NCBI GenBank assembly: GCA_903839855.1
Contig: CAIMEB010000057.1
Coordinates: 1-64,000, forward strand
Source of the DNA: an uncultured Methylococcaceae bacterium
GTDB lineage: Bacteria; Pseudomonadota; Gammaproteobacteria; Methylococcales; Methylomonadaceae
Length of the DNA stretch: 64,000 bases
Direction: 5' to 3'
Shown here: piece by piece, positions 1 through 64,000 of the stretch
Layout: each line of letters opens with the position of its first letter
Numbering within the stretch: the stretch's first letter is position 1
Notes under the pieces: model-generated
Seen by the model: the letters and a program-made list of their open reading frames with translations, nothing else
The model's database searches: none
What the model was told of the DNA's origin: nothing
Made by a program: the position numbers and the translations under genes

Positions 1-110
1 CCTACTAATGAAACCTTAACCCATGCATCAATAACGATGCCTTTGTCAAGAATACGGTCTACAACTTCAGCTAAGCTAGAAGAGTCGGTTGATTTTTGTA
101 CTTTAGCCAT
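1..110 (-). CDS. gvpA: Gas vesicle structural protein GvpA (N-terminal part, runs off window start)
   Basis: Minus-strand translation from ATG at 110: [37 protein letters not shown], matching the highly conserved GvpA N-terminus ([28 protein letters not shown]). Absent from the ORF track because it is truncated. Confidence 0.95.
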
Positions 111-367
111 GATAGCTTCTCCAAAAAGAATACGATAAGTAAATACAACTAAGGTTTTATGCAATACCTAAATTGCATACTTAAGTTAAAGCATACGCTG
201 TGCCAAATGATCTGTAACTAATTTGGCTGATCACAATTAATAATAAAAATCCTATTAAAACATCTAGTTATAATATTTATTATCTACTCGCTCTAATGAT
301 TAATTGAGCATAAAACATTTATACGATGTTAGTTTGAACAGTCCATCACTATCAATTCGGGTTAACT

Positions 368-429
368 ATTACCCATGATAGGGTATAAATTACCTAATAA
401 TAGGTAATTTATACCCTATCATGGGTAAT
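368..429. repeat. Perfect 29-bp inverted repeat with 4-nt loop
   Basis: attacccatgatagggtataaattaccta - ataa - taggtaatttataccctatcatgggtaat; arms fully complementary by inspection; no flanking T-tract. Confidence 0.95.
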
Positions 430-583
430 TCACATGCTTACTTGTAACTTGGCCTTAATTATTTGATGCGTTGATCGGGTAACATTACACCCAAGAGGCA
501 TTACCGAAAGCTTCCACAAAATGACTAATTGCCCGAGTTATTTGATTTTCATTCCTAAGCGGGTAGCCGTTTTTTGTGAAGAC

Positions 584-820
584 TTAATAACTGCCATATT
601 CGGGGGGAGAGAGACCGTACTTTATTAAAGCCTCAAAGTCTTCCAGTACCAGCGGCCTGCTAAACAAATACCCCTGGTAATTTACACAGCCATGATCCAA
701 TAAAAACCGCCGTTGTTCTTCTGTTTCTACCCCTTCCGCGATGACGTTTAGATGCAGATTGTCTGCCATAGCAATAATGGTACGAAATCGGCGTGCCTTT
801 CTTCCTTGGCACTCCAGAAA
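584..820 (-). pseudogene. C-terminal remnant of an EAL-domain (c-di-GMP phosphodiesterase) protein
   Basis: ...TIIAMADNLHLNVIAEGVETEEQRRFLLDHGCVNYQGYLFSRPLVLEDFEALI is the canonical EAL C-terminus; upstream homology is lost within ~15 codons and an in-frame stop lies at ~824-826. Confidence 0.85.
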
Positions 821-827
821 GTCTTAC

Positions 828-1205
828 TGGACCTCAAGTGCGAAATGAAAAGTCATTTTAGTATTCACTTGCAAGGAAAGACTTTCAGAGTAAACAGAAC
901 CCTTCTTAGAGTAAAAGAATACTTGTTTGTAGCAAACAAGATCATGTTTTTTCTAAACAAGGTCATGTTTACTCTAAACAGGCTTTCTTTTGTCGCAAAC
1001 AGAACCTAGAATGCTCATTTCTTGACCTACTGAACGATTCACCACTCATCATTGACTCTGAATAGAGGTCTTTTTAGAGCATTTAAGGTCTTGTTTACTC
1101 TAAAAGAGATTAAGAATGTGACAAACAAGGTCATGTTTAGCGTAAACATGACCTTGTTTGCTATAAAAGAGTCTCTTTTCATTGCAGACACGGATACGAT
1201 AACTG
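828..1205. repeat. Degenerate tandem array, 21-bp period, dyad-containing units (copy A)
   Basis: Units begin at 870, 891, 912, 933, 954, 975, 996 and, in the same phase, at 1080, 1101, 1122, 1143, 1164; e.g. caaacaagatcatgttttttc, taaacaaggtcatgtttactc, taaacatgaccttgtttgcta. Confidence 0.9.
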
Positions 1206-1272
1206 TAGAGTGATTATTGATTGCGGCACTCTTGTTAACCTTTGGTCACCTTAAATGAAATTTCTTGATATA

Positions 1273-1306
1273 AAAACAGAACGCAGTGATAACAACCTTG
1301 TCATCA
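1273..1306. repeat. Dispersed dyad element, copy 1
   Basis: aaaacagaacgcagtgataacaaccttgtcatca; 30/34 identical to 42872-42905. Confidence 0.6.
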
Positions 1307-1445
1307 ATAAATGATGATTAAACCAAAGCAAGTCAATCACTTAGTGCAAAAGTTGAAAGTTAACTTACCTATTCCTGCTGTTAATGGCTCAACACTATCG
1401 GTCATTAACACTAGAGCTTATTAATAAACCGCCCTTTTGAATCGA

Positions 1446-1931
1446 TTAAACAGCGCCACAACAACGCTTAAACTTCTTACCACTGCCACAAGCACAAGGG
1501 GCATTTTTGCCTTGATTAGTTTGCATATCGACCTTACCCATCGACTTAATAACGCCGTCAAGATAAAACCATCGCCCAGCTATTTTAGTAAATCGACTGA
1601 TTTCATTCATGACACATTCTTCGCCATCCTGACTATAAAAAGCTTTAAATGCCACCACGCCCTTGGTATCTTTAGCGCCACCTTTTTTTATATCTGTAAT
1701 TTCAAGTCGCAACCAGGTTATTGTCTCACGCGAGAAATCAATCAGTTCTGGACGTTTTGTGGCATCCCAGGTTTGTTGCAAATATTCAGCATTACGCAAC
1801 ACATAAGCACTATAACGGGAACGCATCAACTCTTCGGCAGTGACAGGACATCTTTGTCCTAAATGAAGCGGCTGACAACAGGTTTCGTAATTAATGCCAG
1901 AACCACAAAGACAAGCCTCATTAGTATTCAG
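1446..1931 (-). CDS. ychJ: YchJ-family protein with N- and C-terminal SEC-C metal-binding motifs; probable CTG start
   Basis: ORF 1446..1829 extends in frame upstream to LNTNEACLCGSGINYETCCQPLHLGQRCPVTAEE...; C-terminal APCACGSGKKFKRCC. No ATG/GTG/TTG before the upstream stop gives the N-terminal SEC-C; CTG at 1931 lies behind AAGGGG. Confidence 0.8.
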   Translation of the reverse strand: MNTNEACLCGSGINYETCCQPLHLGQRCPVTAEELMRSRYSAYVLRNAEYLQQTWDATKRPELIDFSRETITWLRLEITDIKKGGAKDTKGVVAFKAFYSQDGEECVMNEISRFTKIAGRWFYLDGVIKSMGKVDMQTNQGKNAPCACGSGKKFKRCCGAV

Positions 1932-2063
1932 ATATTACCCCTTAACGAAAAAAATCAGATAGTTAATCTACTACTAGAGATAAGCTATGTCACAAAAATA
2001 ACGGGTAAACAATAATGTTATTTACCCGTCTTTCTTAATTATCAACCAGATCAACTGAAAGAA

Positions 2064-5000
2064 TTATTGCTTTTCTAATAAATAATCTAACCACAAATTA
2101 GATAATTTTTCTTGCACCGTATTTTGACGTAAACGGGCATTTAAATGAGGGAAATCCACTTTATCTAAATCTTGATCCTGATTATAACAAGAGTAAACAA
2201 AATACTCCTTACCTGATTCTTCATCTACATGCTTACATAAACATTGCGCACAAATGCCTTTCATCATACATTGCATCGGTGAATTGATAGACCCAATCGC
2301 GTGATGTGCTTTTTTAAGATACGGTTTTAACACATCAAAACGAGCAGATTTTACTGCCGCCATCATCCGGTCAGAACCAATTACCACTAAATGATCAACA
2401 TCCGCTAAAGAAATAGGTTGATCACCTAACTCACCGGTCGCATAAGCCACCATACATTCCAGAATATTACCAACAAAGCTTTTATCTTGTGGACGAGTCG
2501 GTACAATGGCTTCAACTCCTTCACCCTTATCAACTGACCAGACAATTAAGTCCGCAGCCGCTTCTACATCTTCAACTTTAAAACGGTCTTGCGAATATTT
2601 ATAACCTGCGAAATAAATCACCCGATTATTAGCTGCGCGTAAGGCTTTGCCAATTGAGAACAATACGGCATTACCTAAACCACCACCTAGCAACAACACA
2701 GTTTGACCACTTGGAATATCCGTTGGCGTACCGGTCACACCCATAACAACCACTGGATCACCTACTTTCCAAGACGCACATAAACGCGAAGAAGAACCCA
2801 TTTCTAAGGCAATTAAAGAAATAGTACCTTTTTCTTTATTTACTTCCGCACCGGTTAACGCTAAACCTTCAGCCGCTAAAACAGTGCCTTCAATAGTCGG
2901 TGCAAAGGCTTCATAATTTTGCACACGATAGAACTGGCCTGGATAGAATTTTTGTGCTGCGAAAGGTGCCTTAACGACCACTTCAATGATCGTAGGGGTT
3001 AAACGGTTAATCGCTACAATCGTGGCTTTAAACGCCTCATCCAAATGAGCAAAAAATTGAGTTAAATTTGCATCACGCTCTGCTTGTTTTGATGTCTCCA
3101 AGCTCGCCAATTCTTTAGCAAATAATTTAGCAACATAAGGATAACCATTCTTCGCACTGGCCATCGCCTTAACCACGTTACCCGCATACACAGGATGATT
3201 ATCACCATAGAAACTAATAAACTTACCGTCTTTTTGATAGGAGGTTAATGGCGCGGGCTTACCTAACTTAGGTATTTTTTCATCATGCATTGCCACTAAC
3301 TCAACGCTTTCGTTAATCCACTCGGGTTCGTAACGTTGAAAGAACCATTTATCCATCACAAAAGTATCTGGATATTCACTTTGATAAATCGTATTAGGCG
3401 AAGTACCCGCAGCAACATATAAACTCCGTAAAGGCACCTTTACAATCTCACCAGAGTTAACCCAACGCCCACCTTCCAAGACTAATTTATCAAAATCGAC
3501 CGACGCCAAATGCCCGAACTCATCAGGCTCAGCGCCCAACGGACTCATACCTTCAGCCAAAGCAATGCCTTCTTCTAAAGCTTCGCTGATTTCTTCATGG
3601 TTCTGACGATACGCCGGTGCATCTTTCATACCTTTACGGTAGAATAGGGTTACGCCACCCCATGCTTCAACCAAAGGTTGGAAGTTGGGCGCTTCGCCTT
3701 CTGCTTCTGCACGCACCCTTTCAGCATAAATCACCTTACCATGCAGTAAAAACTCATCCAGAATAATGGTTTCTTCTTTGTCATAACGCGCACGAACCGC
3801 TTGCTCACCGCACACCTTCACTAGCGTTTCATAACGATGCAAGATTTTTTCAACTTGCACAGGATAATACGCCATCAATTCTGTGGCGGTATCAATCGCT
3901 GTTAAACCACCGCCTATGACACCCGCCGGTAAACGCACTTGTAAGTTAGCGATTGAAGAGGCTTTAGCTGCGCCAGTTAACTGTAAAGCCATTAAGAAGT
4001 CTGACGCCTTACGAATACCGCGCATTAAATTATTTTTAAGATCAATAATCGTCGGTTGACCTGCACCTGAGGCAATACAGATATGATCAAAACCCAGTTC
4101 CCACGCATCATCAATGGTTAAAGTACCCCCGAAACGCACACCACCATAAGAACGGAAAGCAGCACGTCTTTGCAAAGTAAGATAAATTACTTTTAAGAAG
4201 TTTTTATCCCAACGCACCGTAATACCGTATTCAGCAACACCACCAAAGCCCGCTAAAATACGTTTATCTAAATCTTCGTATAAATCTTTAAAATCAACAA
4301 TCGGTGTCGGCAAGGTATTTGCGTCACCGGTTAACTCAACAGGTAAAGGCTCTAATTTAAGACCATCAATACCGGCAACCGCAAAGCCCTCATTTAATAA
4401 ATAATGGCTCATGGTGTATCCCGCAGGCCCTAAACCAACCACCAAGGCATTTTTTCCGTTATAAGGCAACATCACAGGACGCTTAACGTTTAACGGATTC
4501 CAGCGGGTTAACAAGCTATAAATTTCAAAACCATAAGGCATGAATAACACATCGGTTAAGACATTGGTTTCAATTTGAGGAATGTTAACAGGATCGGTCT
4601 TTTGATAAATACAGCCTTTCATACATTCGTTACAGATACGATGACCCGTACCTGGACACATCGGGTTATCCACCACAATGATCGCTAAGGCTCCAATATT
4701 ATCGCCTTTGCGTTTAACTAAATGCATTTCGGAAATCTTTTCGTCCAAAGGACAACCAATCGTGGTTACGCCCAATGGATCCGCTTTGAACTCATTGGTT
4801 TTCTTATTGCGCATACCTTTAGAACAGGAGTCCGTATCACGTTCATGGCAATAAATACAATGATTAACTTCTGATAAAACTTGTCTTTGATTATAACGAG
4901 GATCGGTTAATTTAAAGCCATCACGACGACGACGATGCGCTAACTCACCCATCCAGGCTGTAAAGTGACCACGATCAACAACTTCATGCTCAACTAAGTT

Positions 5001-5756
5001 ATTAAAATCTCTTTTTTCAGGGAACTTAAAGCTTAACCAATCCGCGACTACATCGTTATCTTGTTGTGCAACAAAACACCAGCGCTGAGTGATAGACATT
5101 AGCCCACTCACAAAATCAGCATCTTCCGTTGCACTGATAATATCGGCAAACTCTGTTGCTGCCAGTTCGTGTGTCGCTAATTTAGCACGTAACGCAGTGA
5201 CTTGCTCATCAGCATTTTCATAAGTGCTCGCTTTTCCTTTAGCAACTAACTTATAGTGGCTAGACAATAAACCAATCACTGCCCCTACACGAGCCACACG
5301 ATGTTCAGGATCAGGGTCTTCATTTGCTTCAGAAAAACCGGCCTCAATCAACAAATCAAATTGACTTAAAATAGTTGGAATATTCCAATCACTGGTATCT
5401 TGCCCCTTGAATACAACATCCAGTTTTTCAACCACTTCATTTTTAAAAGTGAAGATGGTGTCAATCTCATCTTTGATTTTATCGGCTTGCGACTGGTGTT
5501 GCTGGGAAACATTAAATAACTTAGCTACAAACTGCCCCACATAAAGTCCCATTGTCACTAACACCTCAGAAATTTCTTCTGGCTTTAAGCCATCTCCCTG
5601 ATTTTGCCGATAAGCAGAAAATTTATCAAACAATTCAACATCGTGCTTTCTAACAGACTCATCAAACACTTCCATTAAGTCTTTTAGACGGGTGGCATCG
5701 TATAAATCGGCGTAGGTAAAAGTAGGGATTCCAAGAATAAGATTGTTTTGTTCCAT
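2064..5756 (-). CDS. 1230-aa multidomain FAD/NAD(P) oxidoreductase: novel N-terminal helical region, GltD/NfnB-like Fe-S/FAD module, PyrK/NfnA-like FNR module with C-terminal cysteine cluster
   Basis: Cys-rich CIYCHERDTDSC...CPGTGHRICNECMKGC; dinucleotide fold ALVVGLGPAGYTMSHYL; PGQFYRVQNYE / VLLLGGGLGNAVL (FNR-like); CMMKGICAQCLCKHVDEESGKEYFVYSC (PyrK/NfnA-type [2Fe-2S] motif). Confidence 0.75.
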   Translation of the reverse strand: MEQNNLILGIPTFTYADLYDATRLKDLMEVFDESVRKHDVELFDKFSAYRQNQGDGLKPEEISEVLVTMGLYVGQFVAKLFNVSQQHQSQADKIKDEIDTIFTFKNEVVEKLDVVFKGQDTSDWNIPTILSQFDLLIEAGFSEANEDPDPEHRVARVGAVIGLLSSHYKLVAKGKASTYENADEQVTALRAKLATHELAATEFADIISATEDADFVSGLMSITQRWCFVAQQDNDVVADWLSFKFPEKRDFNNLVEHEVVDRGHFTAWMGELAHRRRRDGFKLTDPRYNQRQVLSEVNHCIYCHERDTDSCSKGMRNKKTNEFKADPLGVTTIGCPLDEKISEMHLVKRKGDNIGALAIIVVDNPMCPGTGHRICNECMKGCIYQKTDPVNIPQIETNVLTDVLFMPYGFEIYSLLTRWNPLNVKRPVMLPYNGKNALVVGLGPAGYTMSHYLLNEGFAVAGIDGLKLEPLPVELTGDANTLPTPIVDFKDLYEDLDKRILAGFGGVAEYGITVRWDKNFLKVIYLTLQRRAAFRSYGGVRFGGTLTIDDAWELGFDHICIASGAGQPTIIDLKNNLMRGIRKASDFLMALQLTGAAKASSIANLQVRLPAGVIGGGLTAIDTATELMAYYPVQVEKILHRYETLVKVCGEQAVRARYDKEETIILDEFLLHGKVIYAERVRAEAEGEAPNFQPLVEAWGGVTLFYRKGMKDAPAYRQNHEEISEALEEGIALAEGMSPLGAEPDEFGHLASVDFDKLVLEGGRWVNSGEIVKVPLRSLYVAAGTSPNTIYQSEYPDTFVMDKWFFQRYEPEWINESVELVAMHDEKIPKLGKPAPLTSYQKDGKFISFYGDNHPVYAGNVVKAMASAKNGYPYVAKLFAKELASLETSKQAERDANLTQFFAHLDEAFKATIVAINRLTPTIIEVVVKAPFAAQKFYPGQFYRVQNYEAFAPTIEGTVLAAEGLALTGAEVNKEKGTISLIALEMGSSSRLCASWKVGDPVVVMGVTGTPTDIPSGQTVLLLGGGLGNAVLFSIGKALRAANNRVIYFAGYKYSQDRFKVEDVEAAADLIVWSVDKGEGVEAIVPTRPQDKSFVGNILECMVAYATGELGDQPISLADVDHLVVIGSDRMMAAVKSARFDVLKPYLKKAHHAIGSINSPMQCMMKGICAQCLCKHVDEESGKEYFVYSCYNQDQDLDKVDFPHLNARLRQNTVQEKLSNLWLDYLLEKQ

Positions 5757-5864
5757 AATGCATCTATGTGATTAGCTAAGTGAGAAAGTAGACTCCAGAT
5801 AGAGTGACTTCAACCGCTAAGGTTACTGAAAAAGATATTTTGGCGGGTATTTTAAGTAAATCAG

Positions 5865-5890
5865 GATATTTTATCTATAGATAAAATATC
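5865..5890. promoter_or_regulatory. Perfect 26-bp palindrome upstream of the 1230-aa oxidoreductase
   Basis: gatattttatcta/tagataaaatatc; no loop and no T-tract, so operator-like rather than terminator-like. Confidence 0.6.
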
Positions 5891-6005
5891 GACAAACTGT
5901 TAAAAGCGTGAATTAGTGCCTCTAACTAGGACAAACTTGAATACTTAGTCCTAGTCCTAGTTGAGAAACATCTATTCTTAATACTATTATAACCAAGCTT
6001 ATTAA

Positions 6006-7167
6006 TCAGTCCGCCTGGCGTCGTAAAAAAGCAGGAATATCAAGATAATCTAAATCTATCTCTTTTTTAGTCTGCGCACCAAACCGGGTTTCTTTGGCTT
6101 CAGTTTTTCCACCTTGTCGCATCACTGTAGGCTTATCTAGGTCATCGTAATTTGCGTTTCCTGCTGTTGATTTATGCATAATCTTAACAGGTGCCTTAAC
6201 AGCGACTCGGGGCATCCCCATTCCGGTAGCAACGACAGTCACCTTAATCTCATCACCCAAAGTTGGATCAATTGCCATACCAATTTTAATAACCGCATCT
6301 TCTGAAGCAAACTCGTGAACGATATTACCCACTTCATTAAACTCAGCCACACCCATATCTGCAGCAGAGATATTAACCAAAATACCCCGTGCGCCTTGCA
6401 AATCAATATCCTCAAGCAGTGGACAGGCAATCGCTTTCTCTGCCGCTTCACGCGCCCGGTGTTCGCCTGATGCAGAGCCAACACCCATAATAGCAGCACC
6501 CATTCCCGACATAACAGTCCTAACGTCAGCAAAGTCAACGTTAATCATACCCGGATGAATAATAAGCTCAGTAATCCCCTGAACGGCATCAAGCAATACA
6601 TCATTAGCCGCTCTAAAGGCATTCATTAACGAAACACTATTACCCAGTACTGGCAATAATTTCTGATTGGGAATTGTAATTAACGAATCAACGTATTTTT
6701 CTAACTCTATAATGCCCTGCTCTGCAACAAGCTGTTTCTTTTTACCTTCAAATAAAAAGGGCTTCGTCACGACAGCAACGGTTAGGATACCCATTTCCTT
6801 TGCAATTTGCGCAATCACAGGAATAGCACCTGTACCGGTTCCACCGCCCATTCCAGCAGTCAAAAAAACCATATCGGCGCCTTGCAATACTTCTTTAATC
6901 CGATCCTTATTTTCTTCTGCCGCAAATTTTCCAATTTCTGGATTAGTACCGGCTCCCAAACCTTTGGTTAACTCAACACCTAACTGAATAATCGTCTCTA
7001 CAGCAATCTTCCTTAATGCCTGAGCGTCGGTATTTGCACAGATAAATTCCACACCTTCAATATGACTGCCAACCATGTGGTTGACTGCATTGCCCCCCCC
7101 CCCCACCAACACCAATAACCTTGATGACTGCGGATTGAGTATACGTATCCACCAATTCATATTTCAC
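6006..7167 (-). CDS. ftsZ: Cell division GTPase FtsZ; reading frame interrupted by a 12-base homopolymer at 7093-7104
   Basis: VNHMVGSHIEGVEFICANTDAQALRK...GGGTGTGA...C-terminal DYLDIPAFLRRQAD. N-terminus in the other frame from GTG 7167: (M)KYELVDTYTQSAVIKVIGVGGGG, preceded by AAGGGG. Confidence 0.97.
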
Positions 7168-7197
7168 GACACTACCCCTTAAATACAAAAAACGTTA

Positions 7198-8424
7198 TTA
7201 AAAATTACCCTGAAACCAGCTTTTCATCTTGGAAATCCAGCTTAAACCGTCAGCTTCATGACTTCTACCCAAGTTCTGGTGATCTTTTCCGTACATTAAC
7301 AATCCAACCCCAGTGGAGTGAATAGGATTTCTTACCACTTCGGCTAGCCCAGAAACATTTTGGGGGCCTCCCATTCTTACTGGCACATGGAAAATTTCCT
7401 CCGCCAATTCAATCAGCCCCATTACTTTTGAACTGCCTCCGGTCAACACAATGCCGGCAGCAATTAACTCTTCGTTGCCACTTCGTCTAAGTTCTGACTG
7501 CACCAGCAATAAAAGTTCCTCATAGCGAGGTTCTATTATTTCGGCCAGATTTTGCATTGAAATTTTGCGTGGTGCCCTATCACCTATACTCGGAACTTCA
7601 ATAACACCATCAACGTTTGCTAATTGTGTTAATGCACAAGCATACTTTCGCTTAATTTCCTCGGCGTTGACAGTCGGCGTTCGCAATGCTACAGCAATAT
7701 CATTGGTTACCTGATCCCCCGCAATCGGTATGACGGCTGTATGCTTAATGGCTCCTTCAACGAAAATGGCAATATCTGTAGTACCTCCTCCAATATCAAT
7801 TAAACAAACACCCAGCTCCTTTTCATCTTCGGTAAGTACAGAATTACAGGAAGCTAATTGCTCTAACACAATATCCTCAACCTCTAGTCCACAACGCCGA
7901 ATACATTTAATAATATTTTGAGAGGCACTCACACTGCCTGTCACCATGTGAACTTTAGCTTCTAACCGTATACCAGACATCCCAATAGGCTCTTTAATTC
8001 CGTCCTGAAGATCAATTACAAATTCCTGTGGCAAAATATGTAATATTTTCTGGTCAGCAGGAATGGCAACCGCGCGTGCCGAATCAATAACTCTGTCAAT
8101 ATCATACTGAGTGACTTCTTTATCCTTAATGGCAACTATACCATGTGAATTCAGACTGCGAATGTGACTACCAGCAATACCCGCAAAAACAGATCTAATC
8201 TGACACCCTGCCATCAACTCAGCCTCTTCAATCGCTTTTTGAATGGAATTAACGGTTGACTCTAAATTAACCACGACACCCTTTTTTAGGCCTCGTGATG
8301 GCGTAGATCCTATGCCAATTATTTCTATATTGCCGTCACTGGTCAGCTCACCAACAATAGCCGCGACTTTTGACGTACCAATATCTAATCCGACTATTAA
8401 ATTACGCTCTGTTTTTTTTGCCAT
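7198..8424 (-). CDS. ftsA: Cell division protein FtsA
   Basis: ERNLIVGLDIGTSKVAAIVGE..., CLIDIGGGTTDIAIF, actin-like ATPase; synteny with ftsQ/ftsZ. Confidence 0.97.
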   Translation of the reverse strand: MAKKTERNLIVGLDIGTSKVAAIVGELTSDGNIEIIGIGSTPSRGLKKGVVVNLESTVNSIQKAIEEAELMAGCQIRSVFAGIAGSHIRSLNSHGIVAIKDKEVTQYDIDRVIDSARAVAIPADQKILHILPQEFVIDLQDGIKEPIGMSGIRLEAKVHMVTGSVSASQNIIKCIRRCGLEVEDIVLEQLASCNSVLTEDEKELGVCLIDIGGGTTDIAIFVEGAIKHTAVIPIAGDQVTNDIAVALRTPTVNAEEIKRKYACALTQLANVDGVIEVPSIGDRAPRKISMQNLAEIIEPRYEELLLLVQSELRRSGNEELIAAGIVLTGGSSKVMGLIELAEEIFHVPVRMGGPQNVSGLAEVVRNPIHSTGVGLLMYGKDHQNLGRSHEADGLSWISKMKSWFQGNF

Positions 8425-8455
8425 TTTATTTACTCTTTATCGCCTTGTCGTATTC

Positions 8456-9253
8456 TCATTTATTATTGGATTTTGCAATGGCATTCCAGTCAATATCAGC
8501 AGTTCCAGGCTTCCATGAAACTGCATACCCATTGGGATATCTCAAATCAACTCTTTCAATTTGCAAAAACTGTTCTTGATCTAACACTGTCAACGTCTTT
8601 AAAAAACGCTGTAATTTCTTTAATTGCTCATTACGCCCCAACAGTATTTCAAGTTCATTTGCCAATTTGATTTTCCATGCCCCACGTTCATTAACACTAA
8701 ACATAGCCAACGTCATAGAATGATCAGCTAAAGCCGTTTTAATGCCCTTCATTATTTCCAGTACTTTTAATTGCTGTAGTTCAGGCCCGATGATTAAAAT
8801 CCTATCTTTAAATGGCTCTATATTATCAGGCGTAAATACAGTACCTTGTTCGGTTATCAAACTATTTTCTCCCCAACGCGCGTAGGGTTTCCTTTCTTGT
8901 ACCTTGACATCAATGGTATCAGGCCAGACACGCTTAACAGTAACTGCGTCTACCCAAGGCAATGTTGAAACAGCTGCGTGTATCTCCTGCATATCAACCC
9001 CAAAAAAGCCCGCCATTACTATTGGCTGCAATACGTTCTGTATCTCACTTTTACTGAGGAATTGAAAAACGCCTTCAATTCTCACGTATCTAATTGGCAT
9101 AGAAACATTTTTTATCGATACCGATCGAATCTGCCATTTTTTGTCTAACTGATGCCCAACAACTACAACCAGACACAGAAACAGCACTCCGGTTAACAGG
9201 GGTTTAATGCCAACATTACTCATTATCCAAGGCTGGTTTCCAATACCCGCCAA
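8456..9253 (-). CDS. ftsQ: Cell division protein FtsQ
   Basis: Single TM then POTRA-like region; position between ddl and ftsA. Confidence 0.92.
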   Translation of the reverse strand: MAGIGNQPWIMSNVGIKPLLTGVLFLCLVVVVGHQLDKKWQIRSVSIKNVSMPIRYVRIEGVFQFLSKSEIQNVLQPIVMAGFFGVDMQEIHAAVSTLPWVDAVTVKRVWPDTIDVKVQERKPYARWGENSLITEQGTVFTPDNIEPFKDRILIIGPELQQLKVLEIMKGIKTALADHSMTLAMFSVNERGAWKIKLANELEILLGRNEQLKKLQRFLKTLTVLDQEQFLQIERVDLRYPNGYAVSWKPGTADIDWNAIAKSNNK

Positions 9254-11034
9254 ACTAACTCTTCAAAATCTATGCCGGCCTGCTTAGCCGCCATAGGCAC
9301 CAAGCTATGATCTGTCATACCGGGCACGGTATTAATCTCAATTAACTGATACTGCCCGGCATCATCAATAAATATATCGACCCTTGCCCAGCCTTTAGTA
9401 CCAACCACTTTACTTGCCGTCAATGCCACGTTTCTAATAAACTGCTCTTGCTCTTCGCTTAAACCAGCAGGACAATGATACTTTGTAGTGGTCGCATTAT
9501 ATTTTGCCTCATAATCATAAAATGAATTAGGCGTTTCTAAACGGATCACGGGCAACGCGGTATCATTCAATATAGCGACAGTATACTCCTTGCCCGTCAC
9601 CCAACTTTCAGCATAAACATCACAATGGTAGTCTAAAGCCACTTTCAAGGCTTTTTGCAACTCTTCCCTTGAGCTTGCCTTACTCATACCAATACTGGAT
9701 CCTTCCTGAGCAGGTTTCACAATAACGGGAAAACCCAATGCTTCAATACACGCATCAAGATCATTTTCGTCTTTCAATAAAAACCATTTAGGCGTAACTA
9801 AACCATATCCCTTCCAGCATAGCTTGGTTTTAAGTTTATCCATCGTTAAGGCTGAAGCTAAAACCCGACTGCCCGTATAAGGAATTCCCAGTACCTCAAG
9901 AACACCTTGAATAACACCATCTTCGCCCCCACGGCCATGGATAATATTGAAAACTCTATCAACTGTGACACCGCTCAAAGCCTGAATTGGACTTCCTGTG
10001 ACATCAATAGCTATTGCATCGATGCCTTTGCGTAATAAAGCCTGATAAACAGCCTCGCCACTTCTTAAAGAAACGGCTCTCTCTGCGGCTGCCCCCCCCA
10101 TCAGTACAGCAACTCGCCCAAATTTTTCAGGGTTTTGGAAAGACACTAGGTGCCGCTTTACTACATCAACCTCACCTACCATACATACCTCTGTGTGTAA
10201 TTCAACACCCTGCTGTTCCTTTACTTTTTTTTGAACATAAGCAATCAACTGCTCTATATCAGTAGCCGTCGAGTTACCTGTATTTACTATGAAATTAGCG
10301 TGCTTTTCCGAAACACTGGCACCACCAATTGAATAACCTTTTAAACCTGCTTTCTCTATCAGTCTTGCCGCAAAATCACCTTCTGGATTTTTAAATACCG
10401 ATCCACAACTGGGCTGATTGGTGGGCTGTGTTTGCGCCCGCTTTTCTAACAAACTTTTTATTTTTTGTTGACTAGCAACAATATCGCCTTTCTGTAATCG
10501 CAACTGACAACTTAAAAACCACTCAACTTTTTCCGTCTTAACTGATCGATAACGTATTTCGTAGTCAGAAGGATATCTAACCGACAATTCTCCTAAGGCA
10601 TCAATGGTTTCAACTTGATTCACAATGCCCCAAGTTTCGCCTCCAAAAGCGCCTGCATTCATTTTTAAGGCACCGCCCATTGTTCCCGGTATGCCCGCTA
10701 AAAACTCAGCGCCGACCAAGCCCTGCTCTGAACAAAAGCGTGCGACATGAGCACAGGGAACTCCCGCTTCGACATATACAATCGTCTCTTCAACGAGGCG
10801 CATTCCCTTCAAACGCCCCTTGGTATTTATCACTGTACCCCGGATACCGCCGTCTCTAATTAATAAATTACTACCCAATCCCAGCCACAATACAGGCTCA
10901 GAAACGGGTAACGACTTTACAAACTCACATAAATCGTCTTTATCAAAAGGGATATATAACTGGTCAGCAACTCCACCCACGCGCCAACTCGTATATCTGG
11001 CCAGATTTTCATTGAGTAACAATCGACCTTTCAT
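9223..11034 (-). CDS. murB-ddl: Fused UDP-N-acetylenolpyruvoylglucosamine reductase (MurB) / D-alanine--D-alanine ligase (Ddl)
   Basis: N-terminal half LARYTSWRVGGVADQLYIP...CGSVFKNPEGDFAARLIEKAGLKG (MurB); C-terminal half RVAVLMGGAAAERAVSLRSG...HGRGGEDGVIQG...VKPAQEGSSIGM...EINTVPGMTDHSLVPMAAKQAG (Ddl); one open frame. Confidence 0.93.
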   Translation of the reverse strand: MKGRLLLNENLARYTSWRVGGVADQLYIPFDKDDLCEFVKSLPVSEPVLWLGLGSNLLIRDGGIRGTVINTKGRLKGMRLVEETIVYVEAGVPCAHVARFCSEQGLVGAEFLAGIPGTMGGALKMNAGAFGGETWGIVNQVETIDALGELSVRYPSDYEIRYRSVKTEKVEWFLSCQLRLQKGDIVASQQKIKSLLEKRAQTQPTNQPSCGSVFKNPEGDFAARLIEKAGLKGYSIGGASVSEKHANFIVNTGNSTATDIEQLIAYVQKKVKEQQGVELHTEVCMVGEVDVVKRHLVSFQNPEKFGRVAVLMGGAAAERAVSLRSGEAVYQALLRKGIDAIAIDVTGSPIQALSGVTVDRVFNIIHGRGGEDGVIQGVLEVLGIPYTGSRVLASALTMDKLKTKLCWKGYGLVTPKWFLLKDENDLDACIEALGFPVIVKPAQEGSSIGMSKASSREELQKALKVALDYHCDVYAESWVTGKEYTVAILNDTALPVIRLETPNSFYDYEAKYNATTTKYHCPAGLSEEQEQFIRNVALTASKVVGTKGWARVDIFIDDAGQYQLIEINTVPGMTDHSLVPMAAKQAGIDFEELVWRVLETSLG

Positions 11035-11039
11035 AAATC

Positions 11040-12482
11040 CTAACTCACCGTCGGCACAATCCGAGCTGCTAGGGCTTCGGTCAACAACTCAGGTAACTGT
11101 GTAGCAAAATGCCCTACATTACCAGCACCCATTGTCAAGATGACATCATCTTCTCTTACAATACCCGCCAATATCTTTGGTAACTCTTGCCAATTGTCAA
11201 CAAAGACAGGATCAATCTGAGCACGCATACGAATAGCACGACTTAAGGCTCGACCATCAGCACCTGTAATTACAGATTCGCCCGCTGAATAAACGTCCAT
11301 TAAAATCAGCACATCTACTGTTGATAATATGTGCACAAAATCTTCAAACAAGTCACGTGTTCTGGTATATCGATGCGGCTGAAAAATAACTACGGCTCGT
11401 CGCGTGGGCCATGCCTGACGTAAAGCCTCTAAAGTTGCAGCAATTTCTTTTGGGTGATGTCCATAATCATCGACCAAAGTCAGTTTTCCTTCATCAATTG
11501 CTAAATCACCTTGTATTTGAAAACGCCTACCAACCCCTTTAAACTCACCGAGACTTTTAACAATAGCCTCATCGGAAACGTCAAGCTTAGTGGCTACCGC
11601 AATAGTGGCCAGAGAATTAAGCATATTATGCCATCCTGGCATGTTCAGAGTAACTCTTAAAGCCGGATAATTGCCTCGACGAATAACATTAAACGTAGTG
11701 AACATGCCTTTTTGCTCTACATCAACCGCTCTAATATCAGCATCTCCATGCACACCATAAGTAAGCACTGGCTTGGATATGTTTGGCAAAATCTCTCTAA
11801 TCCCTTCATCATCTAAACATAACACCGCTAAACCATAAAAAGGTAAGTGATGTAAAAACTCGATAAAAGTGTCTTTCAATCGCTGGTAACTATTTTGATA
11901 CGTCTCCATGTGGTCTTGATCAATATTCGTCACTATTGCAATCATTGGTTGCAGATATAAAAATGACGCATCACTCTCATCTGCTTCAGCAACCAAATAA
12001 TGGCCTAACCCTAATTTTGCATTACTGCCGGCACTATTTAGGCGTCCACCAATCACAAACGTAGGATCTAGCCCACCTTCTGCTAATACGCTGGCGGTTA
12101 AACTGGTTGTGGTCGTTTTTCCATGCGTACCCGCAATCGCAATCCCAAACCGAAACCGCATTAACTCCGCTAGCATCTCTGCACGAGGAATGACAGGTAT
12201 CCTTTTTATATAAGCTTCATCTATTTCATCATTGCTTCGATCTATCGCTGTTGAAGCGACAACAACGTCCACATCCGTAACATTTTCTCGCTGATGTCCT
12301 ATACTAACAATCACCCCCAAATCGGCTAATCGCTGCGTCACGCCACTTTCTTTAATATCAGATCCTGACACTTGATAGCCAAGATTTAGTAGAACTTCAG
12401 CGATACCGCTCATTCCCGTGCCACCAACACCCACGAAATGTATGCGTTTTATATTTCCTAGTGTAGACACAATTTGCGTCAT
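11040..12482 (-). CDS. murC: UDP-N-acetylmuramate--L-alanine ligase MurC
   Basis: [44 protein letters not shown]; dcw synteny. Confidence 0.97.
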
Positions 12483-13555
12483 AATCCGGCCTCAACCATA
12501 CAATAGCCCACAACACTCTCTGTTGCATCTAAACGAGCACACTTTTGTGCATTCTTGCTCATCAAGGCTAAATTACTTAAAGCGTTATCAATACCTTCAG
12601 CTAATGACAGAGGATTCAAATTATTTTGCATTAACACGAGTCCAGCTCCCGCATCTTTTAGATAGCAGGCATTAGCCGATTGATGGTCATCAATCGCAGT
12701 GGGCAGCGGGATAAAAATGGCGGGAACCCCCATGGCTGCCACCTCACTCACTGTCATCGCACCCGCTCTACAAATCACTAAATCAGCCCAATCATAAACT
12801 GCGACCATATCTTCAATAAAAGCACTAGCCTCAGAATCAATCCCTAAGTCCTTATAACGCTTGTCGACTTGAGACAACATCGCCTCACCTGTTTGATGCT
12901 TTACCCGTACGGGGCGCTGCTTAAAATCCGTTTTTTTAAATTGAGAAATAGCCTCTGGCACTACGTCATTTAAAATTTGGGCACCCTGACTGCCACCAAC
13001 AACCAACAACCGTATTTCATCTTCTACTCTTTGCTGCGTATTTCTCGCTACATTCAGAAAATCTTTTCTCAGAGGATTGCCGGTAAATTTTGCTTTAGTA
13101 CACTGTTCAAAACTGTTTGGAAAAGCCTCTAAAATCTGGTTAGCGATACGCGCAAGCAGACGATTAGTTGTTCCTGGGACACGATTCTGTTCATGAATAA
13201 TCAACGGAATACCTAGAAGCTTTGCCATTAAGCCACCCGGGCCAGCAACAAAACCACCCATACCCAACACCACATCAGGTTTACGTGTATGCAATATTTT
13301 CAAAGCCTGAAAGCAGGCTTTGAAAAGCATAAAAACCGCTTTTATTTTAGCCATTGCGCCTTTGCCTCTTACGCCTGCCACAGACAACCAATCAATCGCA
13401 ATACCCTGTGCTGGAATCACTCGACTTTCTAGCCCCCGGTGCGTCCCTAACCAACTAACCTGCCAACCCTTTTCCAGTAAATACTCTGCAACCGCTAAAG
13501 CAGGGAACACATGTCCGCCAGTTCCTCCAGCCATAATAACTATGCGCTTGCCCAT
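12479..13555 (-). CDS. murG: Lipid II synthase glycosyltransferase MurG
   Basis: [35 protein letters not shown]; dcw synteny. Confidence 0.97.
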
Positions 13556-14715
13556 TTTGACCTTTCCTTTGGTTTATTAGCATTTATCTCAGACACTTCA
13601 CTGTTAACGCGAAATAATAACGCAATTGCACAACACATAATCATCATACTGCCACCACCATAGCTCATTAAGGGCAACGTCAGGCCTTTAGTCGGTAAAA
13701 TACCCATATTAACTCCCATATTGACAAATGATTGAAAACCAAACCAAATGCCTAAACCATAGGCGATAAAAGCTGAGAATCGTTCTCCAGCTTTCTCTGC
13801 AGCGACTGCAATTTCAAATGATCGCCATACTAATAACGTAAATAACACGATAACAGTTAAAACACCCAATAATCCCAGTTCCTCAGCAATCACCGAAAAT
13901 AGAAAATCTGTGTGCGCTTCAGGAAGGTAAAATAACTTCTGTATTCCATTACCCAACCCAACACCGAGCCATTCACCACGTCCAAACGAAATTAATGCGT
14001 GCACTAACTGATAACCGGTGTCTTTAGAATCTGCCCAAGGATTAATAAAGCTGGTTACCCTTTTCATTCTGTAAGGCTCAAAATAAACCAACAATGTCGC
14101 CGATATAGTGCCAACCGACAATAATGCGATAAAAGGAGATAACCTCGCTCCCGCCAGAAACATAATACCCATTGCAATAATCATTATTACCACTGCGGAA
14201 CCAAAATCAGGCTCCAGTAACAATAATAAACTAGCTGTAGCAAACAGGATCAAAGGTTTAAGTAAAGAAAAAATGGACTCCCTTATGGATTTCTTATGTC
14301 GTGTCACATACCCTGCCATATATATCACAGCAAAAAACTTAACTACCTCAGAAACCTGTAATCTTACCCCACCCAGAGACAACCAGCGCGTACTGCCGTT
14401 AACTTTTACCCCTAGACCCGGAATTAACACAATAATAAGCAATAATAATCCACAGACGAACAACCATTGACCCGAGTTTTCCCAAATTCTAATAGGTGTT
14501 CTAGCCACACAATAACCTAAAAAAAGTCCCAATCCTATATGAATAGATTGTCTTACGGGATAGTAAAAAGTATCACCATTTAACTTCACACCCAAATGCA
14601 AGGACGAGGATGCGACCATGATATATCCAATAATTAATAAACTTAACGTAACAATCACCAACAGAGGATCATAATGGAAGCGACCAATCCTTGATGGCTT
14701 TGCTCGCTTTTTCAT
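13540..14715 (-). CDS. ftsW: SEDS peptidoglycan glycosyltransferase FtsW
   Basis: Multi-pass SEDS protein, GLTLPLMSYGGGSMMIMC; dcw synteny. Confidence 0.97.
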   Translation of the reverse strand: MKKRAKPSRIGRFHYDPLLVIVTLSLLIIGYIMVASSSLHLGVKLNGDTFYYPVRQSIHIGLGLFLGYCVARTPIRIWENSGQWLFVCGLLLLIIVLIPGLGVKVNGSTRWLSLGGVRLQVSEVVKFFAVIYMAGYVTRHKKSIRESIFSLLKPLILFATASLLLLLEPDFGSAVVIMIIAMGIMFLAGARLSPFIALLSVGTISATLLVYFEPYRMKRVTSFINPWADSKDTGYQLVHALISFGRGEWLGVGLGNGIQKLFYLPEAHTDFLFSVIAEELGLLGVLTVIVLFTLLVWRSFEIAVAAEKAGERFSAFIAYGLGIWFGFQSFVNMGVNMGILPTKGLTLPLMSYGGGSMMIMCCAIALLFRVNSEVSEINANKPKERSKWASA

Positions 14716-16133
14716 TTAAGTAACCCTAATACAGCCTTAGCAAATTGATTACCCCTATCCTGGTAATTTTTATATTGATCAAGGCTTGCACAGGCCGGTG
14801 ACAATAAAACACTATCACCAATTTCAGCCAGTTGGGCACATATCTGTACAGCCTGTACCATACTTTTAGCTTCGTAAACAGGAACACAATCATTCAACGC
14901 CTGCCTGATCAAACCCGCATCCTTACCTATCAAGACGATACTTTTTGCTTTTTCTTTTACAACAGGACTTAATTCATTCATATCAGCGCCTTTTGCATCA
15001 CCGCCGGCAATGAGGATGACTTTACGTTGGTAACCTTCCAAAGCGGCCACACAAGCACCAATATTAGTTGCTTTTGAATCATTGACCCACGTCACACCTT
15101 TGATTTCTGCGACTCTCTGCATGCGATGTTCCAACCCTTTAAAAACTTTTAAGGCTCCACACATCACAAAAGGATCTAATCCGACTGCCTTACCTAACGC
15201 CAGAGCAGCTAAGGCATTAGCAGCATTATGTCGACCTTCCAGCGGCAACTCTGCCAGTGGCATTAATCCTATATTAGCCTGCATCAAATATTCTTCACTA
15301 TCCTGGACATCAATATAAAAATCAGCCTTGGTCTTAATAGAAAAGGTTAGTGTTTCCCTATCGGAAACCCGCATATCATTGACAAGGGGATCATCAATAT
15401 TGATCACCATAACACCGGTTCCCTTAAAAATAGTTTCCTTTTCATAGGCGTAACGGGCTATCGTTTCATGCCTGTCTAAATGATCTGCAGAAATATTCAA
15501 GACCGTTGCCGCTGCCGCATTTAAACTGCTCGTCCGTTCAAGTTGAAAACTTGAGAGTTCCAATACAAATAAATCCGCTCCCTGTGCCAACAAATCTAAA
15601 GCAGGGGTACCCAAATTACCACCCACTCCCACCTTTATGCCGACATATTTAGCCATTTCACCCAACATCGTGGTGACAGTGCTTTTACCATTAGAACCCG
15701 TAATAGCCACAATAGGCACATCAACTGAACAAGCAAATAAGTCAATATCACTGACAATCCTTGATCCATTAGCAGTCGCCTTAACAATGGATATTTCAGT
15801 TAATGATACACCTGGACTCACAATCAAATGCGTCGCCACCTGAAAAGCGGACTCATCAAACCCGCCTGTAAAAATAGGTGTATCCGGCATTACTTGCAAA
15901 AAAGCATCTTTTAATGGAGGCTTATCTCGACTATCTGTGACCGCAAAATGAAAACCCAATTTATACAAATAATGTGCGACGGAAATACCAGTGTCACCCA
16001 AGCCAACAACTAATACCTTTGAATGCTTGGGTTCCAAAAAAAATTTGCTTTTTAACGATTGTAAGATTGCGTCATTATTCATACTCATACACTTACGACT
16101 CGGTAGCTCATCATTAAGTAGTGTCTTTTTCAT
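14712..16133 (-). CDS. murD: UDP-N-acetylmuramoylalanine--D-glutamate ligase MurD (start codon uncertain)
   Basis: KVLVVGLGDTGISVAHYL, AITGSNGKSTVTTMLGEM, WVNDSKATN; dcw synteny. Confidence 0.96.
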   Translation of the reverse strand: MKKTLLNDELPSRKCMSMNNDAILQSLKSKFFLEPKHSKVLVVGLGDTGISVAHYLYKLGFHFAVTDSRDKPPLKDAFLQVMPDTPIFTGGFDESAFQVATHLIVSPGVSLTEISIVKATANGSRIVSDIDLFACSVDVPIVAITGSNGKSTVTTMLGEMAKYVGIKVGVGGNLGTPALDLLAQGADLFVLELSSFQLERTSSLNAAAATVLNISADHLDRHETIARYAYEKETIFKGTGVMVINIDDPLVNDMRVSDRETLTFSIKTKADFYIDVQDSEEYLMQANIGLMPLAELPLEGRHNAANALAALALGKAVGLDPFVMCGALKVFKGLEHRMQRVAEIKGVTWVNDSKATNIGACVAALEGYQRKVILIAGGDAKGADMNELSPVVKEKAKSIVLIGKDAGLIRQALNDCVPVYEAKSMVQAVQICAQLAEIGDSVLLSPACASLDQYKNYQDRGNQFAKAVLGLLK

Positions 16134-16148
16134 TCTTGTACAAATGGC

Positions 16149-17231
16149 TCACCTCAATTTTAATGTAGCTAAGCCAATTAACACTAAAATAACCGTAATA
16201 ATCCAAAAACGCACAATAACCCTAGGTTCTGGCCAGCCTTTCAATTCAAAATGATGGTGTATAGGCGCCATTCGAAACACCCGCTTTCCTGTTAACTTAA
16301 AAGAAGCGACCTGAATCATAACGGATAATGTTTCCATGACGAAAACCCCACCCATAATGACCAGTACAATTTCCTGTCGAACCAATACCGCAAGTACACC
16401 CAGAGCTGCGCCTAAAGCCAAAGCACCCACATCCCCCATAAACACCATGGCCGGATAAGCATTAAACCATAAGAAACCTAAGCCAGCTCCAACCAAAGCA
16501 GCGCAAAAAACAATTAACTCACCCGAATTAGGAAGATAAGGTATGGCTAAATAATTTGAAAACGCACTATGCCCGGAAAGATAAGCAAAAACACCCAAAC
16601 CGGCAGCAACCATAACGGTTGGCATAATAGCTAAACCATCCAAACCATCTGTTAAATTAACGGCATTACTGGTACCCACAATCACAAAATAGGTCAGAAC
16701 GATATACATCCAACCCATATCCAGCATAAAATCCTTAAAAAAAGGAATAATCAATTGAGTTTCCGCAGGCACTGATGCGGTCTTATATAAGAAGATAGCA
16801 GCGGTTAAACCTATAATTGATTGGCCTAAATATTTAGCTCTAGCTGATAAGCCGTCACTATTACGCTTGATCACTTTTCTATAGTCATCAATGAAACCAA
16901 TAATCCCATATCCCATAGTCACTAACAAAATAACCCAAATATATCGATTACCCAGATCAGCCCACAATAGAGTACTAATTAAAATAGCAACCAATATTAA
17001 AGTTCCGCCCATTGTCGGTGTTCCAGACTTTTCATAATGTGACTGCGGACCTAATTCACGGATGCTTTGCCCAATCTTATTGGAACTTAACTTTCTAATC
17101 ATGACAGGGCCAATTATGAAAGAAATCACTAATGACGTTAATGCACCCAATATCGCGCGAAAAGTCAGATACTGAAATACTCTAAACCCTCCATCAAACG
17201 TCATTAAATAATCTGTAAAATAAAGTAACAT
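16149..17231 (-). CDS. mraY: Phospho-N-acetylmuramoyl-pentapeptide transferase MraY
   Basis: [36 protein letters not shown]. Confidence 0.98.
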
Positions 17232-17233
17232 CT

Positions 17234-18625
17234 TTAATTCCTAAAATTCTCAACCAAAGCAGCAGCCACATTTTCCATGTGCTGCGCCCGCGAACCCTTA
17301 ATCAAAATAACTTCATCGCCTCTTAATTCTTGTTTTAGTTCGGCAATTAAATCTTCTTGTTTTTCATAAAAAGTGGCTCCTAAACCAAAAGCCTGGACCG
17401 TATTCCTAGCATCAGCCCCCACGGCAAATATCCGAGTTACACCACTTGACTTGATAACCTCAGCTATCTCCTGATGAATCTTTGCGCTTTGTGCCCCCAA
17501 CTCGCTAAAAGCACCAAACACCAACCAATGTCTACCCTTTAGTTGGTTCAATACTTCAAGACCTGCTTCAAGAGAATCTGCATTAGCGTTATACGTATCA
17601 TCAATAATGATGTTTCCTAAACACCCTACTAAAGGCTGCATTCGACCCACTACTGGATTTATACTCTCTAAGCCGGCTTTAACCTGCTCTAGCTCTATTC
17701 CCAAAGCCAGTGTTGCAGCAGTTGCCGCCAACGCATTAAGCACATTATGTTGACCTGCCAATTTTAAATTAACTTCAACAGTACCTTGAGCTGTAACCAA
17801 ATTAAATGCACTAATAAACGAATTGTTATTAATCCCCATTTCAATCACTTTAGCCGTTACATCAGCATCAGCACCTAGGCCAAATGAGATGACCTTTCGG
17901 TTTCCCGCAACGGCTTTCCAATAATCAAAATAAACATCTTCCTTGTTAAGAACAGCAACGCCCTTATCTCCAAGTGTTTCAATGATTTCGCCCTTAGCTT
18001 TCGCCACACCACTTAAGCTGCCAAAACCCTCTAAGTGTGCAGCACCTGCATTGGTAATAATGACCACGTCCGCGTTAGCATAATGACTGGTATAAGCAAT
18101 TTCTCCAATATGATTTGCGCCCATTTCGATGACGGCATAACGATCTTGTTCAGTCAGTCGAAACAATGTCAATGGCACTCCAATGTCGTTATTTAAGTTA
18201 CCCTGAGTAAACAGAACAGTATCCTTAAACGCCAAAATTGCAGCGACCATTTCCTTAACTGTCGTTTTACCATTACTACCCGTCACACCCACTACCGATA
18301 GTGGCTTTTCATTCTCCGACAACGATAGACGCCATGCACCTGCTAATCTTGCCAACGCTAAGCGTGTATCACCAACAACAATATGCGGTAAAGCCGATGA
18401 AACGCTTGCGCCTGCATGCACAATTGCTGCAATCGCTCCCGCTTTTTCTGCCTGACCTACAAAATCATTTCCATCAAAATTATGGCCTTTAATTGCAACA
18501 TACAATTGATCTGCTTTAATGACTCGCGTATCTATACTAACCCCTGTAATAGCAACGTCTTTTCCAATGAGTTTTCCTTGTACAATAGCAGCACAGGTAC
18601 TCAGCATCATTTTCATACTATTCAA
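17234..18625 (-). CDS. murF: UDP-N-acetylmuramoyl-tripeptide--D-alanyl-D-alanine ligase MurF
   Basis: [36 protein letters not shown]; dcw synteny. Confidence 0.97.
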
Positions 18626-20130
18626 GCTCTCATTTTTAAAGTATCAATCACAACCTGACTATCACTAAAATTAATTTTCTCACCATTAATTTCTTGATAA
18701 TCTTCATGTCCCTTACCTGCAATTACAATACAATCGTCTTCAGTTGCATTGAGTATGGCTGTTTGTATTGCCTGCTTTCTATTTCGAATAACGATAATCC
18801 TAGCGTTCGAATCAGAACTGATTGAAGTCTTACAACCTGCCAAAATATCGCCTACGATATCCAGACTATCTTCAAATCGTGGATTATCATCCGTGATAAT
18901 CACCCGATCAGCCCATTGTTCTGCAATCGCCCCCATCTCGGGTCTTTTACCTTTATCCCGATTACCTCCACAGCCAAATACCACCCATAATGACTGCTGA
19001 CAATGCTTCCTAAGACCCGATAGCACTTTATTCAAAGCATCCGGTGTATGCGCATAATCAACAAAAACCAATGGCAGCTTATTACCACCAAAATGTTGCA
19101 TACGTCCTGTCACAGGTTTTACGCTTATTAGTTTCTCAACCGCCTCGGATAATGAGTAGCCCATTGCCAGCATCACCGTCAAAACAAGGAGGCTATTTTC
19201 AGCATTAAAATCCCCATAAATGGGCACATAAACTCGTTTATTATCGTCTCGCCAATTGACCATAAACTCAATACCGGCGACACTGTGCAAAATAGCCGCC
19301 TTAACACTTTCGCCAACGCTTACAGTTTTACCTTTAAAACTGACACCCCATATAACAATGTTTGAGGGCACCGCATCGATAATTTTCTCACAGTAGGAAT
19401 CATCAAGATTCACTACGACAAAGGCTAATCCAGGCTTATACAATAATTGTAATTTAGCTTGTAAGTAATCGTCCATGGTTCCGTGGTAATCTAAATGATC
19501 ACGGCTAATATTAGTAAATACTGCACCTTTAAATATCACACCGTTGACTCGACCCTGCGCTAAGGCATGCGATGAAACCTCCATCGCGACAATACTCTTC
19601 TTATTTTTCAGTAATTCTGACAATATTCTCTGGATTTCAAGCGCGTCTGGCGTAGTATTTTTAGTTTTATTTAAATGTCCCGACTCTCCCCAACCCAACG
19701 TACCCACAACTCCACAGTCATTTAACATTTGACTTAAAAATTGGGTACAGGATGTTTTACCATTCGTTCCTGTGACACCAATCACAGACATCAAGCCAGA
19801 AGGATCACCATAATAACGAGCAGCAATATCTCCCAGCTTAACAGCCAAATTATCAACTGCAATCAGGGGCACATCCGCTATTGATTCCGCCAACTGCTCG
19901 CCGCCACCTAAAGGGTCATAGATAATAACAACTGCACCATTTAAAATGGCCTGACTCGCGTGGAAAAGACCGTGTTGCTGAACACCCACTAACGCAATAA
20001 ATACATTTCCAATCACAACGTCCCTACTATCTAAAACGAGTCCAGTTATAAACGTATCCCCGACTTTAGAAAAAGTAGCGTTTTTACATGAAACAAATCC
20101 CTCTAATAATTCACTTAACTTCATTGGCAT
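18622..20130 (-). CDS. murE: UDP-N-acetylmuramoyl-tripeptide synthetase MurE
   Basis: VIGVTGTNGKTSCTQFLSQML, VFVDYAHTPDALNKVL, VFGCGGNRDKGKRPEMG, ITDDNPRFE. Confidence 0.97.
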   Translation of the reverse strand: MPMKLSELLEGFVSCKNATFSKVGDTFITGLVLDSRDVVIGNVFIALVGVQQHGLFHASQAILNGAVVIIYDPLGGGEQLAESIADVPLIAVDNLAVKLGDIAARYYGDPSGLMSVIGVTGTNGKTSCTQFLSQMLNDCGVVGTLGWGESGHLNKTKNTTPDALEIQRILSELLKNKKSIVAMEVSSHALAQGRVNGVIFKGAVFTNISRDHLDYHGTMDDYLQAKLQLLYKPGLAFVVVNLDDSYCEKIIDAVPSNIVIWGVSFKGKTVSVGESVKAAILHSVAGIEFMVNWRDDNKRVYVPIYGDFNAENSLLVLTVMLAMGYSLSEAVEKLISVKPVTGRMQHFGGNKLPLVFVDYAHTPDALNKVLSGLRKHCQQSLWVVFGCGGNRDKGKRPEMGAIAEQWADRVIITDDNPRFEDSLDIVGDILAGCKTSISSDSNARIIVIRNRKQAIQTAILNATEDDCIVIAGKGHEDYQEINGEKINFSDSQVVIDTLKMRA

Positions 20131-21859
20131 CGAATGGTTTTCTTTGTGTTAACAAAATAGGCATCGTCTCCTCTTGATCAGGAGCCACTTCAAGTATTCT
20201 CAACGCACCTGCCATCACTTTTGAAAATACTGGAGCTGATACCAAACCACCGTAATATTTGCCCGCAGATGGTTCATCAATCATGACGACTATGATCAAG
20301 CGAGGATCATTAACCGGTGCCATTCCTGCAAAAACCGCGAAATAACTGCTCTCTGTATAACCTCTTGCGGTTGCTTTTTTTACAGTTCCTGTTTTACCGG
20401 CTGCACTGTAACCATCAACTCTTGCTTCATAGGCTGTGCCTTCTTTGGTTAACACAGTCTCCATCATCTTTCTTACACTTCTTGCAGTTTTAGCAGAAAA
20501 CACTCGCACAACATCATCATCTTCCTCTCGCTTTAACAAACTGACAGAATGCAAAAGACCGTCGTCTGCCAGTGCGGTATAACTTCTTGCCAACTGCAAT
20601 GCCGAGCTATTTAAGCCATATCCAAACGACATCGTTGCCCGATCAAAATCGTGCCATCTCTTATAATCCTTCATTCTCCCGCTGGCTTCACCGGGAAAAC
20701 CAGCCCCTGCTGAAATACCAAAGCCAAGTTGATGATACGTATCCCACAGATACTTCGGAGGCATTTTTAAAGACATCATACTCACCCCAACGTTACTGGA
20801 CTTTGTAAGCACATGAGTCACATCCAGGGTACCGTAGTTATGCACATCTTTAACTGTATTACGCCCAATTTGCAAAGTACCATTGGTTGGGAAAATCGAA
20901 TTAGGCTTTATATACCCGCCATCCAAAGCGGCTGCGACAACAAAAGGCTTTACCGTTGATCCCGGTTCAAATACCTCAGTAAAGGCTCTATTTCTATACA
21001 CACTTTCTTTTAAATTATTCCTTGTATTCGGATTAAACGAAGGTTGATTAACAGCGGCTAGAATTTCCCCGTTTTTTGCGTCTAAGACAACTAATGTTCC
21101 TGATTTCGCATTATTTTCTTCAACGGCCACCTGTAGTTCTTTATAAGCCAAATATTGAATGCGTTGATCAATACTTAACTCCAGAGTCTTTCCAGAAACA
21201 GGTTCATTGATGCTTTCAACATCATCAATAATGCGTCGCTGTCCATCCCTGATAACGCGCTTACTGCCTGCCGTACCTTTAAGCTGCTTCTCATAACCGG
21301 ACTCCATTCCGGCTTGCCCAATATCATCAACATTAGTAAATCCAACAATATGAGCAGACACACCACCAGCCGGATAGTACCGCTTAAACTCCCTTTCAAA
21401 ATAAACACCTTCCAGTTTTAATGCTTTTACATCCTCCCCTAATTGGGGATTAACCCGACGAGCAATATATAGAAACTGCCGTCTTGGTTCCTCTTTGATC
21501 CATTCCATTACTTTCCCTTCAGGCAAATTTAGGAGCTTCTCCATTGCTCTTATCCCTTCTTGTTTGGCGTATCGTAATTCCCTGGGATTTATCCAAATAG
21601 ACTCAACAGGCGTACTGATCGCTAAAGGCTCACCGTTCCTATCCATAATCATGCCTCTATAAGCATAAACAGCTACCTCATCAACCTGCCTCATATCGCC
21701 TTGATGCTTTAAAAACTGCTTACTAATAACCTGTAAATGAATATCCCGAACGACAAGCGCTAGCATACAGATCATTATAAAAGTAACTACAAACTTACGC
21801 CTGCCGGAAAAGTCATTCGTGACTTTTTTTACAGAACCTCTATCTCGAAAATCTAACAT
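20111..21859 (-). CDS. ftsI: Penicillin-binding protein 3 / FtsI
   Basis: FEPGSTVKPF, SSNVG, KTGT motifs; dcw synteny. Confidence 0.97.
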   Translation of the reverse strand: MLDFRDRGSVKKVTNDFSGRRKFVVTFIMICMLALVVRDIHLQVISKQFLKHQGDMRQVDEVAVYAYRGMIMDRNGEPLAISTPVESIWINPRELRYAKQEGIRAMEKLLNLPEGKVMEWIKEEPRRQFLYIARRVNPQLGEDVKALKLEGVYFEREFKRYYPAGGVSAHIVGFTNVDDIGQAGMESGYEKQLKGTAGSKRVIRDGQRRIIDDVESINEPVSGKTLELSIDQRIQYLAYKELQVAVEENNAKSGTLVVLDAKNGEILAAVNQPSFNPNTRNNLKESVYRNRAFTEVFEPGSTVKPFVVAAALDGGYIKPNSIFPTNGTLQIGRNTVKDVHNYGTLDVTHVLTKSSNVGVSMMSLKMPPKYLWDTYHQLGFGISAGAGFPGEASGRMKDYKRWHDFDRATMSFGYGLNSSALQLARSYTALADDGLLHSVSLLKREEDDDVVRVFSAKTARSVRKMMETVLTKEGTAYEARVDGYSAAGKTGTVKKATARGYTESSYFAVFAGMAPVNDPRLIIVVMIDEPSAGKYYGGLVSAPVFSKVMAGALRILEVAPDQEETMPILLTQRKPFDANEVK

Positions 21860-22126
21860 TTATGGTTTTATATAAATAATTTTTTCTCTTAGCGGCATAA
21901 CCAGCTTCAACTGTTCCTTTGCCACAAGTTCTAATCGATTCTGCTCGCCCAACATCGTCAGTTCCAATTGCATTTGTCCCCATTCGACTTCGTATTGATC
22001 TAGCGCTCTCTCTTGCTTTTGAATCTCAATAAAAATCAGACGTGAATAATACTTACTATAAACAACGGCTAAAGATGACAATAAAAGCACCACACTCGCC
22101 ACAATCAAAAGTCGCTCAATAATCAC
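21860..22126 (-). CDS. ftsL: Cell division protein FtsL
   Basis: Short single-TM protein with coiled coil between rsmH and ftsI. Confidence 0.9.
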   Translation of the reverse strand: MIIERLLIVASVVLLLSSLAVVYSKYYSRLIFIEIQKQERALDQYEVEWGQMQLELTMLGEQNRLELVAKEQLKLVMPLREKIIYIKP

Positions 22127-23059
22127 TTAAACCTTCTCAGCAACACGCATAACAGCACTTCTAGCCCTTGGATTTTTTTTTATTTCTTGCACATCAGCCT
22201 TCAATGCTTTGCCTACTTTTGTTAACACGCCCTTTGCAATATCAATTTCTTTTATTGGCAACTTACCAGGATTAAACTTAGCCCCGGATTCATCCCTAAT
22301 AAAACGCTTTACGATTCTATCCTCAAGAGAATGAAATGAAATAACGACCAATCGTCCGCCAGGCTTTAAAACTCTTGCTGACTGTTGCAAAACACTTTTT
22401 AATTCCTCCAGCTCCCGGTTAATTTCAATACGAATGGCTTGAAACGTACGCGTTGCAGGGTGCTTATTTTTTTCTCTTATAGGCACAACATCTTCAATTA
22501 ACTTAGCTAATTGCGTCGTTGTTGCTAGAGGAGATTCCAGCCTTCTATCAATTATCGCTTTCGCGATGCGTCTGGCGAACTTTTCTTCACCATAGTCAAA
22601 TAAAACACTGACCAGCTTCTTTTCATCAACAGTAGCTAACCATTGCTCGGCAGGCACCCCTGAGGTACAATCCATACGCATATCCAAAGGCCCTTCTCTT
22701 AAAAAACTAAAACCTCTTTCAGGATTATCGAGTTGAGGTGATGACACCCCCAAATCCATCAAAATACCGTCTACCTTTTCAACCAGATCGCACGCCTCGA
22801 TAAACGTTTCTAAGTGCGAAAAGCAAGCCTGTTTTATCTGAATACGCCCATCTTCTAGCATCGTTTTTGCGTAACTTGAATTAACCGCATCAAAATCACG
22901 ATCAAAAGCAATCAATTGCCCACCTTGACCCAATAAACTTAAAATGCCTCGACTGTGCCCCCCTCGACCAAACGTACAATCGAGATAAACACCTTCTTTT
23001 TTAATCGCCAATTGTTGCAAAGCTTCTGCATACATAACGGGTAAATGTTCCATCAACAA
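22127..23059 (-). CDS. rsmH: 16S rRNA m4C1402 methyltransferase RsmH
   Basis: HLPVMYAEALQQL, LDCTFGRGGHSRGIL, ISFHSLEDRIVKRF. Confidence 0.98.
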   Translation of the reverse strand: MLMEHLPVMYAEALQQLAIKKEGVYLDCTFGRGGHSRGILSLLGQGGQLIAFDRDFDAVNSSYAKTMLEDGRIQIKQACFSHLETFIEACDLVEKVDGILMDLGVSSPQLDNPERGFSFLREGPLDMRMDCTSGVPAEQWLATVDEKKLVSVLFDYGEEKFARRIAKAIIDRRLESPLATTTQLAKLIEDVVPIREKNKHPATRTFQAIRIEINRELEELKSVLQQSARVLKPGGRLVVISFHSLEDRIVKRFIRDESGAKFNPGKLPIKEIDIAKGVLTKVGKALKADVQEIKKNPRARSAVMRVAEKV

Positions 23060-23069
23060 AACTCCCTTA

Positions 23070-23537
23070 TTAAAAAGACAAAGTATCTAACTCATCCAGA
23101 CCTTCATCATCATCACTGTTCAACCATTCGCTTTCTTTGGCTGTCCAGGCAACATCATTCCAAATTTCAAATTTATTAAGTTGCCCAACTAAAACTATCT
23201 TTTTATCCATTTGAGCAAATTTTCTTAGTTTTTCTGGCAATAAAAACCGGCCTTGACCATCCATCTCACATTCAGATGCATTTCCAATCACGAAACGCCT
23301 TAATTTACCGGCCATTTTATTTAACGTAGGTAATCGACTGATTGTCTGCTCAAGGCGCTCCCATTCGGGCAGGGGATAAAGCCATAAACAGCCACTTTCC
23401 CCAACACATCTTTCGTTTACTGCAACCGTTACAATTAATTGCCGCTCACAACATTCTTCCAACTCTTTTCGGTAACGAGTGGGCATCGCAAGACGTCCTT
23501 TATCATCTAAATTAATTGAACTAATGCCTCTAAACAA
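23070..23537 (-). CDS. mraZ: Transcriptional regulator MraZ
   Basis: MFRGISSINLDDKGRLAMPTRYR... typical MraZ; first gene of dcw. Confidence 0.97.
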   Translation of the reverse strand: MFRGISSINLDDKGRLAMPTRYRKELEECCERQLIVTVAVNERCVGESGCLWLYPLPEWERLEQTISRLPTLNKMAGKLRRFVIGNASECEMDGQGRFLLPEKLRKFAQMDKKIVLVGQLNKFEIWNDVAWTAKESEWLNSDDDEGLDELDTLSF

Positions 23538-23563
23538 AAAACGACCCCAAAAATCCTAAAAAA

Positions 23564-23588
23564 ACCACTCTCTACCACTTTTCACCAC
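23564..23588 (-). promoter_or_regulatory. Putative MraZ operator (three GTGGT direct repeats, 10-bp period)
   Basis: Minus strand GTGGTGAAAAGTGGTAGAGAGTGGT; ACCAC at 23564, 23574, 23584 on the plus strand, immediately upstream of mraZ. Confidence 0.75.
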
Positions 23589-23816
23589 CTGGAAGCACTA
23601 TAAATTCCAAACAGTTCATAGTCAAGAATGTTTTCATTTAAACTCTTTCTTTTTTGACAATGACTTAGGTGACCATAAAAAAATGGCGAAACGATGAGCT
23701 ATACAATAAAAAAACTCTATTCTTTATCAGTGGGTTAATTGATTTTATTCGGAAGACACGTTAGATGATAGAGCAAATAATTGCTTTAAATTTACAAGAG
23801 GATTACGCCATTAAAA

Positions 23817-24168
23817 AGAAAGAGTCAGCCTATAAGCCGGGTTCTGTCGTGAACAGTCATTCATCTAGGCTGCAAGTCACCTTACAGCTCAAGCAATCTA
23901 CCCAGGAACCGCGCGGGCCACGCATCTGTCCCTCTATTTGATCTTGCTCCGAGTGGGGTTTACCATGCCACCGCTGTTACCAGTTGCGCGGTGCGCTCTT
24001 ACCGCACCTTTTCACCCTTACCTATCAAAGTGATAGGCGGTTTATTTTCTGTGGCACTTTCCGTAGACTCACGCCTCCCAGGCGTTACCTGGCACTCTGC
24101 CCAATGGAGCCCGGACTTTCCTCCATTTTATCTTGACAATAAAACAGCGACTGCCCAGCCAACTCTTT
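23817..24168 (-). ncRNA. rnpB: RNase P RNA (bacterial class A)
   Basis: Minus strand contains gaggaaagtccgggctccat, agtgccaggtaacgcctggg, aaggtgaaaaggtgcggtaagagcgcaccgcgc, aaccccactcggagcaagatc, agaacccggcttataggctgactctttc. Confidence 0.96.
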
Positions 24169-24231
24169 CAAGGGTCAGTATACTTCATTCGTTAAAGCAA
24201 AGCTAATGAGAAATCATATTGCAACCCACTG

Positions 24232-25119
24232 TTAATAACAGATAAGCCGATCTTTTTTAGCACTATCAATCACTAATGCGGCTTGATACAGCACCTTTTT
24301 TCTTAGCCCCGTAATCTCGACAGCCATTGCAACTGCTGACTTTATTGAACACTCAGTCAATAAAATCCGAAGTACTTTTTCCTGCTCAGGTGTCATAACT
24401 TGCGCCTCTTTATCAACAGCGACTCCATCAACAATAACAACAAACTCCCCTTTTCTCATGTGCTCACTGTGCATAACCAAGTCCAACACCTCGCCCAGAC
24501 TAGCCTTTACAATCGTCTCATGAAGCTTGGTTAATTCTCTAGCAATCACAATTTCTCGCTCTAAAGGTAAAACTTCGGACATATCTTGTAACGATGCTAA
24601 AATTCGGTGACAAGACTCATAAAATACCCAAGTCTTCGGAGAATTAAGCCGTTCACTAAAAAAGGCTTTGCGTGCTGATGAAGTTCTGGGCAGAAAACCC
24701 TCAAAAGAAAATTGTGAGACCGGCAATCCTGATGCAGACAATGCTGCAATTAAAGCACAAGCGCCAGGAATAGGCACCACCTCTAAACCTGCGTCCTTCA
24801 CCATTTTTACAAGTGGCATTCCGGGATCACTTACTAACGGTGTTCCAGCATCAGAGACCAAGGCAATAGACAGACCTTCACGTAGTTTTTCTAACATGAC
24901 TAAAGATGCCTTATCTTCATTATACTGATGCAATGAAACCAGTTTATTAGTAATCCCGTAATGCTGTAGCAGCATCCTGACATGCCGTGTATCCTCTGCC
25001 GCAATCAAATCAACCGTCTTTAAAATCTCAACAGCTCTAAAACTAATATCAGCTAAATTACCTATTGGCGTAGCAACAACGTATAATTTACCAGCACCAT
25101 TAACATTTGATACCGCCAT
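24232..25119 (-). CDS. rsmI: 16S rRNA C1402 2'-O-methyltransferase RsmI
   Basis: KLYVVATPIGNLADISFRAVEIL, AEDTRHVRMLLQHYGI, SDAGTPLVSDPG. Confidence 0.97.
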   Translation of the reverse strand: MAVSNVNGAGKLYVVATPIGNLADISFRAVEILKTVDLIAAEDTRHVRMLLQHYGITNKLVSLHQYNEDKASLVMLEKLREGLSIALVSDAGTPLVSDPGMPLVKMVKDAGLEVVPIPGACALIAALSASGLPVSQFSFEGFLPRTSSARKAFFSERLNSPKTWVFYESCHRILASLQDMSEVLPLEREIVIARELTKLHETIVKASLGEVLDLVMHSEHMRKGEFVVIVDGVAVDKEAQVMTPEQEKVLRILLTECSIKSAVAMAVEITGLRKKVLYQAALVIDSAKKDRLICY

Positions 25120-25254
25120 TCATATCACCTTCAATTTAAAGATAAAACCATGAGCCGTCATGATTAGATGTAATTATTACTTAATTAAGCCCCGATTATA
25201 TCAGTATGTCGCGGTATCAATGCGTACGGATTACAGACACATCACGGTTACCCG

Positions 25255-25620
25255 ATGCTTCTAAAAAAATCCCCAACCAAAGCCGCACATTTAATCCAAG
25301 GTGAAAAAGCCGAAGAGCAAGCCCACAACTTTCTTATCAGCCAAGGACTCCTTCCAATAGACAGAAATTATCGCTGTAAACTGGGTGAACTTGATTTGAT
25401 TATGAAAGATCAGCAATCATTAGTTATTATTGAAGTGCGTTATCGAAAAACAGATCGTTACGGTAGTGCTATGGAGAGTATTACCCGAACCAAGCAATCG
25501 CGTATAATAGCCACAACACACTGCTATTTATCCTCAAAAAAACAGGATACTCCGCTCCGCTTTGATGTTGTTGCTATCTCTGGCAATGGCAAACTAGAAT
25601 GGATAAAAAACGCTTTTTAA
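25255..25620 (+). CDS. yraN: YraN family (UPF0102) endonuclease-like protein
   Basis: GEKAEEQAHNFLISQGLLPIDRNYRCKLGELDLIMKD...VIIEVRYRK; next to rsmI and diaA. Confidence 0.95.
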   Translation: MLLKKSPTKAAHLIQGEKAEEQAHNFLISQGLLPIDRNYRCKLGELDLIMKDQQSLVIIEVRYRKTDRYGSAMESITRTKQSRIIATTHCYLSSKKQDTPLRFDVVAISGNGKLEWIKNAF

Positions 25621-25635
25621 GTTAAAAATGACCTC

Positions 25636-26220
25636 ATGAGCTTACAAGACAGAATAATAAATCACTTCACTGAGAGTATCAAAATTCAACAGGATACCAT
25701 GACTTATCTGAGTGAGTTAATTGAATATGCTTCTCAACGCCTGGTTTCGACCCTGCTCAATGATAAAAAAATACTGACTTGCGGTAATGGACGCTCTGCA
25801 ACCAGCGCTCAACTGCTTTCATCTGCCATGCTTAATCAATTTGAACGTGATCGCCCCTCGTTACCGGTTATCGCATTAACAGCCGACATAGCAACAATAA
25901 CCGCAATATCCAATGAGTTTCACTTTAATGACATTTTCTCAAAACAACTTAGAGCCTTAGGTCAAAGTGGCGATATGCTGGTTATTTACACGGATGGTAA
26001 CAATTCGACCAATATAGCCAAAGTCATTACTACTGCACACGACAAAGAAATATCTGTGATCGCGATAACAGGAAATAAAGGTGGACTAATTCCCCCATTA
26101 CTGAAAGAAACTGATATTGAACTCCGTATACCTTCAACCTCCAGCACTCGCATTCAGGAAGCTCATATATTGATTACTGAATGCTTGTGCGATTTAATTG
26201 ATCAGCAATTATTCGGTTAA
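25636..26220 (+). CDS. diaA: SIS-domain protein DiaA / phosphoheptose isomerase-like
   Basis: ILTCGNGRSATSAQLLSSAMLNQFERDRPSLPVIAL; synteny yraN-diaA-dolP. Confidence 0.9.
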   Translation: MSLQDRIINHFTESIKIQQDTMTYLSELIEYASQRLVSTLLNDKKILTCGNGRSATSAQLLSSAMLNQFERDRPSLPVIALTADIATITAISNEFHFNDIFSKQLRALGQSGDMLVIYTDGNNSTNIAKVITTAHDKEISVIAITGNKGGLIPPLLKETDIELRIPSTSSTRIQEAHILITECLCDLIDQQLFG

Positions 26221-26248
26221 AATCCACACCATTATCAATAGGCAAGCC

Positions 26249-26833
26249 ATGAAAAAAGTATTACTAATCATTATGTTGCTTAATACCTTATATATCGTTG
26301 CGTGCGCACCGATCGTCAATAATCAGGAAATAATTACAGAAAAGACCTTAGCTCAGGACAGACGAACCCGGGAAATTATTTTATCGGATCGAGAAATAAC
26401 ATCCGATGCCTACTCCGATCTTAACGCCGAGGACGCCATAAAAAGTCAATGCCACATAACCATCAACACTTATAACGGTGCAGTTCTCATTACTGGCGAA
26501 GCACCGAATGAAGCGTTAAAAGCAAAAATTATTGCTATCGTCCAGGTCGTCAGCAACGTAAAAATGGTGCATGATAATTTAGCCATTTCTCGTCCCAGCA
26601 GTTTAGAATCACGCACCAGTGACAAGAGCATAACTCAAACGGTTAAAACTGCACTCAAGCAAATTAGAACGCTACCTGACTTTGACCCCGCCATGATAAA
26701 AGTCGTTACCGAAAATGGAATTGTTTACTTGATGGGCCTTGTGCATAGAGATGAAGGTTCGGTTGTTATCAATGTAACTAAACTGCAACCGAATATAAAA
26801 CAAATTATTACCGTTTTTGAGTACCTGGACTAA
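26249..26833 (+). CDS. dolP: BON-domain outer-membrane lipoprotein (DolP/YraP-like)
   Basis: Lipoprotein-like N-terminus with cysteine, two BON-like repeats (INTYNGAVLITGEAP..., VVTENGIVYLMGLV); start at ATG 26249 preferred over the listed ORF start. Confidence 0.85.
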   Translation: MKKVLLIIMLLNTLYIVACAPIVNNQEIITEKTLAQDRRTREIILSDREITSDAYSDLNAEDAIKSQCHITINTYNGAVLITGEAPNEALKAKIIAIVQVVSNVKMVHDNLAISRPSSLESRTSDKSITQTVKTALKQIRTLPDFDPAMIKVVTENGIVYLMGLVHRDEGSVVINVTKLQPNIKQIITVFEYLD

Positions 26834-27029
26834 TAACCATCATTTCAGTGTCAACATTAGCGATACTATAATCTTGCATTAAGGCCACTACATGAGCGAC
26901 AAGATTTAGACACTTTACTGAATATGACCTACTCTATCGGCATGTTGACTAATAAAGCCAACGACATCATCACACATCTTTTGCAGCAGAGGCACTTCAT
27001 TGAACAATAAACTTAAGTTAGCTGAAAAT

Positions 27030-28646
27030 TTAAGCACTTTTCATCAGATGGAAGAAACTTAGCTTCTTTTGCCATGTTTTATCAATCGGCCTGACAGGCA
27101 GAGGAAACAACACTGATACCTTGAGTCCACCAAATTGAGAGACACCCAGTATTAGATCCGCATTATGAATCGCGGCAATACGCTGTACAATCGAAAAACC
27201 TAAGCCAGTCCCTTTAGCTGTATTTGCAGTCTCAACGCAGCGATGAAAACGTTCCAGAGACTTTTCATATTGATCAGGTGAGATGCCAGGCCCAGAATCT
27301 TCAACGCACAATTGTAAATATTTCTCATGCCCCGCAACGGTGATTAACACATTACCTTTAGCGGGTGTATATTTAATCGCGTTATCAATTATATTCCGAA
27401 TTAAAATGGTCACTAAGGGCGCATTGACAATTGCAGGCACTGCATTATCTTCAACAAACTCAATAACAATTTGCTTCTTATGCGCTTCAGGCTCCAACTC
27501 AGTAATAACATGAACAACTTCACGACTTACCATCGTATTTTGTTTAGTTAGAAATTCTGTATTAGACTCAATTCTCGAAAAAGTCAGTAACTGCTGAACC
27601 ATATAAGTCATCCGGTTGACAGCTTGTTTAATCCGTGAAAGCGCCTGCTTTCGAACTTCCTCATCGGTTGTTCTTAAGGCAACATGTGCTTGAGTCAGCA
27701 ATCCCGCCAAAGGTGTTCTCAACTCATGCGAAGCATCCGCAGTAAAGCGACGCTCATGTTCAAAAGCACGTTCTAGTTGCACAAAAAGATTATTGATTTC
27801 ATTAACCACCGGAACAATCTCATTGGGCAGTCTTTTGATAGAAAGCGGCTTAAGATAACTTGCTTCACGTTTTGCAAGTGCCTTTTCCAATCTGTTCAGG
27901 GGTTTTAATGATAAACCCACAATAAACCAAATAACTAAACCTAAAATAGGCAACCCAATCAGAAATTGAGTGACTAACTGTGATGATATTTCATCAGTTA
28001 GTTCAGCGCGTATTTCCTCTTTTTGACCGACATGGATAACATATTCACCGGTTGCATTCGCAATACTAAAAACATGCCACTCATGACCATCAATATTCGT
28101 ATCACTAAATCCGTGATCAGACGATGAAAAGGCAAACTTCGGTGCGCTATCTGATCTCAGTATTAATCCTTCTTTCTTTGACCACAACTGAAAAGCCACT
28201 TTTCTTTCATATTTATGACCTAACGCATTTGCTTTTAACAGATCATCAAAAATGGGCCATAACTGTTCATCAATATTACTTTGGTTAAAGCCATGAACAG
28301 AAAAAGCAGGTACGTTTTCAGAACGCAATAGCAAGCCATCGTCCACAGACCACAGTTGCAATGCACTTTTACTTTTAAAGTTACGTTTAAATGCGTAAGC
28401 TTTAAGAATCTCATCAGCCTTTTCTCTCTCTTGTTCTTGACTCCAATGGCCTGACAAGGAACCTTCACGGAACAAGCTTTCTACAAAAGCATTAAGCACT
28501 TTTGCTGATTGCGCCAATTCTGCATCAAACAGATTGGCAACCTCATCTCGCGTTACTTTATAATTTAAGTAGGCAGCAATACCCCAAATCAGCATTGAGG
28601 CTGAAAGCAAACTCACTAACAATAATTGCCTGAGAGAATAATTCAT
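27030..28646 (-). CDS. Two-component sensor histidine kinase (QseC/PmrB-like) with duplicated sensor module
   Basis: FTADASHELRTPLAGLLTQ (HisKA), NIIDNAIKYTPAKGNV and GTGLGFSIVQRIA (HATPase); pairs with downstream RR. Confidence 0.95.
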   Translation of the reverse strand: MNYSLRQLLLVSLLSASMLIWGIAAYLNYKVTRDEVANLFDAELAQSAKVLNAFVESLFREGSLSGHWSQEQEREKADEILKAYAFKRNFKSKSALQLWSVDDGLLLRSENVPAFSVHGFNQSNIDEQLWPIFDDLLKANALGHKYERKVAFQLWSKKEGLILRSDSAPKFAFSSSDHGFSDTNIDGHEWHVFSIANATGEYVIHVGQKEEIRAELTDEISSQLVTQFLIGLPILGLVIWFIVGLSLKPLNRLEKALAKREASYLKPLSIKRLPNEIVPVVNEINNLFVQLERAFEHERRFTADASHELRTPLAGLLTQAHVALRTTDEEVRKQALSRIKQAVNRMTYMVQQLLTFSRIESNTEFLTKQNTMVSREVVHVITELEPEAHKKQIVIEFVEDNAVPAIVNAPLVTILIRNIIDNAIKYTPAKGNVLITVAGHEKYLQLCVEDSGPGISPDQYEKSLERFHRCVETANTAKGTGLGFSIVQRIAAIHNADLILGVSQFGGLKVSVLFPLPVRPIDKTWQKKLSFFHLMKSA

Positions 28647-29311
28647 ATCTCATCTACATTATCAATAATATAGCCTACACCTCGAACTGTTCGAATCAAC
28701 GAAGAACCGAGTTTTTTTCTCAGGTAATGAATATGAACTTCAACCGTATTACTCTCTACATCAGAATCCCAAGAATACAAGCTTTCTTCAAGACGTGATC
28801 GAGAAACCACTTTACCGATATTACTCATTAAAAAGCTTAATATCTCAAATTCTTTTTGAGATAAATCTACTTTTTCATTATTAAACGTCACTTGATGAGA
28901 CGCCGGATCAAGCACAATACCCTTGTATTCAATAGTCGGGGCACTTCGTCCTTCACTGCGCCTCGCTAAGGCTCTTAAACGCGCACAGACTTCATCTAAC
29001 TCAAAGGGCTTAATAACAAAATCATCCGCACCACTATCCAAGCCTGATACCCGATCAGAAATTGTATCTTTAGCTGTTAAAACCATAACAGGTGTTTCAT
29101 CTTTACGACCTCTTAACGCCCGTAAAATAGCCATGCCATCCATATCTGGAAGGTTTAAATCCAATACGATCAACTCATAACTGTTCAGTTTCAGTGCTTC
29201 ATCAGCTAACTTACCGTTTGTTAACCAATCGACCGCATAGCCCTCCATTCTTAAGCCCTCAACTAAACCATCGCCGAGTATTTCATCGTCTTCAACTAAC
29301 AAGAGCCGCAT
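28643..29311 (-). CDS. OmpR-family response regulator (QseB/PmrA-like)
   Basis: MRLLLVEDDEILGDGLVEGLRMEGY, LDLNLPDMDG, winged-helix C-terminus. Confidence 0.96.
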   Translation of the reverse strand: MRLLLVEDDEILGDGLVEGLRMEGYAVDWLTNGKLADEALKLNSYELIVLDLNLPDMDGMAILRALRGRKDETPVMVLTAKDTISDRVSGLDSGADDFVIKPFELDEVCARLRALARRSEGRSAPTIEYKGIVLDPASHQVTFNNEKVDLSQKEFEILSFLMSNIGKVVSRSRLEESLYSWDSDVESNTVEVHIHYLRKKLGSSLIRTVRGVGYIIDNVDEI

Positions 29312-29360
29312 TCAATCTCCAAAATCATTTTGTATCGACGTACTAAAGCCACTCGTTCCC

Positions 29361-31190
29361 TTATTCAACTGTCACTGATTTTGCTAAATTTCTGGGTTGG
29401 TCTACATCCGTACCTTTTAAGATAGCCACATAATAAGACAATAACTGCAAGGGAATAGTATAAATAATAGGCGATACTTCATTATCAATTTGTGGCACTT
29501 TTATAATATGTACATTTTCGTCTTCAGTCGTCACCAAAGTTTCATCCATAAAGACAATTAATTGCCCACCACGTGCACTGACTTCCTGAATATTTGATTT
29601 TAACTTATCCAATAACTTGTTATTGGGCGCCACCGTGATCACTGGCATATCGGCATCAATTAACGCAAGTGGCCCGTGCTTCAATTCACCAGCTGGATAG
29701 GCTTCGGCATGAATATAAGATATTTCTTTAAGTTTTAAGGCACCTTCCATGGCAATGGGATAATGAGTCCCTCTACCCAAAAATAGCGCATGTTGTTTAT
29801 CAGCAAACCTTTCAGCCAGGATTTCAATTTCTTTGTCGAGCTTTAATACACCTTCAATTTTTCCGGGTAAACCAAACAATTCAGAGGTTATTTTGGCTTC
29901 ATCGGCTGCGGATAATTCAAAACGACGACCGATTGCAATCACCAACAACATCAGTGCCGTCAATTGCGTGGTAAACGCTTTAGTCGATGCAACACCAATT
30001 TCTGGACCAGCACGGGTCATTAAAACTAAGTCTGATTCTCTGACCAATGAACTTTCTGGACCATTACAAACGGCTAACGAATATTTAGCCCCCAGCTTCT
30101 TAGCCTCTTGCAAAGCCGCGAGAGTGTCAGCGGTTTCTCCCGATTGAGAGATGGTAACAATTAAGGTATCCGGTGCTAACACAGGGTTTCGATAACGAAA
30201 CTCACTTGCGACCTCTATATTACAGGGTACTCTTGCAAAACTTTCAAACCAATAGCGTGCTACCAAACCGGCATGATAACTGGTGCCACAAGCTAAAATT
30301 TGTACTGATTTAATAGCATCAAATACTTCATTGGCATTATGACCAAAGGCATTTTCCTGTAGGCGATGGTTAATAAATCGCCCCTCTAAGGTTTGAGAAA
30401 TAGCAAAGGGTTGCTCATGGATTTCTTTCAGCATGTAATGGCGGTATTGGCCTTTATTCACTGAATCTGCGGTCAATTGAGTTTCTTTGATCGGACGATT
30501 AACGATTTGATCATTTTCATCATAGATGACCAATTTATCAATACTAATGCTTGCAATATCGCCGTCTTCTAAAAAAATAAACTGCTGAGTCACCGGTAGT
30601 AAGGCCGCCACATCAGAGGCAATAAAAAACTCACCAATACCGACACCAATCACTAGGGGACTGCCTTTTCGACAGGCCACTAACGTGTTCGGATTTTCAC
30701 TACTGATAATCCCCAACGAATAGGCACCTTCTAATGTTTGTACGGTTTGCTTAATAGCAAGCAGTAAATCGCCGGTTGTCTCCATCATCTTAGCTATCTG
30801 ATGCACAATCACTTCAGTATCCGTTTCTGAAGTAAACACAAAGTCATCCGCTTTTAACTCGCTGCGTAAGTTTTCATGGTTTTCAATAATGCCATTATGA
30901 ACAACAGCGATGGTATCTTTACTCATGTGAGGATGTGCGTTTTCGGTACTGGGTTTTCCATGCGTTGCCCAACGGGTATGTGCAATGCCTACTGTTCCCG
31001 AAACGGGTTCAAGATTTATTAAATCTTCTAGCCCTTTGACCTTTCCCAACTCTCTTTTTCTATAAATGGTTTGATGATTGACAACAGCTAATCCAGCCGA
31101 ATCATAACCTCGATACTCTAATCGTTTAAGCCCTTCAATTAAGATAGGGACTATGTTTCGTTGTGCTACACCACCGACAATACCACACAT
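29361..31190 (-). CDS. glmS: Glutamine--fructose-6-phosphate aminotransferase GlmS
   Basis: MCGIVGGVAQRNIVPILIEGLKRLEYRGYDSAG...; C-terminal NLAKSVTVE. Confidence 0.98.
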   Translation of the reverse strand: MCGIVGGVAQRNIVPILIEGLKRLEYRGYDSAGLAVVNHQTIYRKRELGKVKGLEDLINLEPVSGTVGIAHTRWATHGKPSTENAHPHMSKDTIAVVHNGIIENHENLRSELKADDFVFTSETDTEVIVHQIAKMMETTGDLLLAIKQTVQTLEGAYSLGIISSENPNTLVACRKGSPLVIGVGIGEFFIASDVAALLPVTQQFIFLEDGDIASISIDKLVIYDENDQIVNRPIKETQLTADSVNKGQYRHYMLKEIHEQPFAISQTLEGRFINHRLQENAFGHNANEVFDAIKSVQILACGTSYHAGLVARYWFESFARVPCNIEVASEFRYRNPVLAPDTLIVTISQSGETADTLAALQEAKKLGAKYSLAVCNGPESSLVRESDLVLMTRAGPEIGVASTKAFTTQLTALMLLVIAIGRRFELSAADEAKITSELFGLPGKIEGVLKLDKEIEILAERFADKQHALFLGRGTHYPIAMEGALKLKEISYIHAEAYPAGELKHGPLALIDADMPVITVAPNNKLLDKLKSNIQEVSARGGQLIVFMDETLVTTEDENVHIIKVPQIDNEVSPIIYTIPLQLLSYYVAILKGTDVDQPRNLAKSVTVE

Positions 31191-31191
31191 A

Positions 31192-32562
31192 TTATTTTTC
31201 CTGTTTTATAGGTCGTTGCCAATCAGCTATTGAAACTTGCTTGACTCGGCTTAGGGTTAACTGATTTTCTGGAGTATCTTTAGTAATCGTTGAGCCTGCA
31301 CCAATGGTAGCATTTTTACCAATGGTCACAGGGGCGACTAACTGGGTATCCGAGCCTATAAATACCCCATCTTCAATCACTGTTCTAAATTTATTCGCAC
31401 CATCATAATTACAGGTAATGGTGCCTGCGCCTATGTTAACACCACTGCCCACGGTCGTGTCACCAATATAACTTAAATGATTGATCTTGCTTCCTGAAGC
31501 AACAGATGATTTCTTGATTTCAACAAAATTACCGATATGGACATGATCGGCTAATTCTGTTTCTGGACGTAAACGGGCAAAGGGACCAATTTTACTACCT
31601 GCGCCTATCACAGCATTATCAATTACACAGTTAGCCAATATTTCTACATCATCACCAATGACTGAATTCTTAATCTGTGTATTAGCGCCAATTTTTACAT
31701 TGTTTCCTAGACTATTTTTTCCTTCAATAATCACATTCACATCAATGATGATATCAATACCTAATGTTTCTATTGAACCTCTGATGTCAAAGCGAGCAGG
31801 ATCTAACAACGTCACCCCTTGCTCCATTAATACTTGGGCTTGTTCTAGCTGATAAACCCGCTCTAAGTGACTTAATTGTACCCGATTATTAACCCCTAAG
31901 ACCTCATCCACGGTGTCTGGCTGACTGGTTATTACGTCTACCTTATCAGCGACCGCCATTTCAATGACATCGGTTAAATAATATTCTCCTTGGGCATTAT
32001 TATTACCTAATTGTGCTAACCATTTTTTTAATTGCCCACCTTGTACAGCTAAAATTCCAGTATTACCTTCACTAATTAGCTTTTCATCTGGGGAGGCATC
32101 TTTTTCTTCGACAATTTTGGTGACTTTTCCTGACTTGTCACGCACTATTCTGCCATAACCGGTAGGGTTATATAAATTAACCGTCAGTAGCGCTAAGGTG
32201 TTATGACTCACATTCGCTATTAATTGCTGTACTGTACCTAACTTTAATAAGGGCACATCACCATAAAGAATAAGTACGGTATCGTCATCACCGATTTGTT
32301 CTTTACACTGTTGCACCGCATGTCCAGTACCTAATTGTTGTTTTTGTTCAACCCAGTTTGCATCCAAGTCTTTTAAAGTATTCCTTACCCGATCAGCGCC
32401 GTGACCATAAACAATGGTAATGGTATTATTGTCTAACTGTTTGCTCATGTCATAGACATGTTGCAACAAGGGTCTATTGGCCACTTTATGTAATATCTTG
32501 GGTAATTCAGAGCGCATACGCGTGCCTTTACCCGCTGCAAGAATAATGGTTGTAATTTTCAT
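31192..32562 (-). CDS. glmU: Bifunctional N-acetylglucosamine-1-phosphate uridyltransferase GlmU
   Basis: IILAAGKGTRMRSELPKILHKVANRPLL...; C-terminal left-handed beta-helix hexapeptides. Confidence 0.98.
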   Translation of the reverse strand: MKITTIILAAGKGTRMRSELPKILHKVANRPLLQHVYDMSKQLDNNTITIVYGHGADRVRNTLKDLDANWVEQKQQLGTGHAVQQCKEQIGDDDTVLILYGDVPLLKLGTVQQLIANVSHNTLALLTVNLYNPTGYGRIVRDKSGKVTKIVEEKDASPDEKLISEGNTGILAVQGGQLKKWLAQLGNNNAQGEYYLTDVIEMAVADKVDVITSQPDTVDEVLGVNNRVQLSHLERVYQLEQAQVLMEQGVTLLDPARFDIRGSIETLGIDIIIDVNVIIEGKNSLGNNVKIGANTQIKNSVIGDDVEILANCVIDNAVIGAGSKIGPFARLRPETELADHVHIGNFVEIKKSSVASGSKINHLSYIGDTTVGSGVNIGAGTITCNYDGANKFRTVIEDGVFIGSDTQLVAPVTIGKNATIGAGSTITKDTPENQLTLSRVKQVSIADWQRPIKQEK

Positions 32563-32577
32563 TTGAAATCCTGTTAA

Positions 32578-32622
32578 ACAAAAAAGCCCGATAACGAGTT
32601 TAGCGCCACCGGGCTTTCTTTA
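32578..32622 (-). terminator. Rho-independent terminator of atp operon
   Basis: Minus strand aaagcccggtggcgctaaactcgttatcgggcttttttg: GC-rich stem plus T-tract. Confidence 0.88.
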
Positions 32623-32688
32623 AATTAAAATATCGCCTGTTGTTCTATCAAGAAAAGTTATCCTGTCAAGAACAATGAGAGCTATCTA

Positions 32689-33129
32689 TTATCCACCGCG
32701 CTTTCTAAACCTATCCAGCGTTCTTAATTGCATAACAGCCTGTTGTAGTTGAGCCTGAGCGGTTGCATAATCAATCTTTCCTGATTTATCAGACAAGGCT
32801 TCTTCTGCTTTTACTTTAGCGTCTAAAGCAGCCACTTCATCGATGTCTTTTGCTCTAACCGCCGTGTCCGCCAAGATAGTCACTAAATGAGGCTGAATCT
32901 CTAACAGCCCACCTGAAATATAGAACGGGTAGCTTTCAGTGGCACTCACTTTGACCCTAACTTCGCCAGGATTAAGCTTTGTTATCAACGGAGCATGACG
33001 AGGTGAAATACCTAATTCTCCCAACTCACCCGGCGCAAAAATCATTTCCACACTTCCGGAAAATATCTCCTTTTCTGCACTGACAATGTCTACATGTACG
33101 GTCATGGTCATTTCTTCACCTTTTCCCAA
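32689..33129 (-). CDS. atpC: ATP synthase epsilon subunit
   Basis: TVHVDIVSAEKEIFSGSVEMIFAPGELGELGISPRHAPLIT; atp synteny. Confidence 0.97.
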   Translation of the reverse strand: MGKGEEMTMTVHVDIVSAEKEIFSGSVEMIFAPGELGELGISPRHAPLITKLNPGEVRVKVSATESYPFYISGGLLEIQPHLVTILADTAVRAKDIDEVAALDAKVKAEEALSDKSGKIDYATAQAQLQQAVMQLRTLDRFRKRGG

Positions 33130-33162
33130 CGCCTCTCCACCGTTAGGAGGAGAGGCTATTTA

Positions 33163-34557
<1,395 letters not shown>

Positions 34558-34602
34558 TTAGTGTGATGTCATTTTGCTTGGGTCCTTCGACTAGCGAGAG
34601 CC

Positions 34603-35466
34603 TTAAACAGCGGCGGCACCGGCAACAATTTCCGAAATTTCTTGAGTAATAGCAGCTTGTCTGGCTTTGTTGTAAATCAATTGCAACTCACCGATAAGAT
34701 TGCCTGCGTTATCTGAAGCACTCTTCATAGCAACCATTCTGGCAGCCTGTTCACAGGCATTATTTTCAACCAATCCTTGATATACCTTTGATTCTATAAA
34801 GCGGGTCAATAAATGATCCAATACTTCTTTTGCATCAGGCTCATAAATATAATCCCAGTGACCACCCAAATTTTCATCCAGTTCACAGGCGGCTACAGGT
34901 AACAATTGCTCGATTGTAGGCTTTTGAGTCATGGTGTTGACAAACTCATTACTGATTACAAACAATTGATCAATTTTACCTGACTCGTAAGCATCCAGCA
35001 TTATTTTAATAATACCGACTATGTCGTGTAGGTGCGGAGCGTCACCTAATTTGGATACTTGACCGATTAAATTCACCTTTAAGTTACTGAAAAAACCGAA
35101 TGCTTTAGTCCCAATCGTACAAATATCAACTTCAACATTTGCATTATTCCATTGACCTAATTCAGACAGCGTTTTTCTAAATAAATTTGAATTTAACCCA
35201 CCGCACAAACCTCTATCAGAACTAATCAGGATAACGCCAACACGCTTTACCTCACGTGTTATTAAATACGGGTGTTTATACTCTGGATTCGCTTGAGCCA
35301 AGTGCTTAATAATTTGGCCTATCTTTTTAGAATAGGGCCTTGTTGCCTGCATTCTGTCTTTTGTTTTACGCATTTTACTCGCCGCAACCATCTCCATTGC
35401 CCGAGTGATCTTTTGAGTATTTTTGATACTCGCGATCTTTGTGCGTATTTCTTTGCCAACAGCCAT
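34603..35466 (-). CDS. atpG: ATP synthase gamma subunit
   Basis: [31 protein letters not shown]. Confidence 0.98.
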
Positions 35467-35478
35467 TTGAAGACCCTT

Positions 35479-37020
35479 TTACCAACTATGAGTTTTAATG
35501 AAAGTTTCTATCGCAGTACGTAAACTACTGCTAATTTCATTATTAAAGTCGCCAGTCGCATTAATGTTATCAAGTAACTCAGCATGTTCCGATTTCACGT
35601 ATAGATGCAATGCAGATTCAAAACTTAGCACCTTATTGACTTCTATACCATCAAGAAAACCTTCATTGGCAGCAAACAATGAGACTGCCATTTGTGCAAC
35701 TGACATGGGTGAATATTGATTTTGCTTCATCAGCTCGGTCACACGTTGACCGCGTTCAATTTGCTTACGGGTGCTTTCATCTAAATCTGAAGCAAACTGA
35801 GCAAAAGCCGCTAATTCACGGTATTGAGCTAAATCAAGACGTGTACCGCCCCCTAGCTTTTTAATAATCTTGGTTTGTGCAGCACCACCTACTCGAGATA
35901 CGGATAGACCCGCGTTAACCGCTGGACGAATACCTGAGTTAAATAAGTTACTTTCCAAGAAAATCTGACCATCTGTAATAGAAATTACGTTAGTCGGTAC
36001 GAAAGCCGATACGTCGCCACCTTGCGTTTCAATAATAGGCAATGCCGTTAATGAACCTGTTTTACCCTTTACTTTTCCGCCGGTTAATTTTTCAACTTCA
36101 TCCGCGTTAATTCTTGATGCTCTTTCCAATAAACGTGAATGTAAATAAAACACGTCACCGGGATACGCTTCACGACCGGGCGGTCTGCGTAATAATAATG
36201 ATACTTGACGATAAGCCCAGGCTTGTTTAGTCAAATCATCATAAATAATTAAGGCATCTTCACCGCGATCTCTAAAGAACTCGCCCATTGAACAACCCGT
36301 GTACGGTGCGATAAATTGTAACGCAGCTGATTCAGAAGCAGAGGCCGCAACGATAATGGTGTGCGCCATAGCCCCGTGTTCTTCAAGTTTACGTACTACG
36401 TTAGCAATCGATGAACGTTTTTGACCAATCGCTACATAGATACATTTAATACCTGTGCCTTTTTGGTTAATTATGGCGTCGATTGCAATCGCAGTTTTAC
36501 CCGTTTGTCTGTCACCAATGATTAACTCACGTTGACCACGTCCCACTGGTATCATCGCATCAATTGATTTCAAACCTAACTGCACAGGCTGATCAACTGA
36601 CTGACGGGCAATTACACCCGGAGCAATTTTTTCAATTGGAGCCGTTTCAGTGGTGTCAATCGCACCTTTACCATCAATAGGATTACCCAGTGCATCAACC
36701 ACACGGCCTAGCAATGCTTCACCAACAGGCACTTCTAAAATTTTTCCAGTACATTTAACCGTATCGCCTTCAGTAATGTGTTGATAGTTACCTAAAACCA
36801 CCACACCCACTGAATCTCTTTCCAGGTTAAGTGCCATGCCAAAGGTATTGCCCGGGAACTCAAGCATCTCACCTTGCATCGCTTCTGAAAGACCATGTAC
36901 TCTAACAATACCGTCAGTCACACTGACTACGGTACCTTCTGTATGCGCTTCGGCACTTAAGTCGAAGTTTTCGATCTTCTTTTTAATCAGATCACTTATT
37001 TCAGATGGGTTTAATTGCAT
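35479..37020 (-). CDS. atpA: ATP synthase alpha subunit
   Basis: [41 protein letters not shown]. Confidence 0.99.
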
Positions 37021-37036
37021 GTTCTATTTCTCACTC

Positions 37037-37570
37037 TCACTGTAGCGCTTTTTGCATTTGTTGAAGCCGACCTTTAATAGATCCGTCGATGACTCTGTCG
37101 CCTGCCCTTACTAAAACACCACCTATTAATGATTTATCAACGGCAACATTCATAATAATCTTCTTGCCTAAGGTTTTTTCTAAAGTCGCTGTAAAACGCT
37201 GCTTCGCTTCTTTGGATAAAGCATAAGCAGTGAAGACCTGAACATCGACATAACCTTCATCCTCTGCCTTATACGCTTCAAATAACGTAGCAATATGTGG
37301 CAGCAGCACTAATCGATGGTTATGAACCAGCAACTTTAGGAAATTACCATTCTCTTCATTAATATGATCTTGGCAAATATCCAGCATCAACGCTGATAAC
37401 CTTTGTCTATTAACTTTTGGATTATCAACTACGACAGAAATATCTTCGTTTTTAAGTACAGCTGACATAAAAGCCAAGCTCTTAGACCATTCTGTAGTCG
37501 CATGAGTTTCTTTAGCTCTTTTAAAAACCGCAGCTGCATAAGGCCTTGCCAATGTTGCCAGTTCGCTCAT
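37037..37570 (-). CDS. atpH: ATP synthase delta subunit
   Basis: ATLARPYAAAVFKRAKE...; atp synteny. Confidence 0.97.
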   Translation of the reverse strand: MSELATLARPYAAAVFKRAKETHATTEWSKSLAFMSAVLKNEDISVVVDNPKVNRQRLSALMLDICQDHINEENGNFLKLLVHNHRLVLLPHIATLFEAYKAEDEGYVDVQVFTAYALSKEAKQRFTATLEKTLGKKIIMNVAVDKSLIGGVLVRAGDRVIDGSIKGRLQQMQKALQ

Positions 37571-37575
37571 TATGC

Positions 37576-38049
37576 TTAACCCAGTTGATTAGAAACTTTG
37601 CTAATAATATCTTGATGTTTGGCCTTATCAATTTCTGCACCCAGAATTTGTTCTGCCGCACTCAAAGCCAGTTCAGCTACCTGTTGACGTAAACCTTCTT
37701 TAGCCTGCTGTATTTCTTGTTCAATTTGTGCTTTTGCCGCAAGAATCAATCTGTCACCTTCTTTTTTAGCAGTGTCTTTTGATTCTTCAACGATTTCATT
37801 GGCACGTTTTTGAGCCAGAGTAACAATCTCTGAAGATTGTTCTTTGGCTTCCTTTATAACGCCTATCGCTTTCTTTTCGGCCAGGATAATTTGTTCCTGA
37901 CCTTTTTCAGCCGCCGCTAAACCATCGGCAATTTTCTTTTTACGTTCTTCTAAAGAGTCAAATAAAGGCGGCCAAATGTACTTCATGGTAAACCATACCA
38001 GAAGTGCAAAGGTAATCATTTGCCCAATCAGAGTAGCATTGATACTCAC
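37576..38049 (-). CDS. atpF: ATP synthase b subunit
   Basis: [28 protein letters not shown]; coiled coil. Confidence 0.97.
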
Positions 38050-38090
38050 GATGCGTTCCTCTTGTTGCTATTAAACACGATGGTAATCTA

Positions 38091-38393
<303 letters not shown>

Positions 38394-38427
38394 TTAGTTA
38401 AATAATAAAAAGGGTAAATAAAAAAAA

Positions 38428-39231
<804 letters not shown>

Positions 39232-39609
39232 TTAACGCATCAATAGTGCGAACCAAAAAACCGATAATGCTGCAATATAACTCACCAGCAGCGGTAATAT
39301 TTTTATATCAGGCACATTAAAAATCATTACAAACAGCACCGCCGTTAATAATAATTTTCCTGACTCACCTGCATAAAAAGAATTGACAACCGTTCTTGCC
39401 GATTGCCTAGACGATTTGTATACCATTAACGCAAAGAAAAGATTGGGTATAAATGCCGCAATCCCTCCTAAAAATCCCGATAGACCTTGTTGTTGCCCAC
39501 CGAAAAAACCAAAGCCCGCAGTGATCATCAGTATTATCAAGATTTGATAACTCAGAATCTTACTGACCGTAGAGAAATTTCTATCGATCACATAACCCTC
39601 CAAACACAA
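39232..39609 (-). CDS. atpI: ATP synthase assembly protein AtpI
   Basis: Small membrane protein upstream of atpB with AtpI pattern (GGIAAFIPNLFFALMVYK). Confidence 0.88.
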   Translation of the reverse strand: MCLEGYVIDRNFSTVSKILSYQILIILMITAGFGFFGGQQQGLSGFLGGIAAFIPNLFFALMVYKSSRQSARTVVNSFYAGESGKLLLTAVLFVMIFNVPDIKILPLLVSYIAALSVFWFALLMR

Positions 39610-39801
39610 TAGCCAAGGGATTATATCTATCGATGCAAATTAAATCAAGGCAGATTGAAATCAAAACCTGGATTTTATATCTAATAACGGCGTATCGGAT
39701 TTTTCGAAAGCATTATACCCCACTTCGAACAAGGTAAACGTAAATATGTCATAAAATGTTCATTTAATTAAATTGGACGTGCTTTCCGATGCCTCATCGG
39801 A

Positions 39802-40698
39802 TTACAACTCGCCAACTAATCTCACTTCTGCTTCGTGATATTTTTTTGCACAAAAGTCAGTCACCTCGGTAGGTAATAGGGGACCTGGGGCGGTTTTATT
39901 CCAATCCAGGGTTTCTAAATAATCACGAATATACTGTTTATCAAAGCTGGGCGGACTGACACCGACCTGATATTGATCAGCCGGCCAGAATCTTGAGGAA
40001 TCCGGTGTTAATACTTCATCAATCAGATATAAAATCCCTGCATCATCGACACCAAATTCAAATTTGGTATCGGCAATAATAATGCCTCGCTCCTTTGCAT
40101 AGTCGGCAGCTTCCTGATAGATCTTCAAGCTGGCATCACGCACTTGCTCTGCCAAGTCTTGTCCCATTAAGGCTACCGTGGCTTCAAAGGAGACATTTTC
40201 ATCGTGTTGATCCATTGCGGCTTTTGTTGAGGGAGTATAAATCGCTTCGGGTAATTGCTGTGCCTGTTGCAAGCCAGTGGGTAATTTAATGCCACAAATC
40301 TCGCCTGATTTTAGATAATCTTTCCAACCGGAACCGATTAGATAACCTCGCACGATGGCTTCAACCGGTAAGGGTTTTAATTTTCTGACAATCACCGAGC
40401 GGCCTTCAACCTGATTACGTTCAGACTCATCAGGTAAAACAGTTTGCAGACTGATATCGGTCAAATGATTAGGCATGATGTGACCCAAGGTCTTAAACCA
40501 GAAGTTTGATATACGTGTTAATACGCGACCTTTGCCCGGAATAGGATCGGGTAATATAACATCGAATGCAGAAAGCCTATCGGTTGCCACTATCAACATG
40601 GTGTTATCATCAATATCATAGATATCTCTTACTTTTCCACGCGCCCTTAGTTTTAAAGAAGTCAGTGTTGATTGATATAAAGCGGCCGGCGTAGTCAT
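39802..40698 (-). CDS. purC: Phosphoribosylaminoimidazole-succinocarboxamide synthase PurC
   Basis: [40 protein letters not shown]; start at ATG 40698 behind GAGGAA. Confidence 0.97.
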
Positions 40699-40933
40699 AA
40701 TTCCTCGCAAAGGTTTTAAAATTTGAAACGATTTGTTGATAAAGAATTAACTGTATCGAATAGATTTAACGCTAGTTAGTCTACTTACAGTCCATTTCTT
40801 CAGTGACATCGTTATTGCTGAAGCGATTTTAACATTATTCTTTAAAGCAAAAACTGGCTTATCATTGAATCAATCAATTTAATTAAAGCCTGATGTTGCT
40901 GGTTACAGCCTTTGAATCGATTAAAATATCACC

Positions 40934-41437
40934 CTATCCATCTTTAAGAGAACGACGCAAATCCTTAATAAGACGATAAAGGTGTAACGGGTCTGTCGGT
41001 GAGGCAATAAAACCAAACCGTTCATAGAACTGTTTAGCTTGTCTGTCTTTGGCATGAACGGCAAAAGCACGAATACCGCCAATATCGGCAGCTTGCAAGG
41101 TGCGTTTCATTGCGTCCTTCAGTAAACCAGAACCAATACGGCGACCTTGCCAAGCTTTGCTAACAGCAAGCCGCGCTAACAACATAATGGGAACAGGGTG
41201 ATGAGCCAAGCCTTTGGTTAAACGTTCGGGCGCATCACAAAAAGCAATTTCACCCACAACGAGACTGTAAAAACCAATCACCTCTGCATCATGTAGACCA
41301 ATATAGGTTTGTGAGGCGTTGGCTTGCTGATTTCCAAGAGCGTAACGAATCAAAAAACGGTCAAGCTCCTCGCTACCTGAGCTAAAGTTATCGATAGGAT
41401 GGTCACGACGTAGCTTTTCAATACGAAATCCGGTCAT
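40934..41437 (-). CDS. GNAT acetyltransferase, TacT-type toxin
   Basis: LARLAVSKAWQGRRIGSGLLKDAMKR, AVHAKDRQAKQFYERFGF; overlaps DUF1778 gene by 4 nt. Confidence 0.92.
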   Translation of the reverse strand: MTGFRIEKLRRDHPIDNFSSGSEELDRFLIRYALGNQQANASQTYIGLHDAEVIGFYSLVVGEIAFCDAPERLTKGLAHHPVPIMLLARLAVSKAWQGRRIGSGLLKDAMKRTLQAADIGGIRAFAVHAKDRQAKQFYERFGFIASPTDPLHLYRLIKDLRRSLKDG

Positions 41438-41721
41438 TCGACCTTCGTCTCAAATGGGCTTGACTCACGAAATAACTGTTGCAGTTGAGGCACTATTTGA
41501 GGAGGTGCATCGAGTACTGCCATAAATTTTTCCCATTGCTCAGCATCAAGTTCAAAGCGTCGCCGTTCGGTTAGTGTTTCAGTCGCACGTTGCAAAGCAC
41601 TTGCTAAGACAAACTGGCTGACAGAGCAATGAGCGGCTTTAGCAGCGGCGCTTAAAGTCTGTTTTGCTTCCTGTGATAAACGTAAATCGAGTTTTGTGGT
41701 GCGCGTTGATTGAGCCATCAT
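41434..41721 (-). CDS. DUF1778 (TacA-like) antitoxin
   Basis: TTKLDLRLSQEAKQTLSAAAKAAHCSVSQFVLASALQRATETL...; RHH-type DUF1778. Confidence 0.93.
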   Translation of the reverse strand: MMAQSTRTTKLDLRLSQEAKQTLSAAAKAAHCSVSQFVLASALQRATETLTERRRFELDAEQWEKFMAVLDAPPQIVPQLQQLFRESSPFETKVE

Positions 41722-41763
41722 AGTTCCTCCGGTATTGAAGGGAAAGTATCATAGATGACAGAC

Positions 41764-41777
41764 ATTGTCATGACAAT
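41764..41777. promoter_or_regulatory. Palindromic operator candidate upstream of TacAT-type module
   Basis: attgtcatgacaat perfect 14-bp palindrome, with flanking TGACA/TGTCA half-sites. Confidence 0.5.
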
Positions 41778-41813
41778 AATTGACAACCATGACAGACGAA
41801 GATCAGCTTGCTC

Positions 41814-42150
41814 TTAACAAGACCCAGAATGCTCTAAAAGGAAAGACTTTCAGAGTAAACAGAACCACTTTTAGAGCAAAAGGATACTTGTTTGTTACAA
41901 ACAAGATCATGTTTACTCTAAACAGACTTCCTTTTGTCGCAAACAGAACCTAGAATGCTCAAAAGGAAAGACTTTTAGAGTAAACAGAACCATTCTTAGA
42001 GCAAAAGAATACTTGTTTGTTGCAAACAAGATCATGTTTACTCTAAAAGAGATTAAGAATGTAACAAACAAGGTTCTGTTTATCGTAAACATGACTTTGT
42101 TTGCTATAAAAGAGTCTCTTTTTATTGCAGACACGGATACGAAAACTGTA
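41814..42150. repeat. Degenerate tandem array, 21-bp period, dyad-containing units (copy B)
   Basis: Units at 41835, 41856, 41877, 41898, 41919, 41940, (20-nt unit) 41961, 41981, 42002, 42023, 42044, 42065, 42086, 42107; ends in gcagacacggatacga as copy A does. Confidence 0.92.
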
Positions 42151-42300
42151 GAGCTGTCATTGTATACGGCGTTCTTGTACTTGTTTATGGTAGTTTAATT
42201 TTTAAAGCGGTTAAATATTAAACAATCCCTAGTGATTTTTCAGACATAATACCTCTTATTACAATGTAATCCCCCCAATATAAATTTTCAGAGTTTATTT

Positions 42301-42579
42301 ATGCCAACCATCAGTATGTTTTACGGGATCATTATCTCAATGTTCTTTGAGATCCAAGAAAAACATCATTTACCACATATTCACGTTCGCTATCAAGGCT
42401 ATAAGGCCTCGATTGCTATTGAAGATACTAGACTATTAGCGGATGAGTTACCACCGCGACAGTTGCGTATGGTGCAGGTATGGATTGATTTACATCAGGA
42501 AGAATTGTTGGCCGATTAGGAACTTGCCACGGAAGGTGTCGAACCCTTTAGAATTGACCCACTCAAATAAACGAGGCTG
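42301..42579 (+). pseudogene. DUF4160 protein with in-frame TAG at 42517-42519
   Basis: MPTISMFYGIIISMFFEIQEKHHLPHIHVRYQGYKASIAIEDTRLLADELPPRQLRMVQVWIDLHQEELLAD*ELATEGVEPFRIDPLK*; the stop occupies the usual Trp of the ELLANWELA-type motif. Confidence 0.75.
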
Positions 42580-42582
42580 ACA

Positions 42583-42825
42583 ATGTTACTTGATATAATC
42601 AATGTAACCGTTCAATCCGATTTCATTCTGCTTCTTGAGTTTGAAAATGGGGAGAGACGTGTATTTAATATGATGGCTTATTTAAAACAAAAACCTTGGT
42701 CTCGGCTCAAGTCAGGGAATGTGTTTCAAAGTGCTTTTATAGAAAATGGTACTGTGGCATGGCCGGGTAATATAGATATCGATCCAGAAACACTTTACGA
42801 ACTATCTGTATTGGTTGATAAATGA
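42583..42825 (+). CDS. DUF2442 domain protein
   Basis: LLLEFENGERRVFNMMAYLKQKPWSRLKSGNVFQSAFIENGTVAWPGNIDIDPETLYE; pairs with DUF4160. Confidence 0.9.
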   Translation: MLLDIINVTVQSDFILLLEFENGERRVFNMMAYLKQKPWSRLKSGNVFQSAFIENGTVAWPGNIDIDPETLYELSVLVDK

Positions 42826-42871
42826 AGCATAAACACGCCGCCAAATGCTTTTGTCGATAACACACAATGTT

Positions 42872-42905
42872 AAAACAAAACTCAGTGATAACACCCGTGT
42901 CATCA
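42872..42905. repeat. Dispersed dyad element, copy 2
   Basis: aaaacaaaactcagtgataacacccgtgtcatca; overlaps the stop codon of the downstream minus-strand amidohydrolase. Confidence 0.6.
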
Positions 42906-44081
42906 TAACGACCCCAACACATGATTAACCAGCGTAACCCAATAAGCTGCACCGATAGGTAATAGCTCATCATTAAAATCATAATGGGGATTATGCAACA
43001 GACAACTATTCTCAGAAGAGCCATTACCAATCCAGCTATAACAACCGGGTTTTTCTTGTAGCATGAAGGCAAAGTCTTCTGAACCCATGCTAGGTGTAGG
43101 ATGTTGATTGACGCCATTGACTCCGGCAATAGCCAAAGCAGCTTTTAGGGCAATAGCGGTTTCAGCTTCAGAATTAAACGTAACGGGATAACCTACGTTT
43201 TCCGGGTTAAAGACAAGGGTTGCATTAACCTCAAACCCCGCGCAAATGCCATTAACCAATTGGCTTAGTTTATGTGTTATCAACGCTTTTACGGAGTCAC
43301 TAAAACACCTAAACGTACCTCTTATGACCACAGATTCGGGAATTGCGTTCCAGGTATTGCCTGCATGAATTTGAGTAATAGTAACAACCGCTGAATCGGC
43401 AGGATCAACATTTCTACTGACGATAGTTTGTAAGGCCATCATAAGTTGAGCACCTACAACAATAGCATCATTGCCCAAATGCGGCATGGCGGCATGGGTC
43501 GCTTGTCCAGTGACAGTGATTTCAAAGCAATCAAAAGAAGCCATCATGGGGCCTGCCTTCACTGCAAAATGACCCACTGGGATATCAGGAAAGTTATGTA
43601 ATCCAAAGACACAGTCAGCAGGAAACTGCTCAAACAAGCCATCCAGGATCATTTGTTTGGCTCCCGCACGCCCTTCTTCTGCCGGTTGAAAAATAAAGTA
43701 TACCGTGCCGTTAAAGTTTCTAAGCTCTGATAGATACTGAGCCGCACCCAAGAGCATGGCCGAATGACCATCATGACCGCAAGCGTGCATTTTGCCATCA
43801 TGGCAGGATTTATGATCAAAAGAGTTTCGCTCCTGGATAAATAAAGCATCGATGTCAGCCCGCAGTGCTACTTTTTTACTGCTGTCACCCACCGTAAGCG
43901 TGGCAACAACGCCGGTTACACCAAGACCTTGATGCACACTAAGTCCAAAGCTTTTGAGCTTCTTGGCAATAAACTCAGCGGTTTGGTTTTCCTCAAAAGC
44001 CGTTTCAGGAAACCGATGTAAATGCCGTCGCCATTGACGCATGTCGTCATGAAGTTGCAAAATAGCGGTAGGGATAGTCAT
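42903..44081 (-). CDS. M20 family amidohydrolase (HipO-like)
   Basis: WRRHLHRFPETAFEE, MHACGHDGHSAMLLGAAQYL, PSMGSEDFAFMLQ. Confidence 0.95.
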   Translation of the reverse strand: MTIPTAILQLHDDMRQWRRHLHRFPETAFEENQTAEFIAKKLKSFGLSVHQGLGVTGVVATLTVGDSSKKVALRADIDALFIQERNSFDHKSCHDGKMHACGHDGHSAMLLGAAQYLSELRNFNGTVYFIFQPAEEGRAGAKQMILDGLFEQFPADCVFGLHNFPDIPVGHFAVKAGPMMASFDCFEITVTGQATHAAMPHLGNDAIVVGAQLMMALQTIVSRNVDPADSAVVTITQIHAGNTWNAIPESVVIRGTFRCFSDSVKALITHKLSQLVNGICAGFEVNATLVFNPENVGYPVTFNSEAETAIALKAALAIAGVNGVNQHPTPSMGSEDFAFMLQEKPGCYSWIGNGSSENSCLLHNPHYDFNDELLPIGAAYWVTLVNHVLGSL

Positions 44082-44176
44082 GCCTAGCGTTGGAGTAAGT
44101 CAATGAAGCACTTATCCTAAACCTCTTTGATAAACATGACAAGATACAATCAGAGCATGACATTAGAGGCGAGGGC

Positions 44177-44247
44177 AATTTATTAAACTGTGTTATATGA
44201 CGCATTATATTTATGAAACTATGTTATATGACACAGTTTAATAAATT
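44177..44247. promoter_or_regulatory. Imperfect ~25-bp inverted repeat upstream of the cytochrome locus
   Basis: aatttattaaactgtgttatatga ... tgttatatgacacagtttaataaatt; arms complementary, with an embedded direct repeat gttatatgac. Confidence 0.7.
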
Positions 44248-44361
44248 AATGTGCTTATTGTTTTACTGTTATTAAGGATTTCAATGAGATGGTTATTTGG
44301 CGCAATATGTGCTGTATTAAATAGCTGAGACATTATTTTCACAAGCCGAACTGAATATTCA

Positions 44362-45828
44362 ATGCTAAATCTTACTTTCTTTAATGAGCAAAAACACCGG
44401 GGGTGTAGTCTCGTTATTCTTGCTGCAGCCTTATTAATGGCTCCCTTTCAAAATGCTCAGGCCACCACCTCGTTTGCCAGACAGACAGGAGAACCCTGTA
44501 CAGCCTGTCACATGCAGGCTTATGGCCCCTGGTTAACACAATACGGTCAGAAATTTAAGCTGGATGGTTATGTGGCGGGACATGCCAATAAGCTGCCGGA
44601 TGTGATTAATCCTTTGGCAGCAGAAGTGATTGGTTCGGTAACCAATACTCAGCAAAATTATGATGGTGATCCTTATTACGGTAACTCCACTGGGCATTCA
44701 AATCCTAACAATAATGTCGTCACTGATTGGACTGCTGTGTATTACACCGGTCGAATTACCGACAAGATTGGAAGTTACTTGCAGTTGAACATCAACCCCC
44801 AAATTGGCCGTTCAGTCAGTTTAGCGATGGCTGATATTCGGGTAGCCGATCATGCCACTATCAAAGGCAATGCGTTAACTTATGGCCTTACGTTTAACAA
44901 TGCGCCGACCATGTCCGATTTCTGGATGACCACACCGGCTTGGATGTATCCTTATACACAATCATCAGTGACTGTGAAATCCGCCGCTCAACCTTGGTTA
45001 CAAGCCTTGATGGGTGGGGCAAATACGGCGGGTGCTACGGCTTATGTGATGATTAATAATCACCTATACCTTGAAGCCGGCGGTTATACCTCACAATCTC
45101 AAAATATGGCTCAAGGCTTAGGGGTATGGAATGCCGGATCTCAAAGCTCAGGGGCTCAAGGTGGCTTGATAGACGGTGGCGCACCTTATTGGCGGATGTT
45201 TTTGCAGCATAGTGTAGGGCCACATACTATGATGATAGGAACTTACGGTTTAGCGGCCAAAGTTATCCCTTATTATACCAATGGTGTGGGCACAAACTCT
45301 TTTGTCGAATATAACGCCGATGCCAATTATTCGTACATGATGGATGACAATAATATGCTGATGGCGATGCTTAAATATACCCATGACAGTATGAAATTAA
45401 GCGCTTCACAGAGTCAAGGCTGGGCCAGTAATGCCAGTAATAATCTCGATAGCGTCATGATGATGGGGATGTGGACTTATAAGCAAACCTATAATTTATC
45501 GGTGGGTTGGAATTATATGAAAGGCAGTTCGGATATGATGCTTTATAACGGAGCAGGTGCTTATGATGTAACCAGTGGTAACAATGGTGTCAATCCTATC
45601 ACTGGCAGTGCTAATGGCTCTCCAAACACCAACTCATTTTTATTCCAGGCCGACTATGTGCCGTTTGGTAAAGGTACCTTTGCCGCCGATCCTTATTTAA
45701 ACCTACGTTTTTCTGTGCAATATTGGGCTTATACGCAGTTTAATGGCGCCTCAACAAACTATGATGGCGCAGGACGTAATGCAGCGGGTAATAACACGCT
45801 GTATTTCGTTGGCAATATGATGTTTTAA
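44362..45828 (+). CDS. Outer-membrane monoheme cytochrome-porin fusion (Cyc2-like architecture)
   Basis: Signal peptide, then TTSFARQTGEPCTACHMQAYGPWLTQYGQKFKLDGY (CxxCH near mature N-terminus), then ~400 aa amphipathic beta-rich region ending in ...NTLYFVGNMMF (C-terminal Phe typical of OMPs). Confidence 0.75.
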   Translation: MLNLTFFNEQKHRGCSLVILAAALLMAPFQNAQATTSFARQTGEPCTACHMQAYGPWLTQYGQKFKLDGYVAGHANKLPDVINPLAAEVIGSVTNTQQNYDGDPYYGNSTGHSNPNNNVVTDWTAVYYTGRITDKIGSYLQLNINPQIGRSVSLAMADIRVADHATIKGNALTYGLTFNNAPTMSDFWMTTPAWMYPYTQSSVTVKSAAQPWLQALMGGANTAGATAYVMINNHLYLEAGGYTSQSQNMAQGLGVWNAGSQSSGAQGGLIDGGAPYWRMFLQHSVGPHTMMIGTYGLAAKVIPYYTNGVGTNSFVEYNADANYSYMMDDNNMLMAMLKYTHDSMKLSASQSQGWASNASNNLDSVMMMGMWTYKQTYNLSVGWNYMKGSSDMMLYNGAGAYDVTSGNNGVNPITGSANGSPNTNSFLFQADYVPFGKGTFAADPYLNLRFSVQYWAYTQFNGASTNYDGAGRNAAGNNTLYFVGNMMF

Positions 45829-45842
45829 TCCGGCGACTGGCT

Positions 45843-46307
45843 ATGAAATATACTTTTAAAATGACAACTATTTTTAAGATAACCCTGATAGCGAGCTTAT
45901 TAGGCGTTACCCCTCTATCTTTTGCAGCAGCCGAAGAAACGGCATCGCCTATTGATCATCATCGACACATGGGTGGACACATGCACATGTCGCAGGGTAA
46001 TGATAGCGGTATGGATGTCCACAGTGAGCGTTTTGCCGTCATTAAAAAGCTTGCCGATAAAGCGTGTGTAGATTGTCATGGCACCACCGGTATCAGTAAA
46101 ACCGATGACACTCCGAATCTGGCAGGCCAAGAGGCGATTTATTTCTGTAAAACGATGTATGACTATCGGAGTCGGGCGCGTAATTTACCACCCATCAAAG
46201 ACGCCGACGGCTTGTATTTGCCAAACATGAATGAAGTGTCCGATAAATTGACTGATCAACAGATTGTCGACTTGTCTGAATATTATGCGCATTTACGCAT
46301 CCAATAA
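45843..46307 (+). CDS. Periplasmic monoheme c-type cytochrome with His/Met-rich N-terminal segment
   Basis: Signal peptide; HHRHMGGHMHMSQGNDSGMDVH; ACVDCHGTTG; class I cyt c-like C-terminus LSEYYAHL. Confidence 0.85.
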   Translation: MKYTFKMTTIFKITLIASLLGVTPLSFAAAEETASPIDHHRHMGGHMHMSQGNDSGMDVHSERFAVIKKLADKACVDCHGTTGISKTDDTPNLAGQEAIYFCKTMYDYRSRARNLPPIKDADGLYLPNMNEVSDKLTDQQIVDLSEYYAHLRIQ

Positions 46308-46321
46308 CAGTGTAGCATCAA

Positions 46322-46675
46322 ATGAAAGAACGTATTTTATCGTGTATCGTAGTCGTTTATTTACTGGGTTTTGTTATTTTCGGACTGTCTGGTTGTTCGG
46401 TTCTTAGCAAAAAACCGGATACTGAAGTCGCAGCAAACACAGCTTATTATGTCTGTTCAGGCTGTCATGGTTTAGAAAATGTTCGGGTCAACTTTATGAC
46501 GCCCAATATCATGGGTCAAAAGAAAGGCTATTTAGTGGCAACATTACGTGATTATCGTGACCATAAACGGATTGAACCCTTAATGAATGGAGCAGTTGCA
46601 AACTTAAGTGATCAAGAGATTGAAAATCTTGCCGCCTATTACGCTAAGGCGCAAGGAATGAGAGATGAGAGATGA
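46322..46675 (+). CDS. Monoheme c-type cytochrome lipoprotein
   Basis: Lipobox LSGC; YYVCSGCHGLENV; LAAYYAKAQG. Confidence 0.85.
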   Translation: MKERILSCIVVVYLLGFVIFGLSGCSVLSKKPDTEVAANTAYYVCSGCHGLENVRVNFMTPNIMGQKKGYLVATLRDYRDHKRIEPLMNGAVANLSDQEIENLAAYYAKAQGMRDER

Positions 46676-46784
46676 GAGATGAGGTGAAGGCAAAATAATT
46701 TTGATGATGAGTTGGGATAAGGTATACACTGTGGTACCTTTGCAAGAAACTATTTATTGAACATTTAGCTTTTGAGGTATTAGT

Positions 46785-47387
46785 ATGAAAAAAATCAGCT
46801 TGTTAGTTATTTTATGGTTAACTTTGATTGTACCATTTGCTGCAAACGCGGATACAAAATCGTCCGATAATCAATCGTCCGATAATCAAATTAGTCAGAA
46901 TAACGATCATGAAAATGAAGGCGGCACCAGCTTTAAGGGGTTGTCTGAAAGAGATCCTTATGTAATGACAAAAGAAGGCAGTGATTCTTTCACTTATAGA
47001 AATCTTACTGAATCAGGAAAAACCGATAGTTTTTTCTCGATAACAGAAGGAGACACACATGTTTTTTCGGCGTCTGTGAGTTCAGACGACTCTTCAACCA
47101 GAATGACACCAACTCTTATCGACGTAAGCACAGGTAAAACCGTTGCACTTAACCATGAAGGCAATTATTATACTTATAGTGGATTAGTATCTGGTCACGA
47201 ATACGACTTTGAGGTCAATTACACGGTATCTCCACATTCTAGCGCTACGGTTTATACAACGGTGGCTGTTGCTGCTGTACCGGAGCCTAAACAATGGGGC
47301 ATGATGGTAACTGGTTTATTATTGATTGCAACGAAGGTAAAGAAGGCTAAAAAGTCGGCGAACACACAACGCTCGGTTTATGCTTAA
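46785..47387 (+). CDS. PEP-CTERM domain exported protein
   Basis: Signal peptide; C-terminal AVPEPKQWGMMVTGLLLIATKVKKAKKSAN (PEP motif, TM, basic tail). Confidence 0.88.
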   Translation: MKKISLLVILWLTLIVPFAANADTKSSDNQSSDNQISQNNDHENEGGTSFKGLSERDPYVMTKEGSDSFTYRNLTESGKTDSFFSITEGDTHVFSASVSSDDSSTRMTPTLIDVSTGKTVALNHEGNYYTYSGLVSGHEYDFEVNYTVSPHSSATVYTTVAVAAVPEPKQWGMMVTGLLLIATKVKKAKKSANTQRSVYA

Positions 47388-47423
47388 TTATTGGTATTGT
47401 AAGTAGCAGTCTGTGAAGATTTT

Positions 47424-47456
47424 AACAATGCTGTGTACTCAGTACTCAGCATTGTT
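47424..47456 (+). terminator. Hairpin between PEP-CTERM gene and exosortase gene
   Basis: aacaatgctg-tgtactcagtact-cagcattgtt followed 8 nt later by taatctttttt. Confidence 0.65.
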
Positions 47457-47495
47457 ATTGTGTTAATCTTTTTTCTAATATGACGGGTTAGCTTT

Positions 47496-48386
47496 ATGCC
47501 TATGAGTAGAATCATCAGTGTAGAGTTACCTAAAACACCTTTTGGTGTCGCTTGGCTATTGGTTTTTATAGGGCTGGCTGCGCTTTATGTGCCAACCTAT
47601 TGGAGTTTGATTAATGGTATTTGGAGATTAGAAAGTAATACACATGAATCCATTATTTTTTTGCTCTTTATTTATCTGATTATAAAGCAAGGTAAGGATA
47701 CGTTTGAACTTGCTTATGCACCTTGCAATGTTACTGGAGCAAGTCTGCTTTTTATTGGTTTACTACTCTATGTTATAGGACGTTCACAAGATATTATCAT
47801 TTTCGAAGTAAGTTCACAAATTCCCGTCTATGGGGGCGCCTTGTTACTCATGCAAGGTGTAGCAAGTCTACGTAAGCTTTGGTTTCCCTTGTTTTATCTG
47901 GTTTTCATGTTACCACTGCCGAGCATGGTGGTCGATGCTCTGACGGAAACACTTAAGCTATGGATTTCAGAGATTGCTGTAGAAATCCTTTATGATGCCC
48001 ATTATCCAATTGCTCGTGATGGGGTTATTATCATCATAGCCCAGTATAAACTTTTAGTTGCGGATACCTGTTCTGGGCTTAATTCCATGTTTTCCCTATC
48101 AGCGATTGGACTATTGTATATGTATTTGGCTGGACGATCCGGCTGGCTATATAACAGTGTCATGCTCGTCAGCATTATCCCTATAGCCTTTGTCGCCAAT
48201 ATAGTACGCATTATAGCCTTAATACTAATAACCTATTATTTCGGAGACGCAGCCGGACAAGGTTTTATGCATGGCGTGGCCGGGATGGTACTGCTAATCG
48301 TGGCGATACTGTTGCTGTTTATGCTTGATGGCGTGCTTGTGCGATGCATGCCCGTTGCGCGACCCATCTCAACAACCGAAGTTTGA
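47496..48386 (+). CDS. xrtB: Exosortase B
   Basis: Multi-TM; VADTCSGLNSMFSL (Cys), ANIVRIIAL (Arg), GFMHGVAGM (His) catalytic triad. Confidence 0.93.
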   Translation: MPMSRIISVELPKTPFGVAWLLVFIGLAALYVPTYWSLINGIWRLESNTHESIIFLLFIYLIIKQGKDTFELAYAPCNVTGASLLFIGLLLYVIGRSQDIIIFEVSSQIPVYGGALLLMQGVASLRKLWFPLFYLVFMLPLPSMVVDALTETLKLWISEIAVEILYDAHYPIARDGVIIIIAQYKLLVADTCSGLNSMFSLSAIGLLYMYLAGRSGWLYNSVMLVSIIPIAFVANIVRIIALILITYYFGDAAGQGFMHGVAGMVLLIVAILLLFMLDGVLVRCMPVARPISTTEV

Positions 48387-48396
48387 TTAACTGAGT

Positions 48397-49119
48397 ATGA
48401 GTATTACGTATTTACCGATGGCAACTGCCAACAAAAATCAACCTTCCCTACTAAAAGCAACTATCCTTTTGGTGTTGATGCTATTGGCTGCGGGTGCAGC
48501 CGTTTTTTTAAGGCCGACACAAAGAATATCAGCCCAGCATCCGCAATTTAATCTGGAAACTATGATTCCGAAGCAGTTTGGTGTGTGGCGGCTTGATGAC
48601 CGTTTTACGCTAATACAAGTCACTCATGATAGGCAGGCAATACTCGATCAGATATATAACCAGACTGTATCAAGAACTTATTTCGATGATCAAGGCCATC
48701 GAATTATGCTATCAATTGCTTATGGTGGTGATCAAGGCGACACTATGCGAGTTCACAAGCCCGAAGCTTGTTATTTTGACCAAGGTTATCAGGTTCAGAA
48801 TGTAACAACTAATAAACTGAATACCGATTATGGATCTATAGTTACAAAGCGCATGTTGACCACAAATGGACTGCGGGTAGAGCCTGTGACATACTGGATT
48901 AAAATAGGTGATACAATTACCGTACATGATCTTAAATGGAAACTGAGTCAGATAAGGTATGGTCTTATGGGACAAATACCCGACGGCCTGATTTTTAGGG
49001 TATCTAGCATAAGCGATGAATCTATTGGCTATATACTACAGGAAAAATTTATTAGAGACTTATTGGCGGCGATCTCTTCTGAAGACAGAGCTCATTTAAT
49101 CGGAAAGGATTTACAATAA
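48397..49119 (+). CDS. epsI: EpsI family exosortase-associated protein
   Basis: MIPKQFGVWRLDDRF..., YGGDQGDTMRVHKPEACYFDQGYQV; adjacent to xrtB. Confidence 0.92.
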   Translation: MSITYLPMATANKNQPSLLKATILLVLMLLAAGAAVFLRPTQRISAQHPQFNLETMIPKQFGVWRLDDRFTLIQVTHDRQAILDQIYNQTVSRTYFDDQGHRIMLSIAYGGDQGDTMRVHKPEACYFDQGYQVQNVTTNKLNTDYGSIVTKRMLTTNGLRVEPVTYWIKIGDTITVHDLKWKLSQIRYGLMGQIPDGLIFRVSSISDESIGYILQEKFIRDLLAAISSEDRAHLIGKDLQ

Positions 49120-49122
49120 CGT

Positions 49123-50019
49123 ATGCTTACCCAACACACTGAAAAACTGATTGCAACAGTATTGATTATCTCTATTTTAGAGGCCTGCTCTGGTGAAAAC
49201 AAAGCTAATGCACCAGGGCAGATCGCAGCAGTAGTCAATGGCGAGGAAATATCAATCTATCAATTAGAAGACACTTTGCATCAAGCAGGTTTAATAAGTG
49301 ATGAGAAAGGCAAACAGGCTATCCCTCAATTGTTAACACGCCTGATTGATCAGTCACTCATCATGCAACAAGCTAAGGCAGATAAATTGGAGCGTGAACC
49401 CAATGTTATGACGGCAATGGAAAATGCCAAAAAGCAGATACTAACTGAGGCATGGCTACAACGGAAAATGCAAAGTGTCAAAAAACCCAGTGCCCAAGAG
49501 ATTGAGGATTTTTATAATACTCACCCTGAGTTGTTTGAGAAACGTAAAATCTTTCAGTTGAAAGAGTTTTTTATTGAGAGTTCGGCAGCAAGCTCGTTAA
49601 AAATAGATCAACTTATTGGAAACACTGTAGATATAAGCACGCTAGAGCAAAATCTGGAAACTCATAAAATTCCTTTTAATGTCAATATGGCAACTATTAC
49701 GGCTGAACAATTACCTATGGAGCGTTTGCCGCTGCTTTCTACACTACCTAACGGTCATTTTATTAAAGTACCCAGTGAAAATGGTGTGCTGATTCAGGGG
49801 GTATTGTCTGCAAAAGAGAGTCCGATAGAGAAAACAAAAGCAGCTTCATTTATAGAAGCCGCTTTATATAATCAAGCACGCAAGAAAGATACTTACGCAG
49901 CCATTAAGCAATTGCACGATACTGCAAAAATAGAATACCTAGGGGAATTTGCAAAATTATTCCAGACAGAAGGGAAAGAAAAACAGGAAACTCAAGCACC
50001 CCAGATCAAGCAACCTTAA
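49123..50019 (+). CDS. epsD: EpsD family peptidyl-prolyl cis-trans isomerase lipoprotein
   Basis: SurA/PpiC-like N-terminus (VNGEEISIYQLED..., LIDQSLIMQQAKADKLEREPNVM) next to xrtB-epsI. Confidence 0.88.
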   Translation: MLTQHTEKLIATVLIISILEACSGENKANAPGQIAAVVNGEEISIYQLEDTLHQAGLISDEKGKQAIPQLLTRLIDQSLIMQQAKADKLEREPNVMTAMENAKKQILTEAWLQRKMQSVKKPSAQEIEDFYNTHPELFEKRKIFQLKEFFIESSAASSLKIDQLIGNTVDISTLEQNLETHKIPFNVNMATITAEQLPMERLPLLSTLPNGHFIKVPSENGVLIQGVLSAKESPIEKTKAASFIEAALYNQARKKDTYAAIKQLHDTAKIEYLGEFAKLFQTEGKEKQETQAPQIKQP

Positions 50020-50109
50020 TGCTGTTTGGTTTACTGTTGCCTTAGAACATCTTTAAGCCGTATTAAGGATAATGTCGATATGATTTTTTGTGTAATGGTT
50101 TGATATAAG

Positions 50110-50772
50110 ATGAACGAAGAACAAGAGTTCGATTATGAGTATGAATATGATGATAAGGGTGAAATAGTTTATTACGCTGTTCGGCCTAATAAGACTCAAC
50201 TAAAAAAAGATTTGGCGGTGCTGTTCGACTTAAGCGAAGAAATGTCTAATTTATCTGCTCCTCAGGTTAAAAGTCTTGAATTGCCTGAAAATATCCATAA
50301 AGCAGTAATGGAAGTCTCTGGAATGCCGCATAAAGGGGCAAGAAAAAGACTTTTAAAATACATTACCGGGCAGCTTAATAAAATTGATGTTGAGCCTATT
50401 TTAGAAAAACTGGCCCGGATGAAGAATAAAAGTGTGCATTCGGTAAGAGAGCATCATATTGTCGAGCGTTGGCGAGATAGGCTTATTAAGGGTGGAAATG
50501 AGGCTTTAACGGCGTTTCTAAACGAGAATCCTGATGCTGATAGGCAGCAATTAAGACAGTTATTACGCAATATTCAAAAAGAAGCAGAGACCTCTAAACC
50601 ACCTAAGTCGTTTAGGTTACTGTATCGTTATTTAAAAGGCGTGTTCAATTTTGACGAGGATGTCGACTATGACACTATGATCGTGCATAACGAGTCAGAA
50701 GAAATAGAAGACGAACTTGGAGAGGATATTGATTACGACGACGAGTATGAAAACGAAGATGATGAGGATTAG
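50110..50772 (+). CDS. darP: DarP (YjgA) ribosome-associated protein with acidic termini
   Basis: RPNKTQLKKDLAVLFDLSEEMSNLS..., YITGQLNKIDVEPI, HHIVERWRDRLI, RQQLRQLLRNIQKE; acidic tail DELGEDIDYDDEYENEDDED. Confidence 0.93.
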   Translation: MNEEQEFDYEYEYDDKGEIVYYAVRPNKTQLKKDLAVLFDLSEEMSNLSAPQVKSLELPENIHKAVMEVSGMPHKGARKRLLKYITGQLNKIDVEPILEKLARMKNKSVHSVREHHIVERWRDRLIKGGNEALTAFLNENPDADRQQLRQLLRNIQKEAETSKPPKSFRLLYRYLKGVFNFDEDVDYDTMIVHNESEEIEDELGEDIDYDDEYENEDDED

Positions 50773-50781
50773 TTTGGTATA

Positions 50782-50809
50782 ACCAGGGCAATATTTTTAA
50801 TGCCCTGGT
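50782..50809. terminator. Bidirectional hairpin between convergent darP and DUF4389 genes
   Basis: accagggca-atatttttaa-tgccctggt, perfect 9-bp stem. Confidence 0.65.
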
Positions 50810-50818
50810 CAAATAAAC

Positions 50819-51118
50819 TTAATCTTTGGGAAGTTGAAGCTCTGCGGTAAGATTCCAGTCAGAAAAAGGAAATGGCAGAGTTTCAGTATTAAATGTTAAG
50901 AACAGCAGTATATGATATGTGTAAGTAGAGAGGCTACGACCAAAGTTTAGTATATTTGGATTCGTTTTACCCGTAAGTAATGTTGATCCTACTTGTAATA
51001 AAATGACCGCCCAAATCATCAGTCTTACCAAAGAGCCAATTGCGGCAAAGACCAACATAAAGAAAATGCGCTTCCAGGTACTTAGCTGGGTTAGATTGTA
51101 ATTTAATTGCTCATCCAT
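50819..51118 (-). CDS. DUF4389 domain membrane protein
   Basis: WKRIFFMLVFAAIGSLVRLMIWAVILLQV...FGRSLSTYTYHILLFLTFNTETLPFPFSDW. Confidence 0.85.
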   Translation of the reverse strand: MDEQLNYNLTQLSTWKRIFFMLVFAAIGSLVRLMIWAVILLQVGSTLLTGKTNPNILNFGRSLSTYTYHILLFLTFNTETLPFPFSDWNLTAELQLPKD

Positions 51119-51126
51119 TTATTCGA

Positions 51127-52224
51127 TTAACCTCTGTTCATAATATCGCGTAAATCAAGGGCGGCTGCATTCGCTCTTGATATGTAATTAGCCATGGTTA
51201 AGGAATAGTTAGCAAATAGGCCGTAACCGCTGCCGTCTAATATCATCGGGCTTAATATGGGTGTTAAGGCATTTTCCATCGCCTTGATCATAATGTCGAC
51301 AGTACGCATCGCTCGTTTATCTAACAAAATATCAGCAAAATCATGTTTGATGGCCCGAAGGATGTGCAACAAGGCCCAACTTGCGCCACGTGCCTCATAA
51401 AAAATGTCGTCTATCTCTAGCCATGATACTTTAGTTACCGGTGTGCCTTTCTCATCAGCCGCCTGTTTTTCAATGACAGTTAAGCCGGGGCCGTAGTTAC
51501 CACCTGCACTATTTGCAGTTAAACGAGTAGATAATCCACCTAATCGCTTGATAACAACTTCGGTGTATTGCCAAAGATTATCGGCTCTAGAATAAAATTG
51601 AGCCTTTTTTATCGGGCCGCCATATTTTTGTAAGCGTGACATGTATTTATGGAGCGCTTCAATTCCTTTTTGATACTCTGCTTCTGTTGAAGGTAAAGCC
51701 CACGAATTATGTTCGTAGTAGAAGTAAGGCTCTGCTATCGCCAGATCAGGATCTTCAGCGGATTGTGACTGGTCTCTAGCAAAGTGGTTTCTTAATGCGG
51801 TTGTCGCATCACGTAACATCACCAGGGCACCATATTCCCAGTTGGAAATGTTGTCGAGTAAGACGCCAGGAGGGGCTACATCGTTAGTAATATAACCACC
51901 GCTTTTATGTAATAGCACTTCAGCTATATGCGCTAAGGTATTGGTATAAGTATAACCAATAGGCATTTCTGAAACTTCCATTTCTGCTTCTGCCTTATTG
52001 GCTAAGGGTTCGCCATGCGCCTCTTCTTGTCCATGTTGACCGCCCTCTTGTTTTGATTCCTCAACTCTCTTCCGTGCTTCATCCTGTATATTGAATTGAC
52101 CAGGCTCACTTCCCCACCAAGCGCCCAATATAAGGAGTATGACTACAATCACTAGGCTAAGAACACCAAAGCCCCAGAGTATTCCTTTAGATTTTATGTC
52201 ATCTAGTGTGTCGTTTGCTGCCAT
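51127..52224 (-). CDS. DUF2333 family protein
   Basis: WGFGVLSLVIVVILLILGAWWGSEPGQF..., SWLEIDDIFYEARGASWALLHILRAIKHDF; start chosen at ATG 52224 behind AGGA. Confidence 0.85.
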   Translation of the reverse strand: MAANDTLDDIKSKGILWGFGVLSLVIVVILLILGAWWGSEPGQFNIQDEARKRVEESKQEGGQHGQEEAHGEPLANKAEAEMEVSEMPIGYTYTNTLAHIAEVLLHKSGGYITNDVAPPGVLLDNISNWEYGALVMLRDATTALRNHFARDQSQSAEDPDLAIAEPYFYYEHNSWALPSTEAEYQKGIEALHKYMSRLQKYGGPIKKAQFYSRADNLWQYTEVVIKRLGGLSTRLTANSAGGNYGPGLTVIEKQAADEKGTPVTKVSWLEIDDIFYEARGASWALLHILRAIKHDFADILLDKRAMRTVDIMIKAMENALTPILSPMILDGSGYGLFANYSLTMANYISRANAAALDLRDIMNRG

Positions 52225-52335
52225 TTCGGATATCCTGTTAGGAGGGTGTGTTTTCTTATAAAACAAATTGTTTTTGTATTGAAAATATCTGCAATATTAG
52301 CAGGTTTTTGGATTTATTGCTTATGTAGCAGGCCG

Positions 52336-53244
52336 CTATTCTGATTTTTTTTTAGCTCTTGGATGGGACTTATCGTAAATATCGGCCAAATGCTGGAAGT
52401 CTAAATGGGTATATATTTGTGTCGTGCTAATGTTACTATGTCCCAGTAACTCTTGCACCGCCCTTAGGTCCTGACTGGATTCTAATAAATGGCTGGCAAA
52501 AGAATGTCTTAGCATATGGGGATGGATATGAATATTAATGCCTTTCTTTTTGCACCATTGAGACAGTCTTAATTCTATACTACGTTGTCCGAGCCGTTTA
52601 CCTTTTGAGGAAGTAAATAACGCCGACTCCGAAGCCAATTCATTTTTTAACCTCAGTGCTAACCAATTATTCAAGGCAATAATGGCCTTGCTGCCAATAG
52701 GCAGTATCCTTGATTTTCCACCTTTACCTGAACGAATTATCAATGAATTATCTGCCAAATCGATGTCATTGAGATTAAGTGCAGTCAATTCACTCAGTCG
52801 CAAACCTGATGAATAGAATAATTCAAACATAGCCAGGTCACGGATTTCTATTGCTGAGTTACAGCCTGCCTCTAACAAACCGTTAATCTGATCAACATCC
52901 ATAGTCTTAGGTAGTTTTCTAGCTTGTTTAGGTGCTTTTATAGCTTGAGTCGGGTTAATGCTCGCAAGATTTTTCTTTAATAGAAAATCAAAGAAACTTC
53001 GAATGGCTGATAGCTCTCTTTGTAAGCTGGCACCGCTAAGACCTTTACGATGGCGAAGTCCGATGTGTGAACGGATATCAGTCTGAGTTAGATGAGTCCA
53101 ACAGGTAATTTCGTTAGTGATGCAATAGCCTTTTAAATGATTAAGGTCGCGTGTATAACTTTTTATAGTATGTTCAGACGCCCTTTTTTCTACCGTTAAT
53201 TGCACCAAAAAATCATCAAGAAATTGTATTGCCTCAATGTTCAT
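52336..53244 (-). CDS. xerC: Tyrosine recombinase XerC
   Basis: RDLAMFELFYSSGLRLSELTALN, HPHMLRHSFASHLLESSQDLRAVQELLGHSNISTTQIYTH. Confidence 0.95.
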   Translation of the reverse strand: MNIEAIQFLDDFLVQLTVEKRASEHTIKSYTRDLNHLKGYCITNEITCWTHLTQTDIRSHIGLRHRKGLSGASLQRELSAIRSFFDFLLKKNLASINPTQAIKAPKQARKLPKTMDVDQINGLLEAGCNSAIEIRDLAMFELFYSSGLRLSELTALNLNDIDLADNSLIIRSGKGGKSRILPIGSKAIIALNNWLALRLKNELASESALFTSSKGKRLGQRSIELRLSQWCKKKGINIHIHPHMLRHSFASHLLESSQDLRAVQELLGHSNISTTQIYTHLDFQHLADIYDKSHPRAKKKSE

Positions 53245-53307
53245 TACAACTTAACCACTTAACCACTTAACCCATGGTAGAAACGAACCAGGTTCTAATG
53301 ACCTCGC

Positions 53308-54156
53308 TCATAAATTAATACTTCCCTCAAAAACCGATGTTGCAGGCCCAGTCATTAATACGGGATATCCACGACCTGACCATTGAATTTTTAGATGCCC
53401 GCCCGGTAATTCAACATCGACTTCGTGATCAAGTAAATTTTGCTCTATACCAATCACAACCGCAGCACAAGCCCCGCTACCACAAGCTAGTGTTTCAGCG
53501 GCTCCACGTTCATAAACGCGGAGTTTAATAGCTGATCTATTAATAACTTGCATGAAGCCAATGTTGGCGCGTTCAGGGAAAATAGCATGGGATTCCAAAT
53601 GCTTACCCCAGTCCACAACTGGCGCTGTTTCAATGGTTTCAACGCGAATAACAGCATGGGGATTACCCATAGAAACAGCACCAAACGCAGTGCTCGTGTT
53701 ATCAAAAGTGACGTTATAGTTAAGTTGTTCACGTTCGGACAACAGAGGGATTTCAGTAGGTGAGTGTTTAGGAATTCCCATATTAACGGTTATCAGACCT
53801 TCAGCGTCAAAATAGAGTATTAATTGTCCAGAGTGCGTATCAACAGATATTTTATCTTTATTTGATAGTTTCTTGTCCCTGACAAAACGGGCAAAGCAGC
53901 GTGCACCATTGCCACATTGCCCCACTTCGCTGCCGTCTCCATTAAATATACGATATTTAAAATCGGCATTGTCACTGGCCGGATCTTCAACCAGCAATAA
54001 TTGATCAAAACCAATCCCGAAGTGACGATCAGACAATAATTGAATTTTTTCAGGCGACAACTCTATATGCTGATTAATTGCATCGATGACGACAAAATCA
54101 TTGCCCAAACCGTGCATTTTAGTGAAATTGATCATGATGTCGTTATTATTTTGCAT
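53308..54156 (-). CDS. dapF: Diaminopimelate epimerase
   Basis: FTKMHGLGNDFVVIDAINQ, QCGNGARCFARF, ACGSGACAAV. Confidence 0.98.
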   Translation of the reverse strand: MQNNNDIMINFTKMHGLGNDFVVIDAINQHIELSPEKIQLLSDRHFGIGFDQLLLVEDPASDNADFKYRIFNGDGSEVGQCGNGARCFARFVRDKKLSNKDKISVDTHSGQLILYFDAEGLITVNMGIPKHSPTEIPLLSEREQLNYNVTFDNTSTAFGAVSMGNPHAVIRVETIETAPVVDWGKHLESHAIFPERANIGFMQVINRSAIKLRVYERGAAETLACGSGACAAVVIGIEQNLLDHEVDVELPGGHLKIQWSGRGYPVLMTGPATSVFEGSINL

Positions 54157-54195
54157 TCTCTTTTAATGCACTAAGTATATACAAATTGATTGTGT

Positions 54196-55443
54196 TTACG
54201 GTAACAAATGTTCATTTTCCCAGAGTTGCGGAATACGTTCTCTTTCTCTAATTAAATGCACCTGATCACCATCAACCATCAATTCGGCAACACGGGGTCT
54301 GGAGTTATAATTTGAACTCATCGAAAAGCCATAAGCACCTGATGAACGAATGGCTAAATAATCCCCTTGAGACAATTTAAGATGACGATCTTTACCCAAG
54401 AAGTCACCCGTTTCACAAACAGGGCCAACGATATCCCAGTTTTGTTCTGTAGCCTTGATTTGTAATTTAACAGGTATAATTTCTTGCCAGGCACTGTAGA
54501 GGGAAGGGCGTACCAAATCATTCATTGCGGCATCGACGATTGCGAAGTTTTTATGGTCTGTAGGCTTAAGGTATTCAACTCGCGTAACTAATAGACCTGC
54601 ATTGCCTACGATAGCCCGCCCGGGTTCTAATAAAACCTCAAAATCAGTATCACCCAAGCGCTCTAAAACGGCCTTGATATAGTCAAACGGTTCGGGTGGT
54701 TGCTCATCTTTATAACGAATGCCTAACCCACCACCTAAATCCAGATGATGCAAAGTAATACCATTATCTTTTAATACCGAGACAAGATTAAGAATTTTAT
54801 CAAGCGCATCTAGAAAAGGCCTTGTTTCTGTCAGTTGTGAGCCAATATGACAGTCAATCCCAATCACCTTGATATGTGGCATCTTTGCAGCACGGAGATA
54901 TTCGGTTAATGCCTGATTAATGTCGATACCGAATTTATTTTCTTTTAAGCCTGTAGAAATATAGGGATGTGTTTTAGCATCCACATCAGGATTGACTCGA
55001 AATGAAACAGGCGCAACAACGCCTAATTGTCCGGCCAGTTGATTAATTCGATCCAGTTCACTGCTGACTTCAATATTAAAGCAGCGTATGCCAATTTTTA
55101 AAGCGGCTAGAATTTCATCTTCTCGTTTACCGATCCCAGAGAATACGATCTTTTTTGCATCACCTCCGGCAGCGATAACGCGTTCCATTTCTCCTAGAGA
55201 AACAATATCAAACCCAGAACCCAAACGCGCCAGTAAATTAAGTAACGCAATATTTGAGTTTGCTTTTACCGCATAACAAATCAAATGAGAATGATCGCCA
55301 AATGCTTGATCAAAAGCCTTCCAGTGCCTTTCTAAAGTGGTTCTTGAATAAATGTAACAAGGGCTGCCGTATTGTTGAATGATGTCCTTGACCGCAATAT
55401 CTTCAGCAAAGAGGTCATTATCTCGGTAATTAAAATAATCCAT
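54196..55443 (-). CDS. lysA: Diaminopimelate decarboxylase
   Basis: YAVKANSNIALLNLLARLGSGFDIVSLGE, LEPGRAIVGNAGLL, GAYGFSMSSNYNSRPR. Confidence 0.98.
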   Translation of the reverse strand: MDYFNYRDNDLFAEDIAVKDIIQQYGSPCYIYSRTTLERHWKAFDQAFGDHSHLICYAVKANSNIALLNLLARLGSGFDIVSLGEMERVIAAGGDAKKIVFSGIGKREDEILAALKIGIRCFNIEVSSELDRINQLAGQLGVVAPVSFRVNPDVDAKTHPYISTGLKENKFGIDINQALTEYLRAAKMPHIKVIGIDCHIGSQLTETRPFLDALDKILNLVSVLKDNGITLHHLDLGGGLGIRYKDEQPPEPFDYIKAVLERLGDTDFEVLLEPGRAIVGNAGLLVTRVEYLKPTDHKNFAIVDAAMNDLVRPSLYSAWQEIIPVKLQIKATEQNWDIVGPVCETGDFLGKDRHLKLSQGDYLAIRSSGAYGFSMSSNYNSRPRVAELMVDGDQVHLIRERERIPQLWENEHLLP

Positions 55444-55458
55444 GTTTATTATTTATTG

Positions 55459-55602
55459 TTATTGGTTTTTTTGATCAGGTTTAGGGCTGTGTTCTACATT
55501 AACAGAGGGTATCTTATTTGGCAGATAAAGTGATCCAGGTTGACCACACCCGATTAAAGCTGAACAGAGAACTAAAAACAAGAATAATTGACCTGGTTTC
55601 AT
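55459..55602 (-). CDS. lptM: LptM (YifL)-like small lipoprotein, 47 aa
   Basis: Not in ORF track; translated by hand: MKPGQLFLFLVLCSALIGCGQPGSLYLPNKIPSVNVEHSPKPDQKNQ*; lipobox then GxLYLP motif; upstream of lysA-dapF as usual. Confidence 0.88.
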   Translation of the reverse strand: MKPGQLFLFLVLCSALIGCGQPGSLYLPNKIPSVNVEHSPKPDQKNQ

Positions 55603-55701
55603 AAGGTATTATCGTAAATCACTGTGGATTATTCCGTGTAAAAATGACAGGCATGATAACCCTAAGGTGCCTAATTTAGAAAATAATGATTGGAGACTGC
55701 T

Positions 55702-56151
55702 CTACTGATCTTGCAGTCTAACTGCCAGCACATCACAGCGAGCATGATGCAGGACGCTATTCGCAGTTGAACCCAGCAACAAAGCCAGGCCATGTCGACC
55801 ATGTGAACCAATAACGATTAAATCAACCGCATTTTCTTCTGCAACTCTAACAATTTCATAACTTACGCTGCCTATTTCTATCCACGTCCGCTCACTGGGG
55901 ATTTTTAATCTTTGGGCTATCTTCGCTATTCTTTCTTTAGCCTGAGCCACTAGCTCAGTGGTTAAATCCATATTAAATGGCATCTCGGTGCCATAACTGG
56001 AATCCACAACCGGCAAACTATCTACTATATGAATAATACTTAATTTTGCCTGGTTTTGAGTCGCTAACAGTTGGGCTTTATTAACAATAACATCAACTTG
56101 CTCATAAAAGTCTACTGCCAATAATATATGCTTATAATTTTCCATGCTCAC
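55702..56151 (-). CDS. Universal stress protein (UspA family)
   Basis: YKHILLAVDFYEQ...GSHGRHGLALLLGSTANSVLHHARCDVLAVR. Confidence 0.96.
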   Translation of the reverse strand: MSMENYKHILLAVDFYEQVDVIVNKAQLLATQNQAKLSIIHIVDSLPVVDSSYGTEMPFNMDLTTELVAQAKERIAKIAQRLKIPSERTWIEIGSVSYEIVRVAEENAVDLIVIGSHGRHGLALLLGSTANSVLHHARCDVLAVRLQDQ

Positions 56152-56153
56152 TC

Positions 56154-56666
56154 CTAATTAACACTCACCACCTCATGAAATAAAAATCCCATTAGCTGAT
56201 AAGAGCCGAATAAATATAAGAACGCCAAGCCTAAACAAAAACTTAACGCCTTATCCAAAGCCTTGCTAATAATATGACCCAGCACCGCCCAATGCCAAGC
56301 CATTAGTATAAATATAATCAACAATACCGTTAAGCCACCCTGCTTTAACTCTAAGGTCGCCATGCCCGGTAAAGCCATAAAGCTAATCATTGCATCCGTA
56401 CCCAATACAGCTGATAACGTTTGGTTAAAACGACTCAATCTTCGGTTCACCGATAATAACAATCCAACAAATCCGACTACTAATAACATATCAGTGATTA
56501 GTTGTAAAAACACAGCCAGACCATCAAAATGAAAACTCAGCGTCAAGCCAGAAACACTGACATAAATAATCATCAAAAGCCTAGGTAACCACACTGAATA
56601 AGGTATATCCTGTGGGCCTTTTTTAAATAAACAAATCTCGAATAATAGCTTGATAATATCGTACAT
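56154..56666 (-). CDS. Hypothetical multi-pass membrane protein
   Basis: Four or more hydrophobic segments; overlaps usp neighbourhood; no family recognised. Confidence 0.7.
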   Translation of the reverse strand: MYDIIKLLFEICLFKKGPQDIPYSVWLPRLLMIIYVSVSGLTLSFHFDGLAVFLQLITDMLLVVGFVGLLLSVNRRLSRFNQTLSAVLGTDAMISFMALPGMATLELKQGGLTVLLIIFILMAWHWAVLGHIISKALDKALSFCLGLAFLYLFGSYQLMGFLFHEVVSVN

Positions 56667-56696
56667 AGCAGCTCCTCTTTTTAGCAGAGTAACATT

Positions 56697-58580
56697 TTAT
56701 TGCGCATTTTCAATATTTTCTTCGGCTTCCATCCACGCAGCCTCTGCTTCATCTAGGGCTCTATCAATTTGTATCTTTCTCTCCAGTGTCTGTTTTAAAC
56801 GCGCCTTTTCTGTTTCAGCATATATATCTGGATCAGCTAATAGCTGCTCTAACTGGCGCTGTTCATTATGATACTTTTCAACTGCCAGCTCGGCTTTTTT
56901 AAGTGCATCATACAACGGTTTATTTCTTTGCCTCCGCTCAGCATCTAACTTTCGCTGATCTTTACGTGACACGGTTGGCAAGGCATCGGCAACCGTTTGT
57001 TCTTCACCTTTTTTCTGTTCAGTCAGCCATAAGCGATAATCATCAAGATCTCCATCAAAGGGCTGTACTTTGCTACCCGCAACCAATAATAATTGATCCG
57101 TCACTGAGCGCAACAAATGTCGGTCATGTGAAACCACAACAATAGCGCCTTGATAATCTTGTAAAGCCACACTCAATGCATGACGCATTTCTAAATCCAA
57201 ATGGTTAGTTGGCTCATCCAATAACAATAAATTAGGATTTTGATACACTAGCATTGCTAACACTAAACGTGCTTTTTCCCCGCCAGAAAAAGGCCTTACC
57301 GCTTCTAAAACCTTATCCCCCCGAAAATCAAAGCCTCCTAAAAAGTTTCGTAATTCTTTTTCAGTCGCCTGCTTATCCAGTTTTTGCAAATGCCATAAAG
57401 GTGTTTCATCCAGTTGCAATTGTTCTAATTGATGTTGAGCAAAATAACCTATCTTTAATGCTTCTGCTTCATAACGTGTCCCCAATAAGGGTTGCATATC
57501 ACCGGCTAACACTTTAATTAAACTTGATTTACCTGCACCATTAGGTCCTAATAAACCAATACGATCACCGGGTGAAATAGATAGTCCCACTTTTTTAAGC
57601 ACACAGGTCGAACCGTAACCAATATCGGTTTTATCTAACGATAAAAGTGGATTAGGCATCTTATCGGGCTTTGCAAAACTAAAATCAAACGGAGAATCGA
57701 CATGCGCCATGGCAATCAGCTCCATCCGCTCAAGCGCTTTAACACGGCTTTGCGCTTGCCTGGCTTTTGTGGCTTGCGCTTTAAAACGATCCACAAAGCT
57801 TTGAATATGTGCAATTTCACGTTGCTGCTTTAAAAAAGCAGATTGTTGCTGGGATAACTTTTCAGCTCGCATCTTTTCAAAGGCGGAATAGTTGCCGGTA
57901 TAAATCTCGGCTTTGCCTTGTTCAATATGCACAATGTGGTCAGTGATAGTATCCAGAAAATCTCTATCATGAGAGATCAACATCAAGGTTCCTGGGTATT
58001 TACACAACCAATCCTGTAACCAGATAACTGCATCTAAGTCCAAGTGATTGGTTGGCTCATCCAGTAATAATACATCAGACCGACACATCAAAGCTTGAGC
58101 CAGATTAAGCCGCATCCGCCAACCGCCCGAAAAAGACCCAACGCTATTGTTCTCCTGATCTGAAGTGAACCCCAGGCCATTCATCAATCGAGACGCTCTT
58201 GCCACCGCAGTATAACCGCCAATAACGTCTAACAGTGCATGATATTCAGCTTGCTTTAAACCATCATCATCTTGCTCTGCTTTCTTTAACTGAGCTTGTA
58301 AGCGTCTATATTCTTGATCACCATCGATAACATAGTCAATTGCAGAACAAGCGACTGCGGGTGTTTCCTGTGCCACATGAGCAATCTCCAAATTGGGGGG
58401 CATCGAGAAATCACCTTCATCCAAGTGTAGTTCATTTTTAACTAAGGCAAAGAGACTTGACTTACCTGCACCATTCGCCCCCGTAAAACCTACTTTTTGA
58501 CCCTTATGAATTGTAAACGATGAATTACTAAACAGCACTCGCACGCCGCGACGTAGCGCTATATTTTTAAAATTTAACAT
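56697..58580 (-). CDS. ABC-F family ATPase (YheS-like)
   Basis: Two ABC domains: GANGAGKSSLFALV, GPNGAGKSSLIKVLAG, LLLDEPTNHLDL x2, C-terminal coiled coil. Confidence 0.96.
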   Translation of the reverse strand: MLNFKNIALRRGVRVLFSNSSFTIHKGQKVGFTGANGAGKSSLFALVKNELHLDEGDFSMPPNLEIAHVAQETPAVACSAIDYVIDGDQEYRRLQAQLKKAEQDDDGLKQAEYHALLDVIGGYTAVARASRLMNGLGFTSDQENNSVGSFSGGWRMRLNLAQALMCRSDVLLLDEPTNHLDLDAVIWLQDWLCKYPGTLMLISHDRDFLDTITDHIVHIEQGKAEIYTGNYSAFEKMRAEKLSQQQSAFLKQQREIAHIQSFVDRFKAQATKARQAQSRVKALERMELIAMAHVDSPFDFSFAKPDKMPNPLLSLDKTDIGYGSTCVLKKVGLSISPGDRIGLLGPNGAGKSSLIKVLAGDMQPLLGTRYEAEALKIGYFAQHQLEQLQLDETPLWHLQKLDKQATEKELRNFLGGFDFRGDKVLEAVRPFSGGEKARLVLAMLVYQNPNLLLLDEPTNHLDLEMRHALSVALQDYQGAIVVVSHDRHLLRSVTDQLLLVAGSKVQPFDGDLDDYRLWLTEQKKGEEQTVADALPTVSRKDQRKLDAERRQRNKPLYDALKKAELAVEKYHNEQRQLEQLLADPDIYAETEKARLKQTLERKIQIDRALDEAEAAWMEAEENIENAQ

Positions 58581-58794
58581 TAAGTCTCAAAGTAACTGAT
58601 TAAAATTAATCTTGGTTTATTAATTATATCCCATTCCATTATAGGGCGGTGAATGGTATTACCCTAATTCTAATGCCCGACAATACCTTCCAGCTTACGT
58701 GAATTTAAGAAAATTAATGTTCGATTGATGTCTGTTGTGCCATAGTTAATCTTAATTATCACCGCGGCTCACTTAACGTATTAATAATTAATTA

Positions 58795-59010
58795 CTCGAT
58801 GCCAATCAAACCGTCTCCGCTATTGCTTCAAAATTGGCTATCAAATCTGACACATTATCTAAAGCTATACATATCGGTCGGTTGTATCCGTGGGCTAAAA
58901 AAGACACGGGTAATCTCATCATCTATAAAAGTGAACGTATCAGTGCAGACCGAGCCTCTCTGATGGGTGTGGCGCACAAGATTTTATGGGACGTGTTGCT
59001 ACTAGTATAG
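58795..59010 (+). pseudogene. Degraded ORF without start codon (possible HTH-containing transposase remnant)
   Basis: LLDANQTVSAIASKLAIKSDTLSKAIHIGRLYPWAKKDTGNLIIYKSERISADRASLMGVAHKILWDVLLLV*; HTH-like N-terminal half; no ATG/GTG start. Confidence 0.3.
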
Positions 59011-60519
59011 GCGATTTAGCCCTATCTTACCTTGCCAAATCTTGGGCGCTATTTGATGAATAGAAACGCCTTGTGTATCAACAGCGACGGTAACAGGCAT
59101 GTCTTCAACAACAAACTCATGAATCGCTTCCATACCTAAATCAGCAAAAGCCACCACCCGTGATTTTCGAATGGCTTTTGAGACCAAATAAGCAGCCCCC
59201 CCCACGGCCATCAGATACACCGCCTGATGCTTCTTGATAGAATCAATCGCGACTTGTCCTCGCTCGGATTTACCAATCATGCCCAACAAGCCCGTTTTAG
59301 CGAGCATGGTTTCAGTAAACTTATCCATTCGCGTTGCAGTCGTCGGACCCGCCGGTCCCACCACTTCATCACGCACGGGATCAACAGGCCCTACGTAATA
59401 AATAAATTTATCAGTAAAGTCGACATTGTCAGGTAACGACTCCCCGCGCTCAATCATATCAACCAGACGTTTATGCGCCGCATCACGACCCGTTAACAAA
59501 GTACCACTTAACAATAATGTTTCTCCTAATTTCCAGGTAGCCACCTCTTCACGAGTTACCGTATCTAAATTAACTCGACGCGCAGCAGCACCTGCTTCCC
59601 AAGTAACCTTAGGCCAATCTTCCAAACGGGGTGGAGTAAATTCAGCAGGACCTGATCCATCAAGTACAAAATGAGTATGACGGGTAGCGGCGCAATTAGG
59701 AATTATCGCGATCGGTTTGTTGGCAGCATGAGTAGGATAATCGTTGATTTTAATATCCAGTACCGTCGTTAACCCACCTAATCCTTGAGCGCCAATCCCT
59801 AAAGCATTCACTTTTTCGTACAGTTCAAGCCTTAACTCTTCCAGCGCATTGTTTGGACCACGGGCGATAAGTTCTTGTATATCAATGGATTCCATACAAG
59901 CCTGCTTAGCAAGTAGCATGGCTTTTTCTGCTGTGCCACCAATGCCAATACCCAAGATACCCGGAGGACACCATCCAGCACCCATTGTGGGTACGGTCTT
60001 CAATACCCAATCTACAATACTGTCGGAAGGATTAAGCATCACAAACTTTGATTTGGCTTCTGAACCACCGCCTTTAGCTGCGATTTCAACCTCGACCGTA
60101 TCACCTAATACCACCTCCATATGCACAACGGCGGGGGTGTTATCCTGAGTATTGATACGTTTTCCAGCGGGATCTTTTAACACCGAAGCACGTAACACAT
60201 TATCAGGGTGACGATAGGCTTGTCTCACTCCTTCATTAACCATGTCAAGGATACTGAGTTGAGCATCCCATTGCACTGACATACCAATCTTTAAAAACAC
60301 CGTGACAATACCGGTATCCTGACAGATTGGTCGATGGCCTTCGGCACACATCCTCGAATTAATGAGTATTTGCGCCATGGCATCTTTAGCGGCAGGGCTT
60401 TGTTCTTTTTGATACGCCGCATTCAAGGCCTGGATAAAATCCAGGGGATGATAATAAGAAATGTATTGCAAGGAATCCGCAACACTCTGAATAAAATCAT
60501 CCTGGCGTATCAATGTCAT
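59002..60519 (-). CDS. fumA: Class I fumarate hydratase
   Basis: CQDTGIVTVFLKIGM, GAGWCPPGILGIGIGGTAEKAMLLAKQACME, GPTTATRMDKFTETML. Confidence 0.96.
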   Translation of the reverse strand: MTLIRQDDFIQSVADSLQYISYYHPLDFIQALNAAYQKEQSPAAKDAMAQILINSRMCAEGHRPICQDTGIVTVFLKIGMSVQWDAQLSILDMVNEGVRQAYRHPDNVLRASVLKDPAGKRINTQDNTPAVVHMEVVLGDTVEVEIAAKGGGSEAKSKFVMLNPSDSIVDWVLKTVPTMGAGWCPPGILGIGIGGTAEKAMLLAKQACMESIDIQELIARGPNNALEELRLELYEKVNALGIGAQGLGGLTTVLDIKINDYPTHAANKPIAIIPNCAATRHTHFVLDGSGPAEFTPPRLEDWPKVTWEAGAAARRVNLDTVTREEVATWKLGETLLLSGTLLTGRDAAHKRLVDMIERGESLPDNVDFTDKFIYYVGPVDPVRDEVVGPAGPTTATRMDKFTETMLAKTGLLGMIGKSERGQVAIDSIKKHQAVYLMAVGGAAYLVSKAIRKSRVVAFADLGMEAIHEFVVEDMPVTVAVDTQGVSIHQIAPKIWQGKIGLNRLY

Positions 60520-60532
60520 TATTTTACCTTGC

Positions 60533-63139
60533 TTATTCTTCGTCTAACTCTTCAGCGTCTTTCTTGCCTCTTTTACCGTAATTAGGCGCAATGCTGATCA
60601 ATAAAGTTAATAATGCCGCCACATAAGGCACGGCTTGGACAGACAATACTGCAATCCATAAGCGACCACTTAAGTTATCAAAATGATCAATGGAACTGAT
60701 AGCCGATATGCCTGCGCTGAGTAACAATAACAGGAACAGCTCTTGTCGAATGGTCACTAAGCCCGTAAACAAGGGACCTTGTTTTTCGTATTTTGGCGTA
60801 CGCATAAAAGGTTTACCTGAAGTAAACAAGCCTTGTACAGTCCCTCTGGCTACCGTATGAGTTAAGGACAATCCAGTTAAGGCTGCGCCCAATGATTGCC
60901 ATACTGAACACGGTACACGCGCTTGATATAGCCACAAACCGCGCAGAATTTTAAACGTAAACAAGCCAACGGTAGGCAATAAAAAGACGTTTGCCGGTAA
61001 CTCACTGTGAATCGGATCAGTCAGGATAATAGCGGTTAAAATCAGACTGGCTGTGGTAAATAATAACGCTAAGGCATCAGAAAACCAGGGCAACCAACCG
61101 GCAATAAAATAATACCGTTGTGCAGCTGTTAATGGAGATGATTTGGTTGGCAAGAAGCTACGCCAGTGACCTTTAATGATTTGCATTGCGCCATAAACCC
61201 AACGGAAACGTTGCGTCATATAACCTGACATGGTATCAGGCATTAACCCACGGCCAAACGAGTCTTTGACATAAACTGAATCGTAACCCGCTTCAAATAA
61301 ACGTAGACCTAACTCACTGTCTTCACAAATACACCATTCAGCCCAATTACCTACTTCAAGTAATGCTGATTTTCTAATCATGGTCATAGTGCCATGTTGA
61401 ATAATGGCGTTATATTCATTCCGTTGCACCATACCAATATTAAAGAAGCCGGCATATTCCCAATAACAGAACGATTTAAACAAACTTTGATCTCTATCTC
61501 GATAATCTTGTGGCGACTGAATAAAGCCCACATTTTCATTATCAAAATAAGGCACCATAGAGTTTAACCAATCAGGTGATAAGACATAATCACTGTCAAT
61601 AACGGCGATAATTTCCGCATCGCTGGCAGTTTGTTCCAAAGCGTGGTTAATCGCACCCGCTTTGAAGCCGGGCCAATTTTCTAAATGGAAGAAACGGAAC
61701 ATAGGCCCCAAACGTTCGCAATCATCGCGTACTGGTTCCCATACCGCAGGATCTTTAGTGTTGTTATCCATCACTAATACCTCCATGTTGGGGTAGTCTA
61801 CTTTTGCTAACGCTTCAAGCGTTTTACGCACCATCATCGGCGGTTCGTTATGGATGGGTAAATGCAAAGAAACCTTGGGATATTTGAAGCTTGAACTGGG
61901 CTGCAACGGTTTAAAAGTCCTGACGGTACTTCTATGCCAGACTACTTCTGCAATTTCCAAACTCTCAATCAGCAGAATGACCACCGCCATAATCTGCATC
62001 AATAACATCAGCCCCCAAAATAACACACTTAATTTGGTCTGATACTGCTGTGCACCAATCGAGGCCGACCAAAAGATAACCGAGACCGCCAAGTTAGCAA
62101 TAAGACCCAAAAACAAGACTCCTGGTAACTTTAAAGTACTACGGGTAAATAAAAACAAGCCCATTAAAACAATACTGATACCCGCAGCACCCGCTGCCCA
62201 GTTTTTCCAGGTCGGCATGGTAATAACATCACCATCCATTGGATATTTAGGCTGACGATCCGCATTAAAAATACCCCAATAGGCGCCGGCAGATCCTTCT
62301 ATCGATTTTTTCCAAGGTTGATCAAACGCTTCAACGATGTAATAAGTGACTTTTTCAGCGTCCGCTCTGTTTAAGAACTCCCTCAAGAAACGGGCCTGAT
62401 TAGGAATAGAAGCGTCTGCATGTTTAAACGGCTGACCATCAGAAGGCCAACCCACTTCTGTAATGATGATAGGTTTATTGGGGTAAGCTTTCTGCACGTC
62501 ATGAAAACGATCAAAAACATAATCAACGGCTTCATCTGCTGATATCCCTTCCCAATAGGGCAAAATATGTACCGCTATAAAATCAACTTCATCAACAAGG
62601 TCAGGATTCTTTAACCACACATCCCATGTCTCAGAGGTGCTCACGGGTCGCCAGCTGTTTTTCTTGACTTCTCGTATATAATCAATCAAAGCCGCTTTGG
62701 GAATATCCCCACGTAACAATACCTCGTTGCCCACCATCAAACGAATAATTCTGGGGTTATTCTGGCGACCTGCTTCAATTAAGGTTTCAACCTCTTGACG
62801 ATTCTTTTCCAGATCACCATCTATCCAGGCACCTAAGGTGGTATTTAGATTGTATTTTACTGCGAGTTCAGGGATTTTATGCTGCCCTTTCAACATGCTA
62901 TATGTTCTTACGGCATGGACTTTATTAGCCAGTAAAGCAAGATCGTGATCCATATCCTCTTCACTCGGATAGGTGTTTCCATTTTGGGTGTCCTGCTTAC
63001 GCATAGGGTCATAAGTAACCCCCATGGTCGTCTTAGTCCAAGGTTGCAACTGCAAAGGGTTATTGATGTAACTCCAAATACTAAAATTAACAACAACAAG
63101 TAATGCAACAACAAATAGGATAGCTAGCTTTCTTTTCAT
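60533..63139 (-). CDS. GH17-GT2 bifunctional beta-glucan synthase-like (Pseudomonas NdvB-type architecture)
   Basis: N-terminal GH17 (GVTYDPMRKQDTQNG..., VGNEVLLRGD, ITEVGWPSDG); TM; GT2 (VSLHLPIHNEPPMMVRKTLEALAKVDYPN, VIDSDYVLSPDWL, TQRFRW). Confidence 0.92.
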   Translation of the reverse strand: MKRKLAILFVVALLVVVNFSIWSYINNPLQLQPWTKTTMGVTYDPMRKQDTQNGNTYPSEEDMDHDLALLANKVHAVRTYSMLKGQHKIPELAVKYNLNTTLGAWIDGDLEKNRQEVETLIEAGRQNNPRIIRLMVGNEVLLRGDIPKAALIDYIREVKKNSWRPVSTSETWDVWLKNPDLVDEVDFIAVHILPYWEGISADEAVDYVFDRFHDVQKAYPNKPIIITEVGWPSDGQPFKHADASIPNQARFLREFLNRADAEKVTYYIVEAFDQPWKKSIEGSAGAYWGIFNADRQPKYPMDGDVITMPTWKNWAAGAAGISIVLMGLFLFTRSTLKLPGVLFLGLIANLAVSVIFWSASIGAQQYQTKLSVLFWGLMLLMQIMAVVILLIESLEIAEVVWHRSTVRTFKPLQPSSSFKYPKVSLHLPIHNEPPMMVRKTLEALAKVDYPNMEVLVMDNNTKDPAVWEPVRDDCERLGPMFRFFHLENWPGFKAGAINHALEQTASDAEIIAVIDSDYVLSPDWLNSMVPYFDNENVGFIQSPQDYRDRDQSLFKSFCYWEYAGFFNIGMVQRNEYNAIIQHGTMTMIRKSALLEVGNWAEWCICEDSELGLRLFEAGYDSVYVKDSFGRGLMPDTMSGYMTQRFRWVYGAMQIIKGHWRSFLPTKSSPLTAAQRYYFIAGWLPWFSDALALLFTTASLILTAIILTDPIHSELPANVFLLPTVGLFTFKILRGLWLYQARVPCSVWQSLGAALTGLSLTHTVARGTVQGLFTSGKPFMRTPKYEKQGPLFTGLVTIRQELFLLLLLSAGISAISSIDHFDNLSGRLWIAVLSVQAVPYVAALLTLLISIAPNYGKRGKKDAEELDEE

Positions 63140-63347
63140 CTGTGTATTGAAAAATATCGCCTAAAGCGGAAAATGTGGATTTAAATAACTAAGCCGTAAT
63201 ATCTTACACGGGTTATAAAAACTAACGAAAAATTTATTTCGTCAGCCTATACCAATGACTCAAATAAAATGAATCTGGCAAGAGTAAATCATACCTGTAT
63301 AGAATGAACCCAACCTTAATAAAACCTGTCGTTCCATTTTTCATTGT

Positions 63348-64000
63348 TCATTTTTTCTGTGGCAAGAACTTAACTAGCTTAAGCGCATTTTCATCTCTTT
63401 TTATTATTTCCAAATGATGCCCAAACAACTTAATACTTGTTCCTATCGCAGGAATAGTTTCCATAAATTCAACAATAAGTCCATTCAACGTCTTTGGCCC
63501 CTCTATCGGTAAAGACCATTGCATGACCCTGTTAAGCTCTCTGACAGTGATGCTGGCATCAATCAGATAACTACCGTCACTTTGTTTTCTGGCTGCCGCC
63601 TCGTCCGTAATAAGCTCACCGACTATTTCGTGAATCAGGTCATCCTGGGTAACCAGCCCTTGGACATCACCGTATTCATCGACGACCAAACCGATATCTA
63701 TTTTTTCACTTTTAAACCTCAGCATTTGAACATGTACCGGTGTATTTTCAGGTATAAACGCAGGCTTATTAAGCAAATTAATAATCGATTGTTTATCAAA
63801 ATCATCTTTACCGACCAGCAATAACACCTTTCTTAAGTGTAAGAAACCAACCACCCGATCGATGTTTTTCTTATAAACCGCTAATTGAGTATGAGGGCTA
63901 TTCCTAATCTGCCAAACAATCTCTTCAATAGACGATTCCAGATCTATACCCACAATTTCATTACGCGGCGTCATGATATCTTCTACTGTTGCCGTTTCAA
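63348..64000 (-). CDS. HlyC/CorC family CBS-domain protein (partial, runs off window end)
   Basis: ETATVEDIMTPRNEIVGIDLESSIEEIVWQIRNSPHTQLAVYKKNIDRVVGFLHLRKVL...; open to window end. Confidence 0.92.
   Translation of the reverse strand, partial: ETATVEDIMTPRNEIVGIDLESSIEEIVWQIRNSPHTQLAVYKKNIDRVVGFLHLRKVLLLVGKDDFDKQSIINLLNKPAFIPENTPVHVQMLRFKSEKIDIGLVVDEYGDVQGLVTQDDLIHEIVGELITDEAAARKQSDGSYLIDASITVRELNRVMQWSLPIEGPKTLNGLIVEFMETIPAIGTSIKLFGHHLEIIKRDENALKLVKFLPQKK

Follow-up and report, generated by a model that had tools for sequence, protein, structure and literature searches.

Dispersed 21-bp arrays phased to two helical turns, and a family of small helical-FN3 genes found with them

Near the left end of a 64,000-nucleotide stretch of DNA from an uncultured Methylococcaceae bacterium (the window, meaning here the whole stretch analysed) lies a tandem array of 21-bp units, copy A. 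The question is what kind of element this is: a coding repeat, an RNA, a mobile sequence or a site for proteins. The preliminary description gave it an exact 21-bp period in phase with the helix, and the numbers agree. Among lags 5 to 69, lag 21 has the highest identity (0.448), followed by lags 63 (0.415) and 42 (0.412); base shuffles (n = 200) have a mean of 0.264 and a maximum of 0.331. Ten AAAC or AAAAG half-sites (892, 913, 934, 955, 976, 997, 1102, 1123, 1144 and 1165) fall in a single phase modulo 21. The pairing of TGTTT with AAACA is also real; there are six perfect TTTRNNNYAAA dyads (926, 968, 989, 1094, 1136 and 1157), all in one common phase. The list of units needs amendment. Phase is kept through degenerate units, as described, but the units placed at 870 and 1080 are themselves degenerate and contain neither (T/C)AAACA nor TAAAAG, and the distance between clear units, put at 63 bp, is 105 bp (997 to 1102), or 5 x 21, with phase kept. 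A three-unit motif with up to two mismatches is matched 16 times in the window, only in copy A and in a second array, copy B (Table 1), and 0 times in 100 dinucleotide shuffles.

Copy A is truncated at the left, because the sequence there is a different dispersed repeat. Its degenerate middle has a counterpart at the same unit positions in four other copies (C181, C123, C247 and C152). In copy B, one 20-bp unit stands between the blocks and slips the phase by 1 base near 41941-41961; a 125-bp tandem duplication lies inside the array. Copy B is an orphan array, with no gene of the FN3 family described below alongside. Gene remnants beside copies A and B were considered and rejected: the tblastn matches lie inside the arrays, and the query ORF itself reads into an array.

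Other features are found nearby. A C-terminal fragment resembling an EAL-domain protein by eye (window 584-769) adjoins the repeat that cuts copy A, and a long inverted repeat, TTACCCATGATAGGGTATAAATTACCTA and its reverse complement, is seen by eye at 357-430. Next to copy B, a GNAT ORF (40934-41437) adjoins the DUF1778-like frame; the two (40934-41748) are possibly a TacAT-type toxin-antitoxin pair.

Table 1. Positions of the arrays and adjoining features in the window
Feature	Position	Strand	Remarks
Different dispersed repeat abutting copy A	about 820..872	.	Second site at C203:1885-1937, 83% identity
Copy A, phased array	868..1205	.	Period 21; truncated at left; clear units at 884-1005 and 1094-1175, middle degenerate but in phase
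Degenerate middle of copy A	1006..1093	.	From CCTAGAATGCTC... to ...AGAGCATTTAAGG
104-residue frame, DUF1778-like antitoxin by eye	41437..41748	-	Neighbour; copy B lies 5' of the frame
Copy B, same array family as copy A	41822..42150	.	Two blocks of five and more units

Copies were sought in the host and its relatives and are present in both. The host genome (3.4 Mb in 294 contigs) has at least six: A, B, C181, C123, C247 and C152. Copy A is a gene-less member of a dispersed family of arrays (family 1) of about 420 bp and about 20 units, with the period fixed at two helical turns. A search of 101 genomes gives strong matches to family 1 in the host genome and three congeneric species, and weaker ones in three more. 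Written in rows of 21, the copies align unit by unit over about 20 units across loci and species, the middle included; copies of different species keep a single phase with almost no indels. Several species have arrays at orthologous positions. Comparison of flanks, as for a MITE, identifies orthologous sites and no clean empty site. No Rfam family or catalogued repeat was found for the array, in line with the preliminary description. Among the neighbours of the host copies there is no partition or initiator domain, and the genes flanking the copies have no common function that could be found. Cooperative binding, nucleoid structuring and partition, which the preliminary description proposed, are candidate roles.

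The units consist of TTTRNNNYAAA and 10-bp linkers. A profile of 256 units adjoining a perfect unit has dyad symmetry that peaks at TTT and AAA; its left side favours pyrimidines and its right side purines. Between species, 21 of 480 cells differ in the TTT and AAA columns, against 121 of 1196 in the rest of the array; the p value of 9e-5 pools four comparisons that are not mutually independent. By eye, left terminal units are often AAT-NNNNN-AAA and right ones TTT-NNNNN-ATT (L165:6882-7155, and the G006, G011, C181 and L131 arrays), a possible boundary signature.

Such symmetry could reflect an array of RNA hairpins, transcribed from the DNA. Some units are perfect 19-base inverted repeats, and a terminator scan flags one. 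However, symmetric positions do not covary among 153 distinct units, and in these units the two flanks of the centre base favour the same letter over the complementary one (z = -6.1). This resembles two separately read half-sites, unlike a pairing hairpin. Many units pair over three bases only, and in an Rfam search of the window at gathering score, class A RNase P RNA (23817-24166, minus strand) is the sole match, with none on the arrays. RNA hairpins are very improbable, and the earlier DNA-level reading holds. The TTTR...YAAA half-sites are predicted to be protein half-sites on DNA; their pattern is as expected of these. A coding heptapeptide repeat, or its relic, is scarcely conceivable. 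Twenty-one bases make seven codons, and short ORFs read FxVNKxx on both strands, but stops interrupt all six frames in 23 of the 23 copies examined and symmetry between the two strands would be left unexplained. A coding repeat is thus largely refuted, as the in-frame stops noted earlier had implied.

Copy C247 provides a link to a gene. It lies about 200 bp 5' of a gene for a 210-residue protein, just upstream of the gene's promoter. The product has three N-terminal helices and an FN3 domain, and no signal peptide by eye. Alone, it has no Pfam or NCBIfam match. Homologues are present in 27 of 61 genomes searched, all congeneric and often with many copies; none were found in plasmids, phages or viral contigs. 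Pfam fn3 matches 12 of 27 family members at E <= 1 (best 0.0012), and PDB profile and Foldseek matches to FN3 domains cover the C-terminal half. The fold was predicted from five sequences (pLDDT 82, pTM 0.51). For the helical N-terminal half no match was found. Searches by sequence and fold revealed no similarity to transposases, nucleases or recombinases, and a search of adjacent genes no conserved partner. To the left of the C247 array (L062:3143-4620), a Cas_NE0113 family gene adjoins an STIV_B116-like (DUF1874) gene; these are a possible CRISPR-accessory pair.

Paralogues of this gene mostly own an array each; the sequences are unrelated, and the period is still 21 or 42 bp. An array is called where lag 21 or 42 beats twelve control lags. 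By this measure 24 of 31 family genes have one upstream and 3 of 30 have one downstream; among control ORFs, 29 of 269 are preceded by one. Near-identical orthologues were dropped, and the 31 genes still include close relatives and are not fully independent. Gene-linked arrays typically occupy positions -525 to -200 relative to the start codon, and a conserved TATACT box and a ribosome site lie between array and gene. In many leaders at L333-L362 the ribosome site is directly preceded by a short inverted repeat, for example GCCCATTTTGGGC, which lies about 20-60 bp upstream of the start codon. Overall, the gene-linked arrays are dyad-symmetric (Stouffer z 7 to 11), and dyads exceed those of shuffles in most; four clearly have no dyad symmetry. 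Array sequences resemble each other almost only where the genes are at least about 75% identical; below this the arrays are unrelated and the N-terminal domain is still similar. Genome samples did not tie the presence of arrays to that of the gene: a scan found 0 in 359 kb of two gene-less genomes and also 0 in 290 kb of two gene-bearing ones.

Family 1 is not alone. The host genome also has two unrelated 21/42-bp arrays (L281:17394-17692 on C34 and L291:15762-16049 on C146) with no FN3 gene alongside; both have dispersed relatives. Family 2 copies lie directly 5' of family genes at G032:C88, G033:C26, G033:C68, G016:C123 and G016:C236, and a family 3 copy does so at G033:C38. Arrays of the genus thus form three families, and every one of these includes both gene-linked and orphan copies. 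This distribution would suit a mobile repeat pair of the REPIN/RAYT kind, in which array and FN3 gene are autonomous, orphans were moved in trans and host function is nil or secondary. Gene-linked and dispersed orphan copies in three families are consistent with it, as are the intergenic positions of arrays beside unrelated genes. Against it, the FN3 protein is unlike the enzymes of mobility listed above, arrays remain at orthologous sites, and no insertion site or target duplication was established. Mobility of this kind is rather unlikely.

Arrays of period 21 extend well beyond the genus. A pattern of three units matches at least 116 stretches in GTDB genomes. Many of these are 21-bp arrays whose outer sequences differ, from Bacteroidota, Verrucomicrobia, Planctomycetes, Spirochaetes and cyanobacteria. 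A reversed control pattern also gives matches. Some of the hits are rejected as arrays, since they resemble a single conserved coding region of Flavobacteriaceae (L113, L151, L211, L216 and L224; L115, L160, L168 and L175), and AT-rich matches of three units may be chance. Nor is TTTRNNNYAAA a universal motif. It is only the pattern of the search, and arrays in the Bacteroidetes MAG G109 have many other sequences.

In 332 kb of G109, a sample partly picked for its arrays, a repeat finder reports 96 rows of period 21, 34 of period 42 and 12 of period 63, with one of period 20 and two of period 22. At loci L253-L272 of this genome (uncultured Bacteroidetes Umea1_bin-1585) there is about one array per 5 kb, an extreme density. 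Each has its own sequence and near-identical units; most are intergenic, between genes in any orientation including divergent, and their dyad symmetry is modest but above that of shuffles (6.06 vs 5.30). Array-rich genomes in general use periods 21, 42, 63 and 84 and hardly any 20 or 22; unselected contigs of relatives have no peak at multiples of 21 bp. Periods that are multiples of 21 agree with two helical turns at 10.5 bp each; codon frame alone would equally permit 18 or 24.

Two further explanations draw on this wider class. The arrays may be a structural module that works regardless of sequence: repetition every 21 bp, the smallest whole number of bases that makes whole turns of 10.5 bp, would bend DNA in one plane and serve as an upstream element or insulator, with no need for specific recognition. 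Unrelated sequences with only the period in common, placed upstream of promoters, argue for such a module. Yet family 1 half-sites are conserved and symmetric, and most gene-linked arrays have more dyads than shuffles; we consider the module unlikely. The arrays might instead be a mutational by-product: in some genomes, copying that measures out 21 bases at a time would generate satellites, under little selection. The G109 arrays, each built of its own near-identical units, and the many unrelated arrays of array-rich genomes point that way. The gene-linked positions, diverged units that stay in phase across species and the conserved half-sites do not, and a by-product is improbable.

Association with the gene family recurs in Bacteroidota. 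A Hymenobacter genome, chosen for having an array, has four family members; two carry an array no more than 800 bp upstream, and for a third the distance is about 1.2 kb. The sole member in an unselected Bacteroidota genome has a weak array. At loci L121, L171 and L186 a member is present with an array upstream. Members at E <= 1e-6 occur in only 2 of 99 Bacteroidota genomes. Homology to the family is weak for the genes neighbouring arrays in Prevotellaceae and Tannerella (E = 0.0035, probability 9%) and better supported for the G109 group (E = 3e-6, probability 88%). Most G109 arrays, like several of the host genome, have no FN3-family gene alongside. Arrays upstream of small-protein genes in two phyla suggest an undescribed array-plus-protein system.

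We prefer, at a probability of roughly 0.42, to read the array as a platform of helix-phased DNA for protein dimers, tied to the helical-FN3 gene family. The dimers, as putative binders, would line up next to one another along a single helix face, with assembly nucleated at the gene's own copy of the array and at orphan copies. The binder would be the FN3 protein or a partner, and the outcome would be local control of chromatin or expression. Arrays lie upstream of the promoter, a position that hints at control or nucleation at that site. Arrays change faster than the N-terminal domain of the FN3 protein, which makes direct reading of the sequence by this protein doubtful; it may instead recognise the geometry, or work together with a second protein. 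A platform is supported by phase, conserved half-sites, lack of pairing covariation, association with the gene, the existence of both orphan and gene-linked copies, recurrence of the link in Bacteroidota and the rarity of periods 20 and 22 in array-rich genomes. It is weakened by the four gene-linked arrays that lack dyads, by the many arrays with no gene, by the genome samples in which arrays and gene did not go together, and by copy B, which tolerates a 20-bp unit.

A broader proposal is more tentative, and we lean against it: a cross-phylum system in which each helical-FN3 paralogue owns a fast-changing two-turn array and orphan arrays are further docking sites, so that platforms diversify themselves under a fixed geometric rule. 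If it is true, a DNA element present in at least two phyla is defined by geometry (two helical turns) and not by sequence, and the large, uncharacterised FN3 family gains a first context that can be tested. The platform model predicts that a 5-bp insertion between units breaks the system. Even if function is modest, it has still to be explained why array-rich genomes have hardly any other periods.

We know of no such array-plus-FN3 system. A literature search covering open-access papers found no earlier account of such arrays. The REPIN-RAYT system consists of repetitive extragenic palindromes and a gene dedicated to them (PMC3116915, PMC3733652). The likeness lies in one gene beside its repeat, many dispersed intergenic copies and palindromic units. 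However, RAYT is a Y1/HUH transposase, whereas the gene here encodes helices and FN3 with no transposase match; the arrays here are tandem and helix-phased, in families that share period and not sequence; and REP units are 20-40 bp and GTAG/CGTC-tagged, whereas the arrays, by inspection, have no GTAG tag. With known FN3-domain proteins, the associated gene product shares the fold of its C-terminal half by Pfam, PDB profile and Foldseek.

In parS-ParB systems and plasmid iterons, dyads or repeats lie about two helical turns apart near the gene for a DNA-binding protein. The spacing is alike; the host copies have no ParB, Rep or ParA-like neighbour, and the arrays here have about 20 units, with several dispersed arrays per genome. 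CRISPR and TIGR systems also place an array beside a conserved gene. Here, in contrast, 21-bp units run head to tail with no alternation of spacer and repeat, dyad symmetry gives no strand, and most arrays have no Cas or Tas protein beside them. Bacterial minisatellites (VNTRs) are likewise tandem intergenic repeats, but in the present arrays many unrelated sequences keep to a single exact period, diverged units stay in phase, and the association is with one gene family. The novelty lies in finding a single period, many sequences and a single gene family together.

What the first reader, a model, noticed from the sequence alone, without database searches (positions are those of the whole stretch)
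41814..42150. Second copy of the 21-bp array 41 kb away, differing by whole units and with higher-order structure
Copy B shares ordered units with A: ggaaagactttcagag / taaacagaacc..tt.ttagag / .aaaagaatacttgtttgt.. / caaacaagatcatgttt..tc / caaacagaacctagaatgctc. Both end in tctctttt.attgcagacacggatacga.aactgtagag. Within B the block ggaaagactttyagag-taaacagaacc... recurs at about 41840 and 41965, giving a ~125-bp higher-order repeat. A has an extra unit (954-974) where B has none, so arrays seem to change by unit gain or loss. A 20-nt unit at 41961-41980 would break any reading frame, which supports a DNA-level rather than protein-level role.
Basis: seen in the sequence. Interest (0 to 1): 0.72.

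Follow-up and report, generated by a model that had tools for sequence, protein, structure and literature searches.

The report
Phased 21-bp repeat arrays in methanotrophs
The repeat is real: it is one of at least seven non-coding arrays scattered between genes in this methane-eating bacterium, all built on the same rule (a short two-sided site every 21 bases, two turns of the DNA helix), and a third of the related arrays sit just upstream of one family of uncharacterised genes; what the arrays do is unknown.

Summary
Copy B (41814-42155) and copy A (873-1210) are homologous, and are two of at least seven dispersed intergenic arrays in a Methylobacter-like Methylococcaceae MAG. Species orthologs differ by whole 21/42-bp units: the B locus has +42 bp in one of four species, and 13 full-length copies differ internally only by 21 or 42 bp. 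The 125-bp higher-order repeat is real; its 20-nt unit is a recent 1-nt deletion. "gcagacacggatacga" is not a conserved boundary. Stops in every frame, no codon periodicity and no RNA covariation make it DNA-level. Beyond the finding: (1) arrays with unrelated inner sequence, one in another Methylococcales family, share one grammar, TTTRNNNYAAA every 21 bp (38 hits here, control 0); none in 365 Gammaproteobacteria outside the order. (2) AA/TT steps are helix-phased. (3) About 12 of ~32 array loci carry a ~210-aa Fn3-type gene or its remnant, always with the array on the gene's 5' side; none of the gene in ~0.57 Mb of other DNA. Best reading: same-face sites for an unidentified DNA-binding or architectural protein, originally upstream of the Fn3 genes, spread and reshuffled by recombination. 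Function unproven; a neutral MIRU-like satellite is the main rival.

The parts
41814..42155 (+). Array B: about 16 units of 21 bp (one of 20 nt), solo array without the Fn3-type gene
41822..42070 (+). 125-bp higher-order repeat (two copies of six units, one nucleotide short of 126)
   Evidence: the G019 ortholog lacks the 1-nt deletion
41955..41965 (+). Site of the 1-nt deletion that makes the 20-nt unit (TGCTC-AAAAGG against TGCTCTAAAAGG)
41870..41943 (+). Four consecutive perfect TTTRNNNYAAA boxes at exact 21-bp spacing (41870, 41891, 41912, 41933)
   Evidence: zero mismatches
873..1210 (+). Array A, homologous to B, with one extra 21-bp unit (954-974) and a central non-array segment (about 1017-1085)
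40852..41785 (-). Strain-variable insert abutting array B: TacT-like GNAT (40934-41437) and TacA-like antitoxin (41434-41721); absent at this site in orthologs G007 and G019, present in G017
42301..42825 (+). Downstream genes in this species: DUF4160 (42301-42519) and DUF2442 (42583-42825); a different gene follows array B in other species (RelA/SpoT-like in G019)

Best explanation
Array B is a stand-alone member of a family of non-coding, dispersed DNA elements of Methylococcales. Each element is a run of about 8-26 units of 21 bp. The constant part of the unit is an 11-bp dyad, TTTR-NNN-YAAA (centre often CTC/GAG); the other 10 bp are particular to the array. SHOWN: the elements are intergenic, multi-copy, change by whole units, keep the 21-bp register and the dyad bases better than other positions, are not coding, show no base-pair covariation, and about a third of the loci lie 5' of a ~210-aa Fn3-type gene or its remnant. 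INFERRED mechanism: the dyads are sites for a dimeric DNA-binding or nucleoid-type protein which, at two helical turns' spacing, loads side by side on one face of the DNA and makes a phased or curved nucleoprotein array upstream of the Fn3 gene's own promoter; solo arrays such as B are copies whose gene has been lost or replaced. Unequal and non-allelic recombination between arrays changes unit number, converts copies, and puts arrays at the edges of strain-variable DNA.
For: Family and orthology. Whole-unit indels: among 13 full-length copies the internal indels are 21 or 42 bp; small indels per substitution 0.020 in elements against 0.070 in neighbouring intergenic DNA. Outer dyad columns change least: at the true phase 0.62 changes per column against 0.85 overall, lowest of 21 phases; p 0.013 with like-for-like conditioning. 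Grammar: three boxes at 21-bp spacing with <=2 mismatches, 38 hits in G000, 40 in G007, 25 in G017, 26 in G019, control 0 in each; a 26-unit array with unrelated inner sequence in another family of the order (G284:C79); 0 of 365 genomes of the class outside the order (<=1 mismatch). Dyads are consensus half-sites, not base-pair coupled, as expected for protein sites. AA/TT helical phasing 0.97-1.24 against 0.40 +/- 0.11 background in the main family, above >=99% of column-permuted periodic controls. Array 5' of the Fn3-type gene; conserved promoter/leader between array and gene. Recombination junctions.
Against: No binding protein was identified. Dyad conservation is moderate, and the two small B-type tests taken alone were not significant (p 0.38, 0.08). 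Curvature depends on the model: strong with Bolshoy-type wedges and AA/TT phasing, absent with De Santis-type rolls (parameters from memory). Two thirds of the array loci have no Fn3-type gene, and flanking-gene orientation at solo loci is not consistent. Concerted evolution inside arrays could mimic part of the constraint.
Confidence: 0.45

Rival explanations
1. Neutral dispersed minisatellite (MIRU/VNTR-like): arrays arise by slippage and unequal crossing-over from a palindromic 21-bp seed, spread by recombination, and have no sequence-specific role.
For: Unit number varies by recombination; paralog conversion; several arrays highly degenerate; patchy distribution; no consistent neighbour orientation at solo loci.
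Against: Same TTTRNNNYAAA/21-bp grammar in arrays with otherwise unrelated units and in two families of the order; depletion of small indels; slowest change at the dyad phase; non-random position 5' of one gene family.
Confidence: 0.3
2. The array is one module of a small mobile unit (array + Fn3-type gene) that moves or duplicates as a cassette; solo arrays are its relics.
For: 8 intact array+gene loci and 4 with gene remnants, array always 5'; gene remnant beside arrays in G007:C11, G284:C227 and G286:C169; arrays at junctions where flanks change between species.
Against: No transposase, terminal inverted repeat or target-site duplication seen; no clean empty site found; loci are mostly vertically inherited among four species; no relatives in phage, plasmid or viral collections.
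Confidence: 0.15
3. REPIN/attC-like element that acts as a hairpin in ssDNA or as a structured RNA.
For: Strong predicted folding (z -8.3 and -7.8).
Against: Folding follows from palindromic units; covariation term -0.95 kcal/mol, 3 of 103 pairs with double changes; tolerated changes equal to column-shuffled control (0.65 against 0.61); no unit-level arm compensation; no Rfam match near a gathering score.
Confidence: 0.07
4. Decayed or living gene for a heptapeptide-repeat protein (21 bp = 7 codons).
For: Some arrays have open frames of 67-141 codons with seven-residue patterns; indels keep multiples of 21.
Against: Stops at the same place in every paralog and all frames interrupted in most copies; substitutions by codon position 107/133/129; 1-nt deletion tolerated in B; no credible Pfam family for the consensus peptides.
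Confidence: 0.05

Closest known systems
MIRU / VNTR minisatellites of mycobacteria (e.g. PMC3635867)
   Same: Dispersed, mostly intergenic tandem repeats whose loci are vertically inherited and differ by whole units
   Different: Strict 21-bp register with an 11-bp dyad conserved between arrays of otherwise unrelated sequence; preferred position 5' of one gene family
TRIP1 repeats of E. coli (PMC10888264)
   Same: A few copies per genome, 146-273 bp, each at a fixed locus, cause chromosomal rearrangement
   Different: TRIP1 is GC-rich and is not described as a 21-bp phased array
REP/BIME/REPIN elements (PMC3116915, PMC2817692)
   Same: Extragenic palindromic repeats, sometimes in ordered clusters, dispersed in one lineage
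   Different: No hairpin-specific conservation, no RAYT transposase noticed nearby, unit period 21 bp
Helically phased A-tracts / intrinsically curved DNA (PMC3940949)
   Same: AA/TT steps phased with the helix, proposed to work with nucleoid-associated proteins
   Different: Here discrete arrays built from a conserved dyad box, tied to particular loci; A-tracts only three bases long
Iterons / operator arrays of plasmid and phage replicons (from general knowledge)
   Same: Direct repeats of about two helical turns, same-face protein sites
   Different: Chromosomal, multi-locus, no rep gene noticed beside them, no plasmid or phage relative found

Membership tests
MIRU/VNTR-type dispersed minisatellite | Tandem units at several fixed intergenic loci, with unit number varying between related genomes | tested here: met
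MIRU/VNTR-type dispersed minisatellite | Unit-number variation between strains of one species | not testable with these tools
   Only one genome per species held; variation shown between species only
REPIN/BIME | REP hairpins with a RAYT transposase in the genome | tested here: inconclusive
   No REP-like hairpin conservation; no transposase of this kind was noticed among the neighbouring ORFs, but these were not annotated systematically and RAYT was not searched genome-wide
MITE or other transposable element | Terminal inverted repeats and target-site duplication, with empty sites | tested here: not met
   No shared termini or duplications on inspection of the 23-copy alignment; no clean empty site at three loci
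CRISPR array | Identical repeats separated by unique spacers, with cas genes | tested here: not met
   Units degenerate with no unique spacers; CRISPR-accessory-type genes beside one locus only
Structured RNA family | Covariation supporting a conserved fold | tested here: not met
Protein-coding heptapeptide repeat | Open frame and codon-position bias | tested here: not met
   open in a few copies only
Array of same-face protein-binding sites (iteron-like) | A protein that binds the repeated site | not testable with these tools
   Sequence features fit; binding not testable

The most novel reading that the evidence does not exclude
Methylococcales carry a previously undescribed class of chromosomal element: long arrays of an 11-bp dyad (TTTRNNNYAAA) set exactly two helical turns apart, whose intervening 10 bp are free to diverge between arrays, bound along one face by a dedicated architectural protein and functionally coupled to a family of Fn3-type genes of unknown function lying directly downstream.
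Probability: 0.25. Interest if true: 0.72.

Novelty: new variant of a known kind. Interest (0 to 1): 0.55.

Why it matters
Bacterial tandem repeats are usually read as neutral markers. Here arrays with unrelated sequence keep the same spacing rule and the same dyad and sit preferentially in front of one gene family, so sequence-specific, helix-phased DNA can be tested as a function. The arrays also sit where gene order changes between species (toxin-antitoxin insertion, replaced neighbours), which bears on how methanotroph genomes rearrange.

Tried and rejected
Coding heptapeptide (translations, codon-position test, Pfam): rejected. RNA structure (fold z; 45, 46, 48 covariation): rejected at this depth. 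Unit-level hairpin or cruciform by arm compensation: no excess within units (p 0.93), marginal across spacers (p 0.04). Phage or plasmid origin: no relatives. Clean empty sites with target duplication: none found. Intrinsic curvature: supported in two of three models only, so not claimed. Fn3-type protein structure (pLDDT 56, no match with E <= 0.001): uninformative. Literature for this repeat: none found in the held library.

Full report
SETTING. The window is part of contig C57 of a 3.4-Mb MAG (G000); its AtpD is 94-98% identical to Methylococcaceae such as Methylobacter and Methylovulum. Copy B lies between a TacT/TacA-type toxin-antitoxin pair (40934-41721) and DUF4160/DUF2442 genes (42301-42825).

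OBSERVATION. B and A align at 77% over 342 bp (E 4e-74). B's identity to itself at lag 21 is 0.48 against 0.28 +/- 0.025 in shuffles. The 125-bp higher-order repeat and the extra unit in A are real. The genome holds further copies on C123, C181, C152 and C247, and an array of a different unit on C146. In full-length copies (C181, C123, C247) the whole ~430 bp is in 21-bp register.

ORTHOLOGS AND PARALOGS. Within the genus, strong matches occur in four species and weaker ones in three more (7 of 35 genomes). With a 411-bp full-length copy as query, 8 of 237 family genomes match, one only marginally. The B locus next to purC is shared by G000, G007, G017 and G019. At this locus G017 has 42 bp more; elsewhere G007:C92 has 21 bp more, G000:C152 21 bp less and G007:C41 42 bp less than other copies. 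Among 13 full-length copies (4,938 pairwise substitutions) internal indels are 21 or 42 bp, apart from alignment offsets at the truncated edge of C152 and in the C152/C41 pair. B's 20-nt unit is a 1-nt deletion shared by G000 and G007 and absent from G017/G019. At one locus the flanks are nearly identical between species while the right end of the element differs, which indicates conversion between copies. At several loci one flank is conserved and the other changes at the edge of the array. The TA module beside B is absent at the same site in G007 and G019.

NOT CODING, NOT RNA. Stops interrupt all frames of most copies, some at the same place in every paralog. Substitutions fall 107/133/129 on the three codon positions. 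Small indels per substitution are 0.020 in elements, 0.070 in intergenic DNA and 0.010 in genes (pairwise counts, not independent). The RNA fold is strong (z about -8), but covariation is negligible and equal to column-shuffled controls. Arms are no more complementary within a unit than between units of the same array. So the dyad is a consensus property, as expected for protein half-sites and not for base pairing.

CONSTRAINT. Over 10 full-length copies the columns at the outer dyad (AAAC/GTTT) have 0.62 changes per column against 0.85 overall, the lowest of 21 possible phases. Comparing only consensus-matching columns, outer positions change less than inner plus spacer positions (p 0.013). 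B-type copies trend the same way but are too few to be significant.

GRAMMAR. A sequence-only model and a translated search found more divergent arrays in the genus. Their inner sequences differ, but TTTRNNNYAAA recurs every 21 bp. A three-box pattern (<=2 mismatches) gives 38, 40, 25 and 26 hits in the four main genomes with zero control hits, and hits in several others. G284, of another family of the order, carries a 26-unit array with unrelated inner sequence, although its control count is also raised (10 against 21). At <=1 mismatch none of 365 Gammaproteobacteria outside the order matched. The cross-array consensus was phased with the pattern itself, so it illustrates and does not test.

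DNA SHAPE. AA/TT dinucleotides are phased with the helix: main-family arrays 0.97-1.24 against 0.40 +/- 0.11 in the window, above about 99.7% or more of column-permuted periodic controls. The 400-bp segment starting near 41700 is the extreme of the window (2.1-63.5 kb) in two of three models. A De Santis-type model shows no excess. Parameters were recalled from memory, so curvature is a lead only.

GENE ASSOCIATION. The arrays were found by DNA similarity, a sequence model, a repeat peptide or the grammar, none of which uses the gene. Yet a ~210-aa gene family with a C-terminal Fn3 match (weak in most members) lies downstream of arrays at: locus 4 (G000:C247 and orthologs), G007:C26/G019:C123, G028:C183/G034:C187, G034:C121, G009:C76, G008:C127, G026:C47 and G284:C79. 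Remnants lie beside arrays in G007:C11, G284:C227, G286:C169 and, weakly, G017:C106. The array is on the gene's 5' side every time. By my hand count this is about 12 of 32 distinct loci. No family member was found in about 0.57 Mb of DNA not chosen for arrays; two hits listed there (L223, L227) are array loci that entered through an array-containing query. Several of these genes share a promoter/leader between array and start codon. The protein's function is unknown; the model is poor (pLDDT 56) and without a significant structural match.

INTERPRETATION. Shown: a dispersed non-coding array family with whole-unit turnover, a grammar conserved beyond sequence similarity, and non-random placement 5' of one gene family. 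Inferred: the boxes are same-face sites for a dimeric or architectural protein, and the array is an upstream element of the Fn3-type genes; B is a stand-alone copy. A neutral MIRU-like satellite remains possible (0.3).

LIMITS. MAG contigs, one genome per species, no expression or binding data; locus counts were made by hand; whole-genome searches were exhausted before a census of the Fn3-type gene could be made.

Noticed in passing
window 368-429: 62-bp near-perfect inverted repeat (TTACCCATGATAGGGTATAAATTACC... / reverse), also found in G007:C63 and G017:C156.
   Followed up: no
window 40852-41785: TacT/TacA-type toxin-antitoxin insert next to array B, present in G000 and G017 and absent at the same site in G007 and G019.
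   Followed up: partly
window 42301-42570: DUF4160 gene ends at a stop (42517-42519) after which the frame continues with plausible sequence; possibly a nonsense mutation.
   Followed up: no
window 46658-46683: Heptanucleotide repeat ATGAGAG x3.7 just upstream of an ORF (46785-47387).
   Followed up: no
L144 1664-4620 (G000:C247): Cas_NE0113 protein, a weak Csx1-CARF match and an STIV_B116-like (PF08960) protein next to an array and Fn3-type gene, which looks like a type III CRISPR signalling neighbourhood.
   Followed up: no
L142 1109-6631 (G000:C181): 5.5-kb accessory stretch holding an array, between two genes that are adjacent in G027/G028.
   Followed up: no
L143 5974-8709 (G000:C152): 911-aa ORF with repetitive Gly/Ser/Asn-rich sequence (autotransporter-like by eye) next to an array.
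   Followed up: no
window 574-784: Remnant that reads like the end of an EAL-domain gene upstream of array A (by eye).
   Followed up: no
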